Below are positions 1 to 64,000 of a DNA stretch of 64,000 nt, piece after piece. The stretch is from NCBI RefSeq assembly GCF_021228795.1, contig NZ_CP089309.1:5577501-5641500 (forward strand), written 5' to 3'. The translations under genes and the position numbers were made by a program. This DNA comes from Thiocapsa bogorovii (GTDB taxonomy: Bacteria > Pseudomonadota > Gammaproteobacteria > Chromatiales > Chromatiaceae). The notes below the pieces were generated by a model. The model was not told the origin of the DNA, searched no databases, and saw only the letters and a program-made list of their open reading frames with translations. Numbering within the stretch: position 1 is the first letter of the stretch; each line of letters opens with the position of its first letter.

Positions 1-139
1 CGGCGAGATCCTTGCCGTGCTGCTCCATCTGGACCGCGCTGAACAATTCCGAACGCAACGGTGACTCGTCACCGACGGATTGATTGCTCACGCGGCGACC
101 AAGGAGCCGCATCCTCAATTTGAGCAGGACTTCACGCAT
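1..139 (-). CDS. Cyclic beta-1,2-glucan synthetase-like protein, N-terminal part (runs off the window)
   Basis: The minus-strand frame from an ATG at 139 reads MREVLLKLRMRLL and then SPLRSELFSAVQMEQHGKDL before leaving the window. This resembles the opening of very large cyclic beta-1,2-glucan synthetase/glycosyl hydrolase 94-type membrane proteins, which typically start with a short basic stretch and then a pLRsELFS..q.eqH segment. Such enzymes make or trim periplasmic glucans at the inner membrane. Only about 46 residues are visible, so catalytic domains cannot be assessed. Alternative starts are ATG 112 and GTG 91; no strong ribosome binding site decides between them. The family call is from recalled similarity of a short segment and is moderate. 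Confidence 0.5.
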   Translation of the reverse strand, partial: MREVLLKLRMRLLGRRVSNQSVGDESPLRSELFSAVQMEQHGKDLA

Positions 140-481
140 TGCCGGATTGCTCACATTCAAGATTACAGACTCCCTTACAAGGTAACGCACTCTCCGGACC
201 CAATGCCCAGAGAGGTATTCGAGACCTGCGGCCTCTCGTCAGATCAACCAGTTTCGCATGGCCTGCTCGACGGCTATTTGAAATGCGCCGCGAACGCCTG
301 ATCCCTATTGTTTCCAGTAGAAATCCATCTTCGAGTGGCTGGAGCCATCGAGATGCACCGCCTTGCGATCACCGTGAATCTCTGTCGATTAGCCATGGCG
401 ATGCCCGCTCTTGATTGATCTTGGGTGATGCAGTGGCTCATGCGCGAGGCGTCCAGCGGACGCCCCGTTGCAAGCCCCGAC
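140..481. other. Intergenic region, no supported gene
   Basis: About 340 bp between the divergent-looking start of the glucan synthetase-like gene and the 3' end of the DUF2333 gene. A short minus-strand open stretch near 310-400 (containing HLDGSSHSKMDFYWKQ and then a stop) looks protein-like but is only about 27 codons between stops; I could not assign it. No repeats or RNA gene were recognised. Confidence 0.4.
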
Positions 482-1565
482 TCAACCCTTCTGCAACAGA
501 CTGCGCAGATCGGTGATCGCGGCATTGACCCGCGAGATATAGGAGGCACTCACCAGCGAATGATTCGCCATCGGCCCGTATCCGGTGCCGTTGAGGATCA
601 CCGGGCTCCAGATGACGTTCTGGGTGTTCTTCAGTTCGCGCGTGATCTGCTCCAGGGAGACCACGGCATTCTTGTCCTCGAGCACGGAGGCGAAGTCGAT
701 CTCCATCGCCTGCAGGGCATGCAGCAGTGCCCAGGTGTAACCGCGCGCCTCGAAGAAGATGTCGTCGATCTTCATCCAGGGGGTCTTGGTCTGCGTCTGG
801 ATCCGGGGGCGGCGTCGACTGGCTGGCGTTGGGATCGCCGGCCAGTGCCGTATCGAGATGGGCCTGACCGACCGCATAGGACAGCCGTTGCGCGAGACTG
901 CCCAGGCGCTTTTCGACCACTTCGAGATAGGTGGTCAGATTGTCTCCGCGGGCGTAGAACTGGGCATGGGCGGCCGCGGTATCGGAGAGCCCCTGGCTGT
1001 AACGATAGAGGGCGTCGATGCCGATGCGATACTCCGATTCGGTGGAGGGCAGGAGCCAGGAGTCCGATTGGTAGTTGGACTGGGGCTGCGCGAGCTCCAG
1101 GTCCTTGTTCTCGACCGACTGGGATTGGGCGCGGCTGAAGTCGTTGCGCAGGGCGTTGAGCAAGTCGCGCCAACCGGTCAAGGCCCCGAATTCCCAGTTG
1201 GGAATGTTGTCCAGGAACACGCCCGGAGGGCTGACGTCATTGGTCAGATAGCCGCCGGGCTTGTCGAGCAGGGTCTCGCCGATGCGGATGGCGGTGGCCG
1301 TGGTCGCCGTGCCGGTCACCAGCTTGCTCTCATCCTGATTGACCATCGACAGCGCCTGTTCGCGCACGTCAAACTGACCCGGCGAGCGCGACCAATAGAG
1401 GCCCAGGATCACGACGACCACCAGATAGGTGATCAGAAACAGCCCGGCGGTCCACCAGATGCCCTTCTCCTTCCAGGTGCTGGGATGGTAGTAGGTGGCG
1501 ACCTTCGCGGCTTGCTTGGTGAGCACCTGCCTTTTCGATAATGTGTCGGCATTCATGGCATTCAT
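482..1565 (-). pseudogene. DUF2333 family membrane-anchored protein, frameshifted
   Basis: The N-terminal frame (from ATG 1565, preceded by an AGAGGGAA-like ribosome site) carries one membrane segment (TAGLFLITYLVVVVILGLYW, about residues 39-58). It then carries motifs recalled for the DUF2333 family such as KPGGYLTND, PPGVFLDNIPNWEFGAL, SRAQSQS and FYARGDNLTTYLEVVEKRLG. The family C-terminus (KIDDIFFEARGYTWALLHAL ... NHSLVSASYISRVNAAITDL) lies in another frame ending at 482. The two frames join if one base is removed near 785-815; a run of five G at 805-809 is the likeliest site. Function of the family is unknown. The shift could be a true mutation or a homopolymer sequencing error. Confidence 0.8.
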
Positions 1566-1607
1566 CTGGTTCCCTCTCCAAGCGTGGAAACGTCACCCGA
1601 CGATCGG

Positions 1608-1796
1608 CTAGCCGATCCGAATCTGCGACAACGGCGGCATGAGCCCGAAGACGGACAACAGCCAAAGAATCACGACAATCACGACGACCACATTCAAGAT
1701 CTTCTTGATGGTGCCATCCATCGGGATGTAGCGATTGATCAACCAGAGGATCAAGCCGACGACGACCAACGTGATGACTAATGTAATCAGAGGCAT
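1608..1796 (-). CDS. Thivi_2564-family small membrane protein
   Basis: A 62-residue protein from ATG 1796, with AGGAG 8 bases upstream. It has two hydrophobic stretches, LITLVITLVVVGLILWLI near the N-terminus and VVVVIVVILWLLSVFGL near the C-terminus. They are separated by a conserved-looking basic linker (NRYIPMDGTIKKILN). This arrangement matches small inner-membrane proteins recalled as the Thivi_2564 family in purple sulfur bacteria and other proteobacteria. No function is known. It lies 42 bp upstream of the DUF2333 gene in the same orientation, so the two may be cotranscribed. Confidence 0.75.
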   Translation of the reverse strand: MPLITLVITLVVVGLILWLINRYIPMDGTIKKILNVVVVIVVILWLLSVFGLMPPLSQIRIG

Positions 1797-2096
1797 GACG
1801 CTTCTCCTGTCAGGCGGTGTGAACATTCGATAGATTCACGATAGTCCCCGCCATGGCGAGCGTCTGTTCGCCAGCACACAGAGCAATGCGTTTTCGCTCG
1901 AGGATTTCGCCGCCTCCCCGACGGGGCCGTGCGCACCGGACAGCAAAGGTCTCGAATCCGCGCGCTATGTTTGCCAGCGTACCGACCGCACGGATCATCG
2001 AGCGTATTGCTGACCCATCACGGCCGATCGGCTCACGACTTTTTGCCCTTGTGCCGTCTGTTCTTCGTCCATCACCGACCAACGAGGAGAACGCGC

Positions 2097-2333
2097 GTGC
2101 AACTCGACTCCGCGAAGACCCCCGACCGCTTCCATGTCACCCATGAGCTCCTGGCCCTGTAGTTGGGGGTGCGCCGCGTGGGCGTTACCAAGGCAGCGAG
2201 TGCGCTGCAGGCGCGCGAGCTGATTCACTACCGCCGCGGGGATATCACCGTGCTCGACCGCGCGGGCCTGCAAGGCGCCGCCTGCGGCTGCTATGGGGCG
2301 GCGCAGGCGATGTATGAGCAGCGCATGGGCTGA
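2097..2333 (+). pseudogene. Crp/Fnr-family regulator, C-terminal remnant
   Basis: The plus-strand frame reads DRFHVTHELLAL, a TAG stop (2160-2162), then [19 protein letters not shown] and [17 protein letters not shown] before TGA at 2331-2333. This aligns with the DNA-binding C-terminus of the intact regulator just downstream (LYMTQELIANMLGVRREGVT, INYSRGHISVLDRPGLEA). The stop falls exactly where the intact protein has the codon before LGVRR. The N-terminal cyclic-nucleotide-like domain is missing. It is most simply a decayed tandem duplicate. Confidence 0.75.
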
Positions 2334-2454
2334 CGCCATGACGCGCGGTGGTCTGTCTGTACGCCAACGGACAGAAAACGCCTTGACAGCGTGGTGTCGA
2401 CAACGCTGAAATGCGCGCAGCCCGATACCGGACGGTCTCTCCTGGAGGTGGCGC

Positions 2455-3204
2455 ATGCCCGGCATGCCCAACCGAACGCCCCCAAGCCCGCGAGAAAACC
2501 ATCTGCTCGCCGCCCTGCCCGAGGATGAGTACGCTTACCTGAGTCCAGAACTGGAATTGGTCTCGCTGCCGCTCGGCATGGCCCTGTACGAGCCTGGCAT
2601 AGAACTGAACCATGTCTATTTCCCTACCACCGCCATCGTTTCCCTGCTGTACGTCATGGAGGATGGCGCATCCGCCGAGATCGCCGTGGTCGGCAACGAG
2701 GGCATCGTCGGCATCGCCCTCTTCATGGGCGGCGGCACCGTGCCGAATCGCGCCGTGGTGCAGAGCGCGGGCCACGCCTATCGCCTGAAGGGGCAGGTGC
2801 TCAAACAGGAATTCGCCAGCTTCGGGGGACGCCACCACGGGACTTTGCACCCGCTGCTGCTGCGCTACACCATGGCCTTGCTGACCCAGATGGGACAGAC
2901 CGCCGTCTGCAATCGTCACCATACGGTGGACCAGCAGCTCTGCCGCTGGCTGCTCCTCAGTCTCGACCGCTTGCCCTCCAACGAGCTGTACATGACTCAG
3001 GAGCTAATCGCCAACATGCTGGGCGTGCGGCGAGAGGGCGTGACCGAGGCGGCCGGACGGTTGCAGACGGCCGGATTGATTAACTACAGCCGGGGTCATA
3101 TCAGCGTGTTGGATCGACCGGGTCTGGAGGCGCGGGTGTGCGAATGCTACGAAGTGGTCAGGAAGGAGTTCGAGCGCCTGCTTCCCGAAGTGCCCTTGAA
3201 ATAG
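2455..3204 (+). CDS. Crp/Fnr family transcriptional regulator
   Basis: A 249-residue protein with a CTGGAGGT ribosome site just before ATG 2455. Residues about 20-140 look like a cNMP-binding beta-roll (VYFPTTAIVSLLY, GNEGIVGIALFMGG), and about 165-240 a winged helix-turn-helix (MTQELIANMLGVRREGVTEA). It lacks the N-terminal cysteine set of oxygen-sensing FNR, so the effector is unknown. This subgroup of Crp/Fnr proteins usually stands alone and controls unlinked genes. A broken copy of the same gene lies immediately upstream. No operator was identified. Confidence 0.85.
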   Translation: MPGMPNRTPPSPRENHLLAALPEDEYAYLSPELELVSLPLGMALYEPGIELNHVYFPTTAIVSLLYVMEDGASAEIAVVGNEGIVGIALFMGGGTVPNRAVVQSAGHAYRLKGQVLKQEFASFGGRHHGTLHPLLLRYTMALLTQMGQTAVCNRHHTVDQQLCRWLLLSLDRLPSNELYMTQELIANMLGVRREGVTEAAGRLQTAGLINYSRGHISVLDRPGLEARVCECYEVVRKEFERLLPEVPLK

Positions 3205-3482
3205 GAGCACCCTATCCGGAGTCGATGCAAACACCGATCAGCGATCGAAAAGGACCCGCGCGACGGTCCGAACGCGAAGACTGTCCGCGGCAGCGAGGTG
3301 AGTACGGTGCCCGTTCAAAACCAATGGCTAACCGCCGGAATAAACATAGGATGGTTCGATCCGGGTCGCCGCTTGCCGTGACATGGTCAAACAATAATCG
3401 CTGAGCCATCATCGCTCAGCCGCGGAGACCACGCGTGATCGTCGGGTCAACGAACCGGCGATCACGGAAAAGGGGGGCTTAT

Positions 3483-3929
3483 CTATTGATGAGCGCCCGC
3501 CGGATCGGGGTGAGCTGGCTTCGTTTCTATCTTGACCTCGGCGGTGCCGTCTTCTTTCATGCCAAGTTTCTTAGCGGCTCTGCGCGAGAGGTCGATCACG
3601 CGATCGTCTGCATAGGGTCCGCGATCATTGATTCTGACCTCGACCTTCTTACCGTTCTCCAGGTTCGTTACCTTGGCCTTGGTACCCATCGGCAAACTTG
3701 GATGGGCGGCGGTCATTGCACGTTGATCAAAGGTTTCACCATTGGCGGTCTCGCGACCTTGAAAGCCATGTCCGTACCAAGATGCTGTACCGACCTCTTT
3801 GTGCGTCTTGCCGCCGGTGGACTGCTTTTGCCCTTCCCCGCCCGACCGCTCCGAGCTACACCCGGATGAGGCTAAAGCGCCAATCAAGATCGCTTGTGCG
3901 AATCCAGAAAAACATTGACGGAATGGCAT
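3483..3929 (-). CDS. rlpA: RlpA-family septal/lytic-transglycosylase-like lipoprotein
   Basis: A 148-residue protein from ATG 3929, preceded by AGGAG. A signal peptide ends in a lipobox (ALASSGC), so it should be an outer-membrane-directed lipoprotein. The double-psi beta-barrel is clear: VGTASWYGHGFQGRETANGE, then AAHPSLPMGTKAKVTN and the catalytic-type segment VRINDRGPYADDRVIDLSRR. The SPOR domain of long RlpA proteins is absent, which is common for short family members. Family role is cleavage or remodelling of peptidoglycan glycan strands. The gene stands alone on the minus strand. Confidence 0.85.
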   Translation of the reverse strand: MPFRQCFSGFAQAILIGALASSGCSSERSGGEGQKQSTGGKTHKEVGTASWYGHGFQGRETANGETFDQRAMTAAHPSLPMGTKAKVTNLENGKKVEVRINDRGPYADDRVIDLSRRAAKKLGMKEDGTAEVKIETKPAHPDPAGAHQ

Positions 3930-4136
3930 TACCGATCTCCTGTGATGATCTTGTGGGAAAGTATGCTCAGAAACCCCCATCTCGTCTGCCCGTCACCGCA
4001 CCGACAGGGGCCGTTCGCTGTTTTCCATTCCCGTCTCTAGCGGTGAGTCCTTGCGAACTCGCCTGCATATCCCTCCTCGACCTTCCAGCCTGCGTTGCCT
4101 GCAACTGCGACCCCGGATAAGACGTCTCGACCGACA

Positions 4137-4379
4137 CTAAACCGCCCGCCAGTCGACATCGATCCTGCCGTCGACGATGCCAATAAGCCGATCCGCGGCG
4201 GCGGCGAAGGAGGCGTCGTGGGTCACCGCGACCACCGTCTTGCCCATCTCGATGCAGATGAACTCGCCGCCCTCAATGGTGAGACTGACATCATTGACCA
4301 GCGTGACCGGAACCTCGCCGGGCAGGATGCGGACCAGGTTCTCCGCGCCCCCACTGTTGCCGCAGTCGCCCCGCGACCT
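4137..4379 (-). pseudogene. ABC transporter ATPase remnant with internal deletion
   Basis: The minus-strand frame starts like a MacB/LolD-type ATPase (ENLVRILPGEVPVTLVNDVS, LTIEGGEFICI). It jumps directly to the family C-terminus (GKTVVAVTHDASFAAAADRL, IGIVDGRI) and a TAG at 4137-4139. The Walker A, signature and Walker B segments between the two are gone, so about 120-140 codons appear deleted in frame. It cannot hydrolyse ATP. No permease partner is adjacent. Confidence 0.7.
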
Positions 4380-4460
4380 ATCTAACTGCGGGGCAAGCGC
4401 TATGCTGAATACATAGCCTCACGCTTGGGGCCATTTGCTGTCAATGCAGGAGCTTCAGTC

Positions 4461-4772
4461 ATGAAAATCGCCACGGTCTCATTGTTCGTCATCGCCGCCG
4501 TCGCCCTGTCGGGGGGCTGCGGCACCACCACCGGGGAGCGCACCGGCAGCGGCGCACTCGTCGGGGCGGGCACCGGCGCGGCCATCGGCTCACTCAGCGG
4601 CAATGTCGGCAAGGGTGCCCTGATCGGCGCCGGAGCCGGTGCCCTCGGCGGCTACATCTACGACCAGAACAAGAAAAAGCAGGACCAGGACTACCACGAC
4701 CAGAACAGGAGGCGGCAGGACCAGTACTACTACGACCAGAACAGAAGGCAGCAGGACCAGTACTACTGGTAG
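4461..4772 (+). CDS. Glycine-zipper lipoprotein with a Q/D/Y repeat tail
   Basis: 103 residues from ATG 4461 with AGGAG upstream. A signal sequence ends in VALSGGC (lipobox). A glycine-zipper segment follows (GALVGAGTGAAIGSLSG, GALIGAGAGALGGYI), as in OmpA-linked or SlyB-like envelope lipoproteins. The last 36 residues are three copies of a 12-residue unit (DQNKKKQDQDYH, DQNRRRQDQYYY, DQNRRQQDQYYW). Glycine-zipper lipoproteins act in the cell envelope, often in stress responses; the exact role here is unknown. Confidence 0.75.
   Translation: MKIATVSLFVIAAVALSGGCGTTTGERTGSGALVGAGTGAAIGSLSGNVGKGALIGAGAGALGGYIYDQNKKKQDQDYHDQNRRRQDQYYYDQNRRQQDQYYW
4662..4769 (+). repeat. Three tandem 36-bp repeats inside the lipoprotein gene
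   Basis: Three in-frame 36-bp units, each opening with GACCAGAACA and containing CAGGACCAG, encode the 12-residue Q/D/Y-rich units at the protein C-terminus. The last unit ends directly at the TAG. Copy number could vary by slippage or unequal exchange without breaking the frame. Confidence 0.85.
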
Positions 4773-5215
4773 GCCGACCCGGCGGGGCTTTTCCGCGCGT
4801 TCCGCCTGCTCCGCAGGCAGCGGGGCGGGGACGGCCGCTCGATACCCGGAGCGGAAACGCGGGGTTGCCGTCGAAGACGGTTGGGGGGGATGGGGAAGCG
4901 TGAATGTGGTTTGCGGTCCGGATGCGGCCGCGGCCGATGCGAACGGGGGCGGATAGGTCATATGCAGCCCAGGCCCGATCCGACGCGATCGGCATGTGCC
5001 GCAGAATCGATTATCCCACCCACTCAATCCGCTACACGCGGCTTGGCAGGAGGTATCCGTCTTGCGGGAGGTGAGCACGGCCACCTTCCCTGATGGTTAT
5101 TTCCCCTTAAATCGTCATCTTTCATGAGGGCGAGCGGTGGGCCTCCCTCGGGGTGCTTGAACAACAGCACCCGTCGGGAGAGTCTCTTGTTTGCGAAGAC
5201 AAAGAGACGCCATCA
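4773..5215. other. Intergenic region, probable left flank of the four-gene transposon
   Basis: I see no gene here. Long minus-strand frames are antisense to the lipoprotein repeats and are not credible. The left end of the downstream transposon must lie somewhere in this stretch, but I could not find a terminal repeat matching the right flank. Confidence 0.4.
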
Positions 5216-5785
5216 GTGTGCCACGCCGTCCTTGAAAGCCCCACGTTTTTCGCCTTGTTGCTGCACATCGACGAGGATCTCGCCGAGGCCGCCCGAGAGG
5301 CCGGTTGTCCCGCCTGCGGCGGCACGCTGCATCAGGCCGACTACCCCCGTAAACCGCGCGGCTGTCCGGAGCCATGGCGCGAGGCGTTCGCCACGCGTCG
5401 CAGCTTTTGCTGTGCGCAGTGTCGGCGACGCCTGACGCCGCGCTCGGTGCGGTTCTTGGGCCGGCGGGTCTATCTCGGCCTCATCGTCGTGGTGGCCTGC
5501 GTGCGCCATAGCGGACATCACCCCAAAGCGGACGCCTTGGCCGCGACGTTGGCGGTCCCGATCCGCACCCTGCGGCGCTGGCAGACCTGGTGGCGGGAGC
5601 AGTTGGCGCAGACCCCGCTGTGGTGCAGCGCGCAGGGGGGCTTTGTCCCGCCGGTGGATCTGCAGCAGGCGCCGGGGAGTCTGCTCGAGCGCTTCCTCGG
5701 CGATGCCGCGGACGCCCTGGTGGCGTTGCTGCGCTTTTTGAGTCCCTTGACGAGTCGTTCGTGCAGGCTGCACGAGGGCGGCTGA
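5216..5785 (+). CDS. Zinc-ribbon protein of the four-gene transposon
   Basis: Begins with the pattern FFALLLHIDEDLAEAAREAG, followed by a zinc-binding CPACGG...FCCAQC arrangement with YPRKPRGCPE between the cysteine pairs. A FLGRRVYLG segment and a helix-turn-helix-like C-terminal half (LAATLAVPIRTLRRWQTWWR) follow. Similar proteins recur beside DDE integrases with ExeA-like ATPases. Its likely role is recognising the element ends, by inference. GTG 5216 is chosen because homologues as recalled start about ten residues before FFALLL; an in-frame GTG at 5153 would add 21 residues. Confidence 0.6.
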   Translation: MCHAVLESPTFFALLLHIDEDLAEAAREAGCPACGGTLHQADYPRKPRGCPEPWREAFATRRSFCCAQCRRRLTPRSVRFLGRRVYLGLIVVVACVRHSGHHPKADALAATLAVPIRTLRRWQTWWREQLAQTPLWCSAQGGFVPPVDLQQAPGSLLERFLGDAADALVALLRFLSPLTSRSCRLHEGG

Positions 5786-5881
5786 CGCCACGCAGAGGAT
5801 GCAGCTCGAAGGCGCCGGGGCACCCGGCTAGGCTGGTCGCGAAGGTGTCGGAACCCCCGGCGCCGTGGCCGGGAGACCCCT

Positions 5882-7327
5882 ATGCCGACCCCCGTGGAGG
5901 TTCCGCAACGCGAGCGTTGGGCCCGCGTGCGCTTTGCGATCATCGGACCCTTGCTCGCCGCCCCGCCGTCGGACGGCGAGTTGCAGGCGGCACTCGCCGC
6001 CTTGGCCGCCAAGACCTGGCGCCATCCCGTCACCGGCCTGGATGTTCGGTTCGGTGTGTCGACCCTCGAGCGCTGGTACTACGCCGCGCGCGCCGCGCCC
6101 GATCCGGTGGCGGTGCTGCGCAATCGCGTGCGCGCCGATCGCGGGGCCTTCCCGAGCGTGCTGCCCGCCGCCCGCGAGGCCCTGCAGGCGCAGTACCGCG
6201 ATCATCCCGGCTGGACCGCCCAGCTGCATCGCGACAACCTGGCCGCGACCCTCGCCGGCACCGCCACCCCGGTGCCGTCCTATCCGAGCGTGCGGCGCTA
6301 CTTGAAGGCCCACGGGATGGTGCGCCGCGCCACCCCCAAGCGCGACACCGCCGGCGCGCTGGCCGCGCGCGATCGCCTGGAGCAGCGCGAGGTGCGCAGC
6401 TTCGAGGTCGAGCACGTCTCGGCGCTCTGGCACCTGGATTTCCATCACGGCTCGCGCAAGGTGCTCACGGCGGCCGGAACCTGGCTCACGCCGTTGCTGT
6501 TCGGGGTCATCGACGATCGCTCGCGCTTGGTCTGTCACCTGCAGTGGTACACCAACGAGACCGCCGAGGTGCTGGTGCACGGGCTGTCGCAGGCGTTCAT
6601 GAAGCGCGGCCTGCCGCGCGCCCTGATGACCGACAACGGCGCGGCGATGCTGGCCGAGGAGACGACCGCCGGATTGGCCCGTCTGGGCGTCCTGCATCAG
6701 ACCACCTTGCCCTATTCGCCCTATCAGAACGCCAAGCAGGAGGCCTTTTGGGGCCGCGTGGAAGGCCGCCTGATGGCGATGCTCGAAGGCGAGTCCGGGC
6801 TCACGCTGCAGGCCCTCAACCACGCCACCCAGGCCTGGGTCGAGCAGGAGTATCACCGCAGCACCCATTCGGAATTGGCCACTACGCCGCTGGCGCGCTA
6901 TCTGGAGGGCCCGACCGTGGCGCGCCCCTGCCCGGACGCCGCCGCCTTGCGCGCGGCCTTCCGCATCGAGGTCGCACGACGCCAACGCCGGGCCGACGGC
7001 ACCGTCAGCCTGGCCGGCATCCGCCTGGAAATCCCCGCACGCTACCGCGCCCTGGAGACGGTGCATCTGCGTTACGCGCGCTGGGATCTGGCCCATGTCG
7101 ATCTGGTGGATCCGCACAGCGGTGCGATCTTGAGCCCCCTGCGTCCGCTGGATAAGGCCGCCAATGCCGGGGAGGCCCGCCGTGCGCTGGTGCCCGGCGC
7201 ACCGGTGCCGCAACCGAGCACACCGAGCGGGATGGCGCCGCTGCTGCGCCAGCTCCTCGAGACCCATGCCGCGACCGGCTTGCCGCCGGCCTATCTGCCC
7301 CTGAACACCGCCGAGGACACCCGATGA
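5882..7327 (+). CDS. DDE integrase/transposase (rve superfamily)
   Basis: 481 residues. An N-terminal helical region (about 1-165) precedes the rve catalytic core: LWHLDFHHGSRK (first Asp), the second Asp in RALMTDNGAAML, and the Glu in SPYQNAKQEAFWGRVEGRL. This gives the D, D, E order of retroviral-type integrases. A beta-barrel-like C-terminal part follows. The stop overlaps the ATPase start in an ATGA, so translation is coupled. The neighbouring ATPase suggests target selection as in IS21 or Mu rather than the simple IS481 type. Confidence 0.8.
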   Translation: MPTPVEVPQRERWARVRFAIIGPLLAAPPSDGELQAALAALAAKTWRHPVTGLDVRFGVSTLERWYYAARAAPDPVAVLRNRVRADRGAFPSVLPAAREALQAQYRDHPGWTAQLHRDNLAATLAGTATPVPSYPSVRRYLKAHGMVRRATPKRDTAGALAARDRLEQREVRSFEVEHVSALWHLDFHHGSRKVLTAAGTWLTPLLFGVIDDRSRLVCHLQWYTNETAEVLVHGLSQAFMKRGLPRALMTDNGAAMLAEETTAGLARLGVLHQTTLPYSPYQNAKQEAFWGRVEGRLMAMLEGESGLTLQALNHATQAWVEQEYHRSTHSELATTPLARYLEGPTVARPCPDAAALRAAFRIEVARRQRRADGTVSLAGIRLEIPARYRALETVHLRYARWDLAHVDLVDPHSGAILSPLRPLDKAANAGEARRALVPGAPVPQPSTPSGMAPLLRQLLETHAATGLPPAYLPLNTAEDTR

Positions 7328-8169
7328 ATGCGCGACTGCTCGCCCTCTACGGCCTGAAATGGCATCCCTTCTCCTCGGAGCTGCCGATCGAGGCGCTCTA
7401 CATCCCCCCGCGCGTGGAACACTTCCTGTGGCGCATCGAACAGGCGCAGATCCGCGAAGGCGGGTTTGCGATGATCCACGGCGAACCGGGCACCGGCAAA
7501 AGCGTCGTGCTGCGTCTGCTCGCCGAGCGTCTCGCCCGGCTCCCGGATCTGAGCGTCGGCGCCATCGATCATCCGCAAAGCAGCCTCGGGGATTTCTACC
7601 GCGAGCTCGGCGAGCTGTTCGCCGTGCCGCTGCGTCCGCACAACCGCTGGGGCGGTTTCAAGGCGCTGCGTGCCACCTGGCTCGGCCATCTGCAGACCAC
7701 CCGCCGGCGCGCCGTGCTGCTCGTGGACGAGGCCCAGGAGATGAGCCCCGCCGTGCTCAACGAGCTGCGCCTGCTCGCCAGCGCCCGCTTCGACTCCCAA
7801 CCGCTGCTGTGCGTCGTCCTCGCCGGGGATACCCGCCTCACCGATCACCTGCGCCGCGAGGAGCTGCTGCCCCTGGGCTCGCGCATCCGCACCCGTCTGG
7901 CCACCGAGCATGCGCGCCGCGAGGAGCTGCTCGCCTGCCTGCAACACCTGTGCGCCAGCGCCGGCAACGCCGCCCTCATGAGCGAGCCCCTGCAACACAC
8001 CCTCTGCGACCACGCCGCCGGCAACTACCGCATCCTCACCACCCTGGCCGCCGAGTTGCTCGCCGTCGCCGCCCAAACCGAGCGCCCCCACCTCGACGAG
8101 GCGCTCTTCCTCGAGGTCTTCACCCCGCCCACCACCGCCACCCCGCGGCGGGCCGCCCTGCCACGTTGA
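7324..8169 (+). CDS. ExeA/TniB-like AAA ATPase, transposition helper
   Basis: 281 residues, starting in the ATGA overlap with the integrase. The N-terminus YGLKWHPFSSELPIEALYIP matches the opening of ExeA-type ATPases. Walker A is GEPGTGKS (about 57-64), Walker B is AVLLVDEAQEM, and an arginine-rich sensor region follows (LPLGSRIRTRL). In IS21-, Tn5053- and Mu-type elements such ATPases bind DNA and direct target choice. No C-terminal peptidoglycan-binding domain is present, which fits a transposition partner rather than secretion ExeA. Confidence 0.8.
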   Translation: MNARLLALYGLKWHPFSSELPIEALYIPPRVEHFLWRIEQAQIREGGFAMIHGEPGTGKSVVLRLLAERLARLPDLSVGAIDHPQSSLGDFYRELGELFAVPLRPHNRWGGFKALRATWLGHLQTTRRRAVLLVDEAQEMSPAVLNELRLLASARFDSQPLLCVVLAGDTRLTDHLRREELLPLGSRIRTRLATEHARREELLACLQHLCASAGNAALMSEPLQHTLCDHAAGNYRILTTLAAELLAVAAQTERPHLDEALFLEVFTPPTTATPRRAALPR

Positions 8170-8187
8170 CCGACTCGGAGCACCACC

Positions 8188-8406
8188 ATGCCGCAGCCCG
8201 ACACCACCCTGCAGCCATTCTTCTGGCCACCCCTGTCCGATGACGCGGTCCTCGCCATCCGGGAGGTCCTCTTCCGACTGACCGATCAGTTCGAGACCCG
8301 CTACGCCTCCCAAATCCGCGATGCCGAACGCGACGACAACCGGCCTCGCGACCACCAACCGGACCTGTTCGACGGACCGGATTTCGACGATCCCCTGTTG
8401 TTCTGA
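8188..8406 (+). CDS. Small acidic protein, last gene of the four-gene transposon
   Basis: 72 residues, with GGAG upstream of ATG 8188 and 18 bp after the ATPase. The first half is mildly hydrophobic and helical (LSDDAVLAIREVLFRLTDQF); the second is strongly acidic (DLFDGPDFDDPLLF). I know no function. The position suggests an accessory of the transposon, perhaps a regulator or DNA mimic, but that is only inference. Confidence 0.6.
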   Translation: MPQPDTTLQPFFWPPLSDDAVLAIREVLFRLTDQFETRYASQIRDAERDDNRPRDHQPDLFDGPDFDDPLLF

Positions 8407-8606
8407 GTCCCGTCACCGCGCTTGATCCACCTCGCGCCGCCGGCCCATACCCCGGCCGCGCGAGACCGCGGGAGCGCTTCGCCGACCCCCATCACGCAAC
8501 TTGATCACGCCACCATCAAAATCGCTGACCGCACTCAGGAGGCGGGCTACAAAATGGTTGGCCGCTGGCGAGCCTTATGGGGTTGGTCGGGCGGCCGTGC
8601 CGAGCA

Positions 8607-9485
8607 TCACCTCGACCCGGTCGCCGTGGCGTCGGCGGGTTTGGACACCAGCTCCGACAGCAGCAGCCCGTCCTGCGGGCTGAGCTCGTGACCGCCGGCC
8701 ACCACCCGGATGCTGGCCCGGCCATTCAGAGCGGGCACCCGGCGGAGATCCTGACTGGGTGCCGGCACGACCTGGTCGCCCGGCAGCCCGTATGCGGTCC
8801 CACGGACCACGGCGACGTAAACGATGTCAGGGTGCTGGCGACCATTGAGCCAGTACAGCAGGTTGCCGGGCGCCGGTGGGGCGAGGTCCGCGAGGACCCC
8901 GCGCGAAGACTGGACGGTGCGATACAGGTCGTCTCCCACCTTGCGCTTGACGAACCAGCGCTTGATCCCGCCGAGCAGCCCGCTGTCGTCGGTCGCATCC
9001 AGCGCCTCGGAGGCGCGCTCGGTACCCAGGTGGGGGGCGGCGATGGTGACCAGCCGGGTCACCGTGCCCGCGCCGTAGTTCACCAGTGCGAGCCGGGCCA
9101 CGACGCCGCCGGCCGAATGCCCGATGAGGTCGACCGTGTCCGTCGGGTGCCGTTGCGCGATCGCGCCCAGCATCCCACCGAGAAGGCGCGCCTGCTCCAT
9201 CAGCGGTGCGGTGGAGGGCAGGTCGACCGTGTATATCGCGAATCTCCCTGCGGGTAGCCCGACCGGCTCCAGCCGGACCCCGGACGGTGTGGACTGCCAG
9301 TTGCCGGCACGTTTCCAACCAGCCTGCGCCAACACCGGCAGAACTCCGCTTTGCAGCCAGGAAGCAGAGTCTCCGAGATAGCCGTGCACCAGCACCAGGA
9401 TCCGCGCGGCGCCGGCGGGGCCGGCAAACACCAGTCCCAGCGAGCAAAACAGGGCCAGCCACCACCGACCGCGCGGGAGCCTCAT
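8607..9485 (-). CDS. Secreted alpha/beta hydrolase (lipase-like)
   Basis: 292 residues from ATG 9485 with GGGAGG upstream. A signal peptide (WWLALFCSLGLVFAGPAGAA) is followed by an alpha/beta hydrolase fold: ILVLVHGYLGD (oxyanion region), the nucleophile elbow LIGHSAGG, and a likely catalytic His in VVAGGHELS near the C-terminus. It should act in the periplasm or outside on an ester; the substrate is unknown. Its ATG overlaps the stop of a truncated FAA-hydrolase reading frame, suggesting an operon that has lost its first gene. Confidence 0.75.
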   Translation of the reverse strand: MRLPRGRWWLALFCSLGLVFAGPAGAARILVLVHGYLGDSASWLQSGVLPVLAQAGWKRAGNWQSTPSGVRLEPVGLPAGRFAIYTVDLPSTAPLMEQARLLGGMLGAIAQRHPTDTVDLIGHSAGGVVARLALVNYGAGTVTRLVTIAAPHLGTERASEALDATDDSGLLGGIKRWFVKRKVGDDLYRTVQSSRGVLADLAPPAPGNLLYWLNGRQHPDIVYVAVVRGTAYGLPGDQVVPAPSQDLRRVPALNGRASIRVVAGGHELSPQDGLLLSELVSKPADATATGSR

Positions 9486-9600
9486 GCGATTTCCTCCCAG
9501 TTGGTCAGGCCGCCAATGCCTTCGACCTCGATGCTGACCCGGTCCCCGGCCACAAGGAACACCGGAGGTTGGCGCGGGAAACCCACCCCGACAGCTCAAA
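9482..9600 (-). pseudogene. Fumarylacetoacetate hydrolase family protein, 3' fragment
   Basis: The frame upstream of the hydrolase reads GVGFPRQPPVFLVAGDRV, SIEVEGIGGLTNWEEIA and stops in an ATGA overlapping the hydrolase start. This matches the last strands of FAH-family enzymes (GvG..r.PpvfLk.GD.v.ieieGiG.L.N). Sequence upstream of about 9600 no longer encodes the family, so the gene was truncated there. Confidence 0.7.
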
Positions 9601-9627
9601 TGACTTTAAATTTCGGGGGACTCACGC

Positions 9628-10650
9628 CTAAGTTAGCTCAAGCGTTTTGAGAAACTCCGCAAACGGCCCTTTCAGATCGGGATGTTTCAAGCTCTGCTTT
9701 ACCGTAGCGGAGAGATAGCCGAGCTTTGAGCCGCAGTCGTAGCGTTTACCTTCGAACTCGTATGCAAGCACGGTCTCATCCTCCAACAACATGGCGATCG
9801 CATCGGTCAACTGAATCTCGTCACCCGCCCCCCGCGGAATGTTCTCCAGTTTATCGAAAATGGCTGGCGTCAAAATGTAACGCCCGATCACCGCCAAATT
9901 GGAAGGCGCTTGGCCCGCTTTGGGCTTTTCAACGATCGCATCGACCAAACTTAAACGATCATTGATAACAGAAGCAGCGACAATGCCGTAATCTCCGGTT
10001 TCCGAGGGCTGTACTGTCTGAACGCCGAGCACCGTGCATTGCCGGTCCTCGAACACGGTCATCATTTGAGCAAGGCAACTCGATCGCCCGGCATCGATCA
10101 TGTCGTCAGCCAGGAGAACTGCGAAAGGCTCATCGCCAATGACCGCCTTGGCGCAGGCCACGGCATGACCGAGGCCCAAAGCCTCGGCCTGTCGGATGTA
10201 TACGCACGTAACATGAGGGGGTACGATGTTCCGGACAGTGGCCAGATCATCCCCCGCGCCGCGACTGGTTAACTCGGACTCCAATTCATAGGCCTTGTCA
10301 AAATGGTCCAATATAGCGCCCTTACTCCGTCCGACGATGAACACCATCACATCGATACCGGCCGCCACGGCTTCCTCGACGACGTATTGAACGAGCGGCT
10401 TGTCCACAACCGGCAGCATTTCCTTGGGACTCACCTTGGTTGCCGGCAAGAAGCGGGTGCCTAGGCCGGCAACGGGGAATTCCGCCTTCCTGACGACCTG
10501 TTTTCTCTCGGTCACGCAATGTTCCCGGGGCCGGTGACCCGCGGAGGACGTTTCCAGGATGTCAAGCTCCTTGGCAACCCGCCGCTTTTGCAAGGATGTC
10601 AATCGTCCCAACTGGGTGAGCAGCCCCTGGAATTCTTCTGTGTTCATCAA
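9628..10650 (-). CDS. galU: UTP-glucose-1-phosphate uridylyltransferase with foreign-looking N-terminus
   Basis: GalU makes UDP-glucose from glucose-1-phosphate and UTP for surface polysaccharides and osmoprotectants. The nucleotide-binding start is VVRKAEFPVAGLGTRFLPAT (from about residue 52) with SPKEMLPVVDKPL, followed by typical GalU motifs LGLGHAVACA, DDM and VEKPK. A normal GalU would start near GTG 10515 (296 residues). The open frame instead extends to an ATG at 10650, adding MNTEEFQGLLTQLGRLTSLQ and about 25 more residues. That resembles the N-terminus of IS1595-type transposases. Either GTG 10515 is used or a fusion protein is made. Confidence 0.85.
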   Translation of the reverse strand: MMNTEEFQGLLTQLGRLTSLQKRRVAKELDILETSSAGHRPREHCVTERKQVVRKAEFPVAGLGTRFLPATKVSPKEMLPVVDKPLVQYVVEEAVAAGIDVMVFIVGRSKGAILDHFDKAYELESELTSRGAGDDLATVRNIVPPHVTCVYIRQAEALGLGHAVACAKAVIGDEPFAVLLADDMIDAGRSSCLAQMMTVFEDRQCTVLGVQTVQPSETGDYGIVAASVINDRLSLVDAIVEKPKAGQAPSNLAVIGRYILTPAIFDKLENIPRGAGDEIQLTDAIAMLLEDETVLAYEFEGKRYDCGSKLGYLSATVKQSLKHPDLKGPFAEFLKTLELT

Positions 10651-11064
10651 GCCCCCGCTAGATCTCTGAGGTTCCTGAGGTTCTGAGGTTCTGAGGTTGG
10701 GTTAACCGGATAGTGCGAAAGACGCTGTCCGGAGAACCTGTGCCCGCCTAAATGAAACGCCGTTCGGCTGTTCGGCACGAGAGAGATCCATCGGAAGCAC
10801 TTCAAGGACGCGATGGCATGCCGGATTACCAATTTCAGGGAATCCTTCTCGATCAAAAGCGTCTCTTAGGCCGCCAAGTCGACGATTTTTCAGCGCATCC
10901 GGTTGATTTCATGAATAACATCCATGGCATTCTTAAAGGTGCTTTCGGTCTGATCCGGGCAGCCGAACCTGAGTTTCGGTGCCTGTGTCTGAGCGTGCGG
11001 GCGTCCCTGCCCGGTTCCGATGTACCGCCGGCACCCTTGAGTGCCGTCCGGAAATGTCCAGCAC
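10651..11064. other. Intergenic region with a short CTGAGGTT repeat, no supported gene
   Basis: Next to galU (10664-10701) the 8-base word CTGAGGTT occurs four times in a near-tandem run with 0-1 base spacing. The rest, to 11064, has frames of up to 130 codons on the plus strand but without homology, initiation signals or sensible composition; I regard it as non-coding. It may hold the galU promoter (minus strand) but no clear -35/-10 was identified. Confidence 0.5.
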
Positions 11065-11490
11065 CTATTCGACAACCAGGTTGTTCTCCACCGATGTCAC
11101 ACCCTGGTTTTTTCGTGCCACCTCCGCCGCCCGCTCGAGACTGAGCTGTGAATCGACGGTCCCGTTCAGTGTCACCACGCCGTCGGTGGTGGTCACCTCA
11201 ATCTGCAAGACCTTCAGTGCCGGCTCCGCAAGGATTTCAGCCTTGATCTTGGCGGTGATCGCCGAGTCTTGCAGATAGTTCTTGGCTGTTTCGGCCTTCT
11301 CGTCCATGGACTCCTTGGTCGCCTCGAGCTGATTCCCCATTCGCTCAGCGGTCTGATCCATCTTGCGGCCGGCCTCCTCGGCGCCGTCCTCCTTGTCACA
11401 GCCAGCCAGTCCGAGACTGGCCGACAGGCAGGCGGCGACAACAAGGATTCCTGACACGGTCAGGGAGGTGTGAGCATTCTTCTTTCGCAT
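11065..11490 (-). CDS. BON-domain lipoprotein
   Basis: 141 residues from ATG 11490 with GAGG upstream. The signal peptide ends in a lipobox (LGLAGC). A charged helical linker (about 33-70) precedes one BON domain (SAITAKIKAEILAEPALKVL, EVTTTDGVVTLNGTVDSQLS). BON domains bind phospholipid surfaces in periplasmic OsmY/YraP-like proteins that respond to osmotic or envelope stress. It is followed on the same strand by small stress-type proteins (CsbD, DUF3309 family). Confidence 0.8.
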   Translation of the reverse strand: MRKKNAHTSLTVSGILVVAACLSASLGLAGCDKEDGAEEAGRKMDQTAERMGNQLEATKESMDEKAETAKNYLQDSAITAKIKAEILAEPALKVLQIEVTTTDGVVTLNGTVDSQLSLERAAEVARKNQGVTSVENNLVVE

Positions 11491-11552
11491 GGATGAGTCC
11501 TCAGTGGGTTCGTTGGGAGTCGCGGCGAAGCACGGCCAACATGTCACCGTGC

Positions 11553-11711
11553 TTAGATTCTGCCAAGCAAGAACAGGATCAGCACGACGACCAGGATGAG
11601 GCCGATCACGCCGCTCGGCGCATAACCCCAACCACGGCTATGCGGCCAGGTCGGAATGACACCTACCAGGATGAGAATCAGAACGACGAGTAAGATGGTA
11701 CCGAGTGACAT
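11553..11711 (-). CDS. DUF3309 family small membrane protein
   Basis: 52 residues from ATG 11711 with GGGAG upstream. Two hydrophobic segments (LGTILLVVLILILVGVIP and VIGLILVVVLILFLLGRI) flank a conserved WPHSRGWGYAPSG loop, the hallmark I recall for DUF3309. Function is unknown; the genes commonly sit among small stress-related proteins. It is 62 bp upstream of the BON lipoprotein and on the same strand. Confidence 0.8.
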   Translation of the reverse strand: MSLGTILLVVLILILVGVIPTWPHSRGWGYAPSGVIGLILVVVLILFLLGRI

Positions 11712-11929
11712 GGTCGTACTCCCATTCGCGAACACGCGTTAAACGAACTGCCATTCCAGGATGGGACGACGTTGTGATTGGAATGGTCGCTCACCTGGAT
11801 CGATGTCGGATGTGTCGGATGAATGCCAAGAGCCGTTGAGCGATCACCTTCGACAAACTCCAGACAGGTCGATTTCCAGCAGCGAGACCGCCTGTCTAGA
11901 CGCCTTTATACGCCTCGGTAAAGCGCGTC

Positions 11930-12127
11930 TTAGCTGTCTTTCTTGATCTCCGCCGCAACATCCTTGATCTCCGCCTCGACATCACCGACGCCCGCCTGGA
12001 TCTTGCCTGCATCCTTTTGGAGCTTTCCTTCGACTTCCAGCTCTTCGTTGCCGATGACATGACCGGTGACTTCTTTCACCTTGCCTTTGGCCTCTTCGTA
12101 CCGACCCTTGATCTGTTGTTTGTTCAT
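11930..12127 (-). CDS. CsbD-family stress protein
   Basis: 65 residues from ATG 12127 (AGGA upstream). The sequence MNKQQIKGRYEEAKGKVKEV followed by VTGHVIGNEELEVEGKLQKD is typical of the CsbD/YjbJ family: small, very hydrophilic, helical proteins abundant under general stress. Its extension EAEIKDVAAEIKKDS is slightly longer than the usual core. No mechanism is known. Confidence 0.85.
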   Translation of the reverse strand: MNKQQIKGRYEEAKGKVKEVTGHVIGNEELEVEGKLQKDAGKIQAGVGDVEAEIKDVAAEIKKDS

Positions 12128-12581
12128 GTGTCTGTCCTGTCGATAAATGGAGCCATCAACCCGGCGCGGAATGTGATTTCCCGACGCTTGAGGCGAAGAA
12201 TGCGCGCACGATTGATGGCCGTCTGTTCGGAAACGTACATAGAGGAAACATTTTCTTTTGTGCCCTGCCGAACCGACGGCTCCGGACGCTTCGGTCACGC
12301 TCTCGGTGGAGCGAGATGCAACGACGCTCACGTGACGGCGGTCGGCTTGGCCGCGGGTCGGCAAAGTGAGTCCTGATCCTAATCCTGCAGAGGCATCCTC
12401 GATGAGCCAATGCGAAAGCGTTTTCGGGGCTTCGGCCCCCGACCGACTCACTCGCCTGATTCAGAAGCGGGTCTTCGGCGACCGCGTCGAAATCCAGTCG
12501 GAAATTCGCCGGTGTGGCGGTCGCACCGATCGCCTTGGCGCCGAAGAGCGGGCGGTGAAAGTTCGGCAAATTCCGGGGACA
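12128..12581. other. Intergenic region upstream of the group II intron
   Basis: No supported gene. A minus-strand frame of 303 codons crosses this region and the intron but lacks homology. Just before the intron (12565-12580) is GGCAAATTCCGGGGAC, a motif of the kind found at ends of REP/RAYT units; a RAYT remnant lies on the far side of the intron at 14574-14858. Confidence 0.4.
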
Positions 12582-14447
12582 GTGCGGCCTGGCAAGGCCG
12601 CGTGTTCTAGCGGGTGGAACTCCCGCCTGGGTAATCGCTAGCCACGAGCCCGGTATCGAGCCTTGCGGCGCGGCTGGTAACAGCCGCGTCGATGCGTAGG
12701 CACGACAGCAGGCGAGGTGCAAAGGTAACGGGTGGAGCCGACCTTGAAGGTGTTGAGCCCCGAAACATTTGGTCGGGAGTGCCGACGGGTTTGTCCCTCC
12801 GGCAGGCAACAGTCCGTGTCGCGTCATGGCGAGTGGCACGGGTACTCCCCGGGTCCGAGGCCGTATCGAGCCTGACATCGAGAGCACGCGGTAACCAGGG
12901 AGATCCGTGTATCGGTCCGTCGGAGGCGGGCACCCGCGAACAAGTGTCAAAAGCGAGGACGCGGGCAGCGATGCGCGGAAGTCGGAGCCACCTATAGTAG
13001 CGTTGATACCCGGTAATGCGGGCGGAGCGAAGGGGTGGCGGTTTGAGACAACGCAAGAGTGAAACACGGCCCTACACCGAGAGGACTCTGACCGTGACCA
13101 GCAAGCTTGAGCGTTTCACACTGATGGCGCGCGCGGAACCGCACACGCGGTTCACGTCCCTGATGGGCATGTTGTTTGACCCGGAGGGGTTGCGCGAAAG
13201 CTTCGAGCGCCAGGACGGACGCAAGGCGCCCGGAGTCGACGGGGTTAGGAAGGACGACTATGCAGTGGGTCTGGACGCGCGTCTGGAGGATCTGTCGGCA
13301 CGGATTCGCCGTCTGGGGTACCGGCCGTTGCCGGTGCGGCGCACCTACATCCCGAAAGGGGACGGCCGTTATCGGCCGTTGGGGGTGCCGAGCTTCGAGG
13401 ACCGCCTGGTCCAAGATCGCCTCGGCCGCATCCTTCAGGCCATTTGGGAGCCGGAGTTTCGGGACTGCTCGTTCGGGTTTCGGCCGGGTCGCAGCGCGCA
13501 CGATGCGCTGCGCCGGGTGGCCGAGGTCATCACCAACGGGCGCACGCAGTGGGTGGTGGAGGCGGACATCAAAGGCTTCTTTGATCATCTGTCACACTCC
13601 CACCTCATGGACTTCCTGGAGCACCGCATCGGCGATCCCAATCTGTTGCGGATCGTGCGGCGGTTCCTGAAGGCCGGCATCATGGAGGACGGCGCGCTCA
13701 CGGCCAGTGAAGAGGGCGCCCCGCAAGGGGGTCTGGTCTCGCCCGTGCTGAGCAATATCTACCTGCACTACGTCCTCGACCTCTGGTTCGAGAAACGGTT
13801 TGCGGTGACGTGCACGGGAAGGGCGTACCTGATTCGCTACGCCGACGACTACGTGGCCTGCTTCGAGTACGAAGGCGATGCACGGGCCTTTCTCACCGAG
13901 ATGACCGCACGGCTGGCGCAGTTCGACCTGGAGGTCGAGCCGAGCAAAACGGCGCTGCTGCGTTTCGGCAGCGACCAGCTGGGTCGGACGCGGGCGGAGA
14001 CGCCCGGACCGCGTACCTTCAGCTTCCTCGGCTTCACTCACTGTGTCGGGAAGAGCCGGCGGGGGCGCTTTGTTGTCGGGCGTAAGAGCGACGGCAAGCG
14101 GGTCGGCAAGAAGCTCAAGCTCCTGAGCGAGCGTCTGCGGGGGTTGCGGGCGCGAGGCGGGCGGGCGATGGTGGCGTACCTGATCCGGCATCTGCGCGGA
14201 CACATCCAGTATTACGGTGTGAGCGGCAATAGCCGGGGCGTATCGGGTTACCTTTACGCCGCAACGGGCCTGTTGTTCAAATGGCTCAACCGGCGCAGCC
14301 AACGTCGCTCGTTGACCTGGAAGCGCTTCTACGCGGTCATCAAGCCCATGCTCCCGACGGCGCGGATCATTCACGACCTCTACCCCGTTCCTTGGTGGAA
14401 GACTCAAGCTGGGAGCCGGATGGTGTAACACTCCAAGTCCGGTTCTG
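12582..14447 (+). mobile_element. Group II intron (ribozyme plus maturase)
   Basis: The 5' end fits GTGCGGCCTGGCAAGGCCGC at 12582, followed by about 500 bp of structured, non-coding sequence with many short complementary stems and conserved-looking segments such as GGTAATCGCTAG and ACGAGCCCGGTATCGAGCC. The maturase lies in the position of domain IV. A domain V-like hairpin, GAGCCGGATG...AAGTCCGGTTCTG, spans 14413-14447, and the maturase stop falls inside it. Domain VI and the exact 3' splice site were not resolved but should follow within tens of bases. The intron lies in an intergenic stretch, not in a recognisable gene. Confidence 0.65.
13094..14428 (+). CDS. ltrA: Group II intron reverse transcriptase/maturase
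   Basis: 444 residues from GTG 13094, with GAGAGGA upstream; an ATG 78 bp earlier would add 26 residues. Reverse transcriptase blocks are intact: GVDGVRKDDY, RPLGVPSFEDRLVQDRLGRI, FGFRPGRSAHDAL, EADIKGFFDHL, APQGGLVSPVLSNIYLHYVL and the catalytic LIRYADDYV. The maturase (X) domain follows (GHIQYYGVSGNSRG). No HNH endonuclease domain is present, so second-strand priming would need another route, as in endonuclease-less intron classes. It splices and mobilises the surrounding intron. Confidence 0.85.
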   Translation: MTSKLERFTLMARAEPHTRFTSLMGMLFDPEGLRESFERQDGRKAPGVDGVRKDDYAVGLDARLEDLSARIRRLGYRPLPVRRTYIPKGDGRYRPLGVPSFEDRLVQDRLGRILQAIWEPEFRDCSFGFRPGRSAHDALRRVAEVITNGRTQWVVEADIKGFFDHLSHSHLMDFLEHRIGDPNLLRIVRRFLKAGIMEDGALTASEEGAPQGGLVSPVLSNIYLHYVLDLWFEKRFAVTCTGRAYLIRYADDYVACFEYEGDARAFLTEMTARLAQFDLEVEPSKTALLRFGSDQLGRTRAETPGPRTFSFLGFTHCVGKSRRGRFVVGRKSDGKRVGKKLKLLSERLRGLRARGGRAMVAYLIRHLRGHIQYYGVSGNSRGVSGYLYAATGLLFKWLNRRSQRRSLTWKRFYAVIKPMLPTARIIHDLYPVPWWKTQAGSRMV

Positions 14448-14573
14448 CGAGGAGCCGGGAACAAACCGTCGTATGGCCGAGATCATGTGGCACCGCCGGG
14501 AAACCAGGCGGCAAACAGAGAACACAAACATCAGCCTAACCGACGGTGAGGACCCGGCTTACTCTCCGGTGAC

Positions 14574-14858
14574 CTAACGCTGTTCCGGCGGCTCGAAGAG
14601 CTCCAGGGTGTGACCGTCCCGCTGCCGCGGCTTCGGTCTTGGTTGTTGTCGCTTAAGTGCGCGCTGGAGGCGTTGCTCCAGCGCTTCGACAAAGGCGTCC
14701 GGACCGAGCGGCCGGCGGGTGCTGGCATGCGCGTGCAGCAAGCCGCCGATGTCCGAACCGTCAGGCTCGCCGATGAATCGATCCCAGTCAGATCTCAACG
14801 CGAGCAGCGGACATGCCATCACGAGTTGATCGTCCGCTCCCGTCAAAGGCGTCACCAT
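14574..14858 (-). pseudogene. REP-associated tyrosine transposase (RAYT), C-terminal remnant
   Basis: The minus-strand frame (TGADDQLVMACPLLALRSDW ... LLHAHASTRRPLGPDAFVEA ... LEQRLQRALKRQ) matches the C-terminus of RAYT/IS200-like transposases, which read H..GrplGd..Fv..LE..lgR.L. The catalytic HUH and tyrosine region should lie upstream (above 14858) but is absent, so the gene is 5'-truncated. It lies just 3' of the group II intron. Confidence 0.6.
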
Positions 14859-14912
14859 TTAGCTGACCCGATTTGCGCGCAGCCTCGACTCCCAGCATGC
14901 TTGCACTCGAAT

Positions 14913-15590
14913 ATGACCCGCATGGCTCTATGCCTGTGCCTTGGTTTGTTGGGTGCCGGTTGCGGCCCTCGCCTGGCAACGAAGGCGGACAATGTCGCTC
15001 ATGTGCCCAACCCGATGCTCAATGCAAACTACTCTGAAGACGCAGAGGTCCCGTTCGTTATGGAACCAAAAACGGCGAAGGCAGATGGTTCCAGGCAGGC
15101 CAACTTTGAGTCAGAGAGCGCATCGCGCCGGACACGGGATATGGCAGATTGGGTGGTCAGTTCAAGGGACAATCTCAACCAGCCGTTCGCGATTGTCGAT
15201 AAAGTAAACGCCAAGGTCTATGTATTCGGCGTGGACGGACGGCTACACGGAGCAGCGCCCGTGCTGCTTGGACTCGCGCAAGGTGATCACTCCGTCCCCG
15301 GCATTGGTAACATGCGGCTATCACGAATTCCCTCAACGGAGCGTACGACGCCGGCGGGTCGTTTCGTGACGTCAATGGGCCGCAATTCCCATGGTAAGGA
15401 AATACTTTGGCTGGACTACGAAAATGCCATCTCCATGCATCCGGTCATTACAAGCAACCCCAAAGAGCGCCGGGCGGAGCGCCTGGAGACTCCAACGCCG
15501 CTTGATAACCGTATCTCGTTTGGCTGCATCAATGTTCCCGTGAACTTCTTCAAGAAAGTGATATACAGCAAGTTTTCCGGGACGGTTTGA
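14913..15590 (+). CDS. L,D-transpeptidase-family lipoprotein
   Basis: 225 residues from ATG 14913 (a second in-frame ATG is at 14922). The N-terminus is a lipoprotein signal (MALCLCLGLLGAGC). Toward the C-terminus is a YkuD-like catalytic region: AISMHPVITS and then RISFGCINVPVNFFKKVI, where SFGCINV supplies the cysteine of the S/T-x-G-C motif. A Phe replaces the usual His before GC in SHGC, as in a variant subgroup. Active members cross-link peptidoglycan or attach proteins to it in the periplasm. It stands alone. Confidence 0.7.
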   Translation: MTRMALCLCLGLLGAGCGPRLATKADNVAHVPNPMLNANYSEDAEVPFVMEPKTAKADGSRQANFESESASRRTRDMADWVVSSRDNLNQPFAIVDKVNAKVYVFGVDGRLHGAAPVLLGLAQGDHSVPGIGNMRLSRIPSTERTTPAGRFVTSMGRNSHGKEILWLDYENAISMHPVITSNPKERRAERLETPTPLDNRISFGCINVPVNFFKKVIYSKFSGTV

Positions 15591-15695
15591 AGCCTTTTCC
15601 AGGCGACACTTGGAAATCCTTTGGATCGATTTCAGTCTTCATGATTTATGAGTTGTTCCCGCGTTGTCATAAGAGACTGAAGTTTGTCGTTTTCC

Positions 15696-16026
15696 TCAGG
15701 CAACCAGCCCCATGACTGCAGCGATGAGGGGATTTCGGGTGCCGTGGCCGGGATCGTCGCAGTCGACCCCGAAACCCACGTCGGCGAGATCATGGGCGAG
15801 CGCTCGGCGCACATCGGCGAAGGCATATTCGGTCCGGCGCGCGGCGGCGTATCGCCGCGCGGGGGCCTGTTCCAAACTGGCCGCGTAGATCCAGGTGATG
15901 GTGGTCGCCACCATACAGAAGTGCAGATGGTTGGTGACGGCATCGGGGTTGCGCGTCTGTGTCTGGGCACTGCCGATCTACTGCTTGATTTCTCTGAATC
16001 CGGCTTCGATACCCCATCACGAAAAC
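15696..16026 (-). pseudogene. IS4-family transposase, C-terminal segment of a split gene
   Basis: Reads IEAGFREIKQ, a TAG stop, then IGSAQTQTRNPDAVTNHLHF, CMVATTITWIYAASLEQAP and DVRRALAHDLADVGFG to a stop at 15696. This is the end of a DDE transposase, with the catalytic Glu in the IEAGF motif. It continues the segment at 18432-19022, which ends in YGARWKIE, suggesting that the recombinase element between them was inserted into this gene. The internal stop shows later decay. Confidence 0.65.
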
Positions 16027-16118
16027 CGCCATAGATGCGTTTTTGACAACCCCCGAAACGTCACCAATACTGGATTGTAGGGCGTTGTTGGAACTTGCGA
16101 AATGGCTGGATCACCGGC

Positions 16119-16463
16119 ATGACGCGCAAGGCTCCGATCGATTGGAGCACACTGCCGCCGCGGCAGCGAGAGCGCCTGATTGTCCTGCTGAGTCGCTTGG
16201 TCGAACATCGGCTGAGCGCGACCGGGACGGCAGAGGAGAACGCCGATGAGCACCGTCCTCTCGCCCGTGTACCGTGCGCCGATCAACCCGACGTACGGCA
16301 AGATCCAGTCCTCGCATCTGCAGCGCCAGGCCGTGGTCTATGTGCGCCAATCGACGCTGCAGCAAGTGGAGCGCCACCAGGAGTCGACCCGGCTGCAGTA
16401 CGCCTTGGTGGATCGGGCGGTGGAGCTGGGCTGGTCGCCCTCGCAGATCCTCCTGATCGATGA
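16119..16463 (+). CDS. Small protein upstream of the recombinase (uncertain)
   Basis: An ATG at 16119 opens a frame beginning MTRKAPIDWSTLPPRQRERL, IVLLSRLVEHRLSATG. Its IDWs.LP..QRerLi.lL..L pattern is typical of small proteins encoded just before recombinases of this kind. The frame lacks a timely stop and overlaps the recombinase by about 218 bp, so the real C-terminus may have been lost. Low confidence that it is expressed. Confidence 0.3.
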   Translation: MTRKAPIDWSTLPPRQRERLIVLLSRLVEHRLSATGTAEENADEHRPLARVPCADQPDVRQDPVLASAAPGRGLCAPIDAAASGAPPGVDPAAVRLGGSGGGAGLVALADPPDR

Positions 16464-18404
16464 GGATCTGGGCCGTTCCGGTGCCAGTGCCGAGGGTCGG
16501 CCCGGCTTTCAGCGGCTGATGGCCGAAGTCGGTCTGGATCATGTCGGCATCGTCCTCGGCATCGAGATCTCGCGTTTGGCGCGCAGCTCGCGGGACTGGT
16601 ATCAATTGCTCGAGGTCTGCGGACTGTTTGCGACCCTGATCGGGGATGCCGACGGGGTCTATGATCCGCAGACCTACAACGACCGATTGCTGTTGGGGCT
16701 GAAGGGGACGATGTCGGAAGCGGAGCTGCATATCCTCAAGCAGCGCATGCTCGAGGGCAAGCGCGCGAAGGCGCGCCGCGGAGAGCTGCACACGCTGCTG
16801 CCGCGCGGCTACGTCCGCGCGCCGTCCGGAGAGGTGCTCAAGGATCCGGACGCGCAGGTTCGGGGCGTGATCGAGACGGTGTTTCGGCAGTTCCAACGGT
16901 GCGGCACGATCAATGGGGTTCTGCGTTATCTGGTGGACCATCACATCCAATTGCCCGATCGCGTGCGCAGCGGTCCGCGCACCGGCGAGCTCGACTGGCG
17001 TCGCCCCAACCGCGTGACGCTGAGCAATCTGCTGCGCAACCCCATCTACGCCGGTGCCTACGTCTACGGGCGTCGCCCCACTGATCCGCGCCGCCGTCAG
17101 CCCGGACGCCCCTCGACCGGGGGCGCACGGTCGCGCCGCCGCAGCAGTGGGAGGTGCTGATCAAGGATCACCTGCCGGCCTCTATCGATTGGGACCAATA
17201 CGAGCGGAATCTGCGCCAGCTCGCGGCCAATACCGCCCAAGCCGGCGGCGTGGTCCGTGCGGGTCCCTCGTTGTTGTCGGGTCGTCTGATCTGCGGTCGC
17301 TGCGGTCTGGCCATGGCCACGCAGTACACCAACAGCGGATCCGGATTGCGCTACACCTGCAGCCGCGAGGCGGTCGACGACGGGGCGCCGCTGTGTCAAT
17401 CGCTCGCCGGTGCGCCCCTGGATGCGCTGATCGGCCGGTTGGTCTTGGAGGCGCTGCAGCCGGCCGCGTTGGAGATCAGTCTGCAGGTCGCCGACGACCT
17501 CCAAGCCGAACGCGCGCGCTGGCACGCCCACTGGCAACAGCGCCTGGAGCGCGCCCATTACGCCGCCGCGCGTGCCGAGCGACAGTAGCGCGCGGTCGAG
17601 CCGGAGAATCGGCTGGTGGCGCGCACCCTGGAACAGGATTGGGAGGCAGCCCTGGCCGCGGAGGATCAGCTCAAGGCCGAGTATGCGCGTTGCATGGCGA
17701 GCGAGCCGACCGCGTTGTCGGCCGAGGAGCGCGCGCGGATCCGCCGACTCGCCGGCGACCTTCCCGCCCTCTGGAACGCCGAGACCACCGGCAACGACGA
17801 GCGCCAAGCCATCGTGCGACTGCTCGTGGAGCGAGTCATCGTCACGGTCGTCGACGACAGCGAGCAGGTCGCCGTGGAGGTGCACTGGATCGGCGGTCAC
17901 CGCACCCGGGCACGCCTGACCCGCCCGGTCGCGCGCCTGGAGCAGCTCAGCACCTATCCCGAGCTGGCGGCGCGTGTTCTATGCTGACATCAAGAGGGGC
18001 AGACCTGTGCGCAGATCGCGCGGCAACTCAATGCCGAGCGGTGGCATCCGGCCAAACGGCGGCAGACCTTCAACGCCGCGATGGTCGCCAATCTGCTCGC
18101 CCGCCAAGGCGTCTCGGCGGGTTCGTCGACGCGCCGACAAGCACCTTGGGTCGATCGGCAGGCCGACGAATGGAGCTTACGCGAGTTGGCGCTGGAACTG
18201 GACATGCCGGCGGTCACGCTGTTCAGCTGGCTGCGTAAAGGCGTGCTGCAGGCCCGCCGCGTCGAGCGGGGCGGTCACCGCCAATGGTTGATTCGGGCCG
18301 ACGGCGCCGAGATCGAGCGCCTGCGTGCCCTGCGCAGCGTCCCCCGCCGCTGGGCGCGGCATCTCCGCGTCGGGAGCGACGATCCCTCCTTCGACCCTGC
18401 CTGA
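16246..18404 (+). pseudogene. Large serine recombinase, disrupted
   Basis: The resolvase domain (AVVYVRQSTLQQVERHQEST with catalytic-type Ser, SRLARSSRDW) and recombinase domain (LPRGYVRAPSGEVLKD, TLSNLLRNPIYAGAYVYGRR) run from ATG 16246. A frameshift in the five-G run at 17119-17123 follows. The next frame continues with GRTVAPPQQWEVLIKD, the zinc ribbon SGRLICGRCGLAMATQY, a TAG at 17586, a TGA at 17985, and then a C-terminal helix-turn-helix region to 18404. Intact, it would be about 720 residues. At least two nonsense codons plus one frameshift indicate a dead gene. It and its small upstream frame lie inside an IS4-type transposase gene. Confidence 0.8.
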
Positions 18405-18431
18405 GTGATTTATGGAGGCACCATGTCTGGT

Positions 18432-19022
18432 CAATCTCGATTTTCCAGCGCGCGCCGTAGATTTCGATGATTTGCGCAACCGTCAGGGTCAGGTCCGTGG
18501 TCACCAGCGCGATCCATTGGGTGCGTCTGTAGACCCAGACCACGCGCACCCGGCAGCGCAGGGTCTTGAGCATCACCATCTGCTCGGCGGCCACCACGTC
18601 GCGAACCCGCCCGTAGAGGTTGAGCGAATAGGTCCCCGCGGTGGCCCGCAGCGCGGTCTGCATCGCCTTGACACTGCCGAGGCGCTCACCGTACTTGCGG
18701 GGTCGTCCGGCCCGTCCCGGCGCGGCCACCGGCAGATCATGGAGCACCGCGTTCACGCGCAGGCGCGCGAGCAGATGGGCACGGGAGCCGAGCGCCCGGC
18801 GCAACGGCTTGAGCAAACCGTTGTTGCCGAACCAGCTGTCGGTGACCACCAGAATCGGCGCCCGCGGGAAGACCCCGGCGAGGCTCCGGATCAGGCGCAC
18901 GGCCTGGGTGAACTTGCTCTCGAAGGTCAGCGCCCGAGCGCGGATGCGCACGCAGCGCAGCGCCAGGGTCGCCTTGCGCAGGTAAAAGGCGAAGGCCAAC
19001 GGCAGGCAGCACCAGCGCCCGT
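18432..19022 (-). pseudogene. IS4-family transposase, middle segment of a split gene
   Basis: Reads HGRWCCLPLAFAFYLRKATL through VTDSWFGNNGLL (catalytic Asp) and ends TVAQIIEIYGARWKIE. Upstream it is separated from the N-terminal segment by a MITE (19031-19231). Downstream it meets the serine recombinase element. Removing the MITE and one 8-bp target repeat joins LLKVIHGRW in frame. Confidence 0.75.
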
Positions 19023-19030
19023 GAATGACC

Positions 19031-19231
19031 CGGCATTATGTAGCAAACGCACATATTTACAGATCAATGGGTTACGCGGCGATGCGCGGAAATTCAATGT
19101 CATGCGGGTCGGGTGGTCGCCGGGATCTAACGGATTTCGGAGACAACTCGGCTGCAGGGGCTGGCTAAGAACCGCAAGGTTGCGCCCAAGTCATTGAATA
19201 GATAGCCATGTGCGTTTGCTACATAATGCCG
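19031..19231. mobile_element. 201-bp MITE with 24-bp perfect terminal inverted repeats
   Basis: Ends are CGGCATTATGTAGCAAACGC plus ACAT (19031-19054) and the exact reverse complement at 19208-19231. The flanks are identical 8-bp direct repeats, GAATGACC (19023-19030 and 19232-19239), a target-site duplication. The inside has no open frame. Excision of the unit restores the reading frame of the host transposase gene. It must have been moved by an autonomous element making 8-bp duplications; no such transposase with these ends is visible in the window. Confidence 0.95.
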
Positions 19232-19239
19232 GAATGACC

Positions 19240-19664
19240 TTCAGCAGCCCGACCGTGACGATCGTCTGCGCCCACACAAAGCGGCTTTGATTGGTCTTGG
19301 CGGCATGGTCGAAGCTGCGCTGGCAGGCGAACACCTTGGTGCCGGTCTTCGGATTGATCGAGTCGTCCAGCACCAGCACCAAACGCCCGTCGGTGAGGGG
19401 GTCGGGGATCGCCCGCCAGAGCACCGCCCAGACCCGCGTCCACGGCAGCTTCACCGAGGCCATGAAGGTGTAGTACTTCGCCTCGCCGATCACCACGCCG
19501 AAGAGCGTGGCGATGGTGCGCAGCAGGTTGGAGGTGCGCGAGGCGGTGATCGGCAGCACGATGGCCTGCAGCGTGAGAATGAACCAGCGGGCGCGTTCTC
19601 GGCCGTGATCGGAGTTCGGAAAAAGGCTCTGGAATTGGGTGGCGAGTACGGGTAGGATCGGCAT
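19240..19664 (-). pseudogene. IS4-family transposase, N-terminal segment of a split gene
   Basis: From ATG 19664 the frame reads MPILPVLATQFQSLFPNSDH, GRERARWFILTLQAIVLPIT, then RLVLVLDDSINPKTGTKVFA (catalytic Asp) and WAQTIVTVGLLKVI. It is the start of the same transposase whose middle and end lie at 18432-19022 and 15696-16026. Interrupted by the MITE immediately after LLKVI. Confidence 0.8.
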
Positions 19665-20254
19665 CGAATGCAGCTCGTATTGGGTTTCTAATCATTGACT
19701 TAAGCACCTTTGATTATACGCCGAAGCGAGCCTGCATTCATCTTCAACCGCTTGATTATTCTTCGATTCGTCCGCGCTCCTCATTCCCGTTTGATCATCG
19801 CCGCAGCAAGGTTGTTTATCAATAAGCTTTCACTAATATGCGCGCCTATTCGTGGTTGCTTATATTATGATATGGCTGCATCGAAGTGAGAAACTTCAGA
19901 TAAGAGATTGAGCATCTCTTTTACGGCAGATTCTGAAGACGCAGGATTCTGTCCGGTCACGAGCTTGCCATCAACGACCACATAAGCACCCCAATCCGGA
20001 CCTTTTTCATAGAGTCCTCCTTTGGCTTTGAGCATGTCTTCGACAAGAAACGGAACAATGTTCGTGAGGCCTACGCCTTCTTCCTCCGTATTCGTAAAGC
20101 TGGTCACGCGGCGGCCCGAAACCAAAGACTTTCCGTCCGCCCCTTTCGTGTGCTTGAAGATCGCCGGCGCGTGACACACCGCGGCGACAGGACGATCATC
20201 TGCAACGAAAAGTTCGATCATGCGCTGGCTGTCTGCGTTCTCAGCAAGATCCCA

Positions 20255-21299
20255 CCTGATTACCAATGAGCCTCAGCCAACTTGAGCAGACGGTAGGGCA
20301 TGGGCGGGGTTCGCGCGGCCGCAATGCCGAGGCGCGGCAGCATGGCCGCCAGGTCGAAGCGGCGATTGAACCGGTAGCAGAACTCCGCGAGGTAGCGCGG
20401 CAGATGTTGGGAGCTGGCCTTATGATAGGTGCCCCTCATCGCGGTCTTCACGTTGCCGAGGATGGTGTTGACCCACTTGCGCTCGGGCAACTCGACGCCG
20501 CCGGCGCCGCTGCCGGTCACCATGGCCTGGTGCTCGATGCCGGCATCCGCGATTCCGCGAAAGCAGGCGAGGCCGTCGCTGACGACGATGCTGTCGGGAT
20601 GAATGAATTTGGCGGCCCAGTGCGCCAACTCGGTCTTGCGGAATCCTGCAACCACGCTCATGCGCAGCGCGATCGGGTGGCCCTTGTCGTTCTTGGCCAC
20701 GGCGGCAACGAAGGGGGTCTTGTTGGGCGAGCCGCGTCCGGGGGTGCCGCCATGAACCTCGCCGCCCCAGTAGACGTCGTCGATCTCGATTACCCCGCTC
20801 AGTTGGCGATCGGCGTCGCGTTCGAGCATGACCTGCAGGAGCTTGTGCTTGACCTTCCAGGCCGTGGGGTAGGACACCCCGAGATGGCGCTTGAGTTCAA
20901 GCGCGGAGATGGCGTTTTTCTGTTGCGTGAGAAGATACATGGCGAGAAACCAGACGGTCAGGGGCAGCTTGGTGTAGGCGAAGATCGTCCCGGCGGTCAA
21001 CGAGGTCTGGTGGTGGCAGTGCCTGCACTGCATCAGCTCGCGCGTGCGCAGCGCCGTGAAGTCCTCGGCATGTCCGCACTCAGGGCAGACGAAGCCCGCC
21101 GGCCAGCGCCAGCCGAACAGAGCGTCGGCGCACTGCTCCTCGGTGCCGTACTGCGCAAGAAAGTCAGGCAAACTCAGACCCTTCTGAAACTGGATGAGGT
21201 TCTTGGCCATGGTGCAGACTCCCGGTGGTGGTCACGGCACCAGTGTGCGACCGCCGGTGGCTCAAAACGTGAGCCTGCGGAGTCTCGTTGGTAATCAGG
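20255..21299 (-). mobile_element. Complete IS1595-family insertion sequence, 1045 bp
   Basis: Terminal inverted repeats are CCTGATTACCAATGAG at 20255 and, reverse complemented, CCTGATTACCAACGAG at 21299 (one mismatch in 16). Flanking 8-bp direct repeats AGATCCCA lie at 20247-20254 and 21300-21307. One intact transposase gene fills the element, and its TAA lies inside the terminal repeat. Eight-base duplications are typical of the IS1595 family. The near-identical ends and intact gene suggest a recent, possibly active insertion. Confidence 0.95.
20260..21210 (-). CDS. IS1595-family transposase
   Basis: 316 residues. An N-terminal zinc ribbon (CPECGHAEDF ... CRHCHHQTSLTAGTIF) precedes the ISXO2-type DDE/N catalytic domain: VIEIDDVYWGGEVHGGTPGR, IVVSDGLACFRGI, and a region PERKWVNTILGNVKTAMRGT. 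The reading frame is intact and stops (EAHW then TAA) within the terminal inverted repeat. It should catalyse movement of the 20255-21299 element. Confidence 0.92.
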   Translation of the reverse strand: MAKNLIQFQKGLSLPDFLAQYGTEEQCADALFGWRWPAGFVCPECGHAEDFTALRTRELMQCRHCHHQTSLTAGTIFAYTKLPLTVWFLAMYLLTQQKNAISALELKRHLGVSYPTAWKVKHKLLQVMLERDADRQLSGVIEIDDVYWGGEVHGGTPGRGSPNKTPFVAAVAKNDKGHPIALRMSVVAGFRKTELAHWAAKFIHPDSIVVSDGLACFRGIADAGIEHQAMVTGSGAGGVELPERKWVNTILGNVKTAMRGTYHKASSQHLPRYLAEFCYRFNRRFDLAAMLPRLGIAAARTPPMPYRLLKLAEAHW

Positions 21300-21642
21300 A
21301 GATCCCATAGCGGGCCATGCCCACCTGGGAAAAAGATCGCATCAAATCCGTCGGCATCGATCTCCCCCAGCTTTGTCGTGTTTGCCAGTGCATTCTGGGC
21401 GCCATCGTCCTTTTTGAATCGCTCCGTTGCCGCGGTTTGAGCATCGGGAACATCACTCTGCGGATCGAGAGGTGGTTTCCCGCCTGCCGGAGACGCCAGT
21501 GTGATGTGCGCCCCGGCATCAAGCAGGACGTAATAGGGAGCCGCAAATTCTTCGAGCCAGAAGCCAGTCTTTTTGCCAGTGTCACCCAAGTTTTCGTGCG
21601 ACGTTAGAATGATGAGAATTTTCATAGCGTTTTGTGGCTCGT

Positions 21643-22680
21643 TTATTTTGAAGGGCCGACGCGAATCACGCATTTTCCGAAATTTTTACCATTCAGCATA
21701 CCAATAAAGGCCGCTGGTGCTTGCTCCAATCCATCAATGATCTCCTCGCGGTAGTGGATTTTTCCAGCCTTTAGCCAGCGACTCATCTCCTCTGCGAATT
21801 CAGGATACAAGGACCCGAAATCTTCGAAGATGATGAAGCCACGCATGGTGATCCGCTTGCGCAATATCTGCCCCATCAGGTAACCCAATCGATCAGGACC
21901 TTCAGGGAGGCTTGTGGCGTTGTATTGCGAGACCAGGCCGCACACCGGCACGCGCGCCCCGGTATTGAGTTGAGGGAGAACAGCGTCAAAGACCTTGCCG
22001 CCAACACTCTCGAAATAGACATCGATTCCTTCAGGAGTTGCATCGACCAACTCTTTGCTGAAGTCGGAAGATCGATGATCAAGACACACATCCAACCCAA
22101 GCGTCTTCACCGCGTATTCACATTTCTCCCCGCCACCTGCGATGCCGATCACCTTGCATCCGAGAATCTTTCCAATCTGCCCGACGGTGGCGCCCACTGG
22201 CCCGGTTGCGGCTGCGACGACGAGAGTCTCTCCCGCTATCGGCTTGCCGATCTTCGTGAGACCGGCCCATGCCGTGAATCCAGGCATGCCTGTCACACCC
22301 AAAGCCCAAGACGGATGCTCCGGATCACGGCCCAGGGAAGTCACCCCTTCTCCGTTCGATAGGGCGTAATCCTGCCAGCCGTTTGCGCTGAGAACCCAGT
22401 CTCCTTTCTTGAAACCATCGAGTTTGGATATTTCTACCTGCGCGACGGTTCCCCCAACCATCACCTCGCCAATGTTGACCGGAGGTGCATAGGACGGAGC
22501 ATCGCTCATCCGCCCACGCATGTAGGGATCAAGCGAAAGGAATTCCGTGCGAAGCAACATTTCACCCGCTTGGGGCGAAGGGACATCTTCTGTCTGGAGC
22601 GTCAATGTACTCTCTGTCGGGACCCCTTTGGGTCGCTCTGAAAGAACGAGGCGGCGGTTTGTTTTGTTCGTTTGCTTCAT
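21643..22680 (-). CDS. curA: NADPH-dependent oxidoreductase, CurA-like (MDR superfamily)
   Basis: 345 residues, the length of E. coli CurA, with matching segments: FLSLDPYMRGRMSDAPSYAP, NIGEVMVGGTV, LGVTGMPGFTAWAGL, the Rossmann-type VVAAATGPVGATVGQIGKIL, and GKNFGKCVIRVG at the end. No zinc-ligand set is present. The family reduces alpha,beta-unsaturated ketones and aldehydes with NADPH in the cytoplasm. It lies directly upstream of the interrupted DJ-1/PfpI gene. The start ATG 22680 is chosen by alignment to CurA. Confidence 0.85.
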   Translation of the reverse strand: MKQTNKTNRRLVLSERPKGVPTESTLTLQTEDVPSPQAGEMLLRTEFLSLDPYMRGRMSDAPSYAPPVNIGEVMVGGTVAQVEISKLDGFKKGDWVLSANGWQDYALSNGEGVTSLGRDPEHPSWALGVTGMPGFTAWAGLTKIGKPIAGETLVVAAATGPVGATVGQIGKILGCKVIGIAGGGEKCEYAVKTLGLDVCLDHRSSDFSKELVDATPEGIDVYFESVGGKVFDAVLPQLNTGARVPVCGLVSQYNATSLPEGPDRLGYLMGQILRKRITMRGFIIFEDFGSLYPEFAEEMSRWLKAGKIHYREEIIDGLEQAPAAFIGMLNGKNFGKCVIRVGPSK

Positions 22681-22887
22681 GATGACGGTTCTTGTCTGTG
22701 TTGATTTGGGTTCCAGAAATCGCGGTCGCGTTCCAGTTTTTGAGCGACATGCCAACGATTGCACTCGGTTATCTGCACCCTATGCCGAACGGACCGCGTC
22801 TTCAGTGCGCTAGCGAACTTAAGAAGGTGACCGCGCCATTTGTCACCGGTGGGCGGTCAGGGCGCGGCAGCCGCCCGCCGACCCTGT

Positions 22888-23340
22888 TTCAGTCCTGGTT
22901 GGTCCGAACGAACAAGACCGGCGCCGCCAGCAGGGCTTCGCGCACCCGTATCAGCCGGTTCGTGAGCCGGTCGTGGTCATGCGGGGACGCGATGCTGCGC
23001 TCGGCCGAGAAAGACGCCGAGTACCCACTGATTGACGCGGTCGCGCATGAAGTTGCGAATGACGCGCGAGGTGTACTGACTGGAGGTCAGCGAGAGGGCC
23101 ACGAGGGTGATCGAGAACACCACCCCGGCCACCGTGATCATGGAGCTGGCAACGGTGGTCAGCAGACCGCGGGCGCCGGCCGCGCCGGAGCCGAAGAGCA
23201 GCGGCCAGCTGCAGATCGACGCCGGTGTCAAGGGTGATCGGGAGGATCGCCAGTACCACGGCGTCCACCACCATCATGGCGGGGACGAACCAGAAGCTCT
23301 ACCGCATCGCTCGCCACCCATGCCGGAGTCTCATGATCAT
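22888..23340 (-). pseudogene. DUF2254 membrane protein, deleted duplicate
   Basis: The N-terminal part from ATG 23340 (MIMRLRHGWRAMR, then a TAG, SFWFVPAMMVVDAVVLAIL ... GLLTTVASSMITVAGVVFSI ... MRDRVNQWVLGVFLG) is joined directly to the last 35 codons (ERSIASPHDHDRLTNRLIRV). The roughly 300 middle codons are missing. Stretches of nearly 100 bp are identical to the intact DUF2254 gene at 25546-26895, so it is a recent but dead copy. It lies about 2.2 kb downstream of that gene. Confidence 0.85.
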
Positions 23341-23440
23341 GATCGGCGACCCCTCCGTAATACTGATCCGCGCGTCGATCCCGTTGATGGACTGCTTCGA
23401 TCAAAGGCTCATGCGTTTCATGGTCAAAACCCTCATCGGT

Positions 23441-23596
23441 TCAGAGCTGTTTCTGCTTATGGATCATCACGGTCGCCACGCACAGCGCGGAGACCACACC
23501 GAGGACCGGAATCGCAAGAACCGGCATCGCGATCGGCGCGAACAGCAGCAGCCCGACGATCAGCCAGAGCGCAAGGAGTATCCGCGATGACGTCAT
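23441..23596 (-). CDS. Possible 51-residue membrane protein
   Basis: ATG 23596 opens a frame beginning MTSSRILLALWLIVGLLLFA with a second hydrophobic stretch (LAIPVLGVVSALCVATVMI) and a charged end (HKQKQL). Two membrane segments and a coherent hydrophobic pattern suggest a real protein, but the ribosome site is weak and I know no family. It could be a fragment. Confidence 0.35.
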   Translation of the reverse strand: MTSSRILLALWLIVGLLLFAPIAMPVLAIPVLGVVSALCVATVMIHKQKQL

Positions 23597-23636
23597 CCCG
23601 ATGAGGCGGAGCGTCTGCGCTTCAGCGGCAATAGGT

Positions 23637-23771
23637 CAACGCGCACGCGTGTGTCGTTGCGACTAACACGCGGCCTGGAATTGTACGCCGCCGGCACGGC
23701 CCTCGTGCTCGATCTGCTCGATGAGATCGGGCGGCTCCGATCACGCCTTCGGCACCTCCGCGGCGACCGAG
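23637..23771 (+). pseudogene. cbpM-like chaperone modulator remnant
   Basis: The plus-strand frame reads VSLRLTRGLELYAAGTALVL, DLLDEIGRLRSRLRHLRGD, nearly the same as the C-terminus encoded at 35164-35370 on the other strand. This pattern is the C-terminal helix of CbpM, the inhibitor of the DnaJ-like CbpA. The N-terminus is missing. Together with the inverted partner at 35.2 kb it brackets the ATPase island. Confidence 0.6.
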
Positions 23772-23872
23772 CGTCGGGCCGCGCGAGCCGCTCGATCGCG
23801 ATGGCGTCGGTCGTCCGCTGTGCGGCCCTCGCGCTCGACTTCGGTGCTCGGCCGCTGGCCGAGGCTACCCGA

Positions 23873-24187
23873 TCAGACGTCCCACATCACATTTTCGTGC
23901 TCCGCGGCGGCGGCGGTGAGCAGCTCGATCAGGGGTAATGCCCGATGGGCGAGGCTGATTTGCCCGCCTTCCTCCTCATCATTCGCTGGGCCGTTGGTCG
24001 GATCCAGGGGCTCGTCGGGTTGCGCCTGGACCGCCGCCTTCAGATGCGCCAGGGCAGCCGGCACATCGTCGGCCATGAGGGCGCCGGGCACGCTTCCGCT
24101 ATGCCCCATCCGTTCGAGCAATGCGATGGCGACATCGCCGAACATCGTGATGCTGGCGTAGGCCTTGGTTTTGAATGTGATCAACAT
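23873..24187 (-). CDS. DUF1840 domain protein
   Basis: 104 residues from ATG 24187 with AGGAG upstream. The opening MLITFKTKAYASITMFGDVA, the central GHSGSVPGAL and the ending LAHRALPLIELLTAAAAEHE match DUF1840, a small soluble family of unknown function common in beta- and gammaproteobacteria. An acidic loop (NDEEEGG) precedes the C-terminal helix. It follows the ATPase gamma gene by 30 bp on the same strand and is probably the last gene of the operon. Confidence 0.85.
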   Translation of the reverse strand: MLITFKTKAYASITMFGDVAIALLERMGHSGSVPGALMADDVPAALAHLKAAVQAQPDEPLDPTNGPANDEEEGGQISLAHRALPLIELLTAAAAEHENVMWDV

Positions 24188-24217
24188 GGTTGTTTCACTC
24201 CTGTCTTGATGAGGCGG

Positions 24218-25162
24218 TCATCGGCGTTGCTCTGACCGCCGCGGTCCGGCGAGTGCCTCGAAGCCGGCGATGACATCGAACAGCTCCTCGTCGATGCCGC
24301 TCTGGCGCAGTCGATGGAAGGTCTCGTTCAGTGTCTCGAGCAAGTCTTCGATGTTCTTGTCCGCGCGCTGCATCGCGGCGAGTCGGCTGGCGTTCTCGCT
24401 GGCGAGGGATTCGGCGCAGGCCCGAAAGAGCGAGACGAATAGATACTCGCGGATGAGCGCCCGCAGGGTCCCGGTTTCGCCCCCAGAGTAGCCCCCGATG
24501 ACCTCGGGCAGGTTGTTCGTCGGCCAGGGGGCTTCGGCCAGCGAGCGCCGCCAGGCATCGTCCAACGGCAGCAGTCGCTGATCGACGGGCGTATAGACCG
24601 CTGCGGAGGTGGGTCTGTTGTAAAAGAGGTGGAGCGCGCTGAATTCGCCCTGACGCTGGTGCGCCTCGGTCTCCACCAGAATCTCTCCGACCAGCGGGGT
24701 GATGCCCGCGACCGAGCTCGGCACATTGAAGAGACCGACCACAGGCAACCCAGCGTCCGCCAAACGCGCCTGCACGCGCTCGCCGACCGCCCAGACTCGC
24801 AACTGGCTCCGTGATTGATCCCACGGCGAATCAGTCAGCCCTTGCAGCGTCTGCACCGCATGATCGGCCACCAGATCGTTGAACTGGCCCACCAGTCCCT
24901 GATCCGAGCCGAAGACGACCGCGCCGGTCACGCCCGCATCCGCGCCTTTGGCTGCGCCAATCAGCGCGTCCGCGTTGCCGATGTCCCGGAAGCAGACGCT
25001 CAAACCCAGCTCCACGGTGCGCGCATAGTCGCCCAACGCGCTGACCGATTGTTCATACTGGACGATACTCGACGCCGCCAGCGACTTCATGGTGCGGACG
25101 ACGGATTGGAGGTCGCCGGCGCTCTTGAGCTTGTGGCGCAGGCCGGCTGTGGTGTCGCTCAC
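24218..25162 (-). CDS. atpG: N-type ATPase gamma subunit
   Basis: 314 residues from GTG 25162, whose GTGA overlaps the stop of the preceding HPF-type gene. The N-terminal coiled-coil helix (GLRHKLKSAGDLQSVVRTMK SL) and the C-terminal helix (ENASRLAAMQRADKNIEDLL) are the central-stalk elements; the middle (VVFGSDQGLVGQFND) is the Rossmann-like domain. Gamma turns inside the alpha3beta3 head and couples to the c-ring. In N-ATPase operons gamma normally follows alpha; here two extra genes lie between them. Confidence 0.9.
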   Translation of the reverse strand: MSDTTAGLRHKLKSAGDLQSVVRTMKSLAASSIVQYEQSVSALGDYARTVELGLSVCFRDIGNADALIGAAKGADAGVTGAVVFGSDQGLVGQFNDLVADHAVQTLQGLTDSPWDQSRSQLRVWAVGERVQARLADAGLPVVGLFNVPSSVAGITPLVGEILVETEAHQRQGEFSALHLFYNRPTSAAVYTPVDQRLLPLDDAWRRSLAEAPWPTNNLPEVIGGYSGGETGTLRALIREYLFVSLFRACAESLASENASRLAAMQRADKNIEDLLETLNETFHRLRQSGIDEELFDVIAGFEALAGPRRSEQRR

Positions 25163-25527
25163 AGGTCGTCCGGCGGTGTCGCCTCCGTCGGGAGCGGTTC
25201 GGCTTGGCGACGTCGCTGATCGCGCTGCCGCCCGATGATGCTGTCGATGGCGCCGGTCAACTTCTCCGCGGCACCGTTGACGGCCTGATCCATGGTCGCG
25301 GCTTGGTGCGTCACGGCGATCGGCTGGCGGCCTTCGAGGCGGGCTTCCATCACACATTGCTGGTCGTGCTGGCCGCTCCTGTCGCCGTTCTCGTCGCTGA
25401 GATGGACCACCACTCGCGTGATGCCATCGCTGACTCGACTCAGCGCCTGCTCCACGACGCCACTGGCCCACGCGGCCAGCCGCTCGTGCCCTTCAATATG
25501 GCGATCTGTATTGATTTGGATCTGCAT
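25159..25527 (-). CDS. HPF/RaiA-family ribosome-associated protein
   Basis: 122 residues from ATG 25527, with GAGGAG upstream. The single domain (MQIQINTDRHIEGHERLAAW, then VVVHLSDENGD, CVMEARLEGRQPIAVTHQA) has the beta-alpha fold pattern of hibernation-promoting factors, which bind the 30S decoding site in starved cells. The basic tail (GRQRDQRRRQ) is short and no long-HPF dimerisation domain follows. Its stop overlaps the gamma-subunit start, so its translation is coupled to the ATPase. This is an unusual position for a ribosome factor. Confidence 0.8.
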   Translation of the reverse strand: MQIQINTDRHIEGHERLAAWASGVVEQALSRVSDGITRVVVHLSDENGDRSGQHDQQCVMEARLEGRQPIAVTHQAATMDQAVNGAAEKLTGAIDSIIGRQRDQRRRQAEPLPTEATPPDDL

Positions 25528-25545
25528 GTGGTTCTCCTCACTATG

Positions 25546-26895
25546 TCAGTGCTGGTTCGTCCGGACAATCGATAACGGCTCCGCGACCAGGGCTTGGCGA
25601 ACCCGCACCAGCCGATGCGTGAGCCGGTCGCGGTCATGCGGCGAGGCAATGCTGCGCTCGGCTGCCTCGGCGATCTCATCGACTTTTTGTCGGAGCACCC
25701 AGCGCCGGTTCGGGCTGGCGGTCTGGCCGGCGATGGTTTGCAGCGCGCCAAGCAGCCGCAGCAGGATGGCCACATTGCCTTCGGCGTTCTGCCGGATCTG
25801 ATCGAAGGCCTCGCTCATTAGGCCCTCGAAGCTTGGGCCGCGGGCAATGACCCGCAGTTCACCCTCTTCAAACGCGTGCGGAGTCCCGATCCGGCGCGCC
25901 GCCAGCCGAGTCAGGATCGCCGCCAGATAGTCCACGCACATCACCGCGGTCGTGGTGTCGTTGATGCCGGGCGACAGGGCCTTCATGGCGACGTCCACGA
26001 CCTGGCGGATACCGAAGGCGACATCCTGTTCCACCGTCCGCTGGGGACTGATGACGAAGACCGCGTTCAGTCTGGCCGTCGTCGCCTCGTCCAGCTCACC
26101 CGGATCGATCAGCGAGACCAAGGGTGTATCCGAGACGACGAATTCGCCGACGCCATGCTCCATCCGCAGGATGGTCTCCAGTGTCCGGGCGACGTCCAGC
26201 AGCGCGTCCATGTCGAGACTCTCGATGTAGCCGGTCTTGCCGGCCGGGACGGCCGACCAGGGCTGCCCGGCGAGCGCACGCGTCAGGGTGTCGTCCGCAC
26301 CTTCGCCGTTATCGTCTCCCAACGCCTCGGGAAACAGATGATCCACGGCCGCGAGGGTCTCCTGCGCGGCCGTGGCAACGATGCTCGACGCCTGGATGGA
26401 GGTTGCAATGTGATGGATGAAGTGGATCAGGACCGCGATCCCGACGAAGGCGAGCAGCAGTCCGGTCAGCACCGCCAGCGTCGGGACAAAGGCCCCTTCG
26501 TCAGCCTCGCGAATCGTTCGCAGGACCACCAGGCAGTAGGCGAAAATGCCGAGGAAGACGCCGAGCACCCACTGATTTACGCGGTCGCGCATGAAGTTGC
26601 GAATGACCCGCGAGGTGTACTGACTGGAGGTCAGCGAGAGGGCCACGAGGGTGATCGAGAACACCACCCCGGCCACCGTGATCATGGAGCTGGCAACGGT
26701 CGTGAGCAGACCACGGGCGCCGGCCGCACCGGCGCCGAAAAGCAGCGGCCAGCGCGCGACCAGATGCAGATCAACGCTCGTGTCCACGGTGATCAGGAGG
26801 ATCGCCAGCACCACGGTATCCACCACCATCAGGGCGGGGACGAACCAGAAGCTCGACCGCATCGATTGCCACCCATGGCGGAGTTTCGTGATCAT
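25546..26895 (-). CDS. DUF2254 membrane protein
   Basis: 449 residues. Membrane segments are visible near residues 16-40 (FWFVPALMVVDTVVLAILLI), 60-85 (SSMITVAGVVFSITLVALSL), 105-125 (FLGIFAYCLVVL) and 138-160 (VLTGLLLAFVGIAVLIHFIH). A large soluble C-terminal domain follows, including ALSPGINDTTTAVMCVDYLA. This layout matches DUF2254, predicted inner-membrane proteins of unknown function. It lies 18 bp upstream of the HPF-type gene within the ATPase operon. A nearly identical deleted copy lies at 22888-23340. Confidence 0.88.
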   Translation of the reverse strand: MITKLRHGWQSMRSSFWFVPALMVVDTVVLAILLITVDTSVDLHLVARWPLLFGAGAAGARGLLTTVASSMITVAGVVFSITLVALSLTSSQYTSRVIRNFMRDRVNQWVLGVFLGIFAYCLVVLRTIREADEGAFVPTLAVLTGLLLAFVGIAVLIHFIHHIATSIQASSIVATAAQETLAAVDHLFPEALGDDNGEGADDTLTRALAGQPWSAVPAGKTGYIESLDMDALLDVARTLETILRMEHGVGEFVVSDTPLVSLIDPGELDEATTARLNAVFVISPQRTVEQDVAFGIRQVVDVAMKALSPGINDTTTAVMCVDYLAAILTRLAARRIGTPHAFEEGELRVIARGPSFEGLMSEAFDQIRQNAEGNVAILLRLLGALQTIAGQTASPNRRWVLRQKVDEIAEAAERSIASPHDRDRLTHRLVRVRQALVAEPLSIVRTNQH

Positions 26896-26985
26896 GCTCT
26901 GCGATCCTTATCGTGATGTCGCTGGCGCGTGCCCCTGCGGCTTTAAGCTTAGCCTGGATTCCGTCGCCATCCAGCCGCGCTAATC

Positions 26986-28560
<1,575 letters not shown>

Positions 28561-28576
28561 GGGTTAGGGCTCTTGG

Positions 28577-28757
28577 GGACTTCAAGGACTAATAGGACTT
28601 CAAGGACATCAAGGACTGCAAAGAAAAGACTTCAAGGACCTCAAGGACCACAAAGACAACTGAGCCAAGCGGTCCTTGAAGTCCTTGAAGTCTTTGTTGT
28701 CCTTTCTTTGTTGTCCTTGGAGTCTTTGTGGTCCTTAAAGTCTTTAAAGTCCTCAAA
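28577..28757. repeat. Hairpin-forming nonamer repeat array, copy 1
   Basis: Left arm made of GGACTTCAA-like words (CTTCAAGGAC repeatedly), a spacer AACTGAGCCAAGC at 28658-28670, then a right arm of the complementary words (TCCTTGAAGTCCTTGAAGTC and so on). Arms of about 80 bp can pair into one long imperfect hairpin. The same array, with the same spacer and orientation, occurs at 29355-29466 on the other side of the four-helix-bundle gene. Confidence 0.9.
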
Positions 28758-28759
28758 TC

Positions 28760-29329
28760 TCACCGCCCCCTCCCTCGCTGCCGATCGCGCTCAGTCAAGC
28801 GTGCCCTGGTCATCCGCTCACGCATCCCGCCTTGCTCGACAAACGCGGCCTCGAGCGACTGAATCTGCCGACTCAAGAGCAGGCTCGTGACCCGAATCAA
28901 CCCGATGACGACGTTGGCGCAGATGGCCGGCTCCGGATGCTCGATACCTTTGCGAAAGGTCTCGTAAGTCGCGCCGGGAATGCGGTTCAGCTCACGCAGC
29001 CGAAGCGCGTAAGGGTGCTCCTTGGGCCACTCCTCAATCCCGCGCACGCGCAGGAAGTCGCGATAGTCGGCCAGCAGCTCTTCCAGGCTGGCACGGGCGA
29101 CATTGGTCAGCTTGATCTCCATTTCCTTAGAGGTACCGGATGCCATGCTGCCCTCGATGATGTTCTGTTTGCCGGATCGGGCGGCCTGCACCATCTGGTC
29201 GTAGGTGCGGTCGCGCTTTTCAACGAATCGTTGACAGAAATGGACCGTAGCGTCGTAGACGATTTCGGCTTTTTGATGGGAGAGCAGGTTCCTGTAACCG
29301 CCGTGGGTTGGGATGAAGCCGGTGGGCAT
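28760..29329 (-). CDS. Four-helix-bundle (S23/IVP-like) protein inserted in the ATPase operon
   Basis: 189 residues. The core resembles proteins encoded in 23S rRNA intervening sequences and the DGR accessory Avd: VHFCQRFVEKRDRTYDQMVQ, AARSGKQNIIEGSMASGTSK, then SLEELLADYRDFLRVRG and two more helices. The A.RSG.QNI.EG pattern is the family signature. Such proteins form pentameric barrels that can bind nucleic acid; their biological role is mostly unknown. There is no rRNA or diversity-generating reverse transcriptase nearby. It lies between atpF and atpA in the same direction, framed by two copies of a hairpin repeat. Confidence 0.88.
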   Translation of the reverse strand: MPTGFIPTHGGYRNLLSHQKAEIVYDATVHFCQRFVEKRDRTYDQMVQAARSGKQNIIEGSMASGTSKEMEIKLTNVARASLEELLADYRDFLRVRGIEEWPKEHPYALRLRELNRIPGATYETFRKGIEHPEPAICANVVIGLIRVTSLLLSRQIQSLEAAFVEQGGMRERMTRARLTERDRQRGRGR

Positions 29330-29354
29330 GGGGTTGCTCCTTGGTTTGTCGAGA

Positions 29355-29466
29355 GAAGGACTGCAAGGACTTCAGAGACTACAACGACAACTGAGCCAAT
29401 CGGTCCTTGAAGTCCTTGATGTCTTTGCAGTCCTTAAAGTCTTTGTGGTCCTTGAAGTCTTTGAAG
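29355..29466. repeat. Hairpin-forming nonamer repeat array, copy 2
   Basis: Contains AAGGACTGCAAGGACTTC, the spacer AACTGAGCCAATC at 29389-29401, and GGTCCTTGAAGTCCTTGATG with further TCTTTG/TCCTTRAAG words up to the stop side of atpF. It is a shorter direct copy of the array at 28577-28757. The repeat stops just before the last codons of atpF (29471), so the insert is confined to the intergenic position. Confidence 0.9.
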
Positions 29467-29470
29467 CCAT

Positions 29471-30247
29471 TCAGTGTACACCCGCCCCACCCTGCAAATT
29501 CAGCAGATCCCCAACCTCCTGCTCCAACGACCTCAGATAATCCGCAATGCTCCAGCCGACCTGTTGACCATTCACGGTCAACTCGATCCCGCCGACCAGA
29601 TCCGGCCCAGCTTCAAACTGGACCGGAGCCTCGGTTTCAAATGTGCTGTTGAGCGCCGTTTGGATCGTCGCACGTTGCGCGGGCGGCAGCTCAAATGCAC
29701 TGCGTACACGCACCGGCTCTGACGTCGTCTTCAGCGCCTCGGCGAGCACTGCGTGCGCCTCGCCCTCCAGCGCCCCCAGGCGCTCGATCAATACCTCAAC
29801 CAGACGCTCTTCCAGACTCGCCCCGGCGAGATCGCTCAGCGTCTTGCGCGCGATCGCGAAGACTTCCTGCTGCGTCCGGTGCAGGAGGGCCTGATTGACT
29901 TGATCGGCCTCCTGTCGCAACGCGTCCTGCCGCTTGGCACGCAAGGCGTCGGCGGCCTGCCGGGCCTCATCGAGCAGACGCCGGCGTTCGGTCTTCGCCT
30001 CGTCCATGGCGTGCGCAAAGAGTGCCGTGCGCTGCTGGTCAAATTCTTGGTTCTTGTGCTGGAAGGTCTCGCGCTCCTGCCGGGCCTCGGCGCGTTTGGC
30101 GTCGGCGTCCGCCAGCTCCGCGGCGATCCGCTGCTCGCGCGCGTCGATGGCGTCGAGGATGGGGCGATAAAGAAAACGCTTCAGCAACCACACCAGGACG
30201 ACAAAGTTGATCACCTGCGCGCCGACGGTGAACCAGTCGATGAGCAT
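29471..30247 (-). CDS. atpF: N-type ATPase b subunit with delta-like C-terminus
   Basis: 258 residues: one N-terminal membrane helix (WFTVGAQVINFVVLVWLLKR), a long charged coiled coil (about 35-150), and a C-terminal domain (ALNSTFETEAPVQFEAGPDL VGGIELTVNGQQVGWSI) that resembles the delta/OSCP end. N-ATPase operons lack a separate delta gene, and the extended b subunit is thought to take its place in the peripheral stalk. Starts three bases after the atpE stop. Confidence 0.92.
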   Translation of the reverse strand: MLIDWFTVGAQVINFVVLVWLLKRFLYRPILDAIDAREQRIAAELADADAKRAEARQERETFQHKNQEFDQQRTALFAHAMDEAKTERRRLLDEARQAADALRAKRQDALRQEADQVNQALLHRTQQEVFAIARKTLSDLAGASLEERLVEVLIERLGALEGEAHAVLAEALKTTSEPVRVRSAFELPPAQRATIQTALNSTFETEAPVQFEAGPDLVGGIELTVNGQQVGWSIADYLRSLEQEVGDLLNLQGGAGVH

Positions 30248-30250
30248 GGC

Positions 30251-30532
30251 CTACTTCCCGGCGACCTGGGCGATGGCGAGGTTCCAGAAGGGGTTTGCGA
30301 AGATGAGGATCATCGAGACCACGAAGCAGTAGATGGCCGTGGACTCGATCATCGCCAGACCCACGAACAGGGTACGGGTGATGGTGGCCGAGGCGTCGGG
30401 CTGCTGCGCCAGTGCCGTCAGCGCGGTCGCCACCGCTCGGCCTTCCGAGAGCGCCGGTCCCATGGTGCCGAAGCCTGTGGTGAGGCCGGCGATGACGATC
30501 GACGACACCGCGATCAAGGTCAAGCTATCCAT
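30251..30532 (-). CDS. atpE: N-type ATPase c subunit (rotor ring)
   Basis: 93 residues, two membrane helices. The second helix carries LAMIESTAIYCFVVSMILIF: Glu-Ser-Thr with a Tyr three further on, as in sodium-binding c subunits. In the first helix the place taken by Gln in Na+ enzymes is a second carboxylate (TMGPALSEGRAV). N-ATPase c subunits are known for this two-carboxylate type, for which proton binding has been argued in one case. Ion choice therefore cannot be fixed from sequence. Confidence 0.92.
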   Translation of the reverse strand: MDSLTLIAVSSIVIAGLTTGFGTMGPALSEGRAVATALTALAQQPDASATITRTLFVGLAMIESTAIYCFVVSMILIFANPFWNLAIAQVAGK

Positions 30533-30562
30533 GATAAATCCTCGGGTGGTTGAGTAGGTATC

Positions 30563-31258
30563 TCATGGCGTGGGTGCCGGCTGCGGCTTTGGCTTGCGCG
30601 TGCGCGTCGCGGCCGCGATGTAAACGGCGGCCAGGATGCTGAAGATGTACGCCTGCACCATGCCGGTGAGCAGACCGAGCGCCGTCATGAGGATCGGAAA
30701 GAAGAAGGGTGTGATGGTGAGCAGGATGGCGATGATCATCGCCCCGCTCATCATGTTGCCGAACAGCCGCACCGCCAGGGCCAAGGTGCGCGAGACCTCG
30801 CTGATGAGGTTGAACGGCAGCATCATGAAGGTCGGCTCCATGTAGGACTTGAGATAGCCGCCGAGTCCCTGTTCTGCGATGCCGAAAAAGGGCACGGCCA
30901 CCAGCACGCAGAGGGCGAGGGCGGTCGTGGTCGAGAGCGAGCCCGTCGGCGGCTCGTAGCCGGGGATGATGGTGGCCAGGCTGGCCGCGGCGACGAACAG
31001 GAACAGGGTGCCGAGAAAGCCGAGATAAGTCCGCACGTCGTGCAGTCCGACCTCCAGGATCTGTTTCTCGATTCCGGTGACGAGGATCTCCAGCAGGTTC
31101 TGCCAGCGCGAACGGCTGAGATCCCTGGATAATTTGTGCGTGACGAGGATCGAGCCGACGACCAGCACGAGCATGAGCGCCCAGGTGAACACGATGGTCG
31201 CGTTGAGCTTTAGAAACCCGTACTGCCAGAAGATGATCTCATCGGGACTCAGGCGCAT
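30563..31258 (-). CDS. atpB: N-type ATPase a subunit (ion channel)
   Basis: 231 residues from ATG 31258, overlapping the atpR end by 20 bases. Start region MRLSPDEIIFWQYGFLKLNA is the typical N-ATPase opening. The essential arginine sits in SRTLALAVRLFGNMMSGAMI. Five to six membrane helices are visible. Residues in the C-terminal basic tail (ATRTRKPKPQPAPTP) are lineage-specific. It forms the ion half-channels against the c ring. Confidence 0.92.
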   Translation of the reverse strand: MRLSPDEIIFWQYGFLKLNATIVFTWALMLVLVVGSILVTHKLSRDLSRSRWQNLLEILVTGIEKQILEVGLHDVRTYLGFLGTLFLFVAAASLATIIPGYEPPTGSLSTTTALALCVLVAVPFFGIAEQGLGGYLKSYMEPTFMMLPFNLISEVSRTLALAVRLFGNMMSGAMIIAILLTITPFFFPILMTALGLLTGMVQAYIFSILAAVYIAAATRTRKPKPQPAPTP

Positions 31259-31571
31259 TCCGGGCCTCCTTCGCGACGGTCTGATGGTCATCACCCGGGC
31301 CGGTGAGTCCCAGGACGATAAAACGCGCGCAGATGACGCCGGCGAGACCGGCCAGCAGGCGTTGCCATTGGCCGCCGGAGACCAGGTACAAGCCGACCAG
31401 CACCAGACTCATCCGCGCCAGCGCGCTGCCCAGAAGCCAAAGCGCCGGCCGCGGGGAATTGAGGCTCTTGCGCAGCGTCCACCAAAGACCGCCGAAGAAG
31501 ACCGCCCCGAGCGCCAGGCCCGCGGCCCCGGCCAGCACCAGTTCCAGCAATGGGCTCAGCATTTCATTCAT
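31239..31571 (-). CDS. atpR: N-ATPase-specific membrane protein AtpR
   Basis: 110 residues, three hydrophobic segments (LELVLAGAAGLALGAVFFGG LWW, ALWLLGSALARMSLVLVGLY, WQRLLAGLAGVICARFIVLG). The SALARMSLVL and ICARFIV segments place arginines within the membrane, as described for AtpR, which is proposed to help assemble or stabilise the c ring in N-ATPases. Overlaps atpQ by 8 bases and atpB by 20. Confidence 0.88.
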   Translation of the reverse strand: MNEMLSPLLELVLAGAAGLALGAVFFGGLWWTLRKSLNSPRPALWLLGSALARMSLVLVGLYLVSGGQWQRLLAGLAGVICARFIVLGLTGPGDDHQTVAKEARNAPESR

Positions 31572-31894
31572 CGCCGTCCTCCTGCTCTTCGCGCATCGCC
31601 CGCTCTTCCTTGGCGACCCAATGCCAGGCATTGAAACAGCCGAGCGCGAGCCCGCCAACCAGCAGCGCCAGCGTCCAGGAGTGGCTACCCGGATGTTGTT
31701 TGTCGAGCCACAGACCAAGCGCCGCGCCGAGCAGTGTCGGCACCGCCACCGACCAGCCGATCAGCCCCATCATGCCGAGGCCGAACCAGACCCCCGGCGT
31801 GGGGTTGCGACGAGCCTTGAGCTTGCGCGCGGCCTTGTCGCCGATCTGTCCGGCGAGGGTCGGAGCCGTGTCCGAGTGCTTTCTCTCTGGAGGC

Positions 31895-31902
<8 letters not shown>
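31564..31902 (-). CDS. atpQ: N-ATPase-specific AtpQ (AtpI-like) membrane protein
   Basis: 112 residues with a basic N-terminus (RKLKARRNPTPG) and two membrane helices (VWFGLGMMGLIGWSVAVPTL, SWTLALLVGGLALGCFNAWHW), followed by an acidic tail. This is the AtpQ/AtpI-type product that marks N-ATPase operons between epsilon and AtpR. It probably aids rotor assembly or ion supply. Overlaps atpC by 8 bases. Confidence 0.88.
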
Positions 31903-33780
<1,878 letters not shown>

Positions 33781-34179
33781 TTATCTGGTCCGATTGAAAC
33801 CGGGTCCCTGTCCGTAGCCCGGACCCGGACCGTTTCCAGGGCCGTACCCGTTCATCATGCCGGAACCCATGCCATACCCCGGACCCTGACGATTTCCAGG
33901 GCCGTGCCCTTTCATCATGCCGGGACCCATGCCGTACCCCGAACCCTGACCATTTCCAGGACCGTAGCCGTTCATCCTGCCGGGACCCATGCCGTAGCCC
34001 GGACCGTTGCCGGAACCTGGTCCGTACCCAGGGCCGGAGCCACCCATCATGCCCGGACCCATGCCGTAGCCCGGACCGTACGCGCCTTGAGGCGGTTGGG
34101 CGAATGCGCCGGCTACCGCGATCGTTCCGACGAGAAAGAGGGCAGCGCTCGACGTCGTGCGAAGGCTCATGCGTTTCAT
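33781..34179 (-). CDS. Secreted Gly/Met/Tyr-rich repeat protein
   Basis: 132 residues from ATG 34179 with AGAGGA upstream. A signal peptide (SAALFLVGTIAVAGAFA, cut before QPP) is followed by about four 20-residue repeats of the form GPGYGMGPGMMxGyGPGxGx. Similar Met/Gly-rich periplasmic proteins exist near metal- or envelope-stress genes; the Met pairs could bind copper, but that is inference. It lies 39 bp upstream of atpD in the same direction. Three stem-loops lie in its 5' region. Confidence 0.75.
   Translation of the reverse strand: MKRMSLRTTSSAALFLVGTIAVAGAFAQPPQGAYGPGYGMGPGMMGGSGPGYGPGSGNGPGYGMGPGRMNGYGPGNGQGSGYGMGPGMMKGHGPGNRQGPGYGMGSGMMNGYGPGNGPGPGYGQGPGFNRTR
33820..34085. repeat. 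Tandem 60-bp coding repeats in the Gly/Met-rich gene
   Basis: Imperfect 60-bp units, each containing TTCATCATGCCGGGACCCAT or a near copy followed by GCCGTACCCCGGACC, recur about four times and encode the 20-residue Gly/Met units. Between-copy identity is high, so copy number changes are plausible. Confidence 0.8.
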
Positions 34180-34202
34180 CGAAAATCCTCTGGTTGAAAC
34201 CT

Positions 34203-34277
34203 CCCCCTTTAGGGGGATAATTTCGCACGGAAAAGGCATAACCTCTTCCGTGCGGTTTCGCCCGGCTTAGCCGGGCG
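34203..34277. promoter_or_regulatory. Three consecutive stem-loops upstream of the Gly-rich gene and ATPase operon
   Basis: Perfect stems: CCCCC-TTTA-GGGGG (34203-34216); CGCACGGAA ... TTCCGTGCG (34224-34254, 9 bp, 13-base loop); CGCCCGG-CTTAG-CCGGGCG (34259-34277). They lie 24-98 bp upstream of ATG 34179, in the likely 5' leader. The third could be a terminator stem of an upstream transcript, but no T-run follows on either strand. A role as leader RNA structure is possible. Confidence 0.55.
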
Positions 34278-34456
34278 CGGATTGCAACATGGTCAAATTC
34301 CACTCAGGATTTGGTTTGATGCCTGTCTCTGAAATGGGCCAGAACGCTTATCTCACAGCCTCCGACTGAACCATTGCGACATTTTTTCTTATAGGCGCAG
34401 TGGTGCTGGCTGTCGGTACGCTGCCGCACATAAGCGCCTTGGCGGAAGCCGATGGA

Positions 34457-34972
34457 TCAATCGCAGCGCACAAAGAACGGATCCGCGAGCGCCTCGCGGC
34501 ATTGGTCACCGGTATCGATTCGAGCATCAGCGCCCGTCCCCTTGGCCAACTTGCCCTCCGCCATGTCGCGTAACTGATGCGCCAGACCACAGGGTTGCGA
34601 CGTCGCGCAGCGGTTGTCCTCGCCGCAGACCTGTTTGACCAAATCGTCACAAGCCGATGTCGCGAGCCGTGATTCCTCCTCGGGTGAATGCATCCAGGTC
34701 TCCAGCATCCGCTGGGTGGGCACCGCGGTGCCATGGCGGACGATCACCACCGAGCCATCCTGGAGTTGGTGCACGCCATCCCACAAGGGCTCCACCCTGT
34801 CTCCTTGTCGATGCCAGGCCCGATGCGTGGCCGCATCCACCTCGACATGCGAACCATCCGACAAGGTACCCTGCCAGTCGGCGGCCATGACCGGGGCAAG
34901 GGGCAGCCAACTCAGCAACACCCAGAAGAACCGCAATGGCACAGTGAGTCTTTCGCAATTGATAGTTTTCAC
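34457..34972 (-). CDS. Secreted protein of unknown function
   Basis: 171 residues from GTG 34972 (GGAG about 11 bases upstream; an ATG at 35050 would add 26 poorly supported residues). A signal peptide (VPLRFFWVLLSWLPLAPVMA, cut before ADW) leads to a mature part with paired cysteines (ACDDLVKQVCGEDNRC, QPCG, QCREALADPFFVRC), suggesting disulfides in the periplasm. The segment WQGTLSDGSHVEVDAATHRA is repeat-free and beta-rich. I do not recognise a family. Confidence 0.6.
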   Translation of the reverse strand: MKTINCERLTVPLRFFWVLLSWLPLAPVMAADWQGTLSDGSHVEVDAATHRAWHRQGDRVEPLWDGVHQLQDGSVVIVRHGTAVPTQRMLETWMHSPEEESRLATSACDDLVKQVCGEDNRCATSQPCGLAHQLRDMAEGKLAKGTGADARIDTGDQCREALADPFFVRCD

Positions 34973-35070
34973 AACGACATAGCTCCAGTAATTCGCGATA
35001 CGGTTTGAGAGGCGCGCGCCGCTGACCGTCCACGCATGAAGGTGTTTCATTGAGACACCATGGAACCCTG

Positions 35071-35193
35071 GTGGTACCAGTCGGCCTCTCACCGGAAGAG
35101 ATCGCGGAAGAGATCGCGGACAAGATCGTCCGCATTGCCCGCCGGCATGTTCGTGGTCGTCGCTCAGTCCCCACCGAGGCGGCGAAGCCGTGA
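35071..35193 (+). CDS. Short frame of unknown origin, probably a gene remnant
   Basis: A plus-strand frame reads VVPVGLSPEEIAEEIADKIV, RIARRHVRGRR and stops at 35191-35193. The amphipathic helix with the duplicated EEIA/EEIA word (GAAGAGATCGCG twice) looks coded, but there is no good start or family. It overlaps the end of the cbpM remnant on the other strand. Confidence 0.2.
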   Translation: MVPVGLSPEEIAEEIADKIVRIARRHVRGRRSVPTEAAKP

Positions 35194-35425
35194 TCTGAGC
35201 GCGTCGATCTCATCGAGCAGGTCGAGCACGAGTGCCGTGCTGGCCGCGTTCAACTCCAGATCGCGCGTGAGACGCAACGCCACCCGCGCGCGTCTGAGCG
35301 TCGCCCCGCCGAAATGCCAACACTCTGGGTCTTCGCCGCTCGGCGTCAGTGCGCCTTCCATTGATCTCATCCTGAGCGACCGTGCGCTCCAGTCCGAGCA
35401 CGGCGTAATAGTCCTTGAATTCCAT
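35164..35425 (-). pseudogene. Fused remnants of cbpA (DnaJ-like) and cbpM
   Basis: From ATG 35425 the frame reads MEFKDYYAVLGLERTVAQDE, the first residues of the J-domain protein CbpA. It then breaks off, and a second frame starting near 35370 gives the end of CbpM (ECWHFGGATLRRARVALRLT, DLLDEIDALRSRLRRLGGD). Almost all of cbpA and the start of cbpM are deleted. CbpA is a co-chaperone of DnaK and CbpM its inhibitor; neither product would work here. A similar cbpM tail lies inverted at 23637-23771. Confidence 0.75.
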
Positions 35426-35797
35426 CAACCCTCCCGCTGGTGGCTTGCGGCATCCGGTCGCGTCTTGCGACGGACTATGAGTCTAAGTGGAAAAGCGTCA
35501 AGCGCCACGCCGCTGTCGTGCGAACGCCGTGAGAAGGCGAGGGCTGACTGGGCGTGTGCTGGTGTCGAGAGGCTCTTGGACTCCGTTCACTCAACCTAGC
35601 TCAGCAGCGCCATGCCGTCTGTACGCTATCGCACGCAGCCTTCGGCCTCGAAGCGCGAGCACTCGCAGGAATCCTGTCGGAAGCCTTCGGCGGGGGGACG
35701 CGCCGGCTTCGATACGTGCGGGCGTGACAGCGGCTCGGCTGTTGTTTCCAACAGTCTCTCGTCACGAATCTCTAAGATTTGCCCACCCGATTCTCGG
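35426..35797. other. Intergenic region, nothing recognised
   Basis: Frames here are short and lack family resemblance or initiation signals. No repeat or RNA structure was noted. Confidence 0.4.
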
Positions 35798-36052
35798 CTA
35801 CTTTTCTGCGTTGCGACAGCGGCTGAGAGGTGGTACAGAGGTCCGGACCCATTGATGTACTTGGTCAGTGAATGAATCACCACGTCGGCGCCCAGCGCCA
35901 GGGGCTCGATCGATCAGGCCTCGCGCCACCTCACTCTTGCCGGTGCCGGCAAAGCCTTTGATGAAAGCGATTGCCGGACCCTGGTCAAGCCAATGCCCGA
36001 GGAGCCAGTCCAACAGAGCGGCTTGATTCGTCCCGAGGGTCTTTTCCATCAT
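35798..36052 (-). pseudogene. P-loop ATPase, N-terminal fragment
   Basis: From about 36052 the frame reads MEKTLGTNQAALLDWLLGHW, LDQGPAIAFIKGFAGTGKSE with a Walker A motif (GFAGTGKS), then loses coherence after GLIDRAPG. It looks like the start of a larger AAA-type ATPase cut off by a deletion around 35900. No function can be given. Confidence 0.5.
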
Positions 36053-36224
36053 TATCGCTTAGCGGTAAGTTCCAAGGCAGTTGTCGCATTTTTCATGCTG
36101 CGGTCCGCTTCCTTTGGTGGTTGTCGATGAGTGTGCTAGCCGAGGCGCGTCGACATGGAAACCGCTCGCCGCGGGGTTTGAGCCTTGCCAAATCGCGGCC
36201 GGCCGGCGCCCGTGCATGCAATGG

Positions 36225-36551
36225 TCAACCTGCGGGGTTCTGGGACTTGGCCGATGCCGGCAGCCGCAACAACCGTTCGCTGCGCCAGACACGGACGATC
36301 CGAACCCGCTCCGGGTCCCGGCGATAGACGGCCCGAAAGGGCGGGTGGATCAGCTCGCGCAGGAAGGGTTGACCAAACTCGTGAACGATCCGCCCGATGT
36401 CCGGTTGGTCGGCGAGCACCTCCACGCGTTGAAACATCTCGGCGATGAGCCGGTCGCCAACCTCCGGCACTGCTTCTTCGGCGTACCATTCCCGGATGCC
36501 CGCCAAGTCGCTGAGCGCGGATTCGGCGAAGCTGATCCTGGCAGCGCCCAT
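36225..36551 (-). CDS. RelE/ParE-family toxin
   Basis: 108 residues. The sequence ISFAESALSDLAGIREWYAE, GDRLIAEMFQRVEVLADQPD, GRIVHEFGQPFLRELIHPPF and AVYRRDPERVRIVRVWRSER follows the ParE/RelE fold (two helices, then beta strands). Members inhibit gyrase or cleave mRNA on the ribosome. It starts four bases after the stop of a Phd/YefM-type antitoxin, a standard type II pair. Confidence 0.88.
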   Translation of the reverse strand: MGAARISFAESALSDLAGIREWYAEEAVPEVGDRLIAEMFQRVEVLADQPDIGRIVHEFGQPFLRELIHPPFRAVYRRDPERVRIVRVWRSERLLRLPASAKSQNPAG

Positions 36552-36555
36552 GCCT

Positions 36556-36825
36556 CTAGCCCAAGCCGAATCTGGCCTTGGCCTCGGAGAGGGAGACCTC
36601 GCGGCCGGCGTCCAAGTCGGCCAAACCTGCGACCACCGCGCGCATGAAGGCGCGCTCGTCCGCAGCCTGCTCGTAGTCGGCCACGGACTGCATGACGGCG
36701 ACCCCGCGTCCTCTGCTGGTGAGCAGTACGGGCCGATGGGCCTCGACAGCGTGTTTGACCACGCGACCAGGGTTGACCTTGAGGTCAGTCAATGGGACCA
36801 CGTCTTCGGAGAATTTCACGCTCAT
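36556..36825 (-). CDS. Phd/YefM-family antitoxin
   Basis: 89 residues from ATG 36825. SVKFSEDVVPLTDLKVNPGR, VVKHAVEAHRPVLLTSRGRG and VAVMQSVADYEQ are the Phd/YefM DNA-binding dimer region. The C-terminal part (AGREVSLSEAKARFGLG) should wrap the toxin. Antitoxins of this type repress their own promoter, which should lie just above 36825; I saw no clear palindrome there. Confidence 0.88.
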   Translation of the reverse strand: MSVKFSEDVVPLTDLKVNPGRVVKHAVEAHRPVLLTSRGRGVAVMQSVADYEQAADERAFMRAVVAGLADLDAGREVSLSEAKARFGLG

Positions 36826-37147
36826 GGATACCGATCTCAGGACTTGTTTGGTGCAGAAAGTAGCACCTGTTAAGTGGTCTGCCAACATCGCTGACAACCG
36901 GAAGGTAGCCAAAGGGAGAAATTCGGATGGAGACCGCAATGATAACCGCTCCCGCGGGGGGGCTTACGCCAGATCCGCAATCTCGGCCGCAGCGCGTGAT
37001 ATCGCGGCGCGCGTGCGGGGAGTCCGAAATGGGGTGGTTTGCGGTCTCTGACCGATCAGCGGCGGACGGCGGCTCCGGGCCGAAAGCGCCCGACCGACTC
37101 TGCTTGCGCTTCAGTGCGGTCTGCCGACGGTCATGGCGCGTCCATAG
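36826..37147. other. Intergenic region with a sequence repeated near 50.85 kb
   Basis: No gene. The last 40 bp (about 37108-37141) carry CTTCAGTGCGGTCTGCCGA, which recurs beside the intact flavoprotein gene at about 50829-50855. This shows that the duplicated segment includes the 3' flank of that gene. Confidence 0.5.
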
Positions 37148-38134
37148 TCAAGGTGTCTCCCGCTTCCGCAACAGTGCCGGCCGGGCCAGCGACAGCGCGC
37201 AGGCCTGCGCGGCCTGGCGGACCGCCTCGCCCTGTGTGGGGTAGGCGTGGATCACCCGGGCGAGGCGGCTCAGGCCCAGCCCGGTCACCATCGCCAGCGA
37301 GATGGTGTTGATCAGCTCGCCGGCGGTGCGCCCGACGATGGTGGCACCGAGGATGCGGTCGGTGCCTTCGCGGACATGGATCTTCACGAAACCTTCTTCT
37401 TCGCCATCGGTGATCGCGCGCACCACGTCGTGCAGCGGCACCGTGTAGGTCTTGACGGGAATGTGCTGCGCGCGCGCCTGCCGCACGGACAGGCCGACGT
37501 GAGCCACCTGCGGGTCGGTGTAGGTGCACCAGGGCACCGTCAGTGCGCTCAGGCGCTGGCGACCGCGAAACAGTGCGTTGCGCACCACGATGCGTGCCGA
37601 GGCCTCGGCCGTGTTGGTGTAGGCGTGCTCCAGGCAGCAGTCGCCGGCGGCGAAGATGCGCGGATTGCTGGTGCGCAGAAAGTCGTCGACCTCAATGCCT
37701 GTCGCCTCGTCGTAGGCCACGCCAGCGGCCTCCAGGTCCAGCCCCTGCACGGCCGGCAGGCGCCCGATGCCGGTCAGGATCTCATCGACCACCGTCGTCG
37801 CGGTGTTGCCGTCGTTGATCATCGTGACGTGCTTGCGGCCACCCTCCAGGCGAACGGCGACGACGGTGGAGTTGAGATGGATCTCGACGCCGTCGTGGGC
37901 CAGGGCGTGGGAGACCATCTGCGCGGCGTCGCGCTCTTCCTTCGGCAGGAACAGCGGTTCGCTGTGGCAGATGAGGGTGCGGCAGCCGAAGCGCGCAAAG
38001 GCTTGGGCGAGCTCGCAGCCGAGCGGCCCGCCGCCGATGACCAGCAGGCTGGGCGGCAGCGCCGTCAGCTCGAAGACGGTCTCGTTGTTCAGGTAGCCGG
38101 CGGCGGCCAGGCCGTCGATGTCGGGCCGGACCTT
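37148..38134 (-). pseudogene. Mercuric-reductase-like flavoprotein, 5'-truncated copy 1
   Basis: Encodes the C-terminal two thirds of the flavoprotein found intact at 50868-52409, with near identity: NAD-binding LLVIGGGPLGCELAQAFARF, FAD-binding RIFAAGDCCLEHAYTNTAEA, and the dimerisation end (VIHAYPTQGEAVRQAAQACA). The redox-active CLNEGC region and the FAD-binding N-terminus are missing. At 38134 the frame joins a transposase fragment. It is not expected to be active. Confidence 0.85.
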
Positions 38135-38379
38135 GGGGTCAGACCCTGAGCGAGGGGGCGCAGACGGGCCTTCAGGGTGACTTGGAGACAATAGGCCAGG
38201 AAGGCGACAAAAATGTGTGCATCGATGCGCCGATCCAATTGGTGGTAAATCGGGCGAAGACTCAGGTCACCTTTGAGTTCTTTGAACGCCTGTTCGACTT
38301 CGGTCAGTTGGATATACCAGGTCCAGAGTTGAACGGGATCGTTGCCGGTGAGATTGGAGCGCAGCAAATGCATCTAATT
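38135..38379 (-). pseudogene. IS4/IS1634-like transposase, internal fragment
   Basis: Reads LLRSNLTGNDPVQLWTWYIQ, LTEVEQAFKELKGDLSLRPI, YHQLDRRIDAHIFVAFLAYC up to RLRPLAQGL. This is the C-terminal catalytic region of an IS4-superfamily transposase with Glu in LTEVEQAFKELK and the YHQ..RI.AHI motif. Both ends are cut; the 3' end runs straight into the truncated flavoprotein copy. Confidence 0.8.
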
Positions 38380-38543
38380 TCCGGCCCATTGTCATGCTCC
38401 CCCGTGCGAACCAAGTCGGTGTTTTGTCGCCTGGTGTCGGAGTACAAACGACCGACACCGTCTCGGGGAGCGCCTCGGCCGGCAGAGCGCCCGTGCAGTA
38501 GACTCATGAGCCTTACCCGCCACCGCGCCAAAGAGAGGTCCCG

Positions 38544-38852
38544 ATGCCCATCCTCCTACAGATCGACTTCCCCTTCCAAGGCCCCTGGGGCGCCGAGATG
38601 AGCGCCACCCTGCAGGGCCTCGCCGAATCCATCGCGCAAGAGCCCGGCCTGCTCTGGAAGATCTGGACCGAGAACCCCGAGACGGGCGAGGCCGGCGGCA
38701 TCTACCTCTTCACCGACCGGCGCAGCGCCGAAGCCTATCTGGCGATGCATACCGAGCGGCTCGTCGGCTTCGGTGTTCCGCACGTCAACGCCAAGCTCTT
38801 CGAGGTAAATCGGGAGCTCTCGGCGATCGACGGTGCACCACTCGCACCTTGA
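38544..38852 (+). CDS. ydhR: YdhR-family monooxygenase-like protein
   Basis: 102 residues with GAGAGG upstream of ATG 38544. It is close to E. coli YdhR throughout: LLQIDFPFQGPWGAEMSATL, GLAESIAQEPGLLWKIWTEN, EAGGIYLFTDRRSAEAYLAM. YdhR is a dimeric ferredoxin-like (ABM-type) protein, a putative monooxygenase for aromatic compounds; the substrate is unknown. It stands alone. Confidence 0.88.
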   Translation: MPILLQIDFPFQGPWGAEMSATLQGLAESIAQEPGLLWKIWTENPETGEAGGIYLFTDRRSAEAYLAMHTERLVGFGVPHVNAKLFEVNRELSAIDGAPLAP

Positions 38853-39250
38853 AGCATGGCCGGCGGGTGACGACGCAATTCACGATCATGCCGGTCAGCG
38901 GAGTCGGCCACGACCGCCGACGCGGCCGACGTCCGCTTCAGCGCTCCCGCTGCAACCACCGCCCCGATCCATAGTCAGGCGTGTTGGCCCTGGGATAGGG
39001 CGACGGATTTCGGTGTCGGCCGGGGCGCGCATGACGATCCCGGCACCGAGCAGGGCGACGCACAGGATCGGTCTCACCGATGTTGTCATTGGTTCATCTA
39101 CGTGGTCACCACTCGCGCGCGCCCTCTTCGGGGATCGAGACCCAGGCCGATCTTGTTTAGGAAGCGGGAATCGAGATCGGGTCGTGCGGAGGATGACACG
39201 ACGATGCGACACCCCCTGTCGAACATGCCGGCCCGGCGATTCGCTCGGCG
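38853..39250. other. Intergenic region, one doubtful secreted-peptide frame
   Basis: A minus-strand frame from ATG 39089 begins MTTSVRPILCVALLGAGIVM, a signal-peptide-like start, but continues only to 38895 with no recognisable domain. I do not call it a gene. Nothing else was seen. Confidence 0.35.
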
Positions 39251-39766
39251 TCAGACCACGGTTACCTCGTCACCCACCCGGATCAGCCCGCCCTCGCGCA
39301 CGCGCAGGCAGTGCCCGCCGTAACGCCCGAGCGCCTTCGCCATCCCTCGGCCGGAGACCCGATCCAGATACCCGCAGGGCGGGCGCACCCGATGCCACGC
39401 CAACAGGGCCTCGCCGATGCGCAGGCTCCGGCCCCGCAGCTGAACTCCGACCAGCCCGGATACGACCAGGTTGCGCCGATGTTGCCCGGTGTCGAGCGGC
39501 AGACCATGCCGGCGCTCGGCGCGCTGCAGATCCTCGGCCAGGATCAGGGTGACCTGACAGCCGTCGGTGAGCCGCCAGAAGCCACGGCCCAAGGCATAGC
39601 GATCCTCTGCCAACCCTTGGTCGACAAGCGCCAGGGTCCGCTCGCATGCCCGCATCGGCGCCCCGGCCGCATCCGCGACGAAGATCGCCGTCACGCGACC
39701 GCCGGGCACTCGTCGGAAACGCCGAAAGAAACCCTCGAGCCACGCCCTCAGCCGGTCAAGAAACAT
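39251..39766 (-). CDS. MOSC-domain protein
   Basis: 171 residues from ATG 39766, AGGGA upstream. Contains VTAIFVADAAGAPMRACERT, RYALGRGFWRL, QVTLILAEDLQ, HRRNLVVSGLVGVQLRGRSL and LRIGEALLAWHRVRPPCGYL, the MOSC arrangement (NLV.....L.G..l.iG) with the conserved Cys in RPPCGYLD. MOSC proteins handle sulfur or molybdenum cofactor chemistry. No partner genes are near. Confidence 0.8.
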   Translation of the reverse strand: MFLDRLRAWLEGFFRRFRRVPGGRVTAIFVADAAGAPMRACERTLALVDQGLAEDRYALGRGFWRLTDGCQVTLILAEDLQRAERRHGLPLDTGQHRRNLVVSGLVGVQLRGRSLRIGEALLAWHRVRPPCGYLDRVSGRGMAKALGRYGGHCLRVREGGLIRVGDEVTVV

Positions 39767-39851
39767 GAAGCGATCCCTCGTGACACCGGCATGACGACTT
39801 GGCGGCATCGGTGAGCAGAATGAAAAGGCCCGGCTGTGGTTGAGGGAGGTG

Positions 39852-40553
39852 TCACGATGACTGGATCAGCGTCTTGCGGTAGACCCGGACGATCCGGGCG
39901 CCATCCCAGACATAGGAGAGATGGGGGCCCTGCCGAGGGATGGTGACCGCCGGTGGCCGCAGCGCGGCGATGCACTCGCCGCCAGGATCCCGCACCGACC
40001 GATAGACAATCCCCCAAGACCGCACCGCACGCATCGCCAAGCCAAATGCTTGAGATGGCCGCCAATCGTCCGGGTCATGCAGATCGTCGTAGTCCGCGCC
40101 CCGGACATCGTGCAAGGGCTTCGCCACTTCCCCCACGTAAACCCGCATGTCGATCTCCCCGGCGTCCTCTCGTGTGTAGGCAAGAAACCGGGCGCGGTGG
40201 TAACGCGTCTCCGCGATAGCCGTGTGCAGGGTCTTGGCCGCGTAATACACACCGAAGCTGCCGTCGCTGAATCGGCTCGCCACGCCGATATGCGTGAACG
40301 CGGCCATCACCGGCGTCGAACCTGGACCACAGACACGGTCTTCGCGATCGACCAGTGCGATCGCCCCCACCTCGTCGCGCAAGCGCTCGTTGGTCAGCCC
40401 TTCGAGATAGAACAGCTCGTCCATCAGATCCGGGTCCACGAGCGTCTCGAAGAGGTTGATGGGCGGAAACTCCGAGGAGACGATGCGGTACTGGTGCGTC
40501 CAGTCCAGATCGCAACACGGCGGACGCTGCGGATCAGAGTCCCCGCTGGGCAT
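39852..40553 (-). CDS. RES-domain toxin
   Basis: 233 residues. RES-fold residues visible: RFSDGSFGVYYAAKTLHTAI with the following AETRYHRARF (the R, E, S set that names the family), and VRSWGIVYRSVRDPGGECIA. RES toxins such as ParT and MbcT act on NAD+ or transfer ADP-ribose. The gene overlaps the antitoxin end by 20 bases, the usual Xre-RES order. Confidence 0.88.
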   Translation of the reverse strand: MPSGDSDPQRPPCCDLDWTHQYRIVSSEFPPINLFETLVDPDLMDELFYLEGLTNERLRDEVGAIALVDREDRVCGPGSTPVMAAFTHIGVASRFSDGSFGVYYAAKTLHTAIAETRYHRARFLAYTREDAGEIDMRVYVGEVAKPLHDVRGADYDDLHDPDDWRPSQAFGLAMRAVRSWGIVYRSVRDPGGECIAALRPPAVTIPRQGPHLSYVWDGARIVRVYRKTLIQSS

Positions 40554-40935
40554 CGAGATACCGCCGCACGTCCGCGAGATCGACCAGGCTGCCGCCGAGC
40601 ATCCGGTCAAGCGCCGACTGCCCATGAAACAGCGGCGCCATATTGGGCTTCTTCACCCATTCGTCGGCCGCACGCGGCGACGGCAAGAGGATGCTCAACG
40701 CCTTGGCGATTCCGAGCAGGTAACTGATACGATCCAGGACGTCCCGCCCAAGCCGCCGGGCCGTCTTCTCCGCCTTCCATTTGAAGAAGGTCGATTCCGG
40801 CGGGTTGCCGAGCAGAATCCGCTCCTGAGCGGCTGTGAGCCCCCAACGTTCGGAAAGATTAAAGAATGCCTGCAAGGCGGCACTGGAGAGTCGCTCCGGA
40901 TCGAAACCGGTTTGGGGATGCGGGAGTGCGCTCAT
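40534..40935 (-). CDS. MbcA/ParS/Xre-family antitoxin
   Basis: 133 residues from ATG 40935 with TTGGAG upstream; two upstream in-frame ATGs (40965, 40977) are less well placed. Contains WGLTAAQERILLGNPPESTF, a helix-turn-helix, and the C-terminal toxin-binding region DEWVKKPNMAPLFHGQSALD RMLGG, where the ...P...f.G.sal..l..G pattern is typical of this family. Partner of the RES toxin. Confidence 0.88.
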   Translation of the reverse strand: MSALPHPQTGFDPERLSSAALQAFFNLSERWGLTAAQERILLGNPPESTFFKWKAEKTARRLGRDVLDRISYLLGIAKALSILLPSPRAADEWVKKPNMAPLFHGQSALDRMLGGSLVDLADVRRYLDAQRGL

Positions 40936-40943
40936 TTCATAAG

Positions 40944-40957
40944 CTCCAAATATGGAG
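40944..40957. promoter_or_regulatory. Palindrome over the antitoxin ribosome site, candidate operator
   Basis: CTCCAAATATGGAG is a perfect 5-bp inverted repeat around AATA, ending 9 bases before the antitoxin ATG and covering its GGAG. Xre-RES antitoxins repress their own promoter, so this is a reasonable operator or translational control site. Confidence 0.5.
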
Positions 40958-41133
40958 TATTTCATCGTATACCCCAATAATAGAGCTTCCTGTTAGGGTT
41001 ATCCAGTCATCCGGAGATCCTCATCGGTTAGAACCTCGATCAAGGCGTCGGTGGCCGCCTTACGAGCAACGTCTCCGCCGACTTGCACCATTCGATGGTC
41101 TCGGGCAGCGTTGGAGGCTTTCTGTGCAGCAAC

Positions 41134-41532
41134 ATGGCTGACCGCATGACCACGCTCTTCTCGATCATCGAATCCCCGAACCATCCTCGCTTCGACGCCC
41201 TCTATGAGCGTCTCGGCATCAGCCAGGTCAAGCTCGCCTCGCAACGCAAGGCGTTGCAGGCACTCAAGTCCATGACGCCGGACTGGATCGTGGCGGAGTT
41301 CTTCTACGGTTTCGGCAACAACTACGCCGGAGCCAATGTCAGCAACCTGGACGTCTTTCTGGCGGCTTTGCGCAAGCAGGCACCGACGGCACGAACGATC
41401 GTGCTGGTCAGTAAAGAGCAGGCCCAATACGTCCCCCGACTGGCCGAGCGCTTCCGGATCCATGCCGTGTTGACCTTGCCGGTCACCGAGGCCAACCTCG
41501 AAGCGGTCCTGCGGGCTACAGAAGCGCCTTAG
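41134..41532 (+). CDS. Conserved hypothetical soluble protein
   Basis: 132 residues from ATG 41134 (ATG 41146 is equally possible). The body, TTLFSIIESPNHPRFDALYE, VAEFFYGFGNNYAGANVSNL DVFL and VLTLPVTEANLEAVLRA, alternates beta strands and helices like a response-regulator receiver domain, without a phosphoacceptor Asp set that I can identify. Similar proteins are recalled from purple bacteria with no known role. Confidence 0.65.
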   Translation: MADRMTTLFSIIESPNHPRFDALYERLGISQVKLASQRKALQALKSMTPDWIVAEFFYGFGNNYAGANVSNLDVFLAALRKQAPTARTIVLVSKEQAQYVPRLAERFRIHAVLTLPVTEANLEAVLRATEAP

Positions 41533-41626
41533 CCGCGCTCGAGCATACGGCTTGCTGCCCTTGCGGCGAATAGCCGCCTCACCATCCGGCCACACCGCGT
41601 CGCCCTCCCGAACCGATCCAGCCGGC

Positions 41627-42238
41627 TCAGGTCACCGCCGGGCATCGGTGCAGGTAGGAATCATCCGACAGCTGGCGCAGGACGAACTCGGCGACATCCG
41701 CCCGGCTGACGAGTCCGGCCATCAGGGTGGGGTCGGTGCCGCTGCGATAGTCGCCGGTGCGCGGTCCGTCACCGAGCCCGCCGGGACGCACGATGGTCCA
41801 GTCCAGGCCGCTCGCCCGAATGAGGCGCTCCTGTTCCGTCTTGGCCGCGATGATGGGTTGCAACACCGTGTCCATGGCCCGCTGAAACTCCGCACTGACC
41901 TGCGCGCGAGTGTCGCCGACCCCGAGCGAGGTCACGGCGACGAGTCGGCGCACGCCGTTGGACTTCATGGCCTCGAGGATGCGCTGCGTGCCCTGCGCCT
42001 CGACCGGTTCCGCACCGACCCCAGAGCCCAGCACGCAGATGACTGCTGCCGAACCCTGAATACAGCGGCTGGTCGCCTCCTGATCCAGGACATCTCCGCA
42101 TAAGACGTCCAAGCCGGGCCGCGCCTCGATCTTGGCGGGGTCGCGCACCAGTGCCGTCACGGTGTGACCGGACGCGAGAGCCTGCTCCAGAACCTGTTGG
42201 CCGGTTCCACCGGTCGCGCCGAAGAGTGCGATCTGCAT
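41627..42238 (-). CDS. NAD(P)H-binding SDR-type protein
   Basis: 203 residues from ATG 42238. N-terminal MQIALFGATGGTGQQVLEQA has the GxxGxxG of atypical SDRs; then VVAVTSLG-like RLVAVTSLGVGD and a substrate-pocket YxxxK-free region (SGLDWTIVRPGGLGDGP). This matches the BVR-B/NmrA-like group that reduces flavins or senses NADP+. The exact role is unknown. Confidence 0.82.
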   Translation of the reverse strand: MQIALFGATGGTGQQVLEQALASGHTVTALVRDPAKIEARPGLDVLCGDVLDQEATSRCIQGSAAVICVLGSGVGAEPVEAQGTQRILEAMKSNGVRRLVAVTSLGVGDTRAQVSAEFQRAMDTVLQPIIAAKTEQERLIRASGLDWTIVRPGGLGDGPRTGDYRSGTDPTLMAGLVSRADVAEFVLRQLSDDSYLHRCPAVT

Positions 42239-42435
42239 GCTCGGATGTCCTCGAGGTCTGTGGTTGATCAAAACCGTCTGCCGGAGCGGAGCGCCCGGCG
42301 ACCTTGGGCATGATAACGCCCGGGATCGGCAACCAACCGTCGTGTCCCGATCAATCCCGCGGGAAATACTGCTTCGAGCCGCTCTCCCGCACGCAGTCGA
42401 TCCCGCCCTTCGGTCCCGTGCAGAGCCGACCGGAG

Positions 42436-42981
42436 TCACACGGACAGGCCGCCCGAGCTCGGCTTGGCGGGCACTGCCGTCGGCCCTCCGTCGCTCCAAT
42501 CCCAGGGCGCGATCGGCCGCGGGTCTGACCAGAGTCCGACACCATCACTCCGAGCCGCCTTCTCGGCGGCCTCGTAGAGTCGGCGGTCACCCGGAGCCTG
42601 CTCGCCCGCGTACTCGCGGTGCCACCAAGCGTAGCCGGCGCCTACCAGGGCCAGAGTCACGTCCCTACCGTCAACCATGAGTTTACCGACCAACCGGGCG
42701 TATCGATCGCGCTTATGCCATTCGACGGTCACGGCGTCGCCGCCGACCAGCGTCGACAGGGCGCGCTTGGTCGTGGTCCCGAAGGGCTGCTTGCTCTCGG
42801 AGGCGTCGATACCGGCGAGCCGTAAGCGGTGCGTCCGCTTCTGCGCATCGAGCACCTCGACGGTATCGCCATCAAGGATGCGGACCACTTTGCCGACAAG
42901 GGTGTCGGCGTGAATCGGCGGGAAGATCAGGAGTGCCAGAACGAGAACAGCAGAGAGCGAACGAAGGGGTGAGACAAGCAC
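42436..42981 (-). CDS. Secreted thermonuclease-family (SNase) protein
   Basis: 181 residues from GTG 42981 (GGGG upstream). A signal peptide (SLSAVLVLALLIFPPIHA) precedes an SNase fold: VVRILDGDTVEVLDAQKRTH, LRLAGIDASESKQPFG, RDRYARLVGKLMVDGRDV and GYAWWHREY. The catalytic Arg-Glu-Arg equivalents (RLAGIDASE, RYARL) are present. It should degrade nucleic acids outside the cytoplasm. Confidence 0.85.
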   Translation of the reverse strand: MLVSPLRSLSAVLVLALLIFPPIHADTLVGKVVRILDGDTVEVLDAQKRTHRLRLAGIDASESKQPFGTTTKRALSTLVGGDAVTVEWHKRDRYARLVGKLMVDGRDVTLALVGAGYAWWHREYAGEQAPGDRRLYEAAEKAARSDGVGLWSDPRPIAPWDWSDGGPTAVPAKPSSGGLSV

Positions 42982-43073
42982 GGCTTACCCCGGACTGCGG
43001 ACATGGGTACCTTGAACGGTAGACCAGTGCGCCGCCCGAGGGCGGCTGAGGTGACCCACGCACCGCCCCTGGC

Positions 43074-43850
43074 TCACTCCGCATAGATCATGGTGCGGGT
43101 CATACCGCCATCGACGACCAGGTTCTGGCCGGTGATGAACCCCGCACTCGGGCTGGCGAGGAAGCGGACCGCCGCCACGATGTCGGCAGGCTCGCCCACG
43201 CGCCCCACGGCATGCTGGGCCTGGTCGATCGGGCGGTGGTCCGGGACGCGCCGGTGGGCCGACTTCCGGAGGGGTCCCGTCTCGATCCAGCCGGGGCTGA
43301 CGGCATTGACGCGGATCAGCGGCCCGAGACTGATCGCAGCGGCATGGGTGAAGGCCAGTAGCCCGCCCTTGGCCGCGGCGTAGGCTTCACAGTGGGGCTC
43401 CGATTGCAGTGCACGGGTCGAGGCGATGTTGACGATGGCGCCCCGGCGCATGCGCAGTCCCGGGATGGCCGCGCGGGTGCAGAGGAAGGCTCCGGTCAGG
43501 TGACCGTCCAGCCAGCGCCGCCACCCCGCGAGCGACAGCGCTTCGAGCGGGCCGCTCACCGGGTCGGCGAGACCGGCATTGTTCACCAGCAGGTCCAGCC
43601 CGGCGGGTTCACCCGCCCGGTCCTGCCACGCCTGGAGCGCGGCGAAGGCAGCGGCAACCGCCGTCTCCTCACCCACGTCGGCCGCCAGCCCGAGCAGGGC
43701 GGGACTCCCCAGCTCGGCCGTCAGTGCGGCGAGGGCCTCGGCGTCGAGGTCGAGCACCACCACCCGCCACCCTTCGGCCAAGAACGACTGTGCCAGGGCG
43801 CGCCCGATACCTTGCGCACCGCCGGTGATGAGGGCGAGGGGAGCAGTCAT
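43074..43850 (-). CDS. Short-chain dehydrogenase/reductase
   Basis: 258 residues from ATG 43850, overlapping the upstream frame in ATGA. Classical SDR motifs: ALITGGAQGIGRALAQ (cofactor), LLVNNAGL, IVNIAS, and the catalytic YAAAKGG, then VNAVSPGWIETGP. The acidic residue in VVLDLDAE suggests NAD(H) preference. Substrate unknown. Confidence 0.88.
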   Translation of the reverse strand: MTAPLALITGGAQGIGRALAQSFLAEGWRVVVLDLDAEALAALTAELGSPALLGLAADVGEETAVAAAFAALQAWQDRAGEPAGLDLLVNNAGLADPVSGPLEALSLAGWRRWLDGHLTGAFLCTRAAIPGLRMRRGAIVNIASTRALQSEPHCEAYAAAKGGLLAFTHAAAISLGPLIRVNAVSPGWIETGPLRKSAHRRVPDHRPIDQAQHAVGRVGEPADIVAAVRFLASPSAGFITGQNLVVDGGMTRTMIYAE

Positions 43851-44158
43851 GATCGAACGGACTCCTCGCTCCCCCGCGCAGACGCGGTGCGCGCCGCGCG
43901 GGACCTGACCCGATTCGGATACCAGCTGGTCAAGATCGCGCCGCAGACCAGCAGCACATAGTTGGTAATCTCGTACTGCCAGGGCTGGAGCAGGACGGAT
44001 TCCATCTTGCCGAAGGCGAGCAGCGCGTTGAGCGTGAAGATTGTGCCCCAGGCCGAGGTGAGGATAAGTTGGTGCACACAAATACCAGGTCGTTTCAGAA
44101 CGATACTTGGAGAAGCTGCTCTTTGAGGCACCACGGACCGCGGGGCAGAACAACCCAT
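43847..44158 (-). pseudogene. Membrane protein, probably 5'-truncated
   Basis: The frame ends with HQLILTSAWGTIFTLNALLA, FGKMESVLLQPWQYEITNYV and LLVCGAILTSWYPNRVRSRA, two hydrophobic helices and a basic tail, overlapping the SDR start by four bases. Upstream of about 44075 the reading becomes unlike protein, so the real N-terminus seems lost. No family recognised. Confidence 0.45.
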
Positions 44159-44204
44159 CAGGTCCTCCTAACATTAGCGCCGGTTGATGCGATCGCCCTG
44201 GTGC

Positions 44205-45227
44205 TCAGTCTTGCGACTCCATCGACGATTGGTATTCGCCGCGCTGGGCAAGCCCATTCAATCTCGCACGTTTCAGCAAAGCCCGCTGCGCGGCGGCAGC
44301 GTTCTCCGCTCTGCCCTGCCAGGCTTGCAGCACCGGCTGTTGCAGGGCGCGACCGTAGGAAAACGAAAGCAACCAGGGCGCCTGAGGGAAACCCGCATTC
44401 ATGGCATTGAGGTTGGCGGTCGATTCTTCGGGGTTCATTCCCCCGGACAGGAAATTGATACTCGGCACTGCTGTCGGTACGGTGCGTCTGAGCACCCGCA
44501 GGGTCTCCTCGGCGATCTCTTCGGCACTCGCCCTGTCCGCGTGATCCTTGCCGGGCAGCACCATGTTGGGCTTGAGGATGATATGCTCGAGCACCACGCG
44601 ATGGCGGTACAGGGCGTGGAAGATCTCCTTCTGCACCGCCTCTGTAACCTCGGCGCAGCGGGTCAGGCTATGATCGCCGTCGATCAACACCTCCGGCTCG
44701 ACGATCGGCGCCACTCCCTGCTCCTGACAGACCGCCGCATAGCGCGCCAGCATCTCGGCGTTGGCTGCAATGCCCAACTGGGTCGGGTTGCAATCGCTGA
44801 TCGAGTAGACCTCGCGCCACTTCGCGAACCGCGCTCCTTGGCGCTTGTACTGCGCGAGTCTCTCGGCCAAGCCGTCGAGGCCATAGGTGATCAGGTCGCC
44901 GGGCGACAGTGCCAGCGGCCCCTTACCCTTGTCCACTTTGATACCGGGAACGATCCCGCGCTGCGCCAGCACCTCGGGCAGCGCTCTGTCGCCAGCGCTC
45001 TGCGCGAGCGTCTCCTCGAATTCGATCACCGCGCTGATGAAATCCTCGATACCGGGAGCGGTGAACAGCAAGGTGCGGTAAGCACAGCGGCTCTCTGGCG
45101 TCGCTTCCACGTCAATCGCCGCAAACCGCTTGGCGATGGTGGGATGACTCTCGTCTGCGGCAAGGATACCCTTGCCCCGCTGCACCATCTGTTCGATCGT
45201 GGCCTGGAGTTCGTTGGTGATGGACAT
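44205..45227 (-). CDS. Class I fructose-bisphosphate aldolase
   Basis: 340 residues from ATG 45227 with AGGAGG upstream. Typical class I features: GKGILAADESHPTIAKRFAA, GIVPGIKVDKG, GLAERLAQYKRQGARFAKWR (conserved Lys), IVEPEVLIDGDHS, and LEHIILKPNMVLPG with the Schiff-base Lys, then INFLSGGMNPEESTANLNAM. It cleaves fructose-1,6-bisphosphate in glycolysis or condenses trioses in the Calvin cycle and gluconeogenesis, without metal. Stands alone. Confidence 0.93.
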   Translation of the reverse strand: MSITNELQATIEQMVQRGKGILAADESHPTIAKRFAAIDVEATPESRCAYRTLLFTAPGIEDFISAVIEFEETLAQSAGDRALPEVLAQRGIVPGIKVDKGKGPLALSPGDLITYGLDGLAERLAQYKRQGARFAKWREVYSISDCNPTQLGIAANAEMLARYAAVCQEQGVAPIVEPEVLIDGDHSLTRCAEVTEAVQKEIFHALYRHRVVLEHIILKPNMVLPGKDHADRASAEEIAEETLRVLRRTVPTAVPSINFLSGGMNPEESTANLNAMNAGFPQAPWLLSFSYGRALQQPVLQAWQGRAENAAAAQRALLKRARLNGLAQRGEYQSSMESQD

Positions 45228-45601
45228 GTTTCGCCTCCTGTAGGAGGAAACCGGGAGAACCCTTGACACCCCCGTTGCAAGGACACCGAAATGGCAGGTG
45301 CGACGCGCTTGGAACGCTTCCGCGTCATCGTCTCCAACGTGATGGACGGTTAACACCACCCTTCGAAGAAGAGATCTCGGGTGAATCTCAGAGGTTTCAG
45401 CCCTTCGTTACCTCCATGACTGACTGCTCCGATTGCTTGCGCCTGGAGCAACATTGCCGGGTGGGACTCTCACCCACCAGGATAGCACCGCCTCTCCACC
45501 GCGCGCGTCGAACTTAGGCTGGATGATTGGCAATCGGCGGGAAAATAACGCCAAGACAGTGCCTTGAGCTAACCGATTAGGGCTGGCAGCTCTTTCCGGG
45601 A
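45228..45601 (-). other. Aldolase upstream region with a possible group II intron fragment
   Basis: No gene. On the minus strand around 45380-45520 there is a structured stretch (GGTGGGTGAGAGTCCCACCC, a perfect GTGGG/CCCAC stem, followed by GGCAATGTTGCTCCAGGCGC) that resembles domain I pieces of group II introns. No maturase or domain V accompanies it. The assignment is tentative. The aldolase promoter should lie near 45230-45300 but was not resolved. Confidence 0.35.
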
Positions 45602-46426
45602 TCACACACAAAGGAAAGTCTTAATCCACTTCACAACTCCGCGAGGCATGGAGAGCGGAGCGAAGCCGAGCGGCCCCCGGTAGGCGTCGGCGCGTGCGTG
45701 CCGCCGCAGTGGCGAAGCGGCCGTGGTCGCGAAGCCGCGAAGGCGGTATGCAAAGCGCATCCGACACGCCGTCGAGCCATTCGTCGCAGGGCCGTGCGCA
45801 GCCCGACCGCGCCCCTCGGGCGCACGTCGTGGCGCAGCGCGGCCCGGAGCGGGGCGAACCGGGGCCAAAACAGGTCGTCGCCAAGGAGCGAGTCCGTCCG
45901 GCGGCAGGAGCCCCCGGACGGATTCACGAGCGACACGCGACTCTCCGGGGGTCTTGTGTTCGGACCTCCATTCAAAGACCTTCGCGACAAGATCGACATG
46001 GGTGTCGCCCCTGACGCAGCGTCCCCAAAGGATCGACGTACCGGTTGAGATCCACCATTGCGCGGAGGCAACTCTACGTTGACATCGCCCCGACGACTGC
46101 GCCGCCAACTCCTGCGCGAGCGCCAGCGCCAGCACCCGCGCCCTCCCCTCTGCACTCAGCTCGCCGAACCGCAAGATGAGCTCGGCCAGTTCCTCGTCGC
46201 TGCAGTAGAAGTACGGCATCGGCACACCCAGAACAACGGCCAGCTTCTCGGCGATCGCCAATGGCGGCAAGTGGATACCGGATTCGTAGCGGCTCATCCG
46301 TGCGCTGCTGCTGCGCTCGTCGAGACCCACCATCACGCCCAATCGGTCCTGCGCAATACCGAGGCGTTGCCGCGACTCGCGTAAGCGCCGGCCAAAGATT
46401 GTCGGGATGCTGGACGATTGGGACAT
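45602..46426 (-). CDS. Xre-family HTH regulator with an unusual long C-terminal frame
   Basis: From ATG 46426 the first 110 residues are a clear Xre protein: FGRRLRESRQRLGIAQDRLG, SSSARMSRYESGIHLPPLAI, AEKLAVVLGVPMPYFYCSDE. Such proteins are usually about 115-125 residues. Here the frame stays open to 45602 through arginine- and proline-rich sequence without homology, probably after loss of the original stop. It is divergent from the KfrA-like gene, with a palindrome in between. Confidence 0.6.
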   Translation of the reverse strand: MSQSSSIPTIFGRRLRESRQRLGIAQDRLGVMVGLDERSSSARMSRYESGIHLPPLAIAEKLAVVLGVPMPYFYCSDEELAELILRFGELSAEGRARVLALALAQELAAQSSGRCQRRVASAQWWISTGTSILWGRCVRGDTHVDLVAKVFEWRSEHKTPGESRVARESVRGLLPPDGLAPWRRPVLAPVRPAPGRAAPRRAPEGRGRAAHGPATNGSTACRMRFAYRLRGFATTAASPLRRHARADAYRGPLGFAPLSMPRGVVKWIKTFLCV

Positions 46427-46459
46427 GCCCCGATCGTCCGGGAAGCCCCGTCCGCATGC

Positions 46460-46476
46460 TCTACGATAAACGTAGA
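46460..46476. promoter_or_regulatory. Palindrome between divergent Xre and KfrA-like genes
   Basis: TCTACG-ATAAA-CGTAGA is a perfect 6-bp inverted repeat in the 108-bp divergent intergenic region, 34 bp above the Xre start. It is a good candidate operator for the Xre product, by position only. Confidence 0.5.
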
Positions 46477-46534
46477 CTTCGTGTCGACATCGCGTGTTGG
46501 CGGATCCGCAACCCATAAGCCAGGAGGCAAACGC

Positions 46535-46845
46535 ATGCCGCAACCCCGCCTCGACCCCGAGCAGATCCGTGGGGCCACCCAAGCTCTTCTCGACGCAGGT
46601 CGCTCCCCAACGGTCATCGCCGTGCGCCACCGCCTCGGCGGCGGATCCCCTCGCACCATCGCGTCGGTGCTCGCGCACTGGCTCGCCGAGCAACAGGGTA
46701 GAGCCGGCTTTCCGAGAACAGCGCAAGCGAAAGCGCCGAGCTTCTGGGGGAGGTCGCTCGTCAGAATGAACGGATCGAGGTGTTGCTTGCGGCGCTCGGG
46801 GCGAGTGAGCAGGACCTGGCGAAGAAACGGCACGGGTCAACCTAG
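46535..46845 (+). pseudogene. KfrA-like DNA-binding protein, truncated by IS1380
   Basis: From ATG 46535 (AGGAGG upstream) the frame reads MPQPRLDPEQIRGATQALLD, AGRSPTVIAVRHRLGGGSPR and TIASVLAHWLAEQQ, the KfrA N-terminal DNA-binding region. A frameshift near 46699 moves to LLGEVARQNERIEVLLAALG, a coiled coil as expected. The TAG (46843-46845) is supplied by the IS1380 terminal repeat, so the rest of the coiled coil has been cut off. Confidence 0.7.
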
Positions 46846-48583
46846 CCCGAATATTTCATAAAAAAGGGCGACTCTCGTTCAACCCATTGATAAAATGGCT
46901 GTTCCGCCAAGAACGCTTCGGAAGAAGCTAAACGAGGTCGCCCATGCCCGAGTCTACCCCGGAACAGCTGCGTTTTCCCCCGGTCGCCGGTTTCACGGTC
47001 CGCGGCGACTTCGACGGCGGCGCCATGTCGTCTGACTTTGGCCCCATGATTCTGCGCGGGGTTGATCGGCAGATCGGCCTGACCGAGCGGTTGAGCGCAG
47101 CGATCGATGATTGGCGCCATCCGTCCTACACCACCCATCCGATGCGTGAGCTGATCGCGCAACGGGTCTACCAGATCGCCTGTGCTTACGAAGACGGCAA
47201 CGACGCCAATGCGCTGCGCCGTGATGCGCTGTTCAAGCTGGGGCTGGAGCGCAAGCCGCTGGATGCGACGACGGACCTGGCCAGCGGGCCGACCTTCTCG
47301 CGTTTGGAGAATGGGGTCGGCGCGCGCGACCTCTACCGCATGGCGCAGGCCTTCGTCGAGGCCTTCATCGCCAGCTACCCGAAGGCGCCGCAGGTGATCG
47401 TGCTCGATATGGACCACTCCGAAGACGCCACCCATGGCCAGCAGGAGTTCGCGTTCTACAATCATCACTACGGCAACCATTGCTACTTGCCGCTGTTTCT
47501 CTTCGAGGGCCTCTCGGGGAAGTTCATCACCGCGGTGCTGCGTCCCGGCAAGCGCCCCACCGGCGCCGAGAACGCGATGATCCTCAAGCGCGTGCTCAAG
47601 CGGCTGCGGGCCGCGTGGCCACGCACACGCATCATCCTGCGCGGCGACGGACACTTCTCCAACCCCGAGTTGATGGCCTTGGCGATGGCCGATCCGTTGA
47701 CGGATTTCATCTTCGGCCTGGCGGGTAACCGGGCTCTCACGCCACGGGCCGAGCCGTTCTTGGCCGACGCCCGCAAGCTCCATGCGCTGCGCATCGAGAA
47801 CGCCCGGCGCGCCGACGCCGACGTACCCGAGCGGACCCGCACCTACCACGAGGTTGACTACCGTGCCGGTTCCTGGCCCGGCGCGTGTCGGACCATCCTC
47901 AAAGCCGAGGTGACGGCGCGCGGCGACAACCTCCGCTTCGTCGTCACCTCCTTGGACTTGCCCAGTCCCGAGTGCGTCTACCGCGATCTGTACTGCGCGC
48001 GCGGCCAGGACGAGAACTTCATCAAAATGATCAAGAACGATCTGGCCAGCGATCGCACTTCCGACAGCACCTTCTTGGCCAATCAGATGCGCTTGTTCTT
48101 CTCCTGCGCCGCTTACGTCTTGCACCAAACGCTGCGCACCGAGGTCCTCGTCGGCACGGAACTGGCCAACGCCCAGCCTGCCACCGTGATCATCAAACTG
48201 TTCAAGCTCGCCGTGCGCGTGGTGCAGTACAAAGACCGCGTGCGCCTGCACCTGCCCTCGAGCTGTCCGGTCAAGACGCTGTTGCAGCAGGTCACCGAGA
48301 GGCTCTTCAACGCGCAGCCCGGGCGGCGCCCGCCTAGACGCACATACATCCCCGCACGGGGATTTCAGCACGCGCACGACGACTATGCCCACCTCGGGCA
48401 GGGCATCGTACGCCTGCGCGGCGACAAAACTACTCGTGCCCCGTTGATCAAGCCCGTTGCCGCTCGGTATTTCCACCATTCAACCCCCGCGGCGTCCCGG
48501 TCATCGCCCTCGGTGACGCCCAGCGCCGCGCAAATCCGCGAGGCCAGTGTCGGCTGTGTCGGTTTATGAAACATCCGGGCTAG
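46842..48583 (+). mobile_element. IS1380-family insertion sequence, 1742 bp
   Basis: Terminal inverted repeats: CTAGCCCGAATATTTCATAA at 46842 and, on the other strand, CTAGCCCGGATGTTTCATAA ending at 48583 (two mismatches in 20). A single transposase gene fills the element, with its stop inside the right repeat. The flanks show no convincing short direct repeat, so a deletion or later rearrangement beside it is likely. The right end abuts a small palindromic element. Confidence 0.88.
46944..48569 (+). CDS. IS1380-family transposase
   Basis: 541 residues, longer than the usual 430-480. Typical IS1380 segments: YQIACAYEDGNDANALRRDA, LATGPTFSR-like DLASGPTFSRLEN, VIVLDMDHSEDATHGQQEFA (catalytic Asp), IILRGDGHFSNPELM (second Asp), and ENFIKMIKNDLASDRTS (Glu-containing region). 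After GFQHAHDDYAHLG the last roughly 60 residues look like read-through toward the terminal repeat. Confidence 0.9.
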   Translation: MPESTPEQLRFPPVAGFTVRGDFDGGAMSSDFGPMILRGVDRQIGLTERLSAAIDDWRHPSYTTHPMRELIAQRVYQIACAYEDGNDANALRRDALFKLGLERKPLDATTDLASGPTFSRLENGVGARDLYRMAQAFVEAFIASYPKAPQVIVLDMDHSEDATHGQQEFAFYNHHYGNHCYLPLFLFEGLSGKFITAVLRPGKRPTGAENAMILKRVLKRLRAAWPRTRIILRGDGHFSNPELMALAMADPLTDFIFGLAGNRALTPRAEPFLADARKLHALRIENARRADADVPERTRTYHEVDYRAGSWPGACRTILKAEVTARGDNLRFVVTSLDLPSPECVYRDLYCARGQDENFIKMIKNDLASDRTSDSTFLANQMRLFFSCAAYVLHQTLRTEVLVGTELANAQPATVIIKLFKLAVRVVQYKDRVRLHLPSSCPVKTLLQQVTERLFNAQPGRRPPRRTYIPARGFQHAHDDYAHLGQGIVRLRGDKTTRAPLIKPVAARYFHHSTPAASRSSPSVTPSAAQIREASVGCVGL

Positions 48584-48693
48584 ATCCGGCAGTTGAACGG
48601 CCGTCACCCGGCGGGTGAGGCGTCAGATGCCTAAGATCGTCAACCGCGTCAAACCCTTGCATGGGGCACGAAGCGGTCAACTGCCGGATCTAG
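48580..48693. mobile_element. 114-bp palindromic element with 17-bp perfect inverted repeats
   Basis: CTAGATCCGGCAGTTGA (48580-48596) is repeated exactly in reverse complement at 48677-48693. The interior has no open frame. The left four bases (CTAG) are shared with the end of the adjacent IS1380. It looks like a MITE or the paired ends of a deleted IS. Confidence 0.75.
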
Positions 48694-48741
48694 GGTCCAG
48701 CATGAGCGGGGGCACGTTGCCCGATTCGGCTAGCGCCTGCG

Positions 48742-49083
48742 TCAGCCGTCGGCGAGAGTCGTGACCACCACGCGCCGATCCCTCCGCGGCCCGTCGAACT
48801 CGCAGAAGAAGAGGTTCTGCCAACGCGATAGGCCGAGCTCGCCGTCGATCAAGGGGACTGTCTCGGAGGGTCCGACCAGGCCTGCCTTCAGATGCGCATC
48901 GCCGTTGCTGTCTTGGGCGTCATGTCGCCACACGCCCTTCGGGATCTGCTTCGAAAGGAAGTCGATCACGTCCTCCTGAACGCTCTCGTCCCAGTTCTCC
49001 TGGATCAGGATCGCGGCCGTGGCGCGCTGGGCGTAGACGTGGACGATGCCGTTGCCACGTGGTGGCTCGGGTGTATCGCACAG
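48742..49083 (-). pseudogene. YjbQ/UPF0047 family protein, N-terminally truncated
   Basis: The frame reads NGIVHVYAQRATAAILIQEN, then QIPKGVWRHDAQDSNGDAHL, KAGLVGPSETVPLIDGELGL and ends RVVVTTLADG. These are YjbQ motifs, including H..DsNGdaHl and GpS..vP..dG.L.LG.WQ. The first 20-30 family residues are missing above about 49085. YjbQ proteins have thiamine-phosphate synthase-like activity but an unclear physiological role. Confidence 0.75.
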
Positions 49084-49250
49084 GCGGTCCGGTGACGTTA
49101 TCCGTGGACAGTTGCCAGGATTGGCTCAACGCTGTTGCGGCCAATATTGATACGCTCGTCTCGGTGGGCGCGGCAGTGCTGGTTGACTCACTAGGTCAAG
49201 CTGGGTCCGTCGCCACGGAGAACGAGACGCTTTAGCCATTGTCCGCGTCA

Positions 49251-49735
49251 TCAATGTCTGCAAACGGGGGGCAGCGACAGCGCGCAGGCCTGCGCGGCGT
49301 GGCGGACCGCCTCGCCCTGTGTGGGGTGGGCGTGGATCACCCGGGCGAGGCGGCTCAGTCCCAGCCCGGTCACCATCGCCAGCGAGATGGTGTTGATCAG
49401 CTCGCCGGCGGTGCGCCCGACGATGGTGGCACCGAGGATGCGGTCGGTGCCTTCGCGGACATGGATCTTCACGAACCCTTCTTCTTCGCCATCGGTGATC
49501 GCGCGCACCACGTCCTGCAGCGGCACGGTGTAGGTCTTGACGGGAATGTGCTGCGCACGCGCCTGCCGCACGGACAGGCCGACGTGAGCCACCTGCGGGT
49601 CGGTATAGGTGCACCAGGGCACCGTCAGTGCGCTGAGGCGCTGGCGGCGAAGATGCGCGGATTGCGGGTGCGCAGAAAGTCGTCGCCCTGGATGCCTGCC
49701 GTTTCGTCCTAGGCCGCGCCGGCTTGTTCCAGGAA
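49251..49735 (-). pseudogene. Mercuric-reductase-like flavoprotein, fragment copy 2
   Basis: The segment GDDFLRTRNPRIFAA joins, after an internal deletion of about 30 codons, the C-terminal part RLSALTVPWCTYTDPQVAHV ... HAHPTQGEAVRHAAQACALS. A TAG lies upstream in the same region. It is clearly related at DNA level to the copies at 37148-38134 and 50868-52409. Non-functional. Confidence 0.8.
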
Positions 49736-49953
49736 AGAAATGCGAACCCGCCTCGGTTTCGCCCTCCGATTCCGCGTCGTCGACCCGCCTCACCTCAGTT
49801 ATCGCCAATTTTTCCGCCAACAGGATGCCCCGATAACTTACGTATCGCGTGCTAGACTGCTGTCGCTGCTTGGGGTTTGACCGATTGCCCCCTCAAGGCA
49901 ATCGAACGAGTCGATCGAGCCGTAAGACCTTCGTTGCACCAGGAGACGAAGAA

Positions 49954-50244
49954 ATGATGCTCAACCGCGCCTTGCAACTGCTCGCCGAGCACAAAGAACT
50001 CCTGACTCGGCGCTTCAGCGTTACCTCGCTCGCCGTGTTTGGCTCCACGGTCCGGGACGAGGCGAAGGAGGATAGCGACGTGGATATCCTGGTGGCCTTC
50101 GATGGGCCGGCTACATCGGAGCGTTTTTTCGGCGTCCAATTCTATCTCGAAGACTTGCTCGGGCGTCCCGTCGATCTGGTCACAGAGAAGGCCCTACGCC
50201 CCGAACTGCGGCCACACATCGAGCGGGAAGCGATCCGTGTTTGA
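49954..50244 (+). CDS. mntA: MntA-type nucleotidyltransferase antitoxin
   Basis: 96 residues from ATG 49954 with AGGAGA upstream. The minimal nucleotidyltransferase motif LAVFGSTVRDEAKEDSDVDI LVAF (GSxxR...SDvDilV) is intact, with ERFFGVQFYLEDLLGRPVDL VT after it. MntA-type proteins neutralise HEPN RNases by adding AMP to a tyrosine. Overlaps hepT by eight bases. Confidence 0.88.
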   Translation: MMLNRALQLLAEHKELLTRRFSVTSLAVFGSTVRDEAKEDSDVDILVAFDGPATSERFFGVQFYLEDLLGRPVDLVTEKALRPELRPHIEREAIRV

Positions 50245-50608
50245 GGCCGCTGAAAGTCCACGCGAATGGCTCTTTTATCTGGATGACATGATCGGATTTT
50301 CCGAGAAGGTCATGGCCTACACCGACGGCCTGGACCAGGACGGGTTCCTGAACGATGGCCTGACCTACGATGCCACCCTGCGTAACCTGGAACTGATCGG
50401 CGAGGCCGCGACCCATGTCCCTGAGGCGGTGCGGTCCGCCAATGCCCATATCCCCTGGCGGCTCATCGTCGCGACTCGCAATCGACTGATCCACGGCTAT
50501 CTCGGAATCGACAACGACACCCTGTGGAGCATCGTCCAAGGCGACGTGCCTGCCCTCCTACCCCTGCTTCGCGAGCTTCGCTCGCGGTCCGGTGCGTCGT
50601 CACCATGA
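50237..50608 (+). CDS. hepT: HepT-type HEPN ribonuclease toxin
   Basis: 123 residues from GTG 50237. A four-helix HEPN domain with LRNLELIGEAATHVPEAVRS and the RNase motif RNRLIHGYLGID (R-x4-H followed by x-Tyr). The Tyr is the AMPylation site in related systems. The GTG start overlaps the mntA end. Together a complete type VII HEPN/MNT module. Confidence 0.88.
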   Translation: MFEAAESPREWLFYLDDMIGFSEKVMAYTDGLDQDGFLNDGLTYDATLRNLELIGEAATHVPEAVRSANAHIPWRLIVATRNRLIHGYLGIDNDTLWSIVQGDVPALLPLLRELRSRSGASSP

Positions 50609-50867
50609 GGCCAAGCCCTGGTGACGATGGGAAATGATCTCGCCGACTCGGCTGGCCCCGCCCTGCGGGCTTCCGGCTACAGATCCTGTCTCCAAAGGGT
50701 TGAAAACGCCCCCAACTTCGCGCCGCGAGCGGCCGGTGTCGGCCAGGTTGCCGACGTGCACCCAGCGCCGCTCGATGGTCCTTTAATGGACGGAAACGCC
50801 ACGTCGCAGTCCTGACTGACGCGTTTCGCTTCAGTGCGGTCTGCCGAGGGTCATGGCGCTTCAATCG

Positions 50868-52409
50868 TCACGTGATCCCCCGCTTCCGCAACAGCACCGG
50901 CGGGGCCAGCGACCGCGCGCAGGCCTGCGCGGCCTGGCGGACCGCCTCGCCCTGTGTGGGGTAGGCGTGGATCACCCGGGCGAGACGGCCCAGGCCCAGC
51001 CCGGTCACCATCGCCAGCGAGATGGTGTTGATCAGCTCGCCGGCGGTGCGCCCGACGATGGTGGCACCGAGGATGCGGTCGGTGCCTTCGCGGACATGGA
51101 TCTTCACGAAACCTTCTTCTTCGCCATCGGTGATCGCGCGCACCACGTCGTGCAGCGGCACCGTGTAGGTCTTCACGGGAATGTCCTGCGCGCGCGCCTG
51201 CCGCACGGATAGGCCCACGTGAGCCACCTGCGGGTCGGTGTAGGTGCACCAGGGCACCGTCAGCGCGCTCAGGCGCTGGCGACCGCGAAACAGTGCGTTG
51301 CGCACCACGATGCGTGCCGAGGCCTCGGCCGTGTTGGTGTAGGCGTGCTCCAGGCAGCAGTCGCCGGCGGCGAAGATGCGCGGATTGCTGGTGCGCAGAC
51401 AGTCGTCGACCTGGATGCCTGTCGCCTCGTCGTAGGCCACGCCGGCGGCCTCCAGGTCCAGCCCCTGCACGGCCGGCAGGCGCCCGATGCCGGTCAGGAT
51501 CTCATCGACCACCGTCGTCGCGGTGCTGCCGTCGTTGATCATCGTGACGTGCTTGCGGCCACCCTCCAGGCGAACGGCGACGACGTTGGAGTTGAGATGG
51601 ATCTCGACGCCGTCGTGGGCCAGGGCGTGGGAGACCATCTGCGCGGCGTCGCGCTCTTCCTTCGGCAGGAACAGCGGTTCGCTGTGGCAGATGAGGGTGC
51701 GGCAGCCGAAGCGCGCAAACGCTTGGGCGAGCTCGCAGCCGAGCGGCCCGCCGCCGATGACCAGCAGGCTGGTCGGCAGCGCCGTCAGCGCGAAGACGGT
51801 CTCGTTGTTCAGGTAGCCGGCGGCGGCCAGGCCCTCGATGTCGGGCAGCAGCGGGCGCGAGCCGGTGGCAATCAGCGCCTTCCTGAAGCGCAGCCGGGTG
51901 CCGTCGACAGCGACCGCGTCGGCGCCGACGAAACGGGCGTGCCCGACATGCAGGTCGATGCCTTCGTCCCCCAGACGGGCGGGCGAATCGACGCGCAGGA
52001 TACGGTCGCGCACCCGCCGCATGCGGGCCATGACCGCCGCGAAGTCGACGCTGACCTCAACCGGGGATGAAGCGCCGTAGTTCGGCGCGTTGCGCATCTC
52101 GGCGATGAGCTGTGCGCTGCGCAGGATGGTCTTGGACGGAATGCAGCCTTCGTTCAGGCAGTTGCCGCCAATGTGGCGCGACTCGATCAGCGCCACCCGG
52201 GCGCCCGCCACGACGGCCTCCCGAGCCGCGAGCAGACCGGCCGGGCCGGCACCAATGATGAGCAGGTCGTAGGGATCATGGTTGCCCGGACCCTGCCCAG
52301 CCGCGTGACGCTGGCTCGGCCGGGGTGGACCTACCTGTTCGCCGGGCGCCGCGGCCACGCGGCCCTGCTTCGCCACGGCTGGGGACGATGCCCGCGTCGT
52401 GGTCCTCAT
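50868..52409 (-). CDS. Mercuric-reductase-like FAD/NAD(P) disulfide oxidoreductase, intact copy 3
   Basis: 513 residues from ATG 52409, overlapping the glucoamylase stop. After a disordered 46-residue leader comes YDLLIIGAGPAGLLAAREAV (FAD), GGNCLNEGCIPSKT (redox-active disulfide), LLVIGGGPLGCELAQAFARF (NAD(P)), and the C-terminal dimer domain. The catalytic His region reads VIHAYPTQGE, where dihydrolipoamide dehydrogenases have HPHPT, so it is closer to MerA-like relatives. No HMA metal domain and no C-terminal vicinal cysteines, so mercury reduction is not implied. Substrate unknown. Confidence 0.85.
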   Translation of the reverse strand: MRTTTRASSPAVAKQGRVAAAPGEQVGPPRPSQRHAAGQGPGNHDPYDLLIIGAGPAGLLAAREAVVAGARVALIESRHIGGNCLNEGCIPSKTILRSAQLIAEMRNAPNYGASSPVEVSVDFAAVMARMRRVRDRILRVDSPARLGDEGIDLHVGHARFVGADAVAVDGTRLRFRKALIATGSRPLLPDIEGLAAAGYLNNETVFALTALPTSLLVIGGGPLGCELAQAFARFGCRTLICHSEPLFLPKEERDAAQMVSHALAHDGVEIHLNSNVVAVRLEGGRKHVTMINDGSTATTVVDEILTGIGRLPAVQGLDLEAAGVAYDEATGIQVDDCLRTSNPRIFAAGDCCLEHAYTNTAEASARIVVRNALFRGRQRLSALTVPWCTYTDPQVAHVGLSVRQARAQDIPVKTYTVPLHDVVRAITDGEEEGFVKIHVREGTDRILGATIVGRTAGELINTISLAMVTGLGLGRLARVIHAYPTQGEAVRQAAQACARSLAPPVLLRKRGIT

Positions 52410-53737
52410 CGATGCTCGTCCTCGGCCAGCCAACCGCCGCGGAAGCCGGCGCGTTGCAGGCCCGTGCGGATCGGCGCCGAGCCGCGCAGCAGGCGCCATA
52501 GTAGGCCGGAGCGGAAGTTCTCGATCATCAGCACGATCAGGCCCTGGTCGAGCCCGAAACTGCCCTCGGAGATCCATGCCTCGCGCACGGTGTCGTTGAA
52601 GCCGCTGGCGCGCGCGGCACGGTCGCCGGTCGCGGACCCGCGCGCAAGCATCCGCCGGATAGCGGGCAGCGCGATCTCGGGGGCAAAGACCAGCGACGCC
52701 AGCACCGACGGGCCGGCGAGCGTGCCGTCATCGGGGCCGTAGGGCACGCCGCGCGCGGCGTAGCCATAGAACGACTGGCGACGTCCGGCGATGCGTTGCC
52801 GTGGGGCGCTGGGCCCGTCGCCGGCCGACAGGCCCCAGCCGTCCTCCCCGTAACCGACGAAGCCGCGCGGGTTGCGGATGGCGTACTCGCGCTGCACGTA
52901 GGTCGCGCGGCGGCTGTTCTCGAAGTAGTCGCAGTGCTTCTCGCGCATGAAGTCGTCGCGGATGCCGCGAAAGTCGATCCAGGCGTGCGAGAACTGGTGG
53001 ATGAACAGCGGCCCGGCATAGAGGAAGTCGATGCCGTAGAGGTTCTCCCACTGGTAGGTGCTGGTCCAGGCCGGGAAGCTGGCCTCGGTCAGCGAATGGG
53101 TCGGCGAGCCCAGGCCCAGCGTGTAGAGCAGGAGGGCTTCGCTGTAGCCCTCCCAGCCGTAGTTGAGAAAGCCGCTCTTGGGCTTCCAGCCGTGCACGAC
53201 GGCGGCGCCTTTGCGCTGGGCCCAGCACCAGTCCACGCGGCGGTAAAGCATGTCGGCAAGATCACGCAGCTCGGCCTCGTCCGCGGTGGCGGCGGTGAAA
53301 TAGGCCGCGGCCGTGAGCATGCCGGCCAGCAGCAGTGCGGTGTCGATCAGCGACAACTCGCAACGCCATGCCCTCGCGCCGCTGTCCAGGTGCAGGAAGT
53401 GGAAGTAAAAGCCGTTGCGACCGGTCGATGCGGGCATGCCGCTTTGGTCGCTGTCCCGGAAGAAGCGCAGCGCGGCCAGGCTGCGCTGCAGGGCCTCGGC
53501 GCGCGTCATCCAGCCGCGCTCGACGCCCACCGGGTAGGCCGACAGGGCGAAGCCGACGACCGCGATGCTCGCGTGCGAGCCCGGCCGCGAGGTATCGGCC
53601 ACCAGGCCGTTGTCGCGGTTGGTGTGCCGGACGAAATAATCGAAGGCGGCGCGCTGCAAGCCGTCCAGCATGGCTTCGTCGGCCGGCGACAGGGGCTCGG
53701 CTTCTGCCGCGGGAGGCAAGGCCGCGGTCTGCCTCAC
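52406..53737 (-). CDS. Glucoamylase-family protein (PF10091-like)
   Basis: 443 residues from GTG 53737, overlapping the pgm stop in GTGA. Motifs: [94 protein letters not shown] and [20 protein letters not shown]. This is the (alpha/alpha)6 barrel of glucoamylase-like GH144/GH94-linked proteins that act on beta-1,2-glucans. That links it to the glucan synthetase-like gene at the window start. No signal peptide was seen. Confidence 0.88.
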
Positions 53738-55428
53738 GGTGGTGTTCCCGATGACGTTGGCGATGTCGTTGCCGGCAACGCCAGGGCGGCATCGACGGTG
53801 GCCTGGGCCTCCGCCAGGATGCGTTGCAGATGCGCGGTGCCCTGGACGCTTTCGGCGTAGATCTTGTAGAGGTCCTCGGTGCCCGAGGGCCGTGCCGCGT
53901 ACCAGCCGCTCTTCGCGCTGACCTTGATGCCGCCGATGGGCGCACCGTTGCCGGGTGCCTGGCTCAGCACGCTGGTGATCCCCTCCCCCGCCAGTTCGGC
54001 CGTGCCGATCTGCTGCGGCGACAGTGCCGCCAGCCGCGCCTTCTGCTCCGCCGTTGCCGGCGCCTGAATGCGGTCTTCGACCGGGCTGCCGAGCTGCCCG
54101 GCGAGATCGAGGTAGAGCGCACCCGGATCGCGACCGCAGCGCGCCGTGATCTCGGCCGAGAGCAGCGCCGCGATCAGGCCGTCCTTGTCGGTGGTCCAGA
54201 CCCGGCCGTCGCGGCGCAGGAAGGACGCGCCGGCGCTCTCTTCGCCGGCGAAGCCCAGGCTGGCGTCGAGTAGCCCTTGCGAGAACCACTTGAAGCCGAC
54301 CGGCACCTCGTAGAGCCTGCGGTCCAGTCGCGCGGCGACACGGTCGATCAGTTGCGTGCTGACCACCGTCTTGCCCACCGCGGCGGTGGCGCCCCACTGG
54401 GGCCGGTGCTGGAACAGATAGTCGATGGCCACCGCGAGGTAGTGGTTCGGCGGCAGCAGCCCGGCGGCGGGCGTGACGATGCCGTGGCGGTCATGGTCGG
54501 TGTCGCAGGCGAAGGCGATGTCGAAGCGGTCCTTGATGGCGATCAGCCGCTGCATTGCGTAGACCGACGACGGGTCCATGCGGATCTGACCGTCCCAGTC
54601 CAGCGTCATGAAGGCGAAGGTCGGATCGATCTCTTCGCTAACCACCGTCAGGTCGATCTTCCAGCGTTCGGCGATCGCGACCCAGTAGTGCACGCCGGCA
54701 CCGCCCAGCGGGTCGACGCCCAGGCGGAGCCCGGCGTTGCGAATCGCGTCCAGGTCGATCACCTGGTCGAGCTCGGCCACGTAGTGCGCGAGGTAGTCGT
54801 GCCGATGCGTCGTCGCGGCCGCCAGGGCCCGGGCGTGCGGCAGACGGCGCACGCCCTTAAGGCCGTTCTCGAGAAAGCGGTTCGCCGCCGCCTGGATCGC
54901 GTCGGTGATGTCCTCGCCGGCCGGCCCGCCGTGCGGTGGGTTGTACTTGAAGCCGCCATCGCGCGGCGGGTTGTGCGACGGCGTGACGACGATGCCGTCG
55001 GCGCGTCGGCCGGGCTCGGCGACGCCGCGGTTGTGCGTGAGGATGGCGCGGGAGATCGCCGGGGTCGGCGTGGGCTCGTCGTTGGTCGCCAGCATCACCT
55101 CCACGCCATTGGCGGCCAGCACCTCAAGTGCGCTCGCGCTGGCCGGTGCAGACAGGGCGTGGGTATCGATGCCCATGAACAGCGGCCCGGCGATGCCCCG
55201 GGCCTGACGGTGATCGCACAGGGCCTGGGTGATGGCCAGCACGTGCCATTCGTTGAACGAGACGTCGAAGGCCGAGCCGCGGTGGCCCGAGGTGCCGAAG
55301 GCGACCCGCTGCGCGGGCACGCTCGGGTCGGGGCGCTCCGAAAAGTACGCCGCCACGAGCTGGTCGACGTCGATGAGCAGGGCCTTCGGCACCGGTTGAC
55401 CGGCGAGCGGACTGATGCGGGTGCTCAT
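53734..55428 (-). CDS. pgm: Phosphoglucomutase (alpha-D-glucose phosphate specific)
   Basis: 564 residues from ATG 55428. Motifs: [20 protein letters not shown], the phosphoserine loop [20 protein letters not shown], the metal loop [15 protein letters not shown], the sugar loop [20 protein letters not shown], and [20 protein letters not shown]. It interconverts glucose-1-phosphate and glucose-6-phosphate, feeding GalU. The start overlaps a short upstream frame in ATGA. First recognised gene of a three-gene operon. Confidence 0.94.
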
Positions 55429-55535
55429 GCGGGAGCGCCTCTGCCATGCCGCTCCAATTGCTGCCGGGCCGGGGCGAGCACATGGGCTGCGTCGAAGCCG
55501 AAGTGCAGGTGATGCAATGCCCGTGCGGCGTTCAT
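55425..55535 (-). CDS. Possible 36-residue leader ORF before pgm
   Basis: ATG 55535 has AGGGGG upstream and opens [20 protein letters not shown], ending in an ATGA overlap with pgm. It may be a small coupled ORF or the tail of a lost gene. No family resemblance. Confidence 0.3.
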
Positions 55536-55891
55536 TCGTCTTCGCCCCCTGTTGATCTTGATCGCGTAACGCAGGGCGCGCGACGCCTGCCGAGGTCGGC
55601 GATCGATCCGGCATGCTGCACTCTGACGCCTCGCAACCTGCGTGTCTGTGCGCTGCCGTGCGCAGCGCCGACGATCGCTTTGTGAAGCCGGTCCTTTCCG
55701 GTGGGCACAAACAAAAATCTTCCTAATCGCCATCAGGCGCGACTCGGGGCTTGATCCGCAGCATCGGCTGAAGGGGTCTGTTCGGCGGGGCACGGTCGCC
55801 TATTCGTGGTACGTCCCCTGTTTCCCCACGTGGTACGTCCCCTATTTCCGCACGTCCCCTATTTCCCCACGAGACTGCCAGAGCCGAGCGA
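55536..55891. other. Non-coding region with the first direct repeat
   Basis: No gene. It contains direct repeat copy 1 (55715-55830) and, to its right, three CGTCCCCTATTTCC-type words with CGTGGTACGTCCCCT in between, a motif seen at ends of REP/RAYT units. Confidence 0.45.
55715..55830. repeat. Direct repeat copy 1 flanking the HigBA-type pair
   Basis: About 115 bp, including TCGCCATCAGGCGCGACTCG and GCATCGGCTGAAGGGGTCTG, recur with few differences at 56846-56970 in the same orientation. The toxin-antitoxin pair lies between the copies. Confidence 0.9.
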
Positions 55892-56215
55892 TCAACTGGC
55901 CGCGGCATAAGGCCGCAAGACCTCCGGATGCTCCACCGCCAGCCGTGCCACCAGCAGCGCACTGCCGGGGGGCGGAAAGCGCCCCTGTTCCCAGTCGCGC
56001 ACGGTGCCGACCGGGGTTTGCAGCAACCGGGCAAAGGCCGGTTGGGACAGGCCCAAAGCGGTACGGGCCGCGCGCAGTGCGAGCTGCTCCTGGGTGTAGG
56101 TGCGCCCCCTCTCATCGGCGGCCATCTCGGCGAGCGATTCGCGCAGCCCGGGAATGGCCTCGCCGGCATCCGCTTCGATCGCCTGTGCGACCTGCTCCAG
56201 TGGCATCGTGTTCAT
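55892..56215 (-). CDS. HigA-like helix-turn-helix antitoxin
   Basis: 107 residues. C-terminal Xre-type domain: AARTALGLSQPAFARLLQTP VGTVRDWEQGRFPPPG. The N-terminal helices (LRESLAEMAADERGRT) probably contact the toxin. Overlaps the toxin stop by four bases in the toxin-first order of higBA. Confidence 0.85.
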   Translation of the reverse strand: MNTMPLEQVAQAIEADAGEAIPGLRESLAEMAADERGRTYTQEQLALRAARTALGLSQPAFARLLQTPVGTVRDWEQGRFPPPGSALLVARLAVEHPEVLRPYAAAS

Positions 56216-56511
56216 GTGTCGCGCTCCGGAATGTCGGCAGGGCTGATGTTCGACTGGTCGGACTTACGGTAGATCGCCAGCAGATAGACCAGGCCCGCGG
56301 CCGAACGGTTGAAATAGATCACGCGGACCCCGCCGCGCTTGCCCATGCCCGACAGTGACCAGCGCACCTTGCGCGCGCCGTCCGCCCCAGGGATCACATC
56401 GCCCGCCAGCGGGTGACAAGCAATCCAGGTGATGAAGTCCAGCCGCTCGGCTTCGCTCCATATCTGATCGGCCTGCTTGGCAAAGGTCGGCGTTTCGATG
56501 ACCGTATGCAT
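56212..56511 (-). CDS. RelE/HigB-like toxin
   Basis: 99 residues from ATG 56511. TPTFAKQADQIWSEAERLDF ITWIACHPLAGDVIPGADGA RKVRWSLSGMGKRGGVRVIY FN follows the HigB/RelE fold of ribosome-dependent mRNA interferases (the conserved G..RGG.RVIYF). Toxin-first pair with the downstream HTH antitoxin. Confidence 0.87.
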   Translation of the reverse strand: MHTVIETPTFAKQADQIWSEAERLDFITWIACHPLAGDVIPGADGARKVRWSLSGMGKRGGVRVIYFNRSAAGLVYLLAIYRKSDQSNISPADIPERDT

Positions 56512-56791
56512 GGGTGGCAAGATACGGGATTCCCGCATGATCATCAAGCCGCCGAGTGCTGAGGTAGGGCGCGAGGTCCGACCCGCCGAGTGTGTGACAC
56601 AGCGGGCTGACTCTACCCCGGAAATCGCCTAAACGGTCCTGCCTCAAGCCTGGCACCTATTGGCCCACTCGATGCTAGACATAGCCCCGCGCTATTCTCT
56701 CCGCCTACCAACGCACCCCGCGCCGCACTGGCGCGCCTGCCGCAGCCCGGCGGCGGCGCCAGCACGAACCCACGCCCCGGAAAACGGACGC

Positions 56792-56857
56792 GTGATCCCC
56801 GACCAGTTCATCGCCGAATGGAAAGACGCGACCCTCAAAGAGCGGAAATCATCCTGA
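56792..56857 (+). pseudogene. DNA methyltransferase, N-terminal stub
   Basis: GTG 56792 opens VIPDQFIAEWKDATLKERKS, close to the first residues of large class I DNA methyltransferases of restriction systems (TPdqFia.Wrd.tl.ERaa). After 19 codons the sequence becomes direct repeat copy 2, so the gene has been cut at the repeat junction. Confidence 0.55.
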
Positions 56858-56970
56858 TCGCCATCAGGCGCGACTCGGGGCTTGATCCGTAGCATCGGCT
56901 GAAGGGGTCTGTTCGGCGGGGCACGGTCGCCTATTCGGTCGCCTATTCGTGGTACGTCCCCTATTTCCCC
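56846..56970. repeat. Direct repeat copy 2
   Basis: Same sequence and orientation as 55715-55830, with an internal duplication of CGGTCGCCTATT. Its left edge coincides with the break in the methyltransferase stub. Confidence 0.9.
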
Positions 56971-57006
56971 CTACGAGGCGGCGTGCAGTGCCAGCAAAGC
57001 AACAGG

Positions 57007-57330
57007 TCAACCCCGCGCCGAGGCGGCCATGTCCGCAAACCGTTCCTCCATCGCCTCGTAGTCCCCCAGGTGTGCATGCATCAGGCTCTTCCAGAGCTTG
57101 CCGTGATTGGGTACCGAGAAGTGCAGCAACTCGTGGACGATGACGTAGTCCCATAGCTCGGTATCCAGCCCGAGCAGCTCGTCGTTGAAATTCAGCCGTC
57201 CGTTAGTGGAGCAGGACGCCCACTTCCTGCGCATGGGGCGGACGCTGAGCTGGACAATCTGCACGTCCAACCGGTCCGCCCAGTGGCGGACCCGGTACTT
57301 GAACGCCTGCTTGCATGCGGCATCGGCCAT
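57007..57330 (-). CDS. YgjP-like zinc metallopeptidase
   Basis: 107 residues, four bases after hsdR. The zinc motif VIVHELLHFSVPNHGKLWKS (HELxH...H) and the segment RKWASCSTNGRLNFNDELLG are those of the YgjP/WLM-type (DUF45) family. Family members are about 160-230 residues; this one lacks the N-terminal part, so either the start was rearranged or it is a short form. Such peptidases commonly follow hsdR in type I loci; their role is unknown. Confidence 0.82.
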   Translation of the reverse strand: MADAACKQAFKYRVRHWADRLDVQIVQLSVRPMRRKWASCSTNGRLNFNDELLGLDTELWDYVIVHELLHFSVPNHGKLWKSLMHAHLGDYEAMEERFADMAASARG

Positions 57331-57334
57331 CCCG

Positions 57335-60300
57335 CTAGATCCGGCCCGCCTTGTCCAGCAGAGTGAACAACTCGTCCACCAGTGCCGTGACCCGGTCCAG
57401 GTCCTCGGTCTCGGCGAAGATCGCGAAGGTCACCCGCTTGCGTAGTTCGCGCAAGGCGTTCTCGCTTCGCTTCCAGTTGGAGCATTCCCCAAAGGCCAGC
57501 CGAATCTTGCGGCTGACTGCCTCGGGGTTGCCGACCCCGGCATCCAACAGGGTCCGGTAGACGAAATAGGTCAGGCCATCGAAGGACTTCTCGGCCTGCT
57601 CCTGCTTTCTGGTCTCGTTCGACTCGACCTCCCGCAGCAGCGCCGCCAGCGCCTCCGCCGTGTCGAGCTGGCGGCTCTCGAAGGCATCCTGCACCGCCCG
57701 CGCACGCTCGGCCATGGCGATGAGATAGGGGTCCTCGCTCTCCTCCTCGGCCTTGCGCTCGATGCCCTTGACCAGGTTGATCACCTTGGTGGCGTCGCCG
57801 CCCTGGCGCTGCTTGATCAGCTCGATGGTCTCGGCGTTGATCTCGACCAGCCCGTCGACAGGTCGCACCTCGTAGAGGCCGACCTGCTCCTGCACCAGTT
57901 GGTTGGTCTTACGCTGGAACTCACGGTCCACCTGCACGCGCTTGCTGTACGCCTTGCGGACGACCGCGTAGATGGCGGACAGAGTGCCGTAGTCGTCCAT
58001 GAAGGGCCGCAGGAAGGCATCCGGCGAGATGATCTCGTAGAGCATCTCGATCTCCTTGTACTCCTTGAAGAACGCCTTGCGCCGTTCGGGGTCGCGGAAA
58101 TGCTCGATGAGGGTGTCCACGTCCTTGTCGTTGAAGTTGCGCTCGATCAGGCCGAGGTAGGCCGGGGCCTTGGACTCCATCTTGTTTTTGAACAGGACCT
58201 TCAGCAACTTCAGGTCCTTGACGATGGCGTTGATCTCGTCGCTGTCGAAGGCCAGCGCCTGCTCCAACTTGTCGAAGATGCCGACGAAATCCAAGACGAA
58301 GCCGTGCGGCTTCACCATCTCCTGCGCCTCGTTCTCATAGGGGCGGTTCACGCGGGCGATGGCCTGCAGCAGCGTGTGGTCCCGCATCGGCTTGTCGAGA
58401 TACATGGCGTAGAGCACCGGCGCATCGAAGCCAGTGAGCAGCTTCTCGGTGACGATGAGGATCTTGGGCTGCTGATCGAGCTTGCCGAAGCTCTTGCGGA
58501 TCTGCCGCTCCCGCTTCGGGTCGAGATGGAATTCCTTGAGCAGCTTCGAGTCGTTGTTGCTGCCGGTGTAGACGACCTCGGAATAGGCGGGCGGCAGGAA
58601 CTGATCCAGCGAGTGCTTGTAGTGCGCGCAGGCCTCGCGGTCCACGCCCACGAGGAACGCCTTGTAGCCGAGCGGCTCGACATTCTCGCGGTAGTGGCTG
58701 GCGACGAACTGCGCCACTTTCTGTATCCGCTCCTTGCCCTTGAGGAAGTTCTTCAGATTCACCGCCCGATCGAGGATCTTGTTCAGCTCCTCGATGTCCG
58801 CCACCCCCTCGGCCTCGGCCAGCGACAGGAAATCCTTGTCCAGCGTCTCGTGCGGGACCAGCATCTCGTTCGGGGCGAGCTGGTAGTAGAGCGGCAGTGT
58901 CGTGCCGTCCTCAATGCTGTCCGCGATTGAATACTTATGCAGATACCCTTGGTCGTCCTCGCAGCCAAAGGTCTTGAAGGTGCCCTTGCCGTAGACGGTC
59001 TTGTCCACCGGGGTGCCGGTGAAGCCGATGAAGGTCGCGTTCGGCAGGCCGGCCATCAAAAAGTTACCGAGATCGCCGCCGGTGGTGCGGTGTGCCTCGT
59101 CGATGAGCACATAGATGTTCGAGCCCCTGTTGAGGTTCGCCGGCATGTCGCGGAACTTGTGGATCATCGTCACGATGATGCCCCGATAGTCGTCGCGCAA
59201 TAGCTGGTTGAGCCGGGCGATGCTGCTGGCGTGCTCCAGGTTGCCCAAGCCCAGCGCCGCGAGGTTCTTGAGCATCTGATCTTCCAGCTCGTTGCGGTCG
59301 ATCATCAGCAGCACGGTGGGCTTGTCCGCCTCGGGCGCGCGGAACAGCCGCTCCGCCGCCTTGATCATCGTGAAGGTCTTGCCGCTGCCCTGGGTATGCC
59401 AGATCAGGCCACGGGTGCGGATGGGATCAAGGGCGCGACCGACCGTCGCGTCCACCGCGCCGGTCTGGTGCTGCCGCAGGATGTACTTGTTCAGCTCCTC
59501 GTCCTTCTCGGCAAAGACGATGTAGTCCTTCAGGAAACCGAGCACCCGCGGGATGGCGCAGAAGGTTTTGACTCGGGCTTCGAGACGCCCCGGAACGGAG
59601 GGGGGACATTCCTGTCCCCCTCTCTCACCAATGGGTTCGGGGTTGGAAAACCCCGACTCCTGTCCCCGCTCCCATAGAAAGTAGTGCCCGTCCCGCAACG
59701 CCGCCTTCACCGGATTCTCTCGTATATACTCTGCCACCTTGAAAAAATGCCGCTCATTCCGGATCAGTCGATCCCAATACTCATCCTGCCAAAGCGCTCC
59801 GGACTTCCCCATCCGCTTGTTGATCTCCCGTGCCGTGAATCCTTTCCAGGATTTCATGATATCGGCCAGCTTATTTGCCCCAAGCGGTCGAAACAGCACA
59901 TGGACGTGGTTCGGCATCACCACGAACGACGCCAGCTCATACCGGTCTCCGTCGAAGTGCCGGAGTGCATCGGCGACGACTTCCGCATTCGCCGGGGCCT
60001 TCAGTACGCACGACCCGCTGCCCTGGTCCAGCCAAGCATCGATCTGCTGCGAAAAGCGCTGGTGATACTCGGCTTCAGTCTGCTCTTGCCAAGGCTCGGG
60101 ATGCTGTTTGAGCCAGACGTCCCGTTCGTCCTTCCACTGATCCAGCTTCGCCTTCGGTAGCGCGTCTCCCAGCCGCCAGGTCACGAATATCCACGCGTTG
60201 CCTTGCTGCCAGTGAGGGAGCCGGTTTCTGGTAACGTCGATCTCGGCTTCGGTGTCGAAAAAGGAGCGGGGGTTTTCCAACCCCCTTTTCTCTCCAAGCG

Positions 60301-60997
60301 GGGGACAGGAATGTCCCCACTCCACTTTCCAAGCAAAGATGTTCCGCCGCACCGTGTTCCAGCTCACCCCGTAGCAAAACCCGATGGCATCGGTGGCGGT
60401 GAAGAGCTGCTGCGACACGAACAGCTCGGGCGTCTCGCGGTGGTAACGGCGGATCTGGTCCACCCCCAGCGCAATCGCCTCGTCCTTGCTGGCGTTCTTG
60501 CACTCGATCACCAGCACCGGGATGCCGTTGATGAGAAAGACGATGTCTTGCCGCGTCCCGTAGTGACCGTTGTGAAAGGCCCACTCCTCGGTGACCTCGT
60601 AGACGTTGTTCTCGGGGTGCTCGTAATCGATCAGGATCAGGTCGTGCTCGCGCTTCTCCGCGTGATCGAAGAACTTGCCCCGGTTGCGCAGGTGCTCGAC
60701 GAATTCTCGGTTGCCGTAGATGTCGGTGTGGAGATGGCGGAACTGCCCGAGCAAGGCGCCCTCGGCTTCGGCGTAACGCGGGTTGAATTCCCGCACCTTG
60801 GCGTCGAGCAGGTCGTCGAAGAAGAGCGACAAAGGAGCGGGTGTTTTCCAACCCCTGGTCTTGGATTCAAAGGGGGCAGGAATGCCCCCTCTCCTTTGCT
60901 CGGCCTCCTCGCGGGGCACAAAGGTCCACCCGATGGCCTGGGCGTATTCGAGAATCCGGGCTTGGACGGTTTTGTGCTCGCTGGGTGTGGGCATCAC
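57335..60997 (-). CDS. hsdR: Type I restriction enzyme R subunit with an in-frame RAYT domain
   Basis: 1220 residues (GTG 60997 or ATG 60994), about 220 longer than related HsdR. The nuclease domain (about 90-200) has DIVFLINGIPVLVIECKNAS (D...E-x-K). The helicase part has Walker A HTQGSGKTFTM (about 534-544), VLIDEAHRTTGG, FIGFTGTPVDKT, and LTGFDAPVLYAMYLDKPMRD. Between them (about residues 226-470) lies a REP-associated tyrosine transposase domain. A smaller in-frame REP insertion replaces residues about 37-57. HsdR is the translocating, cleaving subunit of type I restriction. The frame is open throughout; activity is uncertain. Confidence 0.92.
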   Translation of the reverse strand: MMPTPSEHKTVQARILEYAQAIGWTFVPREEAEQRRGGIPAPFESKTRGWKTPAPLSLFFDDLLDAKVREFNPRYAEAEGALLGQFRHLHTDIYGNREFVEHLRNRGKFFDHAEKREHDLILIDYEHPENNVYEVTEEWAFHNGHYGTRQDIVFLINGIPVLVIECKNASKDEAIALGVDQIRRYHRETPELFVSQQLFTATDAIGFCYGVSWNTVRRNIFAWKVEWGHSCPPLGEKRGLENPRSFFDTEAEIDVTRNRLPHWQQGNAWIFVTWRLGDALPKAKLDQWKDERDVWLKQHPEPWQEQTEAEYHQRFSQQIDAWLDQGSGSCVLKAPANAEVVADALRHFDGDRYELASFVVMPNHVHVLFRPLGANKLADIMKSWKGFTAREINKRMGKSGALWQDEYWDRLIRNERHFFKVAEYIRENPVKAALRDGHYFLWERGQESGFSNPEPIGERGGQECPPSVPGRLEARVKTFCAIPRVLGFLKDYIVFAEKDEELNKYILRQHQTGAVDATVGRALDPIRTRGLIWHTQGSGKTFTMIKAAERLFRAPEADKPTVLLMIDRNELEDQMLKNLAALGLGNLEHASSIARLNQLLRDDYRGIIVTMIHKFRDMPANLNRGSNIYVLIDEAHRTTGGDLGNFLMAGLPNATFIGFTGTPVDKTVYGKGTFKTFGCEDDQGYLHKYSIADSIEDGTTLPLYYQLAPNEMLVPHETLDKDFLSLAEAEGVADIEELNKILDRAVNLKNFLKGKERIQKVAQFVASHYRENVEPLGYKAFLVGVDREACAHYKHSLDQFLPPAYSEVVYTGSNNDSKLLKEFHLDPKRERQIRKSFGKLDQQPKILIVTEKLLTGFDAPVLYAMYLDKPMRDHTLLQAIARVNRPYENEAQEMVKPHGFVLDFVGIFDKLEQALAFDSDEINAIVKDLKLLKVLFKNKMESKAPAYLGLIERNFNDKDVDTLIEHFRDPERRKAFFKEYKEIEMLYEIISPDAFLRPFMDDYGTLSAIYAVVRKAYSKRVQVDREFQRKTNQLVQEQVGLYEVRPVDGLVEINAETIELIKQRQGGDATKVINLVKGIERKAEEESEDPYLIAMAERARAVQDAFESRQLDTAEALAALLREVESNETRKQEQAEKSFDGLTYFVYRTLLDAGVGNPEAVSRKIRLAFGECSNWKRSENALRELRKRVTFAIFAETEDLDRVTALVDELFTLLDKAGRI
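59588..60322 (-). mobile_element. RAYT transposase domain and REP sequences inserted in frame in hsdR
   Basis: HsdR residues about 226-470. The domain reads RNRLPHWQQGNAWIFVTWRL, the HUH-type motif SFVVMPNHVHVLFRPLG (about 358-373), then MKSWKGFTAREINKR and the catalytic-tyrosine region ALWQDEYWDRLIRNERHFFK (Tyr 407) and EYIRENPVKAAL. These are the core motifs of Y1/RAYT transposases. It is bounded by inverted copies of a REP-type sequence (59595-59672 and 60261-60323). Normal HsdR sequence resumes on both sides in the same frame. Confidence 0.9.
59595..59672. repeat. REP-type double palindrome, right boundary of the RAYT insert
   Basis: Contains GGGGGACATTCCTGTCCCCC and GGGGTTGGAAAACCCC, two short palindromes. 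It is in inverted orientation relative to the copy at 60261-60323. Confidence 0.85.
60261..60323. repeat. REP-type double palindrome, left boundary of the RAYT insert
   Basis: AAGGAGCGGGGGTTTTCCAA, CCCCC, then GGGGGACAGGAATGTCCCC. The stems are GGGGGTTTTCCAACCCCC-type and GGGACA..TGTCCC. Matches the copies at 59595-59672 (inverted) and 60831-60898 (direct). Confidence 0.85.
60831..60898. repeat. REP-type double palindrome inserted in frame near the hsdR start
   Basis: AAAGGAGCGGGTGTTTTCCA ... GGGGGCAGGAATGCCCCC. Same unit as at 60261-60323. It encodes HsdR residues about 36-58 (GGIPAPFESKTRGWKTPAP), which have no counterpart in usual HsdR proteins. Confidence 0.85.
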
Positions 60998-61419
60998 TAG
61001 TCTCGCTTCGTTCCGCCCTTTACCCGAACATCAATCTCGGCGGGATCCCCAAGTTCTGGAACAGCCTGTTCCAGAAACTCAGAAACCGTCAACCGGCTGA
61101 GAAACTCCCGCGCCTGGGTCAAGAACGTGCTACTTGAATATTCGCTGTAGAGATGACGCATTCGCCAGAGATTGTCCGCCGAGAAACCAGTGGTCGCCGG
61201 GAACTCGAGTTTCAAATCCCGCGACAGGGACTCAACCACCGATTTCCCCCAGCCCAGTTCCCGTTGTTTCTCGACGATTCCCTGTCCGATATCCCAGTAC
61301 AGAAGAATCATCTCACGATTCACCGACCGGCTCGCCGACAGCCGTGCCGAACGAATCCTCGATTTAACTTCGCCCAGCCAAGCGATGTAGTCAGGGGATG
61401 TTGCTACTTCATCAGGCAT
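60997..61419 (-). CDS. DUF1016/YhcG-type N-terminal domain protein (short)
   Basis: 140 residues from ATG 61419. DYIAWLGEVKSRIRSARLSA, SRSVNREMILLYWDIGQGIV, EKQRELGWGKSVVESLSRDL and FSADNLWRMRHLYSEY are the DUF1016 N-terminal domain. The PDDEXK nuclease half of full YhcG proteins (about 340 residues) is absent. Its stop overlaps the GTG of hsdR, so it is part of the restriction operon. May be a truncated gene or an accessory. Confidence 0.75.
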   Translation of the reverse strand: MPDEVATSPDYIAWLGEVKSRIRSARLSASRSVNREMILLYWDIGQGIVEKQRELGWGKSVVESLSRDLKLEFPATTGFSADNLWRMRHLYSEYSSSTFLTQAREFLSRLTVSEFLEQAVPELGDPAEIDVRVKGGTKRD

Positions 61420-61435
61420 GTCAAATCCCCCATTC

Positions 61436-61720
61436 CTATGCGCCTCCCCCGACCGAGTAAGTGCTCGACACACCCCTGGGGGAGGGAGATATCGCAGCGA
61501 GTGCAGGCGGTACGGGTTGAGTCGGCGTGAGCTGCCCCAGTGCCACAACGGGTTCACCCATCGCACTCGGCCGGCACCCCTGCACTTCGCGCCAGACCTC
61601 CTCCGGCACCAAGACAGCCGGGAAGTCCGTCAACAAGTCTAGGCACCATAGTTCGTCCAGATGGATGAGGGGTCCCGCATCACTGACGACCAGTGGCGGT
61701 TGATGGTCAATCTCGTCCAC
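61436..61720 (-). pseudogene. PIN-like toxin (DUF3368 type), C-terminally truncated
   Basis: Starts MDEIDHQPPLVVSDAGPLIH, LDELWCLDLLTDFPAVLVPE EVWREVQ. The SDAGPLIHL segment carries the first acidic residue of PIN nucleases. After about residue 45 the sequence loses the family pattern and ends at 94 residues, whereas functional members have about 150-170. Overlaps the antitoxin gene by 14 bases. Confidence 0.65.
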
Positions 61721-61907
61721 GCAGACCCCACGCGACGTCTTCTCTGATAAAGGATTCGGTCAGCGACGCTTCGTGGGACTCCAGAAATCGCCGTAGCGCC
61801 TCCGCCAGCAGGTCGTTGAAGTCCGTCGCCCAGCCGTCCGCGACGAATGCTCGGGCCTGAGCCGCAAGCTCCGCAGGAAGTTCAGCCTCGATCAGGGTGT
61901 TGTTCAT
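61707..61907 (-). CDS. Antitoxin of a PIN-type pair
   Basis: 66 residues. NNTLIEAELPAELAAQARAF and LLAEALRRFLESHEASLTES look like a ribbon-helix-helix/UPF0175-like antitoxin, followed by a C-terminal toxin-binding segment (FIREDVAWGLRGRD). Overlaps the PIN-like gene. Confidence 0.7.
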   Translation of the reverse strand: MNNTLIEAELPAELAAQARAFVADGWATDFNDLLAEALRRFLESHEASLTESFIREDVAWGLRGRD

Positions 61908-61979
61908 GGCTTATAGTCCGAAATGCATTAGGTATGCGGTTTGACAGCCGACGATGAACACCTGCGCGGTGGTCGATAC

Positions 61980-62849
61980 CTACTCAAGTTGGCGTTTACC
62001 GCTCGACAGCAGCCTTCTCTGAGAAATCGGGCCTCTGTAGATGTCCTCATCAAGAAACTGCAGGAGCGAGCGTAGCGCGCCTTTCTCTTCAGGGAGAACA
62101 ATCTGGTTTCCGGCCATTTGAACTTCATATTCGACCGATGCGGCCGCATCTCTGATCATATCCCCTGTGGCGTGATCAAGAATGCCGCCCCGAAGGATCA
62201 GAGCGATTTTCGTTCGACTCCACGTGTTGCACGCAGCCAAAAATCGTCCTGGATCAGTACATCTAAGACGGTTGTGAGCTACAAATTGACCGATTTGCTC
62301 GTCCGTTGCCTCGATAAAATAGGCGGAAAGATCGAAGAGCTGTTTTGCTAAGTGGAAACTCTTGAATCTCAATGTTCCGTTATCCCACACTGCAGTGATA
62401 CTTGCGTCCAAAAGGAGAACAGGCTTGGTCAGTTGCTTGAATGTTGACGCATCCGCCATCGGCAATATCGCGAATCTCCGGCCGGGGATCAGGATGCGAC
62501 GAGAATCAAAGTTCTGGAAGTAGAGCTTACGTTGGCCAGCAGAGAAATCGTATCCAACGATTCCGTTAATCGGAAGCTCTGCAAAATCAGCCGAATTAAC
62601 TCTCTCAGCAGAAAGCGGCTGCCGACAGAATCCGATCAGGTCTTCCTCAATGGGAAAATCATGGATTTCGAAGCATTCGTCGTCGTGAAGTTTGTAGCCG
62701 GGGTCGAATTCTACGACTTGCTCAATACCCCCACCAAACGAATCGGCGGCCGATAGAAAAAGATCACGAGCACTTGAAGCGGCCGATTGGTCCAGATCGA
62801 GCCTCAAGAATGGGCTCTGTTGGTCTTTGGTCAAAAGGATGGGATTCAT
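61980..62849 (-). CDS. kwaB: KwaB-like (DUF4868-type) protein of a Kiwa-like defence pair
   Basis: 289 residues. A soluble alpha/beta protein with acidic N-terminus (VVEFDPGYKLHDDECFEIHD) and central VLLLDASITAVWDNGTLRFK SF, LFDLSAYFIEATDEQIGQFV and a helical C-terminus. Size, the D..IT...dg.l.f.sf segment and partnership with a small membrane protein whose end overlaps its ATG fit KwaB, the DNA-binding effector of Kiwa. The call rests on layout and recalled features rather than alignment. Confidence 0.6.
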   Translation of the reverse strand: MNPILLTKDQQSPFLRLDLDQSAASSARDLFLSAADSFGGGIEQVVEFDPGYKLHDDECFEIHDFPIEEDLIGFCRQPLSAERVNSADFAELPINGIVGYDFSAGQRKLYFQNFDSRRILIPGRRFAILPMADASTFKQLTKPVLLLDASITAVWDNGTLRFKSFHLAKQLFDLSAYFIEATDEQIGQFVAHNRLRCTDPGRFLAACNTWSRTKIALILRGGILDHATGDMIRDAAASVEYEVQMAGNQIVLPEEKGALRSLLQFLDEDIYRGPISQRRLLSSGKRQLE

Positions 62850-63361
62850 TTCACTTTGGTAACATCGAGAAGCATGTAGTCGGTCAGGCTGACCACCGAC
62901 TTGATCGCCTTGGTATTGTGGAGATTTCGTCTAGACAGGAGCGTATAGCCAACGTCCTCAATCGTGACCTCGTAGAAATGGTAACCGATTAGCCCCAGTA
63001 GAGGATTGGTGTGGTAGGCATTCGACGTCATTACCACGAGAAAGAACACTCCGAGAACAACGAACATGGGAACGCCGTCGAACTGAGTTCCCCGTGCTAA
63101 CGGCAAAAGATAGGCTAGAACAAATCCAACAATTTCCTTGTCTGCTGGTTTGATCGACTTGATCACGACGGTGTTTATAGAGAGCTGCTTCGCTGCGAGG
63201 TTGATCACCGTCACACAAGCGATCACCGCGACGACAGCGCCTGCAAGAAGACCCAGTGCCAGATATCGTTGGCTGTCGAACCAAAAAACGATGGCGAACG
63301 TCACCATCACTGGCGCAAACGCAGTGGCCACCAACAGGAGCTTTGGAAGGAATCTCAGCAT
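62846..63361 (-). CDS. kwaA: KwaA-like membrane protein of a Kiwa-like defence pair
   Basis: 171 residues. Four membrane segments: FLPKLLLVATAFAPVMVTFA, LALGLLAGAVVAVIACVTVI, EIVGFVLAYLLPLARG and VPMFVVLGVFFLVVMTSNAY. A conserved-looking HTNPLLGLIGYHFYEVTIED follows. KwaA proteins have four such helices and an INP.L.l.GY..Yev segment. The start overlaps the hsdS stop by seven bases and the end overlaps the KwaB-like gene by four. Confidence 0.62.
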   Translation of the reverse strand: MLRFLPKLLLVATAFAPVMVTFAIVFWFDSQRYLALGLLAGAVVAVIACVTVINLAAKQLSINTVVIKSIKPADKEIVGFVLAYLLPLARGTQFDGVPMFVVLGVFFLVVMTSNAYHTNPLLGLIGYHFYEVTIEDVGYTLLSRRNLHNTKAIKSVVSLTDYMLLDVTKVK

Positions 63362-64000
63362 GGCATCTCCAGTTCGTGAACACGGGTCTTCGCGGTCATC
63401 AGTTCGTGAAGGAGGGTGCGGAAGAGGTCTTGGAGGGCGTTGCGCTTTGATGTCGCCAAATCGTGCTTGGCGTCGATCAATTCGAGGTGTGTCACGATCT
63501 CGTCTTGCTGGTCTGTCGGTGGCAGCGGCATCTGGGTATTCTTCACGGCGCCGACGTTGAAGTGCTGCTGTGCGAGTCCAATCTTACCCGCTTGAACCTG
63601 AACCTTGGCGGCGTCCGAGTTGAAGAATCGACTCAAGTAGTGGCTCCTGAGCTTTTCCTTGTTGGGCCGGACGAATATCAGGTCGATGCAGTTGCTGCCG
63701 TCGAATTCAGGTGGAACGACACAGGAAGTGCCGGGGTAGCCCGTTCGGACGATGAGAACGTCGCCCGCAGACAATTTTGATTTCTTCACCGGGCCGTTGT
63801 TCACTTCCTCGGAAATGTAGACCATCGGTTCGGGCTGAATCCGATCTTCGCGAACGTTCTGGGAACGGAACGCAGGAACGCCGTCCTTCACGTAGTAGCT
63901 CGATGGCTTCACGACAATGCCGACGCTGATCGTGTCGCAAATATCCTCGCACCGCACCACCTCCCAGCTTTCGGGGACGGGGCCGATTTCGGTTTGTTTT
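63355..64000 (-). CDS. hsdS: Type I restriction specificity subunit, C-terminal part (runs off the window)
   Basis: About 214 residues visible. TEIGPVPESWEVVRCEDICD opens a target-recognition domain; AGDVLIVRTGYPGTSCVVPP and CIDLIFVRPNK are its core; MPLPPTDQQDEIVTHLELID starts the conserved helical spacer. HsdS directs DNA binding of the methylase/restriction complex. hsdM and the first recognition domain should lie beyond the right edge. Confidence 0.9.
   Translation of the reverse strand, partial: KQTEIGPVPESWEVVRCEDICDTISVGIVVKPSSYYVKDGVPAFRSQNVREDRIQPEPMVYISEEVNNGPVKKSKLSAGDVLIVRTGYPGTSCVVPPEFDGSNCIDLIFVRPNKEKLRSHYLSRFFNSDAAKVQVQAGKIGLAQQHFNVGAVKNTQMPLPPTDQQDEIVTHLELIDAKHDLATSKRNALQDLFRTLLHELMTAKTRVHELEMPC

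Follow-up and report, generated by a model that had tools for sequence, protein, structure and literature searches.

The hsdR gene of Thiocapsa bogorovii, located within the 64,000-nucleotide stretch of DNA analyzed here (the window), raises the question of how a REP-associated tyrosine transposase (RAYT) comes to be read in frame inside a type I restriction enzyme. Scans with Pfam and NCBIfam gave the domain order HSDR_N, then Y1_Tnp (2.5e-9)/REP_Tyr_transpos, then SWI2/SNF2, ResIII and hsdR. This order, together with the single 1220-aa open reading frame, bears out the first-pass annotation, which had placed a complete RAYT domain in frame between the nuclease and helicase domains of HsdR. 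The PF01797 match of the HsdR protein was over the cut-off, and the excised insert scored 81.8 bits against NF047646 (cut-off 80), the whole protein falling just below this value at 78.5. The 245-aa insert is missing from five HsdR orthologs with 93–97% identity over the helicase query, and the borders of the cassette were therefore placed by alignment to them, shifting the insert from the 59588–60322 originally proposed to 59591–60325.

The cassette is 735 bp in length and contains the RAYT between REP palindromes, in frame within the 1220 codons of hsdR. The inverted REP palindromes said to bound the insert were found, with arms of 27 nt at 93% and 23 nt at 91%. A GTGG is seen by eye at the upstream border, a candidate for the GT[AG]G foot beside a REP stem. 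The insert has no stop and no ATG before the HUH motif; GTG occurs at codons 1 and 48 and TTG at codon 16. The HUH motif MPNHVH and the Tyr of EYIRENP are both present in the RAYT and aligned to PDB 4ER8. The catalytic Tyr had been assigned to LWQDEYWDRL, but the alignment to 4ER8 points instead to the Y of EYIRENP; among 40 embedded relatives, Y occurs at this position in 39, compared to 13 at the LWQDEYWDRL position. An AlphaFold model of HsdR residues 1–780 had a mean pLDDT of 52.8, with only the RAYT part being reliable and the HsdR part poor.

Table. Features of the hsdR locus of Thiocapsa bogorovii, in positions of the window
Feature	Position	Strand	Evidence
hsdR, type I restriction subunit R	57335..60997	(-)	ORF, 1220 aa, no stop across insert; HSDR_N, SWI2_SNF2, hsdR and REase_I matches
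REP-RAYT-REP cassette, in frame, 245 codons	59591..60325	(-)	Alignment against five orthologs without insert
RAYT core, HUH single-strand nuclease domain	59672..60232	(-)	NF047646, 81.8 bits for insert; model pLDDT 85-97; best PDB match 4ER8
REP palindromes, upstream side of cassette	60262..60323		Inverted-repeat arms 60297-60323 and 60262-60284
REP palindromes, downstream side of cassette	59597..59661		Inverted-repeat arms 59597-59623 and 59639-59661
HUH motif MPNHVH; contains first ATG of insert	59900..59917	(-)	
EYIRENP with catalytic Tyr	59711..59731	(-)	Aligned to YIYINP stretch of 4ER8
Second in-frame insert, REP-only, HsdR N-terminal loop	60827..60895 (about; outer ends by eye)		Repeat D2/I3, pattern matches; other sequence there in five orthologs
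Short divergent flank adjoining cassette	59549..59590	(-)	First 30 nt: 13 mismatches against L060; right part overall 5%

Additional insertions are found in the same genome. Outside the window, hsdM contains three tandem in-frame 87-bp REP units; these and the second, REP-only insert of hsdR had both been overlooked at first. The HsdM loop that holds the units contains REP-like in-frame insertions in other genomes as well. When up to two mismatches were allowed, the first REP pattern gave nine matches in the genome, all at the hsd locus, and the second gave three at hsdR and five scattered ones with two mismatches each. Pattern search thus did not find cognate REPs dispersed through the genome; the first-pattern REP family is confined to the hsd locus, and therefore no recent spread is seen in this genome. 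Another RAYT of the same group is in frame in pglX elsewhere in the genome. Judged from the matched ranges, this RAYT-bearing pglX seems to be without its methyltransferase core.

We examined how RAYTs are situated in other genomes. Among the 80 loci of a genome collection that best matched a profile built from seven copies, two of them embedded, 38 contained the RAYT in frame within a longer host frame, a proportion not to be read as a rate; 34 of these conform to a strict rule (at least 150 codons upstream and at least 60 downstream) and four lie at contig ends. When 113 genomes were drawn evenly from a single class, 70 RAYT matches were obtained, of which 14 lay in frames 450 aa or longer. 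Scans of five of these long frames identified the host in four (DinG/YoaA twice, and ClpB and ValS with scores over the cut-off) and gave no host at 1e-6 in the fifth. DinG was matched in six of eight genomes of the family of G268 and, by frame length, is apparently interrupted only in G268. In 56 genomes of relatives of the window's genome, seven frames longer than 350 aa were obtained outside its own genome, and by eye there was no clear two-sided fusion among them.

A host family from NCBIfam was assigned to all 33 composites scanned, several of the methyltransferase matches being weak (1.5e-5 for L097). The hosts include HsdR, LeuRS, ValRS, ClpB, CarB, DinG, PriA, XseA, NspC, adenosine deaminase, methyltransferases and others. 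Many of the host proteins are defence or DNA enzymes. The LeuS bearing the insert was the only LeuS over the cut-off in three of three genomes, and the corresponding ValS was the only one in two of three, that of the third being split between contigs; most of the records are metagenome bins, in which a second LeuS could be missing and a contig placed in the wrong bin could give a false impression of spread between phyla. Records with an embedded copy that are not labelled as bins include Chloroflexales bacterium ZM16-3 (L097) and Pontiellaceae bacterium B12227 (L128). The reading of LeuS genomes covered 30 of 73. A LeuS scar suggests turnover. Of 40 embedded RAYTs, 39 retain the HUH motif and Tyr, the count for HUH being biased because the motif was part of one of the two search patterns. 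An ATG lies within 25 codons upstream of the RAYT in 8 of 40 embedded copies versus 29 of 40 stand-alone copies (Fisher p 4.5e-6), a comparison that counts related copies as independent and ignores GTG and TTG, which some embedded copies have.

RAYTs related to that of the window occupy the same HsdR site in L085–L087, records of three named phyla, so the domain order does recur elsewhere, though not in the five close orthologs. The dN/dS ratio of the RAYT was 0.085 for the window and L085 and 0.125 for the window and L087, compared to 0.21 and 0.24 for the C-terminal part of HsdR. Against L060, L061, L063 and L064, the same part of the window hsdR gave 0.10–0.13, which indicates that the gene stays under constraint. 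The dN/dS ratios, calculated by NG86, rest on high dS and include time before insertion. Between the window and L085 the dS of the RAYT (1.09) exceeds that of HsdR (0.36, 0.63), and simple co-descent of RAYT and HsdR is for this reason unsupported.

The RAYT tree contains clusters from the same host, with all four HsdR-site copies together (support 99), as well as two from ADA (98) and two from PglX (97). Copies from ValS, LeuS and type IIG enzymes do not form single clades; these hosts need several origins, leaving homing from a single origin unsupported as an account for all hosts. In L134 and L142, which share their left junction, RAYT dS is 0.38 versus a host dS of 1.82, and the RAYT is younger than its two hosts. 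Nine composite pairs were compared: in three the similarity of the RAYTs clearly exceeds that of the hosts, in three (CarB, ValS, LeuS) it falls below it, and in three the two are about equal. For the pairs without a clear excess, separate insertions into tolerant loops explain the pattern as well as homing does. Mosaic flanks adjoin the insert in the window hsdR and in the leuS of G354. To the left of the window insert the divergence is weaker (5 of 15 nt, with 4 of 163 windows as high). The nearest relative of the G354 RAYT is the one in its sister G180 rather than those of the LeuS genes that resemble the G354 flank.

We consider it likely, based on these comparisons, that the insert is a mobile REP-RAYT cassette, kept selfishly and translated as an inner domain of host proteins able to tolerate it. 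The element resident in the coding sequence would be a REP-RAYT-REP unit. Because most embedded copies lack both a stop and a nearby ATG start, with the REP ends read through as peptide linkers, the simplest view is that the RAYT is translated as an internal domain within the host polypeptide. The RAYT is predicted by modelling to fold as a separate domain, within a loop where the host would tolerate it, and the host enzyme presumably still works despite the insert, the most compelling case being the sole-copy LeuRS. With HUH and Tyr kept, the RAYT is presumably still able to cut REP DNA. In frame in a useful gene the element would be protected, because only in-frame removal would be tolerated. 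New genes would be reached by single-strand transposition together with the REPs, as is known for the RAYT family, and a few cases suggest that some alleles may gain the cassette by recombination with short flanks, like homing elements. The same RAYT group occurs in varied hosts, so the common factor would be a tolerant site in the host protein. We give about an even chance to a stronger proposal, that these cassettes are autonomous coding transposons without a start or stop of their own, adapted to expression solely as a domain inside conserved host proteins and spreading between alleles at fixed sites as inteins do, without splicing; many bacterial enzymes, sole-copy tRNA synthetases included, would then have an active single-strand nuclease inside their polypeptide.

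It is possible, if rather doubtful, that the embedded copies are passive survivors: RAYT cassettes would insert anywhere, with no specialisation for coding sequence, and only those in frame in tolerant loops would last in useful genes. The separate origins of same-site ValS and LeuS insertions, the REP-like insertions in one HsdM loop of other genomes and the turnover suggested by the LeuS scar agree with this. The scarcity of an own ATG among embedded copies argues against it, as do the kept catalytic residues, the clustering of some same-site RAYTs across phyla and the younger age of the L134/L142 RAYT relative to its two hosts. We think it unlikely that the insert is a domesticated fusion through which HsdR has acquired a new function, single-strand cutting by the RAYT nuclease during motor translocation. 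The four HsdR proteins whose RAYTs share one site, retain the catalytic residues and have low dN/dS, and the many defence or DNA enzymes among the hosts, are in line with such a role, but the same RAYT group is also embedded in LeuRS, ValRS, ClpB, CarB, NspC and adenosine deaminase, and HsdR orthologs 93–97% identical manage without the insert. Of the fusion proposed at first, the frame has thus proved real, recurrent and constrained, whereas a function specific to HsdR is not supported, given how varied the hosts are.

It is very unlikely that the insert arrived recently and inactivated hsdR, its frame being open by chance because the DNA is GC-rich, or that the locus is a chimera of the assembly. 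GC-rich frames are often open by chance, and the second RAYT of the genome lies in a pglX seemingly without its core; against this, L085–L087 share the arrangement, the C-terminal part of hsdR has low dN/dS, three host frames with an embedded RAYT exceed 1400 codons in loci of 32–36% GC, and the Thiocapsa bogorovii genome is one contig. Host profiles, the low-GC cases and the orthologs without the insert lead us to reject a chance open frame, and the earlier suggestion of a very young insertion is contradicted by same-site cassettes in three named phyla, the low RAYT dN/dS and catalytic residues kept in 39 of 40 copies. Least probable of all is removal of the insert after transcription or translation: its location within essential genes present in a single copy recalls inteins and introns, but no Rfam match was obtained in 14 loci or the window stretch, no intein family or Hint splicing domain appeared in Pfam/NCBIfam scans of the window HsdR and the scanned composites, and the REP linkers vary between copies. 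A match of L103 to a helicase family called intein-prone is helicase sequence.

RAYT genes flanked by two inverted REPs have been described as a transposon-like unit (PMC2817692), the REPtron. The embedded cassettes share with it the HUH-Y1 domain, the NF047646 and 4ER8 matches and the flanking inverted REPs; REPtrons are described as genes of their own, whereas here the whole REPtron is in frame inside host genes. In-frame palindromic elements have been reported in host genes, including those for tRNA synthetases and repair, with Rickettsia palindromic elements (RPEs) cited there; they are short, mostly 20–30 and at most 82 amino acids, and the passages on them name no transposase (PMC3733652). 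Palindromes are likewise in frame in hsdR and hsdM, but the main insert here is neither short nor enzyme-less, encoding the RAYT, a mobility enzyme, within the coding insert. Subclass 2.4 has in-frame REPs inside RAYT genes (PMC6006769); here RAYT and REPs are inside another gene. In-frame REP-only inserts are thus already known, and in the open literature searched no account turned up of a complete RAYT lying in frame within a host protein.

Inteins and homing elements are also found in frame, at recurrent sites in conserved and essential genes. Embedded RAYTs resemble them in these respects and in some signs of spread with flanks; they differ in that no splicing domain was found, the insert is apparently kept, and an HUH nuclease takes the place of a homing endonuclease.

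If this interpretation is correct, a transposase can survive without splicing as part of functional proteins, essential ones included, and the idea that REPtrons are not mobile as whole units would have to be revised. The persistence of RAYTs becomes testable, and protein engineering gains natural examples in which LeuRS, ValRS, ClpB, CarB and others accommodate a large domain inserted in frame. Annotators are warned that the composites resemble gene fusions or errors; long ones were put aside as such in a previous survey (PMC6006769). The presence of RAYTs inside bacterial proteins, some of them essential, suggests a little-noticed way of life for mobile DNA.

The domain order of HsdR in the window confirms that a RAYT (REP-associated tyrosine transposase) lies within a single open reading frame, as the first-pass annotation had proposed. 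Pfam places HSDR_N at residues 6–208, Y1_Tnp at 352–427 and helicase families from residue 505 onward, and the NCBIfam label for the middle of the protein is REP-associated tyrosine transposase; the excised insert scores 81.8 bits and the whole protein 78.5 bits (cut-off 80). In five insert-less orthologs from other genera of the family, 93–97% identical to the window's HsdR over the helicase query, ...NIFNWK joins directly to DAEVGKLEAKVK. Inverted REP arms flank the insert on each side, in agreement with the palindromes predicted earlier. The predicted length of about 245 residues also held, with the borders moved from 59588–60322 to those tabulated here, and the catalytic tyrosine, formerly placed in LWQDEYWDRL, is that of EYIRENP.

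Coordinates of hsdR, its inserts and related features in the same genome
Feature	Position	Strand	Remarks
hsdR	60997..57335	minus	single open frame, 1220 codons
REP-RAYT-REP insert in hsdR	59591-60325		245 codons; from comparison with orthologs without insert
Second, REP-only in-frame insert in hsdR	about 60827-60895		orthologs differ in sequence there
hsdM with three tandem in-frame 87-bp units	L047:9155-10963 (outside the window)		same operon as hsdR
pglX with in-frame RAYT	L015 (G000:C1:1223000-1230500)	minus	893-aa frame

REP sequence is also found in frame in hsdM. Judged by eye, each tandem unit there combines a pair of REPs with a little hsdM sequence, and the units follow immediately on the DPCCGSGG motif. 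The same HsdM loop carries other REP-like sequence in L085, whose HsdR has a RAYT at the same site, and in L192; REP-like sequence was absent from this loop in the compared copies of L189, L190, L191 and L193. A short DUF1016_N frame (window 60997–61566) adjoins hsdR in the hsd operon, and a longer frame of the operon (L047:8103-9158) resembles it by eye. The N and C parts of the interrupted pglX match PADLOC profiles, the methyltransferase core is seemingly missing, and this copy may be a remnant. At L056 (G006:C249), a RAYT-like frame of another group continues into thrombospondin-type-3-like repeats (by eye).

In-frame RAYTs are more widespread than the first-pass annotation supposed, and are not confined to the window. 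A profile built from seven RAYTs, two of them embedded in a longer host frame, was scanned against a collection of 84,980 species, each represented by a single genome, and at least 513 stretches encode RAYT relatives. Among the best 80, 34 have a stop-to-stop frame that continues for at least 150 codons before the matched core and at least 60 beyond it; four further long frames reach a contig end (L086, L100, L130, L142); two of the other 42 (L113 and L137) contain internal stops and were left out of later counts. NCBIfam detected a host family besides the RAYT in all 33 of the 38 embedded copies scanned (omitting L104, L112, L130, L138 and L142). These were HsdR (6), LeuS (3), ValS (3), CarB (2), adenosine deaminase (2), DUF1156 (2), type IIG/PglX-like methyltransferases (9, seven being weak matches of 1e-5 to 1e-7), and single cases of NspC, XseA, PriA, an SNF2 helicase, a radical SAM protein and glucuronate isomerase. 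The records, mostly metagenome bins, come from phyla including Pseudomonadota, Verrucomicrobiota, Chlorobiota, Methylomirabilota, Chloroflexota, Planctomycetota, Bacteroidota and Ignavibacteriota.

A less biased count was obtained from an even draw of 113 genomes in the class of genome G180. At E <= 1e-30, 70 RAYT matches were spread over 29 of these genomes, and 14 lay in frames 450 aa or longer, 12 of these coming from genomes other than G180. Scans of five of the 14 identified ClpB and ValS over their cut-offs (1286.8 and 1060 bits, respectively), DinG/YoaA twice and, for L198 (565 aa), no host family at 1e-6. The two DinG/YoaA inserts (L195 and L201, from two genomes) lie at about the same position, 402–404 of NF053712.

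Some hosts are essential proteins. The interrupted LeuS of L088, L092 and L096 score 964–979 bits with pieces summed (cut-off 548), and no second match over this cut-off was found in these genomes, which may be incomplete and so may have a second copy. ValS gave a single match over cut-off in two of three genomes, the gene being split between contigs in the third. On Thermus LeuRS (1h3n), the insertion point of L092 lies between residues 368 and 376. Of 73 matching genomes in the family of G180, the 30 with the best matches were read: LeuS carries a RAYT at the same site in five, lacks it in 21 and could not be parsed in four. One of the 21 (L234, from G327) has a REP-coded scar, GGTPELPEASSAPGTAI, that resembles the composite L233 at its downstream end, a probable in-frame loss of the insert.

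The HUH motif, included in one of the two search patterns, is present in 40/40 embedded copies (the 38 profile matches plus the window and pglX copies), and HUH together with the tyrosine, included in neither pattern, in 39/40; both are intact in 43/44 stand-alone rows. The first-pass annotation had weighed a very young insertion against a domesticated fusion; the dN/dS (NG86) of the RAYT, among other observations, does not fit the former. The RAYT gives 0.085, 0.083 and 0.125 against L085, L086 and L087, and the HsdR C part 0.21 against L085 and 0.24 against L087, with dS high and the values also covering time preceding insertion. In an AlphaFold model of HsdR 1–780, the RAYT core blocks have pLDDT 85–97 and the HsdR part, which has few alignment rows, mostly 30–55. 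The best PDB match of the modelled RAYT is 4ER8, in which a RAYT binds a REP hairpin.

An in-frame ATG lies within 25 codons upstream of the core in 8/40 embedded vs 29/40 stand-alone copies (Fisher p 4.5e-6). In the window's insert the earliest ATG falls inside the HUH motif, preceded by GTG at codons 1 and 48 and TTG at 16. Because few embedded copies have a nearby ATG and that of the window's copy lies so late, we infer that translation within HsdR is the simplest way for this RAYT to be produced.

On a quick RAYT tree (SH-aLRT support), the four HsdR-site RAYTs, namely the window's and those of L085–L087, whose records span three phyla, form one set (99). Copies sharing a host also cluster for ADA (98), PglX (97), DUF1156 (94) and CarB (86), and the C-terminal HsdR pair does so weakly (61); several origins are needed for the ValS, LeuS and type IIG hosts. 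At least 18 changes between embedded and stand-alone states are needed, five forced by starred branches. Among nine composite pairs, RAYTs are clearly more alike than hosts in three (L134/L142, L134/L141, L105/L161), less alike in three (L102/L110, L107/L159, L088/L092) and similarly alike in three. L134 and L142 share their left junction, and with dS 0.38 for the RAYT vs 1.82 for the host part, this RAYT is far younger than its host part.

Divergence is raised beside some inserts. Compared with the hsdR locus L060, the window's hsdR has 13 mismatches within the 30 nt that adjoin the insert on its right, whereas the right part as a whole differs by 5%. No other of 741 windows reaches this count; the same holds for L061, L062 and L064, and one other window reaches it for L063. 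Divergence is weaker on the left. LeuS of G354 differs from that of its sister G180 at 31 of the 90 nt that follow the insert on the right vs at most 16 in windows beginning at least 90 nt downstream; in two control pairs this stretch was not the most divergent. The divergent stretch of G354 is nearest to L239, L250 and L233, which carry RAYTs, and to the scarred L234, unlike its RAYT, which is nearest to that of G180. These flanks show signs of recombination, compatible with homing and short of proof of it.

PMC3733652 describes REP-only in-frame inserts in genes and cites RPEs (Rickettsia palindromic elements) as in-frame inserts. These resemble the window's insert in having palindromes in frame, but the latter also carries a whole RAYT. 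In RAYT subclass 2.4, according to PMC6006769, in-frame REPs sit within the RAYT gene, whereas here the RAYT with its REPs sits in a host gene. The open-access literature searched yielded no account of complete RAYTs lying in frame within host proteins. In-frame REP-RAYT cassettes are possibly a class of their own. The window's insert is most likely a selfish REP-RAYT cassette that resides, and is translated, within host proteins, a reading made slightly less certain by most records being bins. Such a cassette may be adapted to coding sequence, its RAYT may be active in the fused state, and it may spread by homing.
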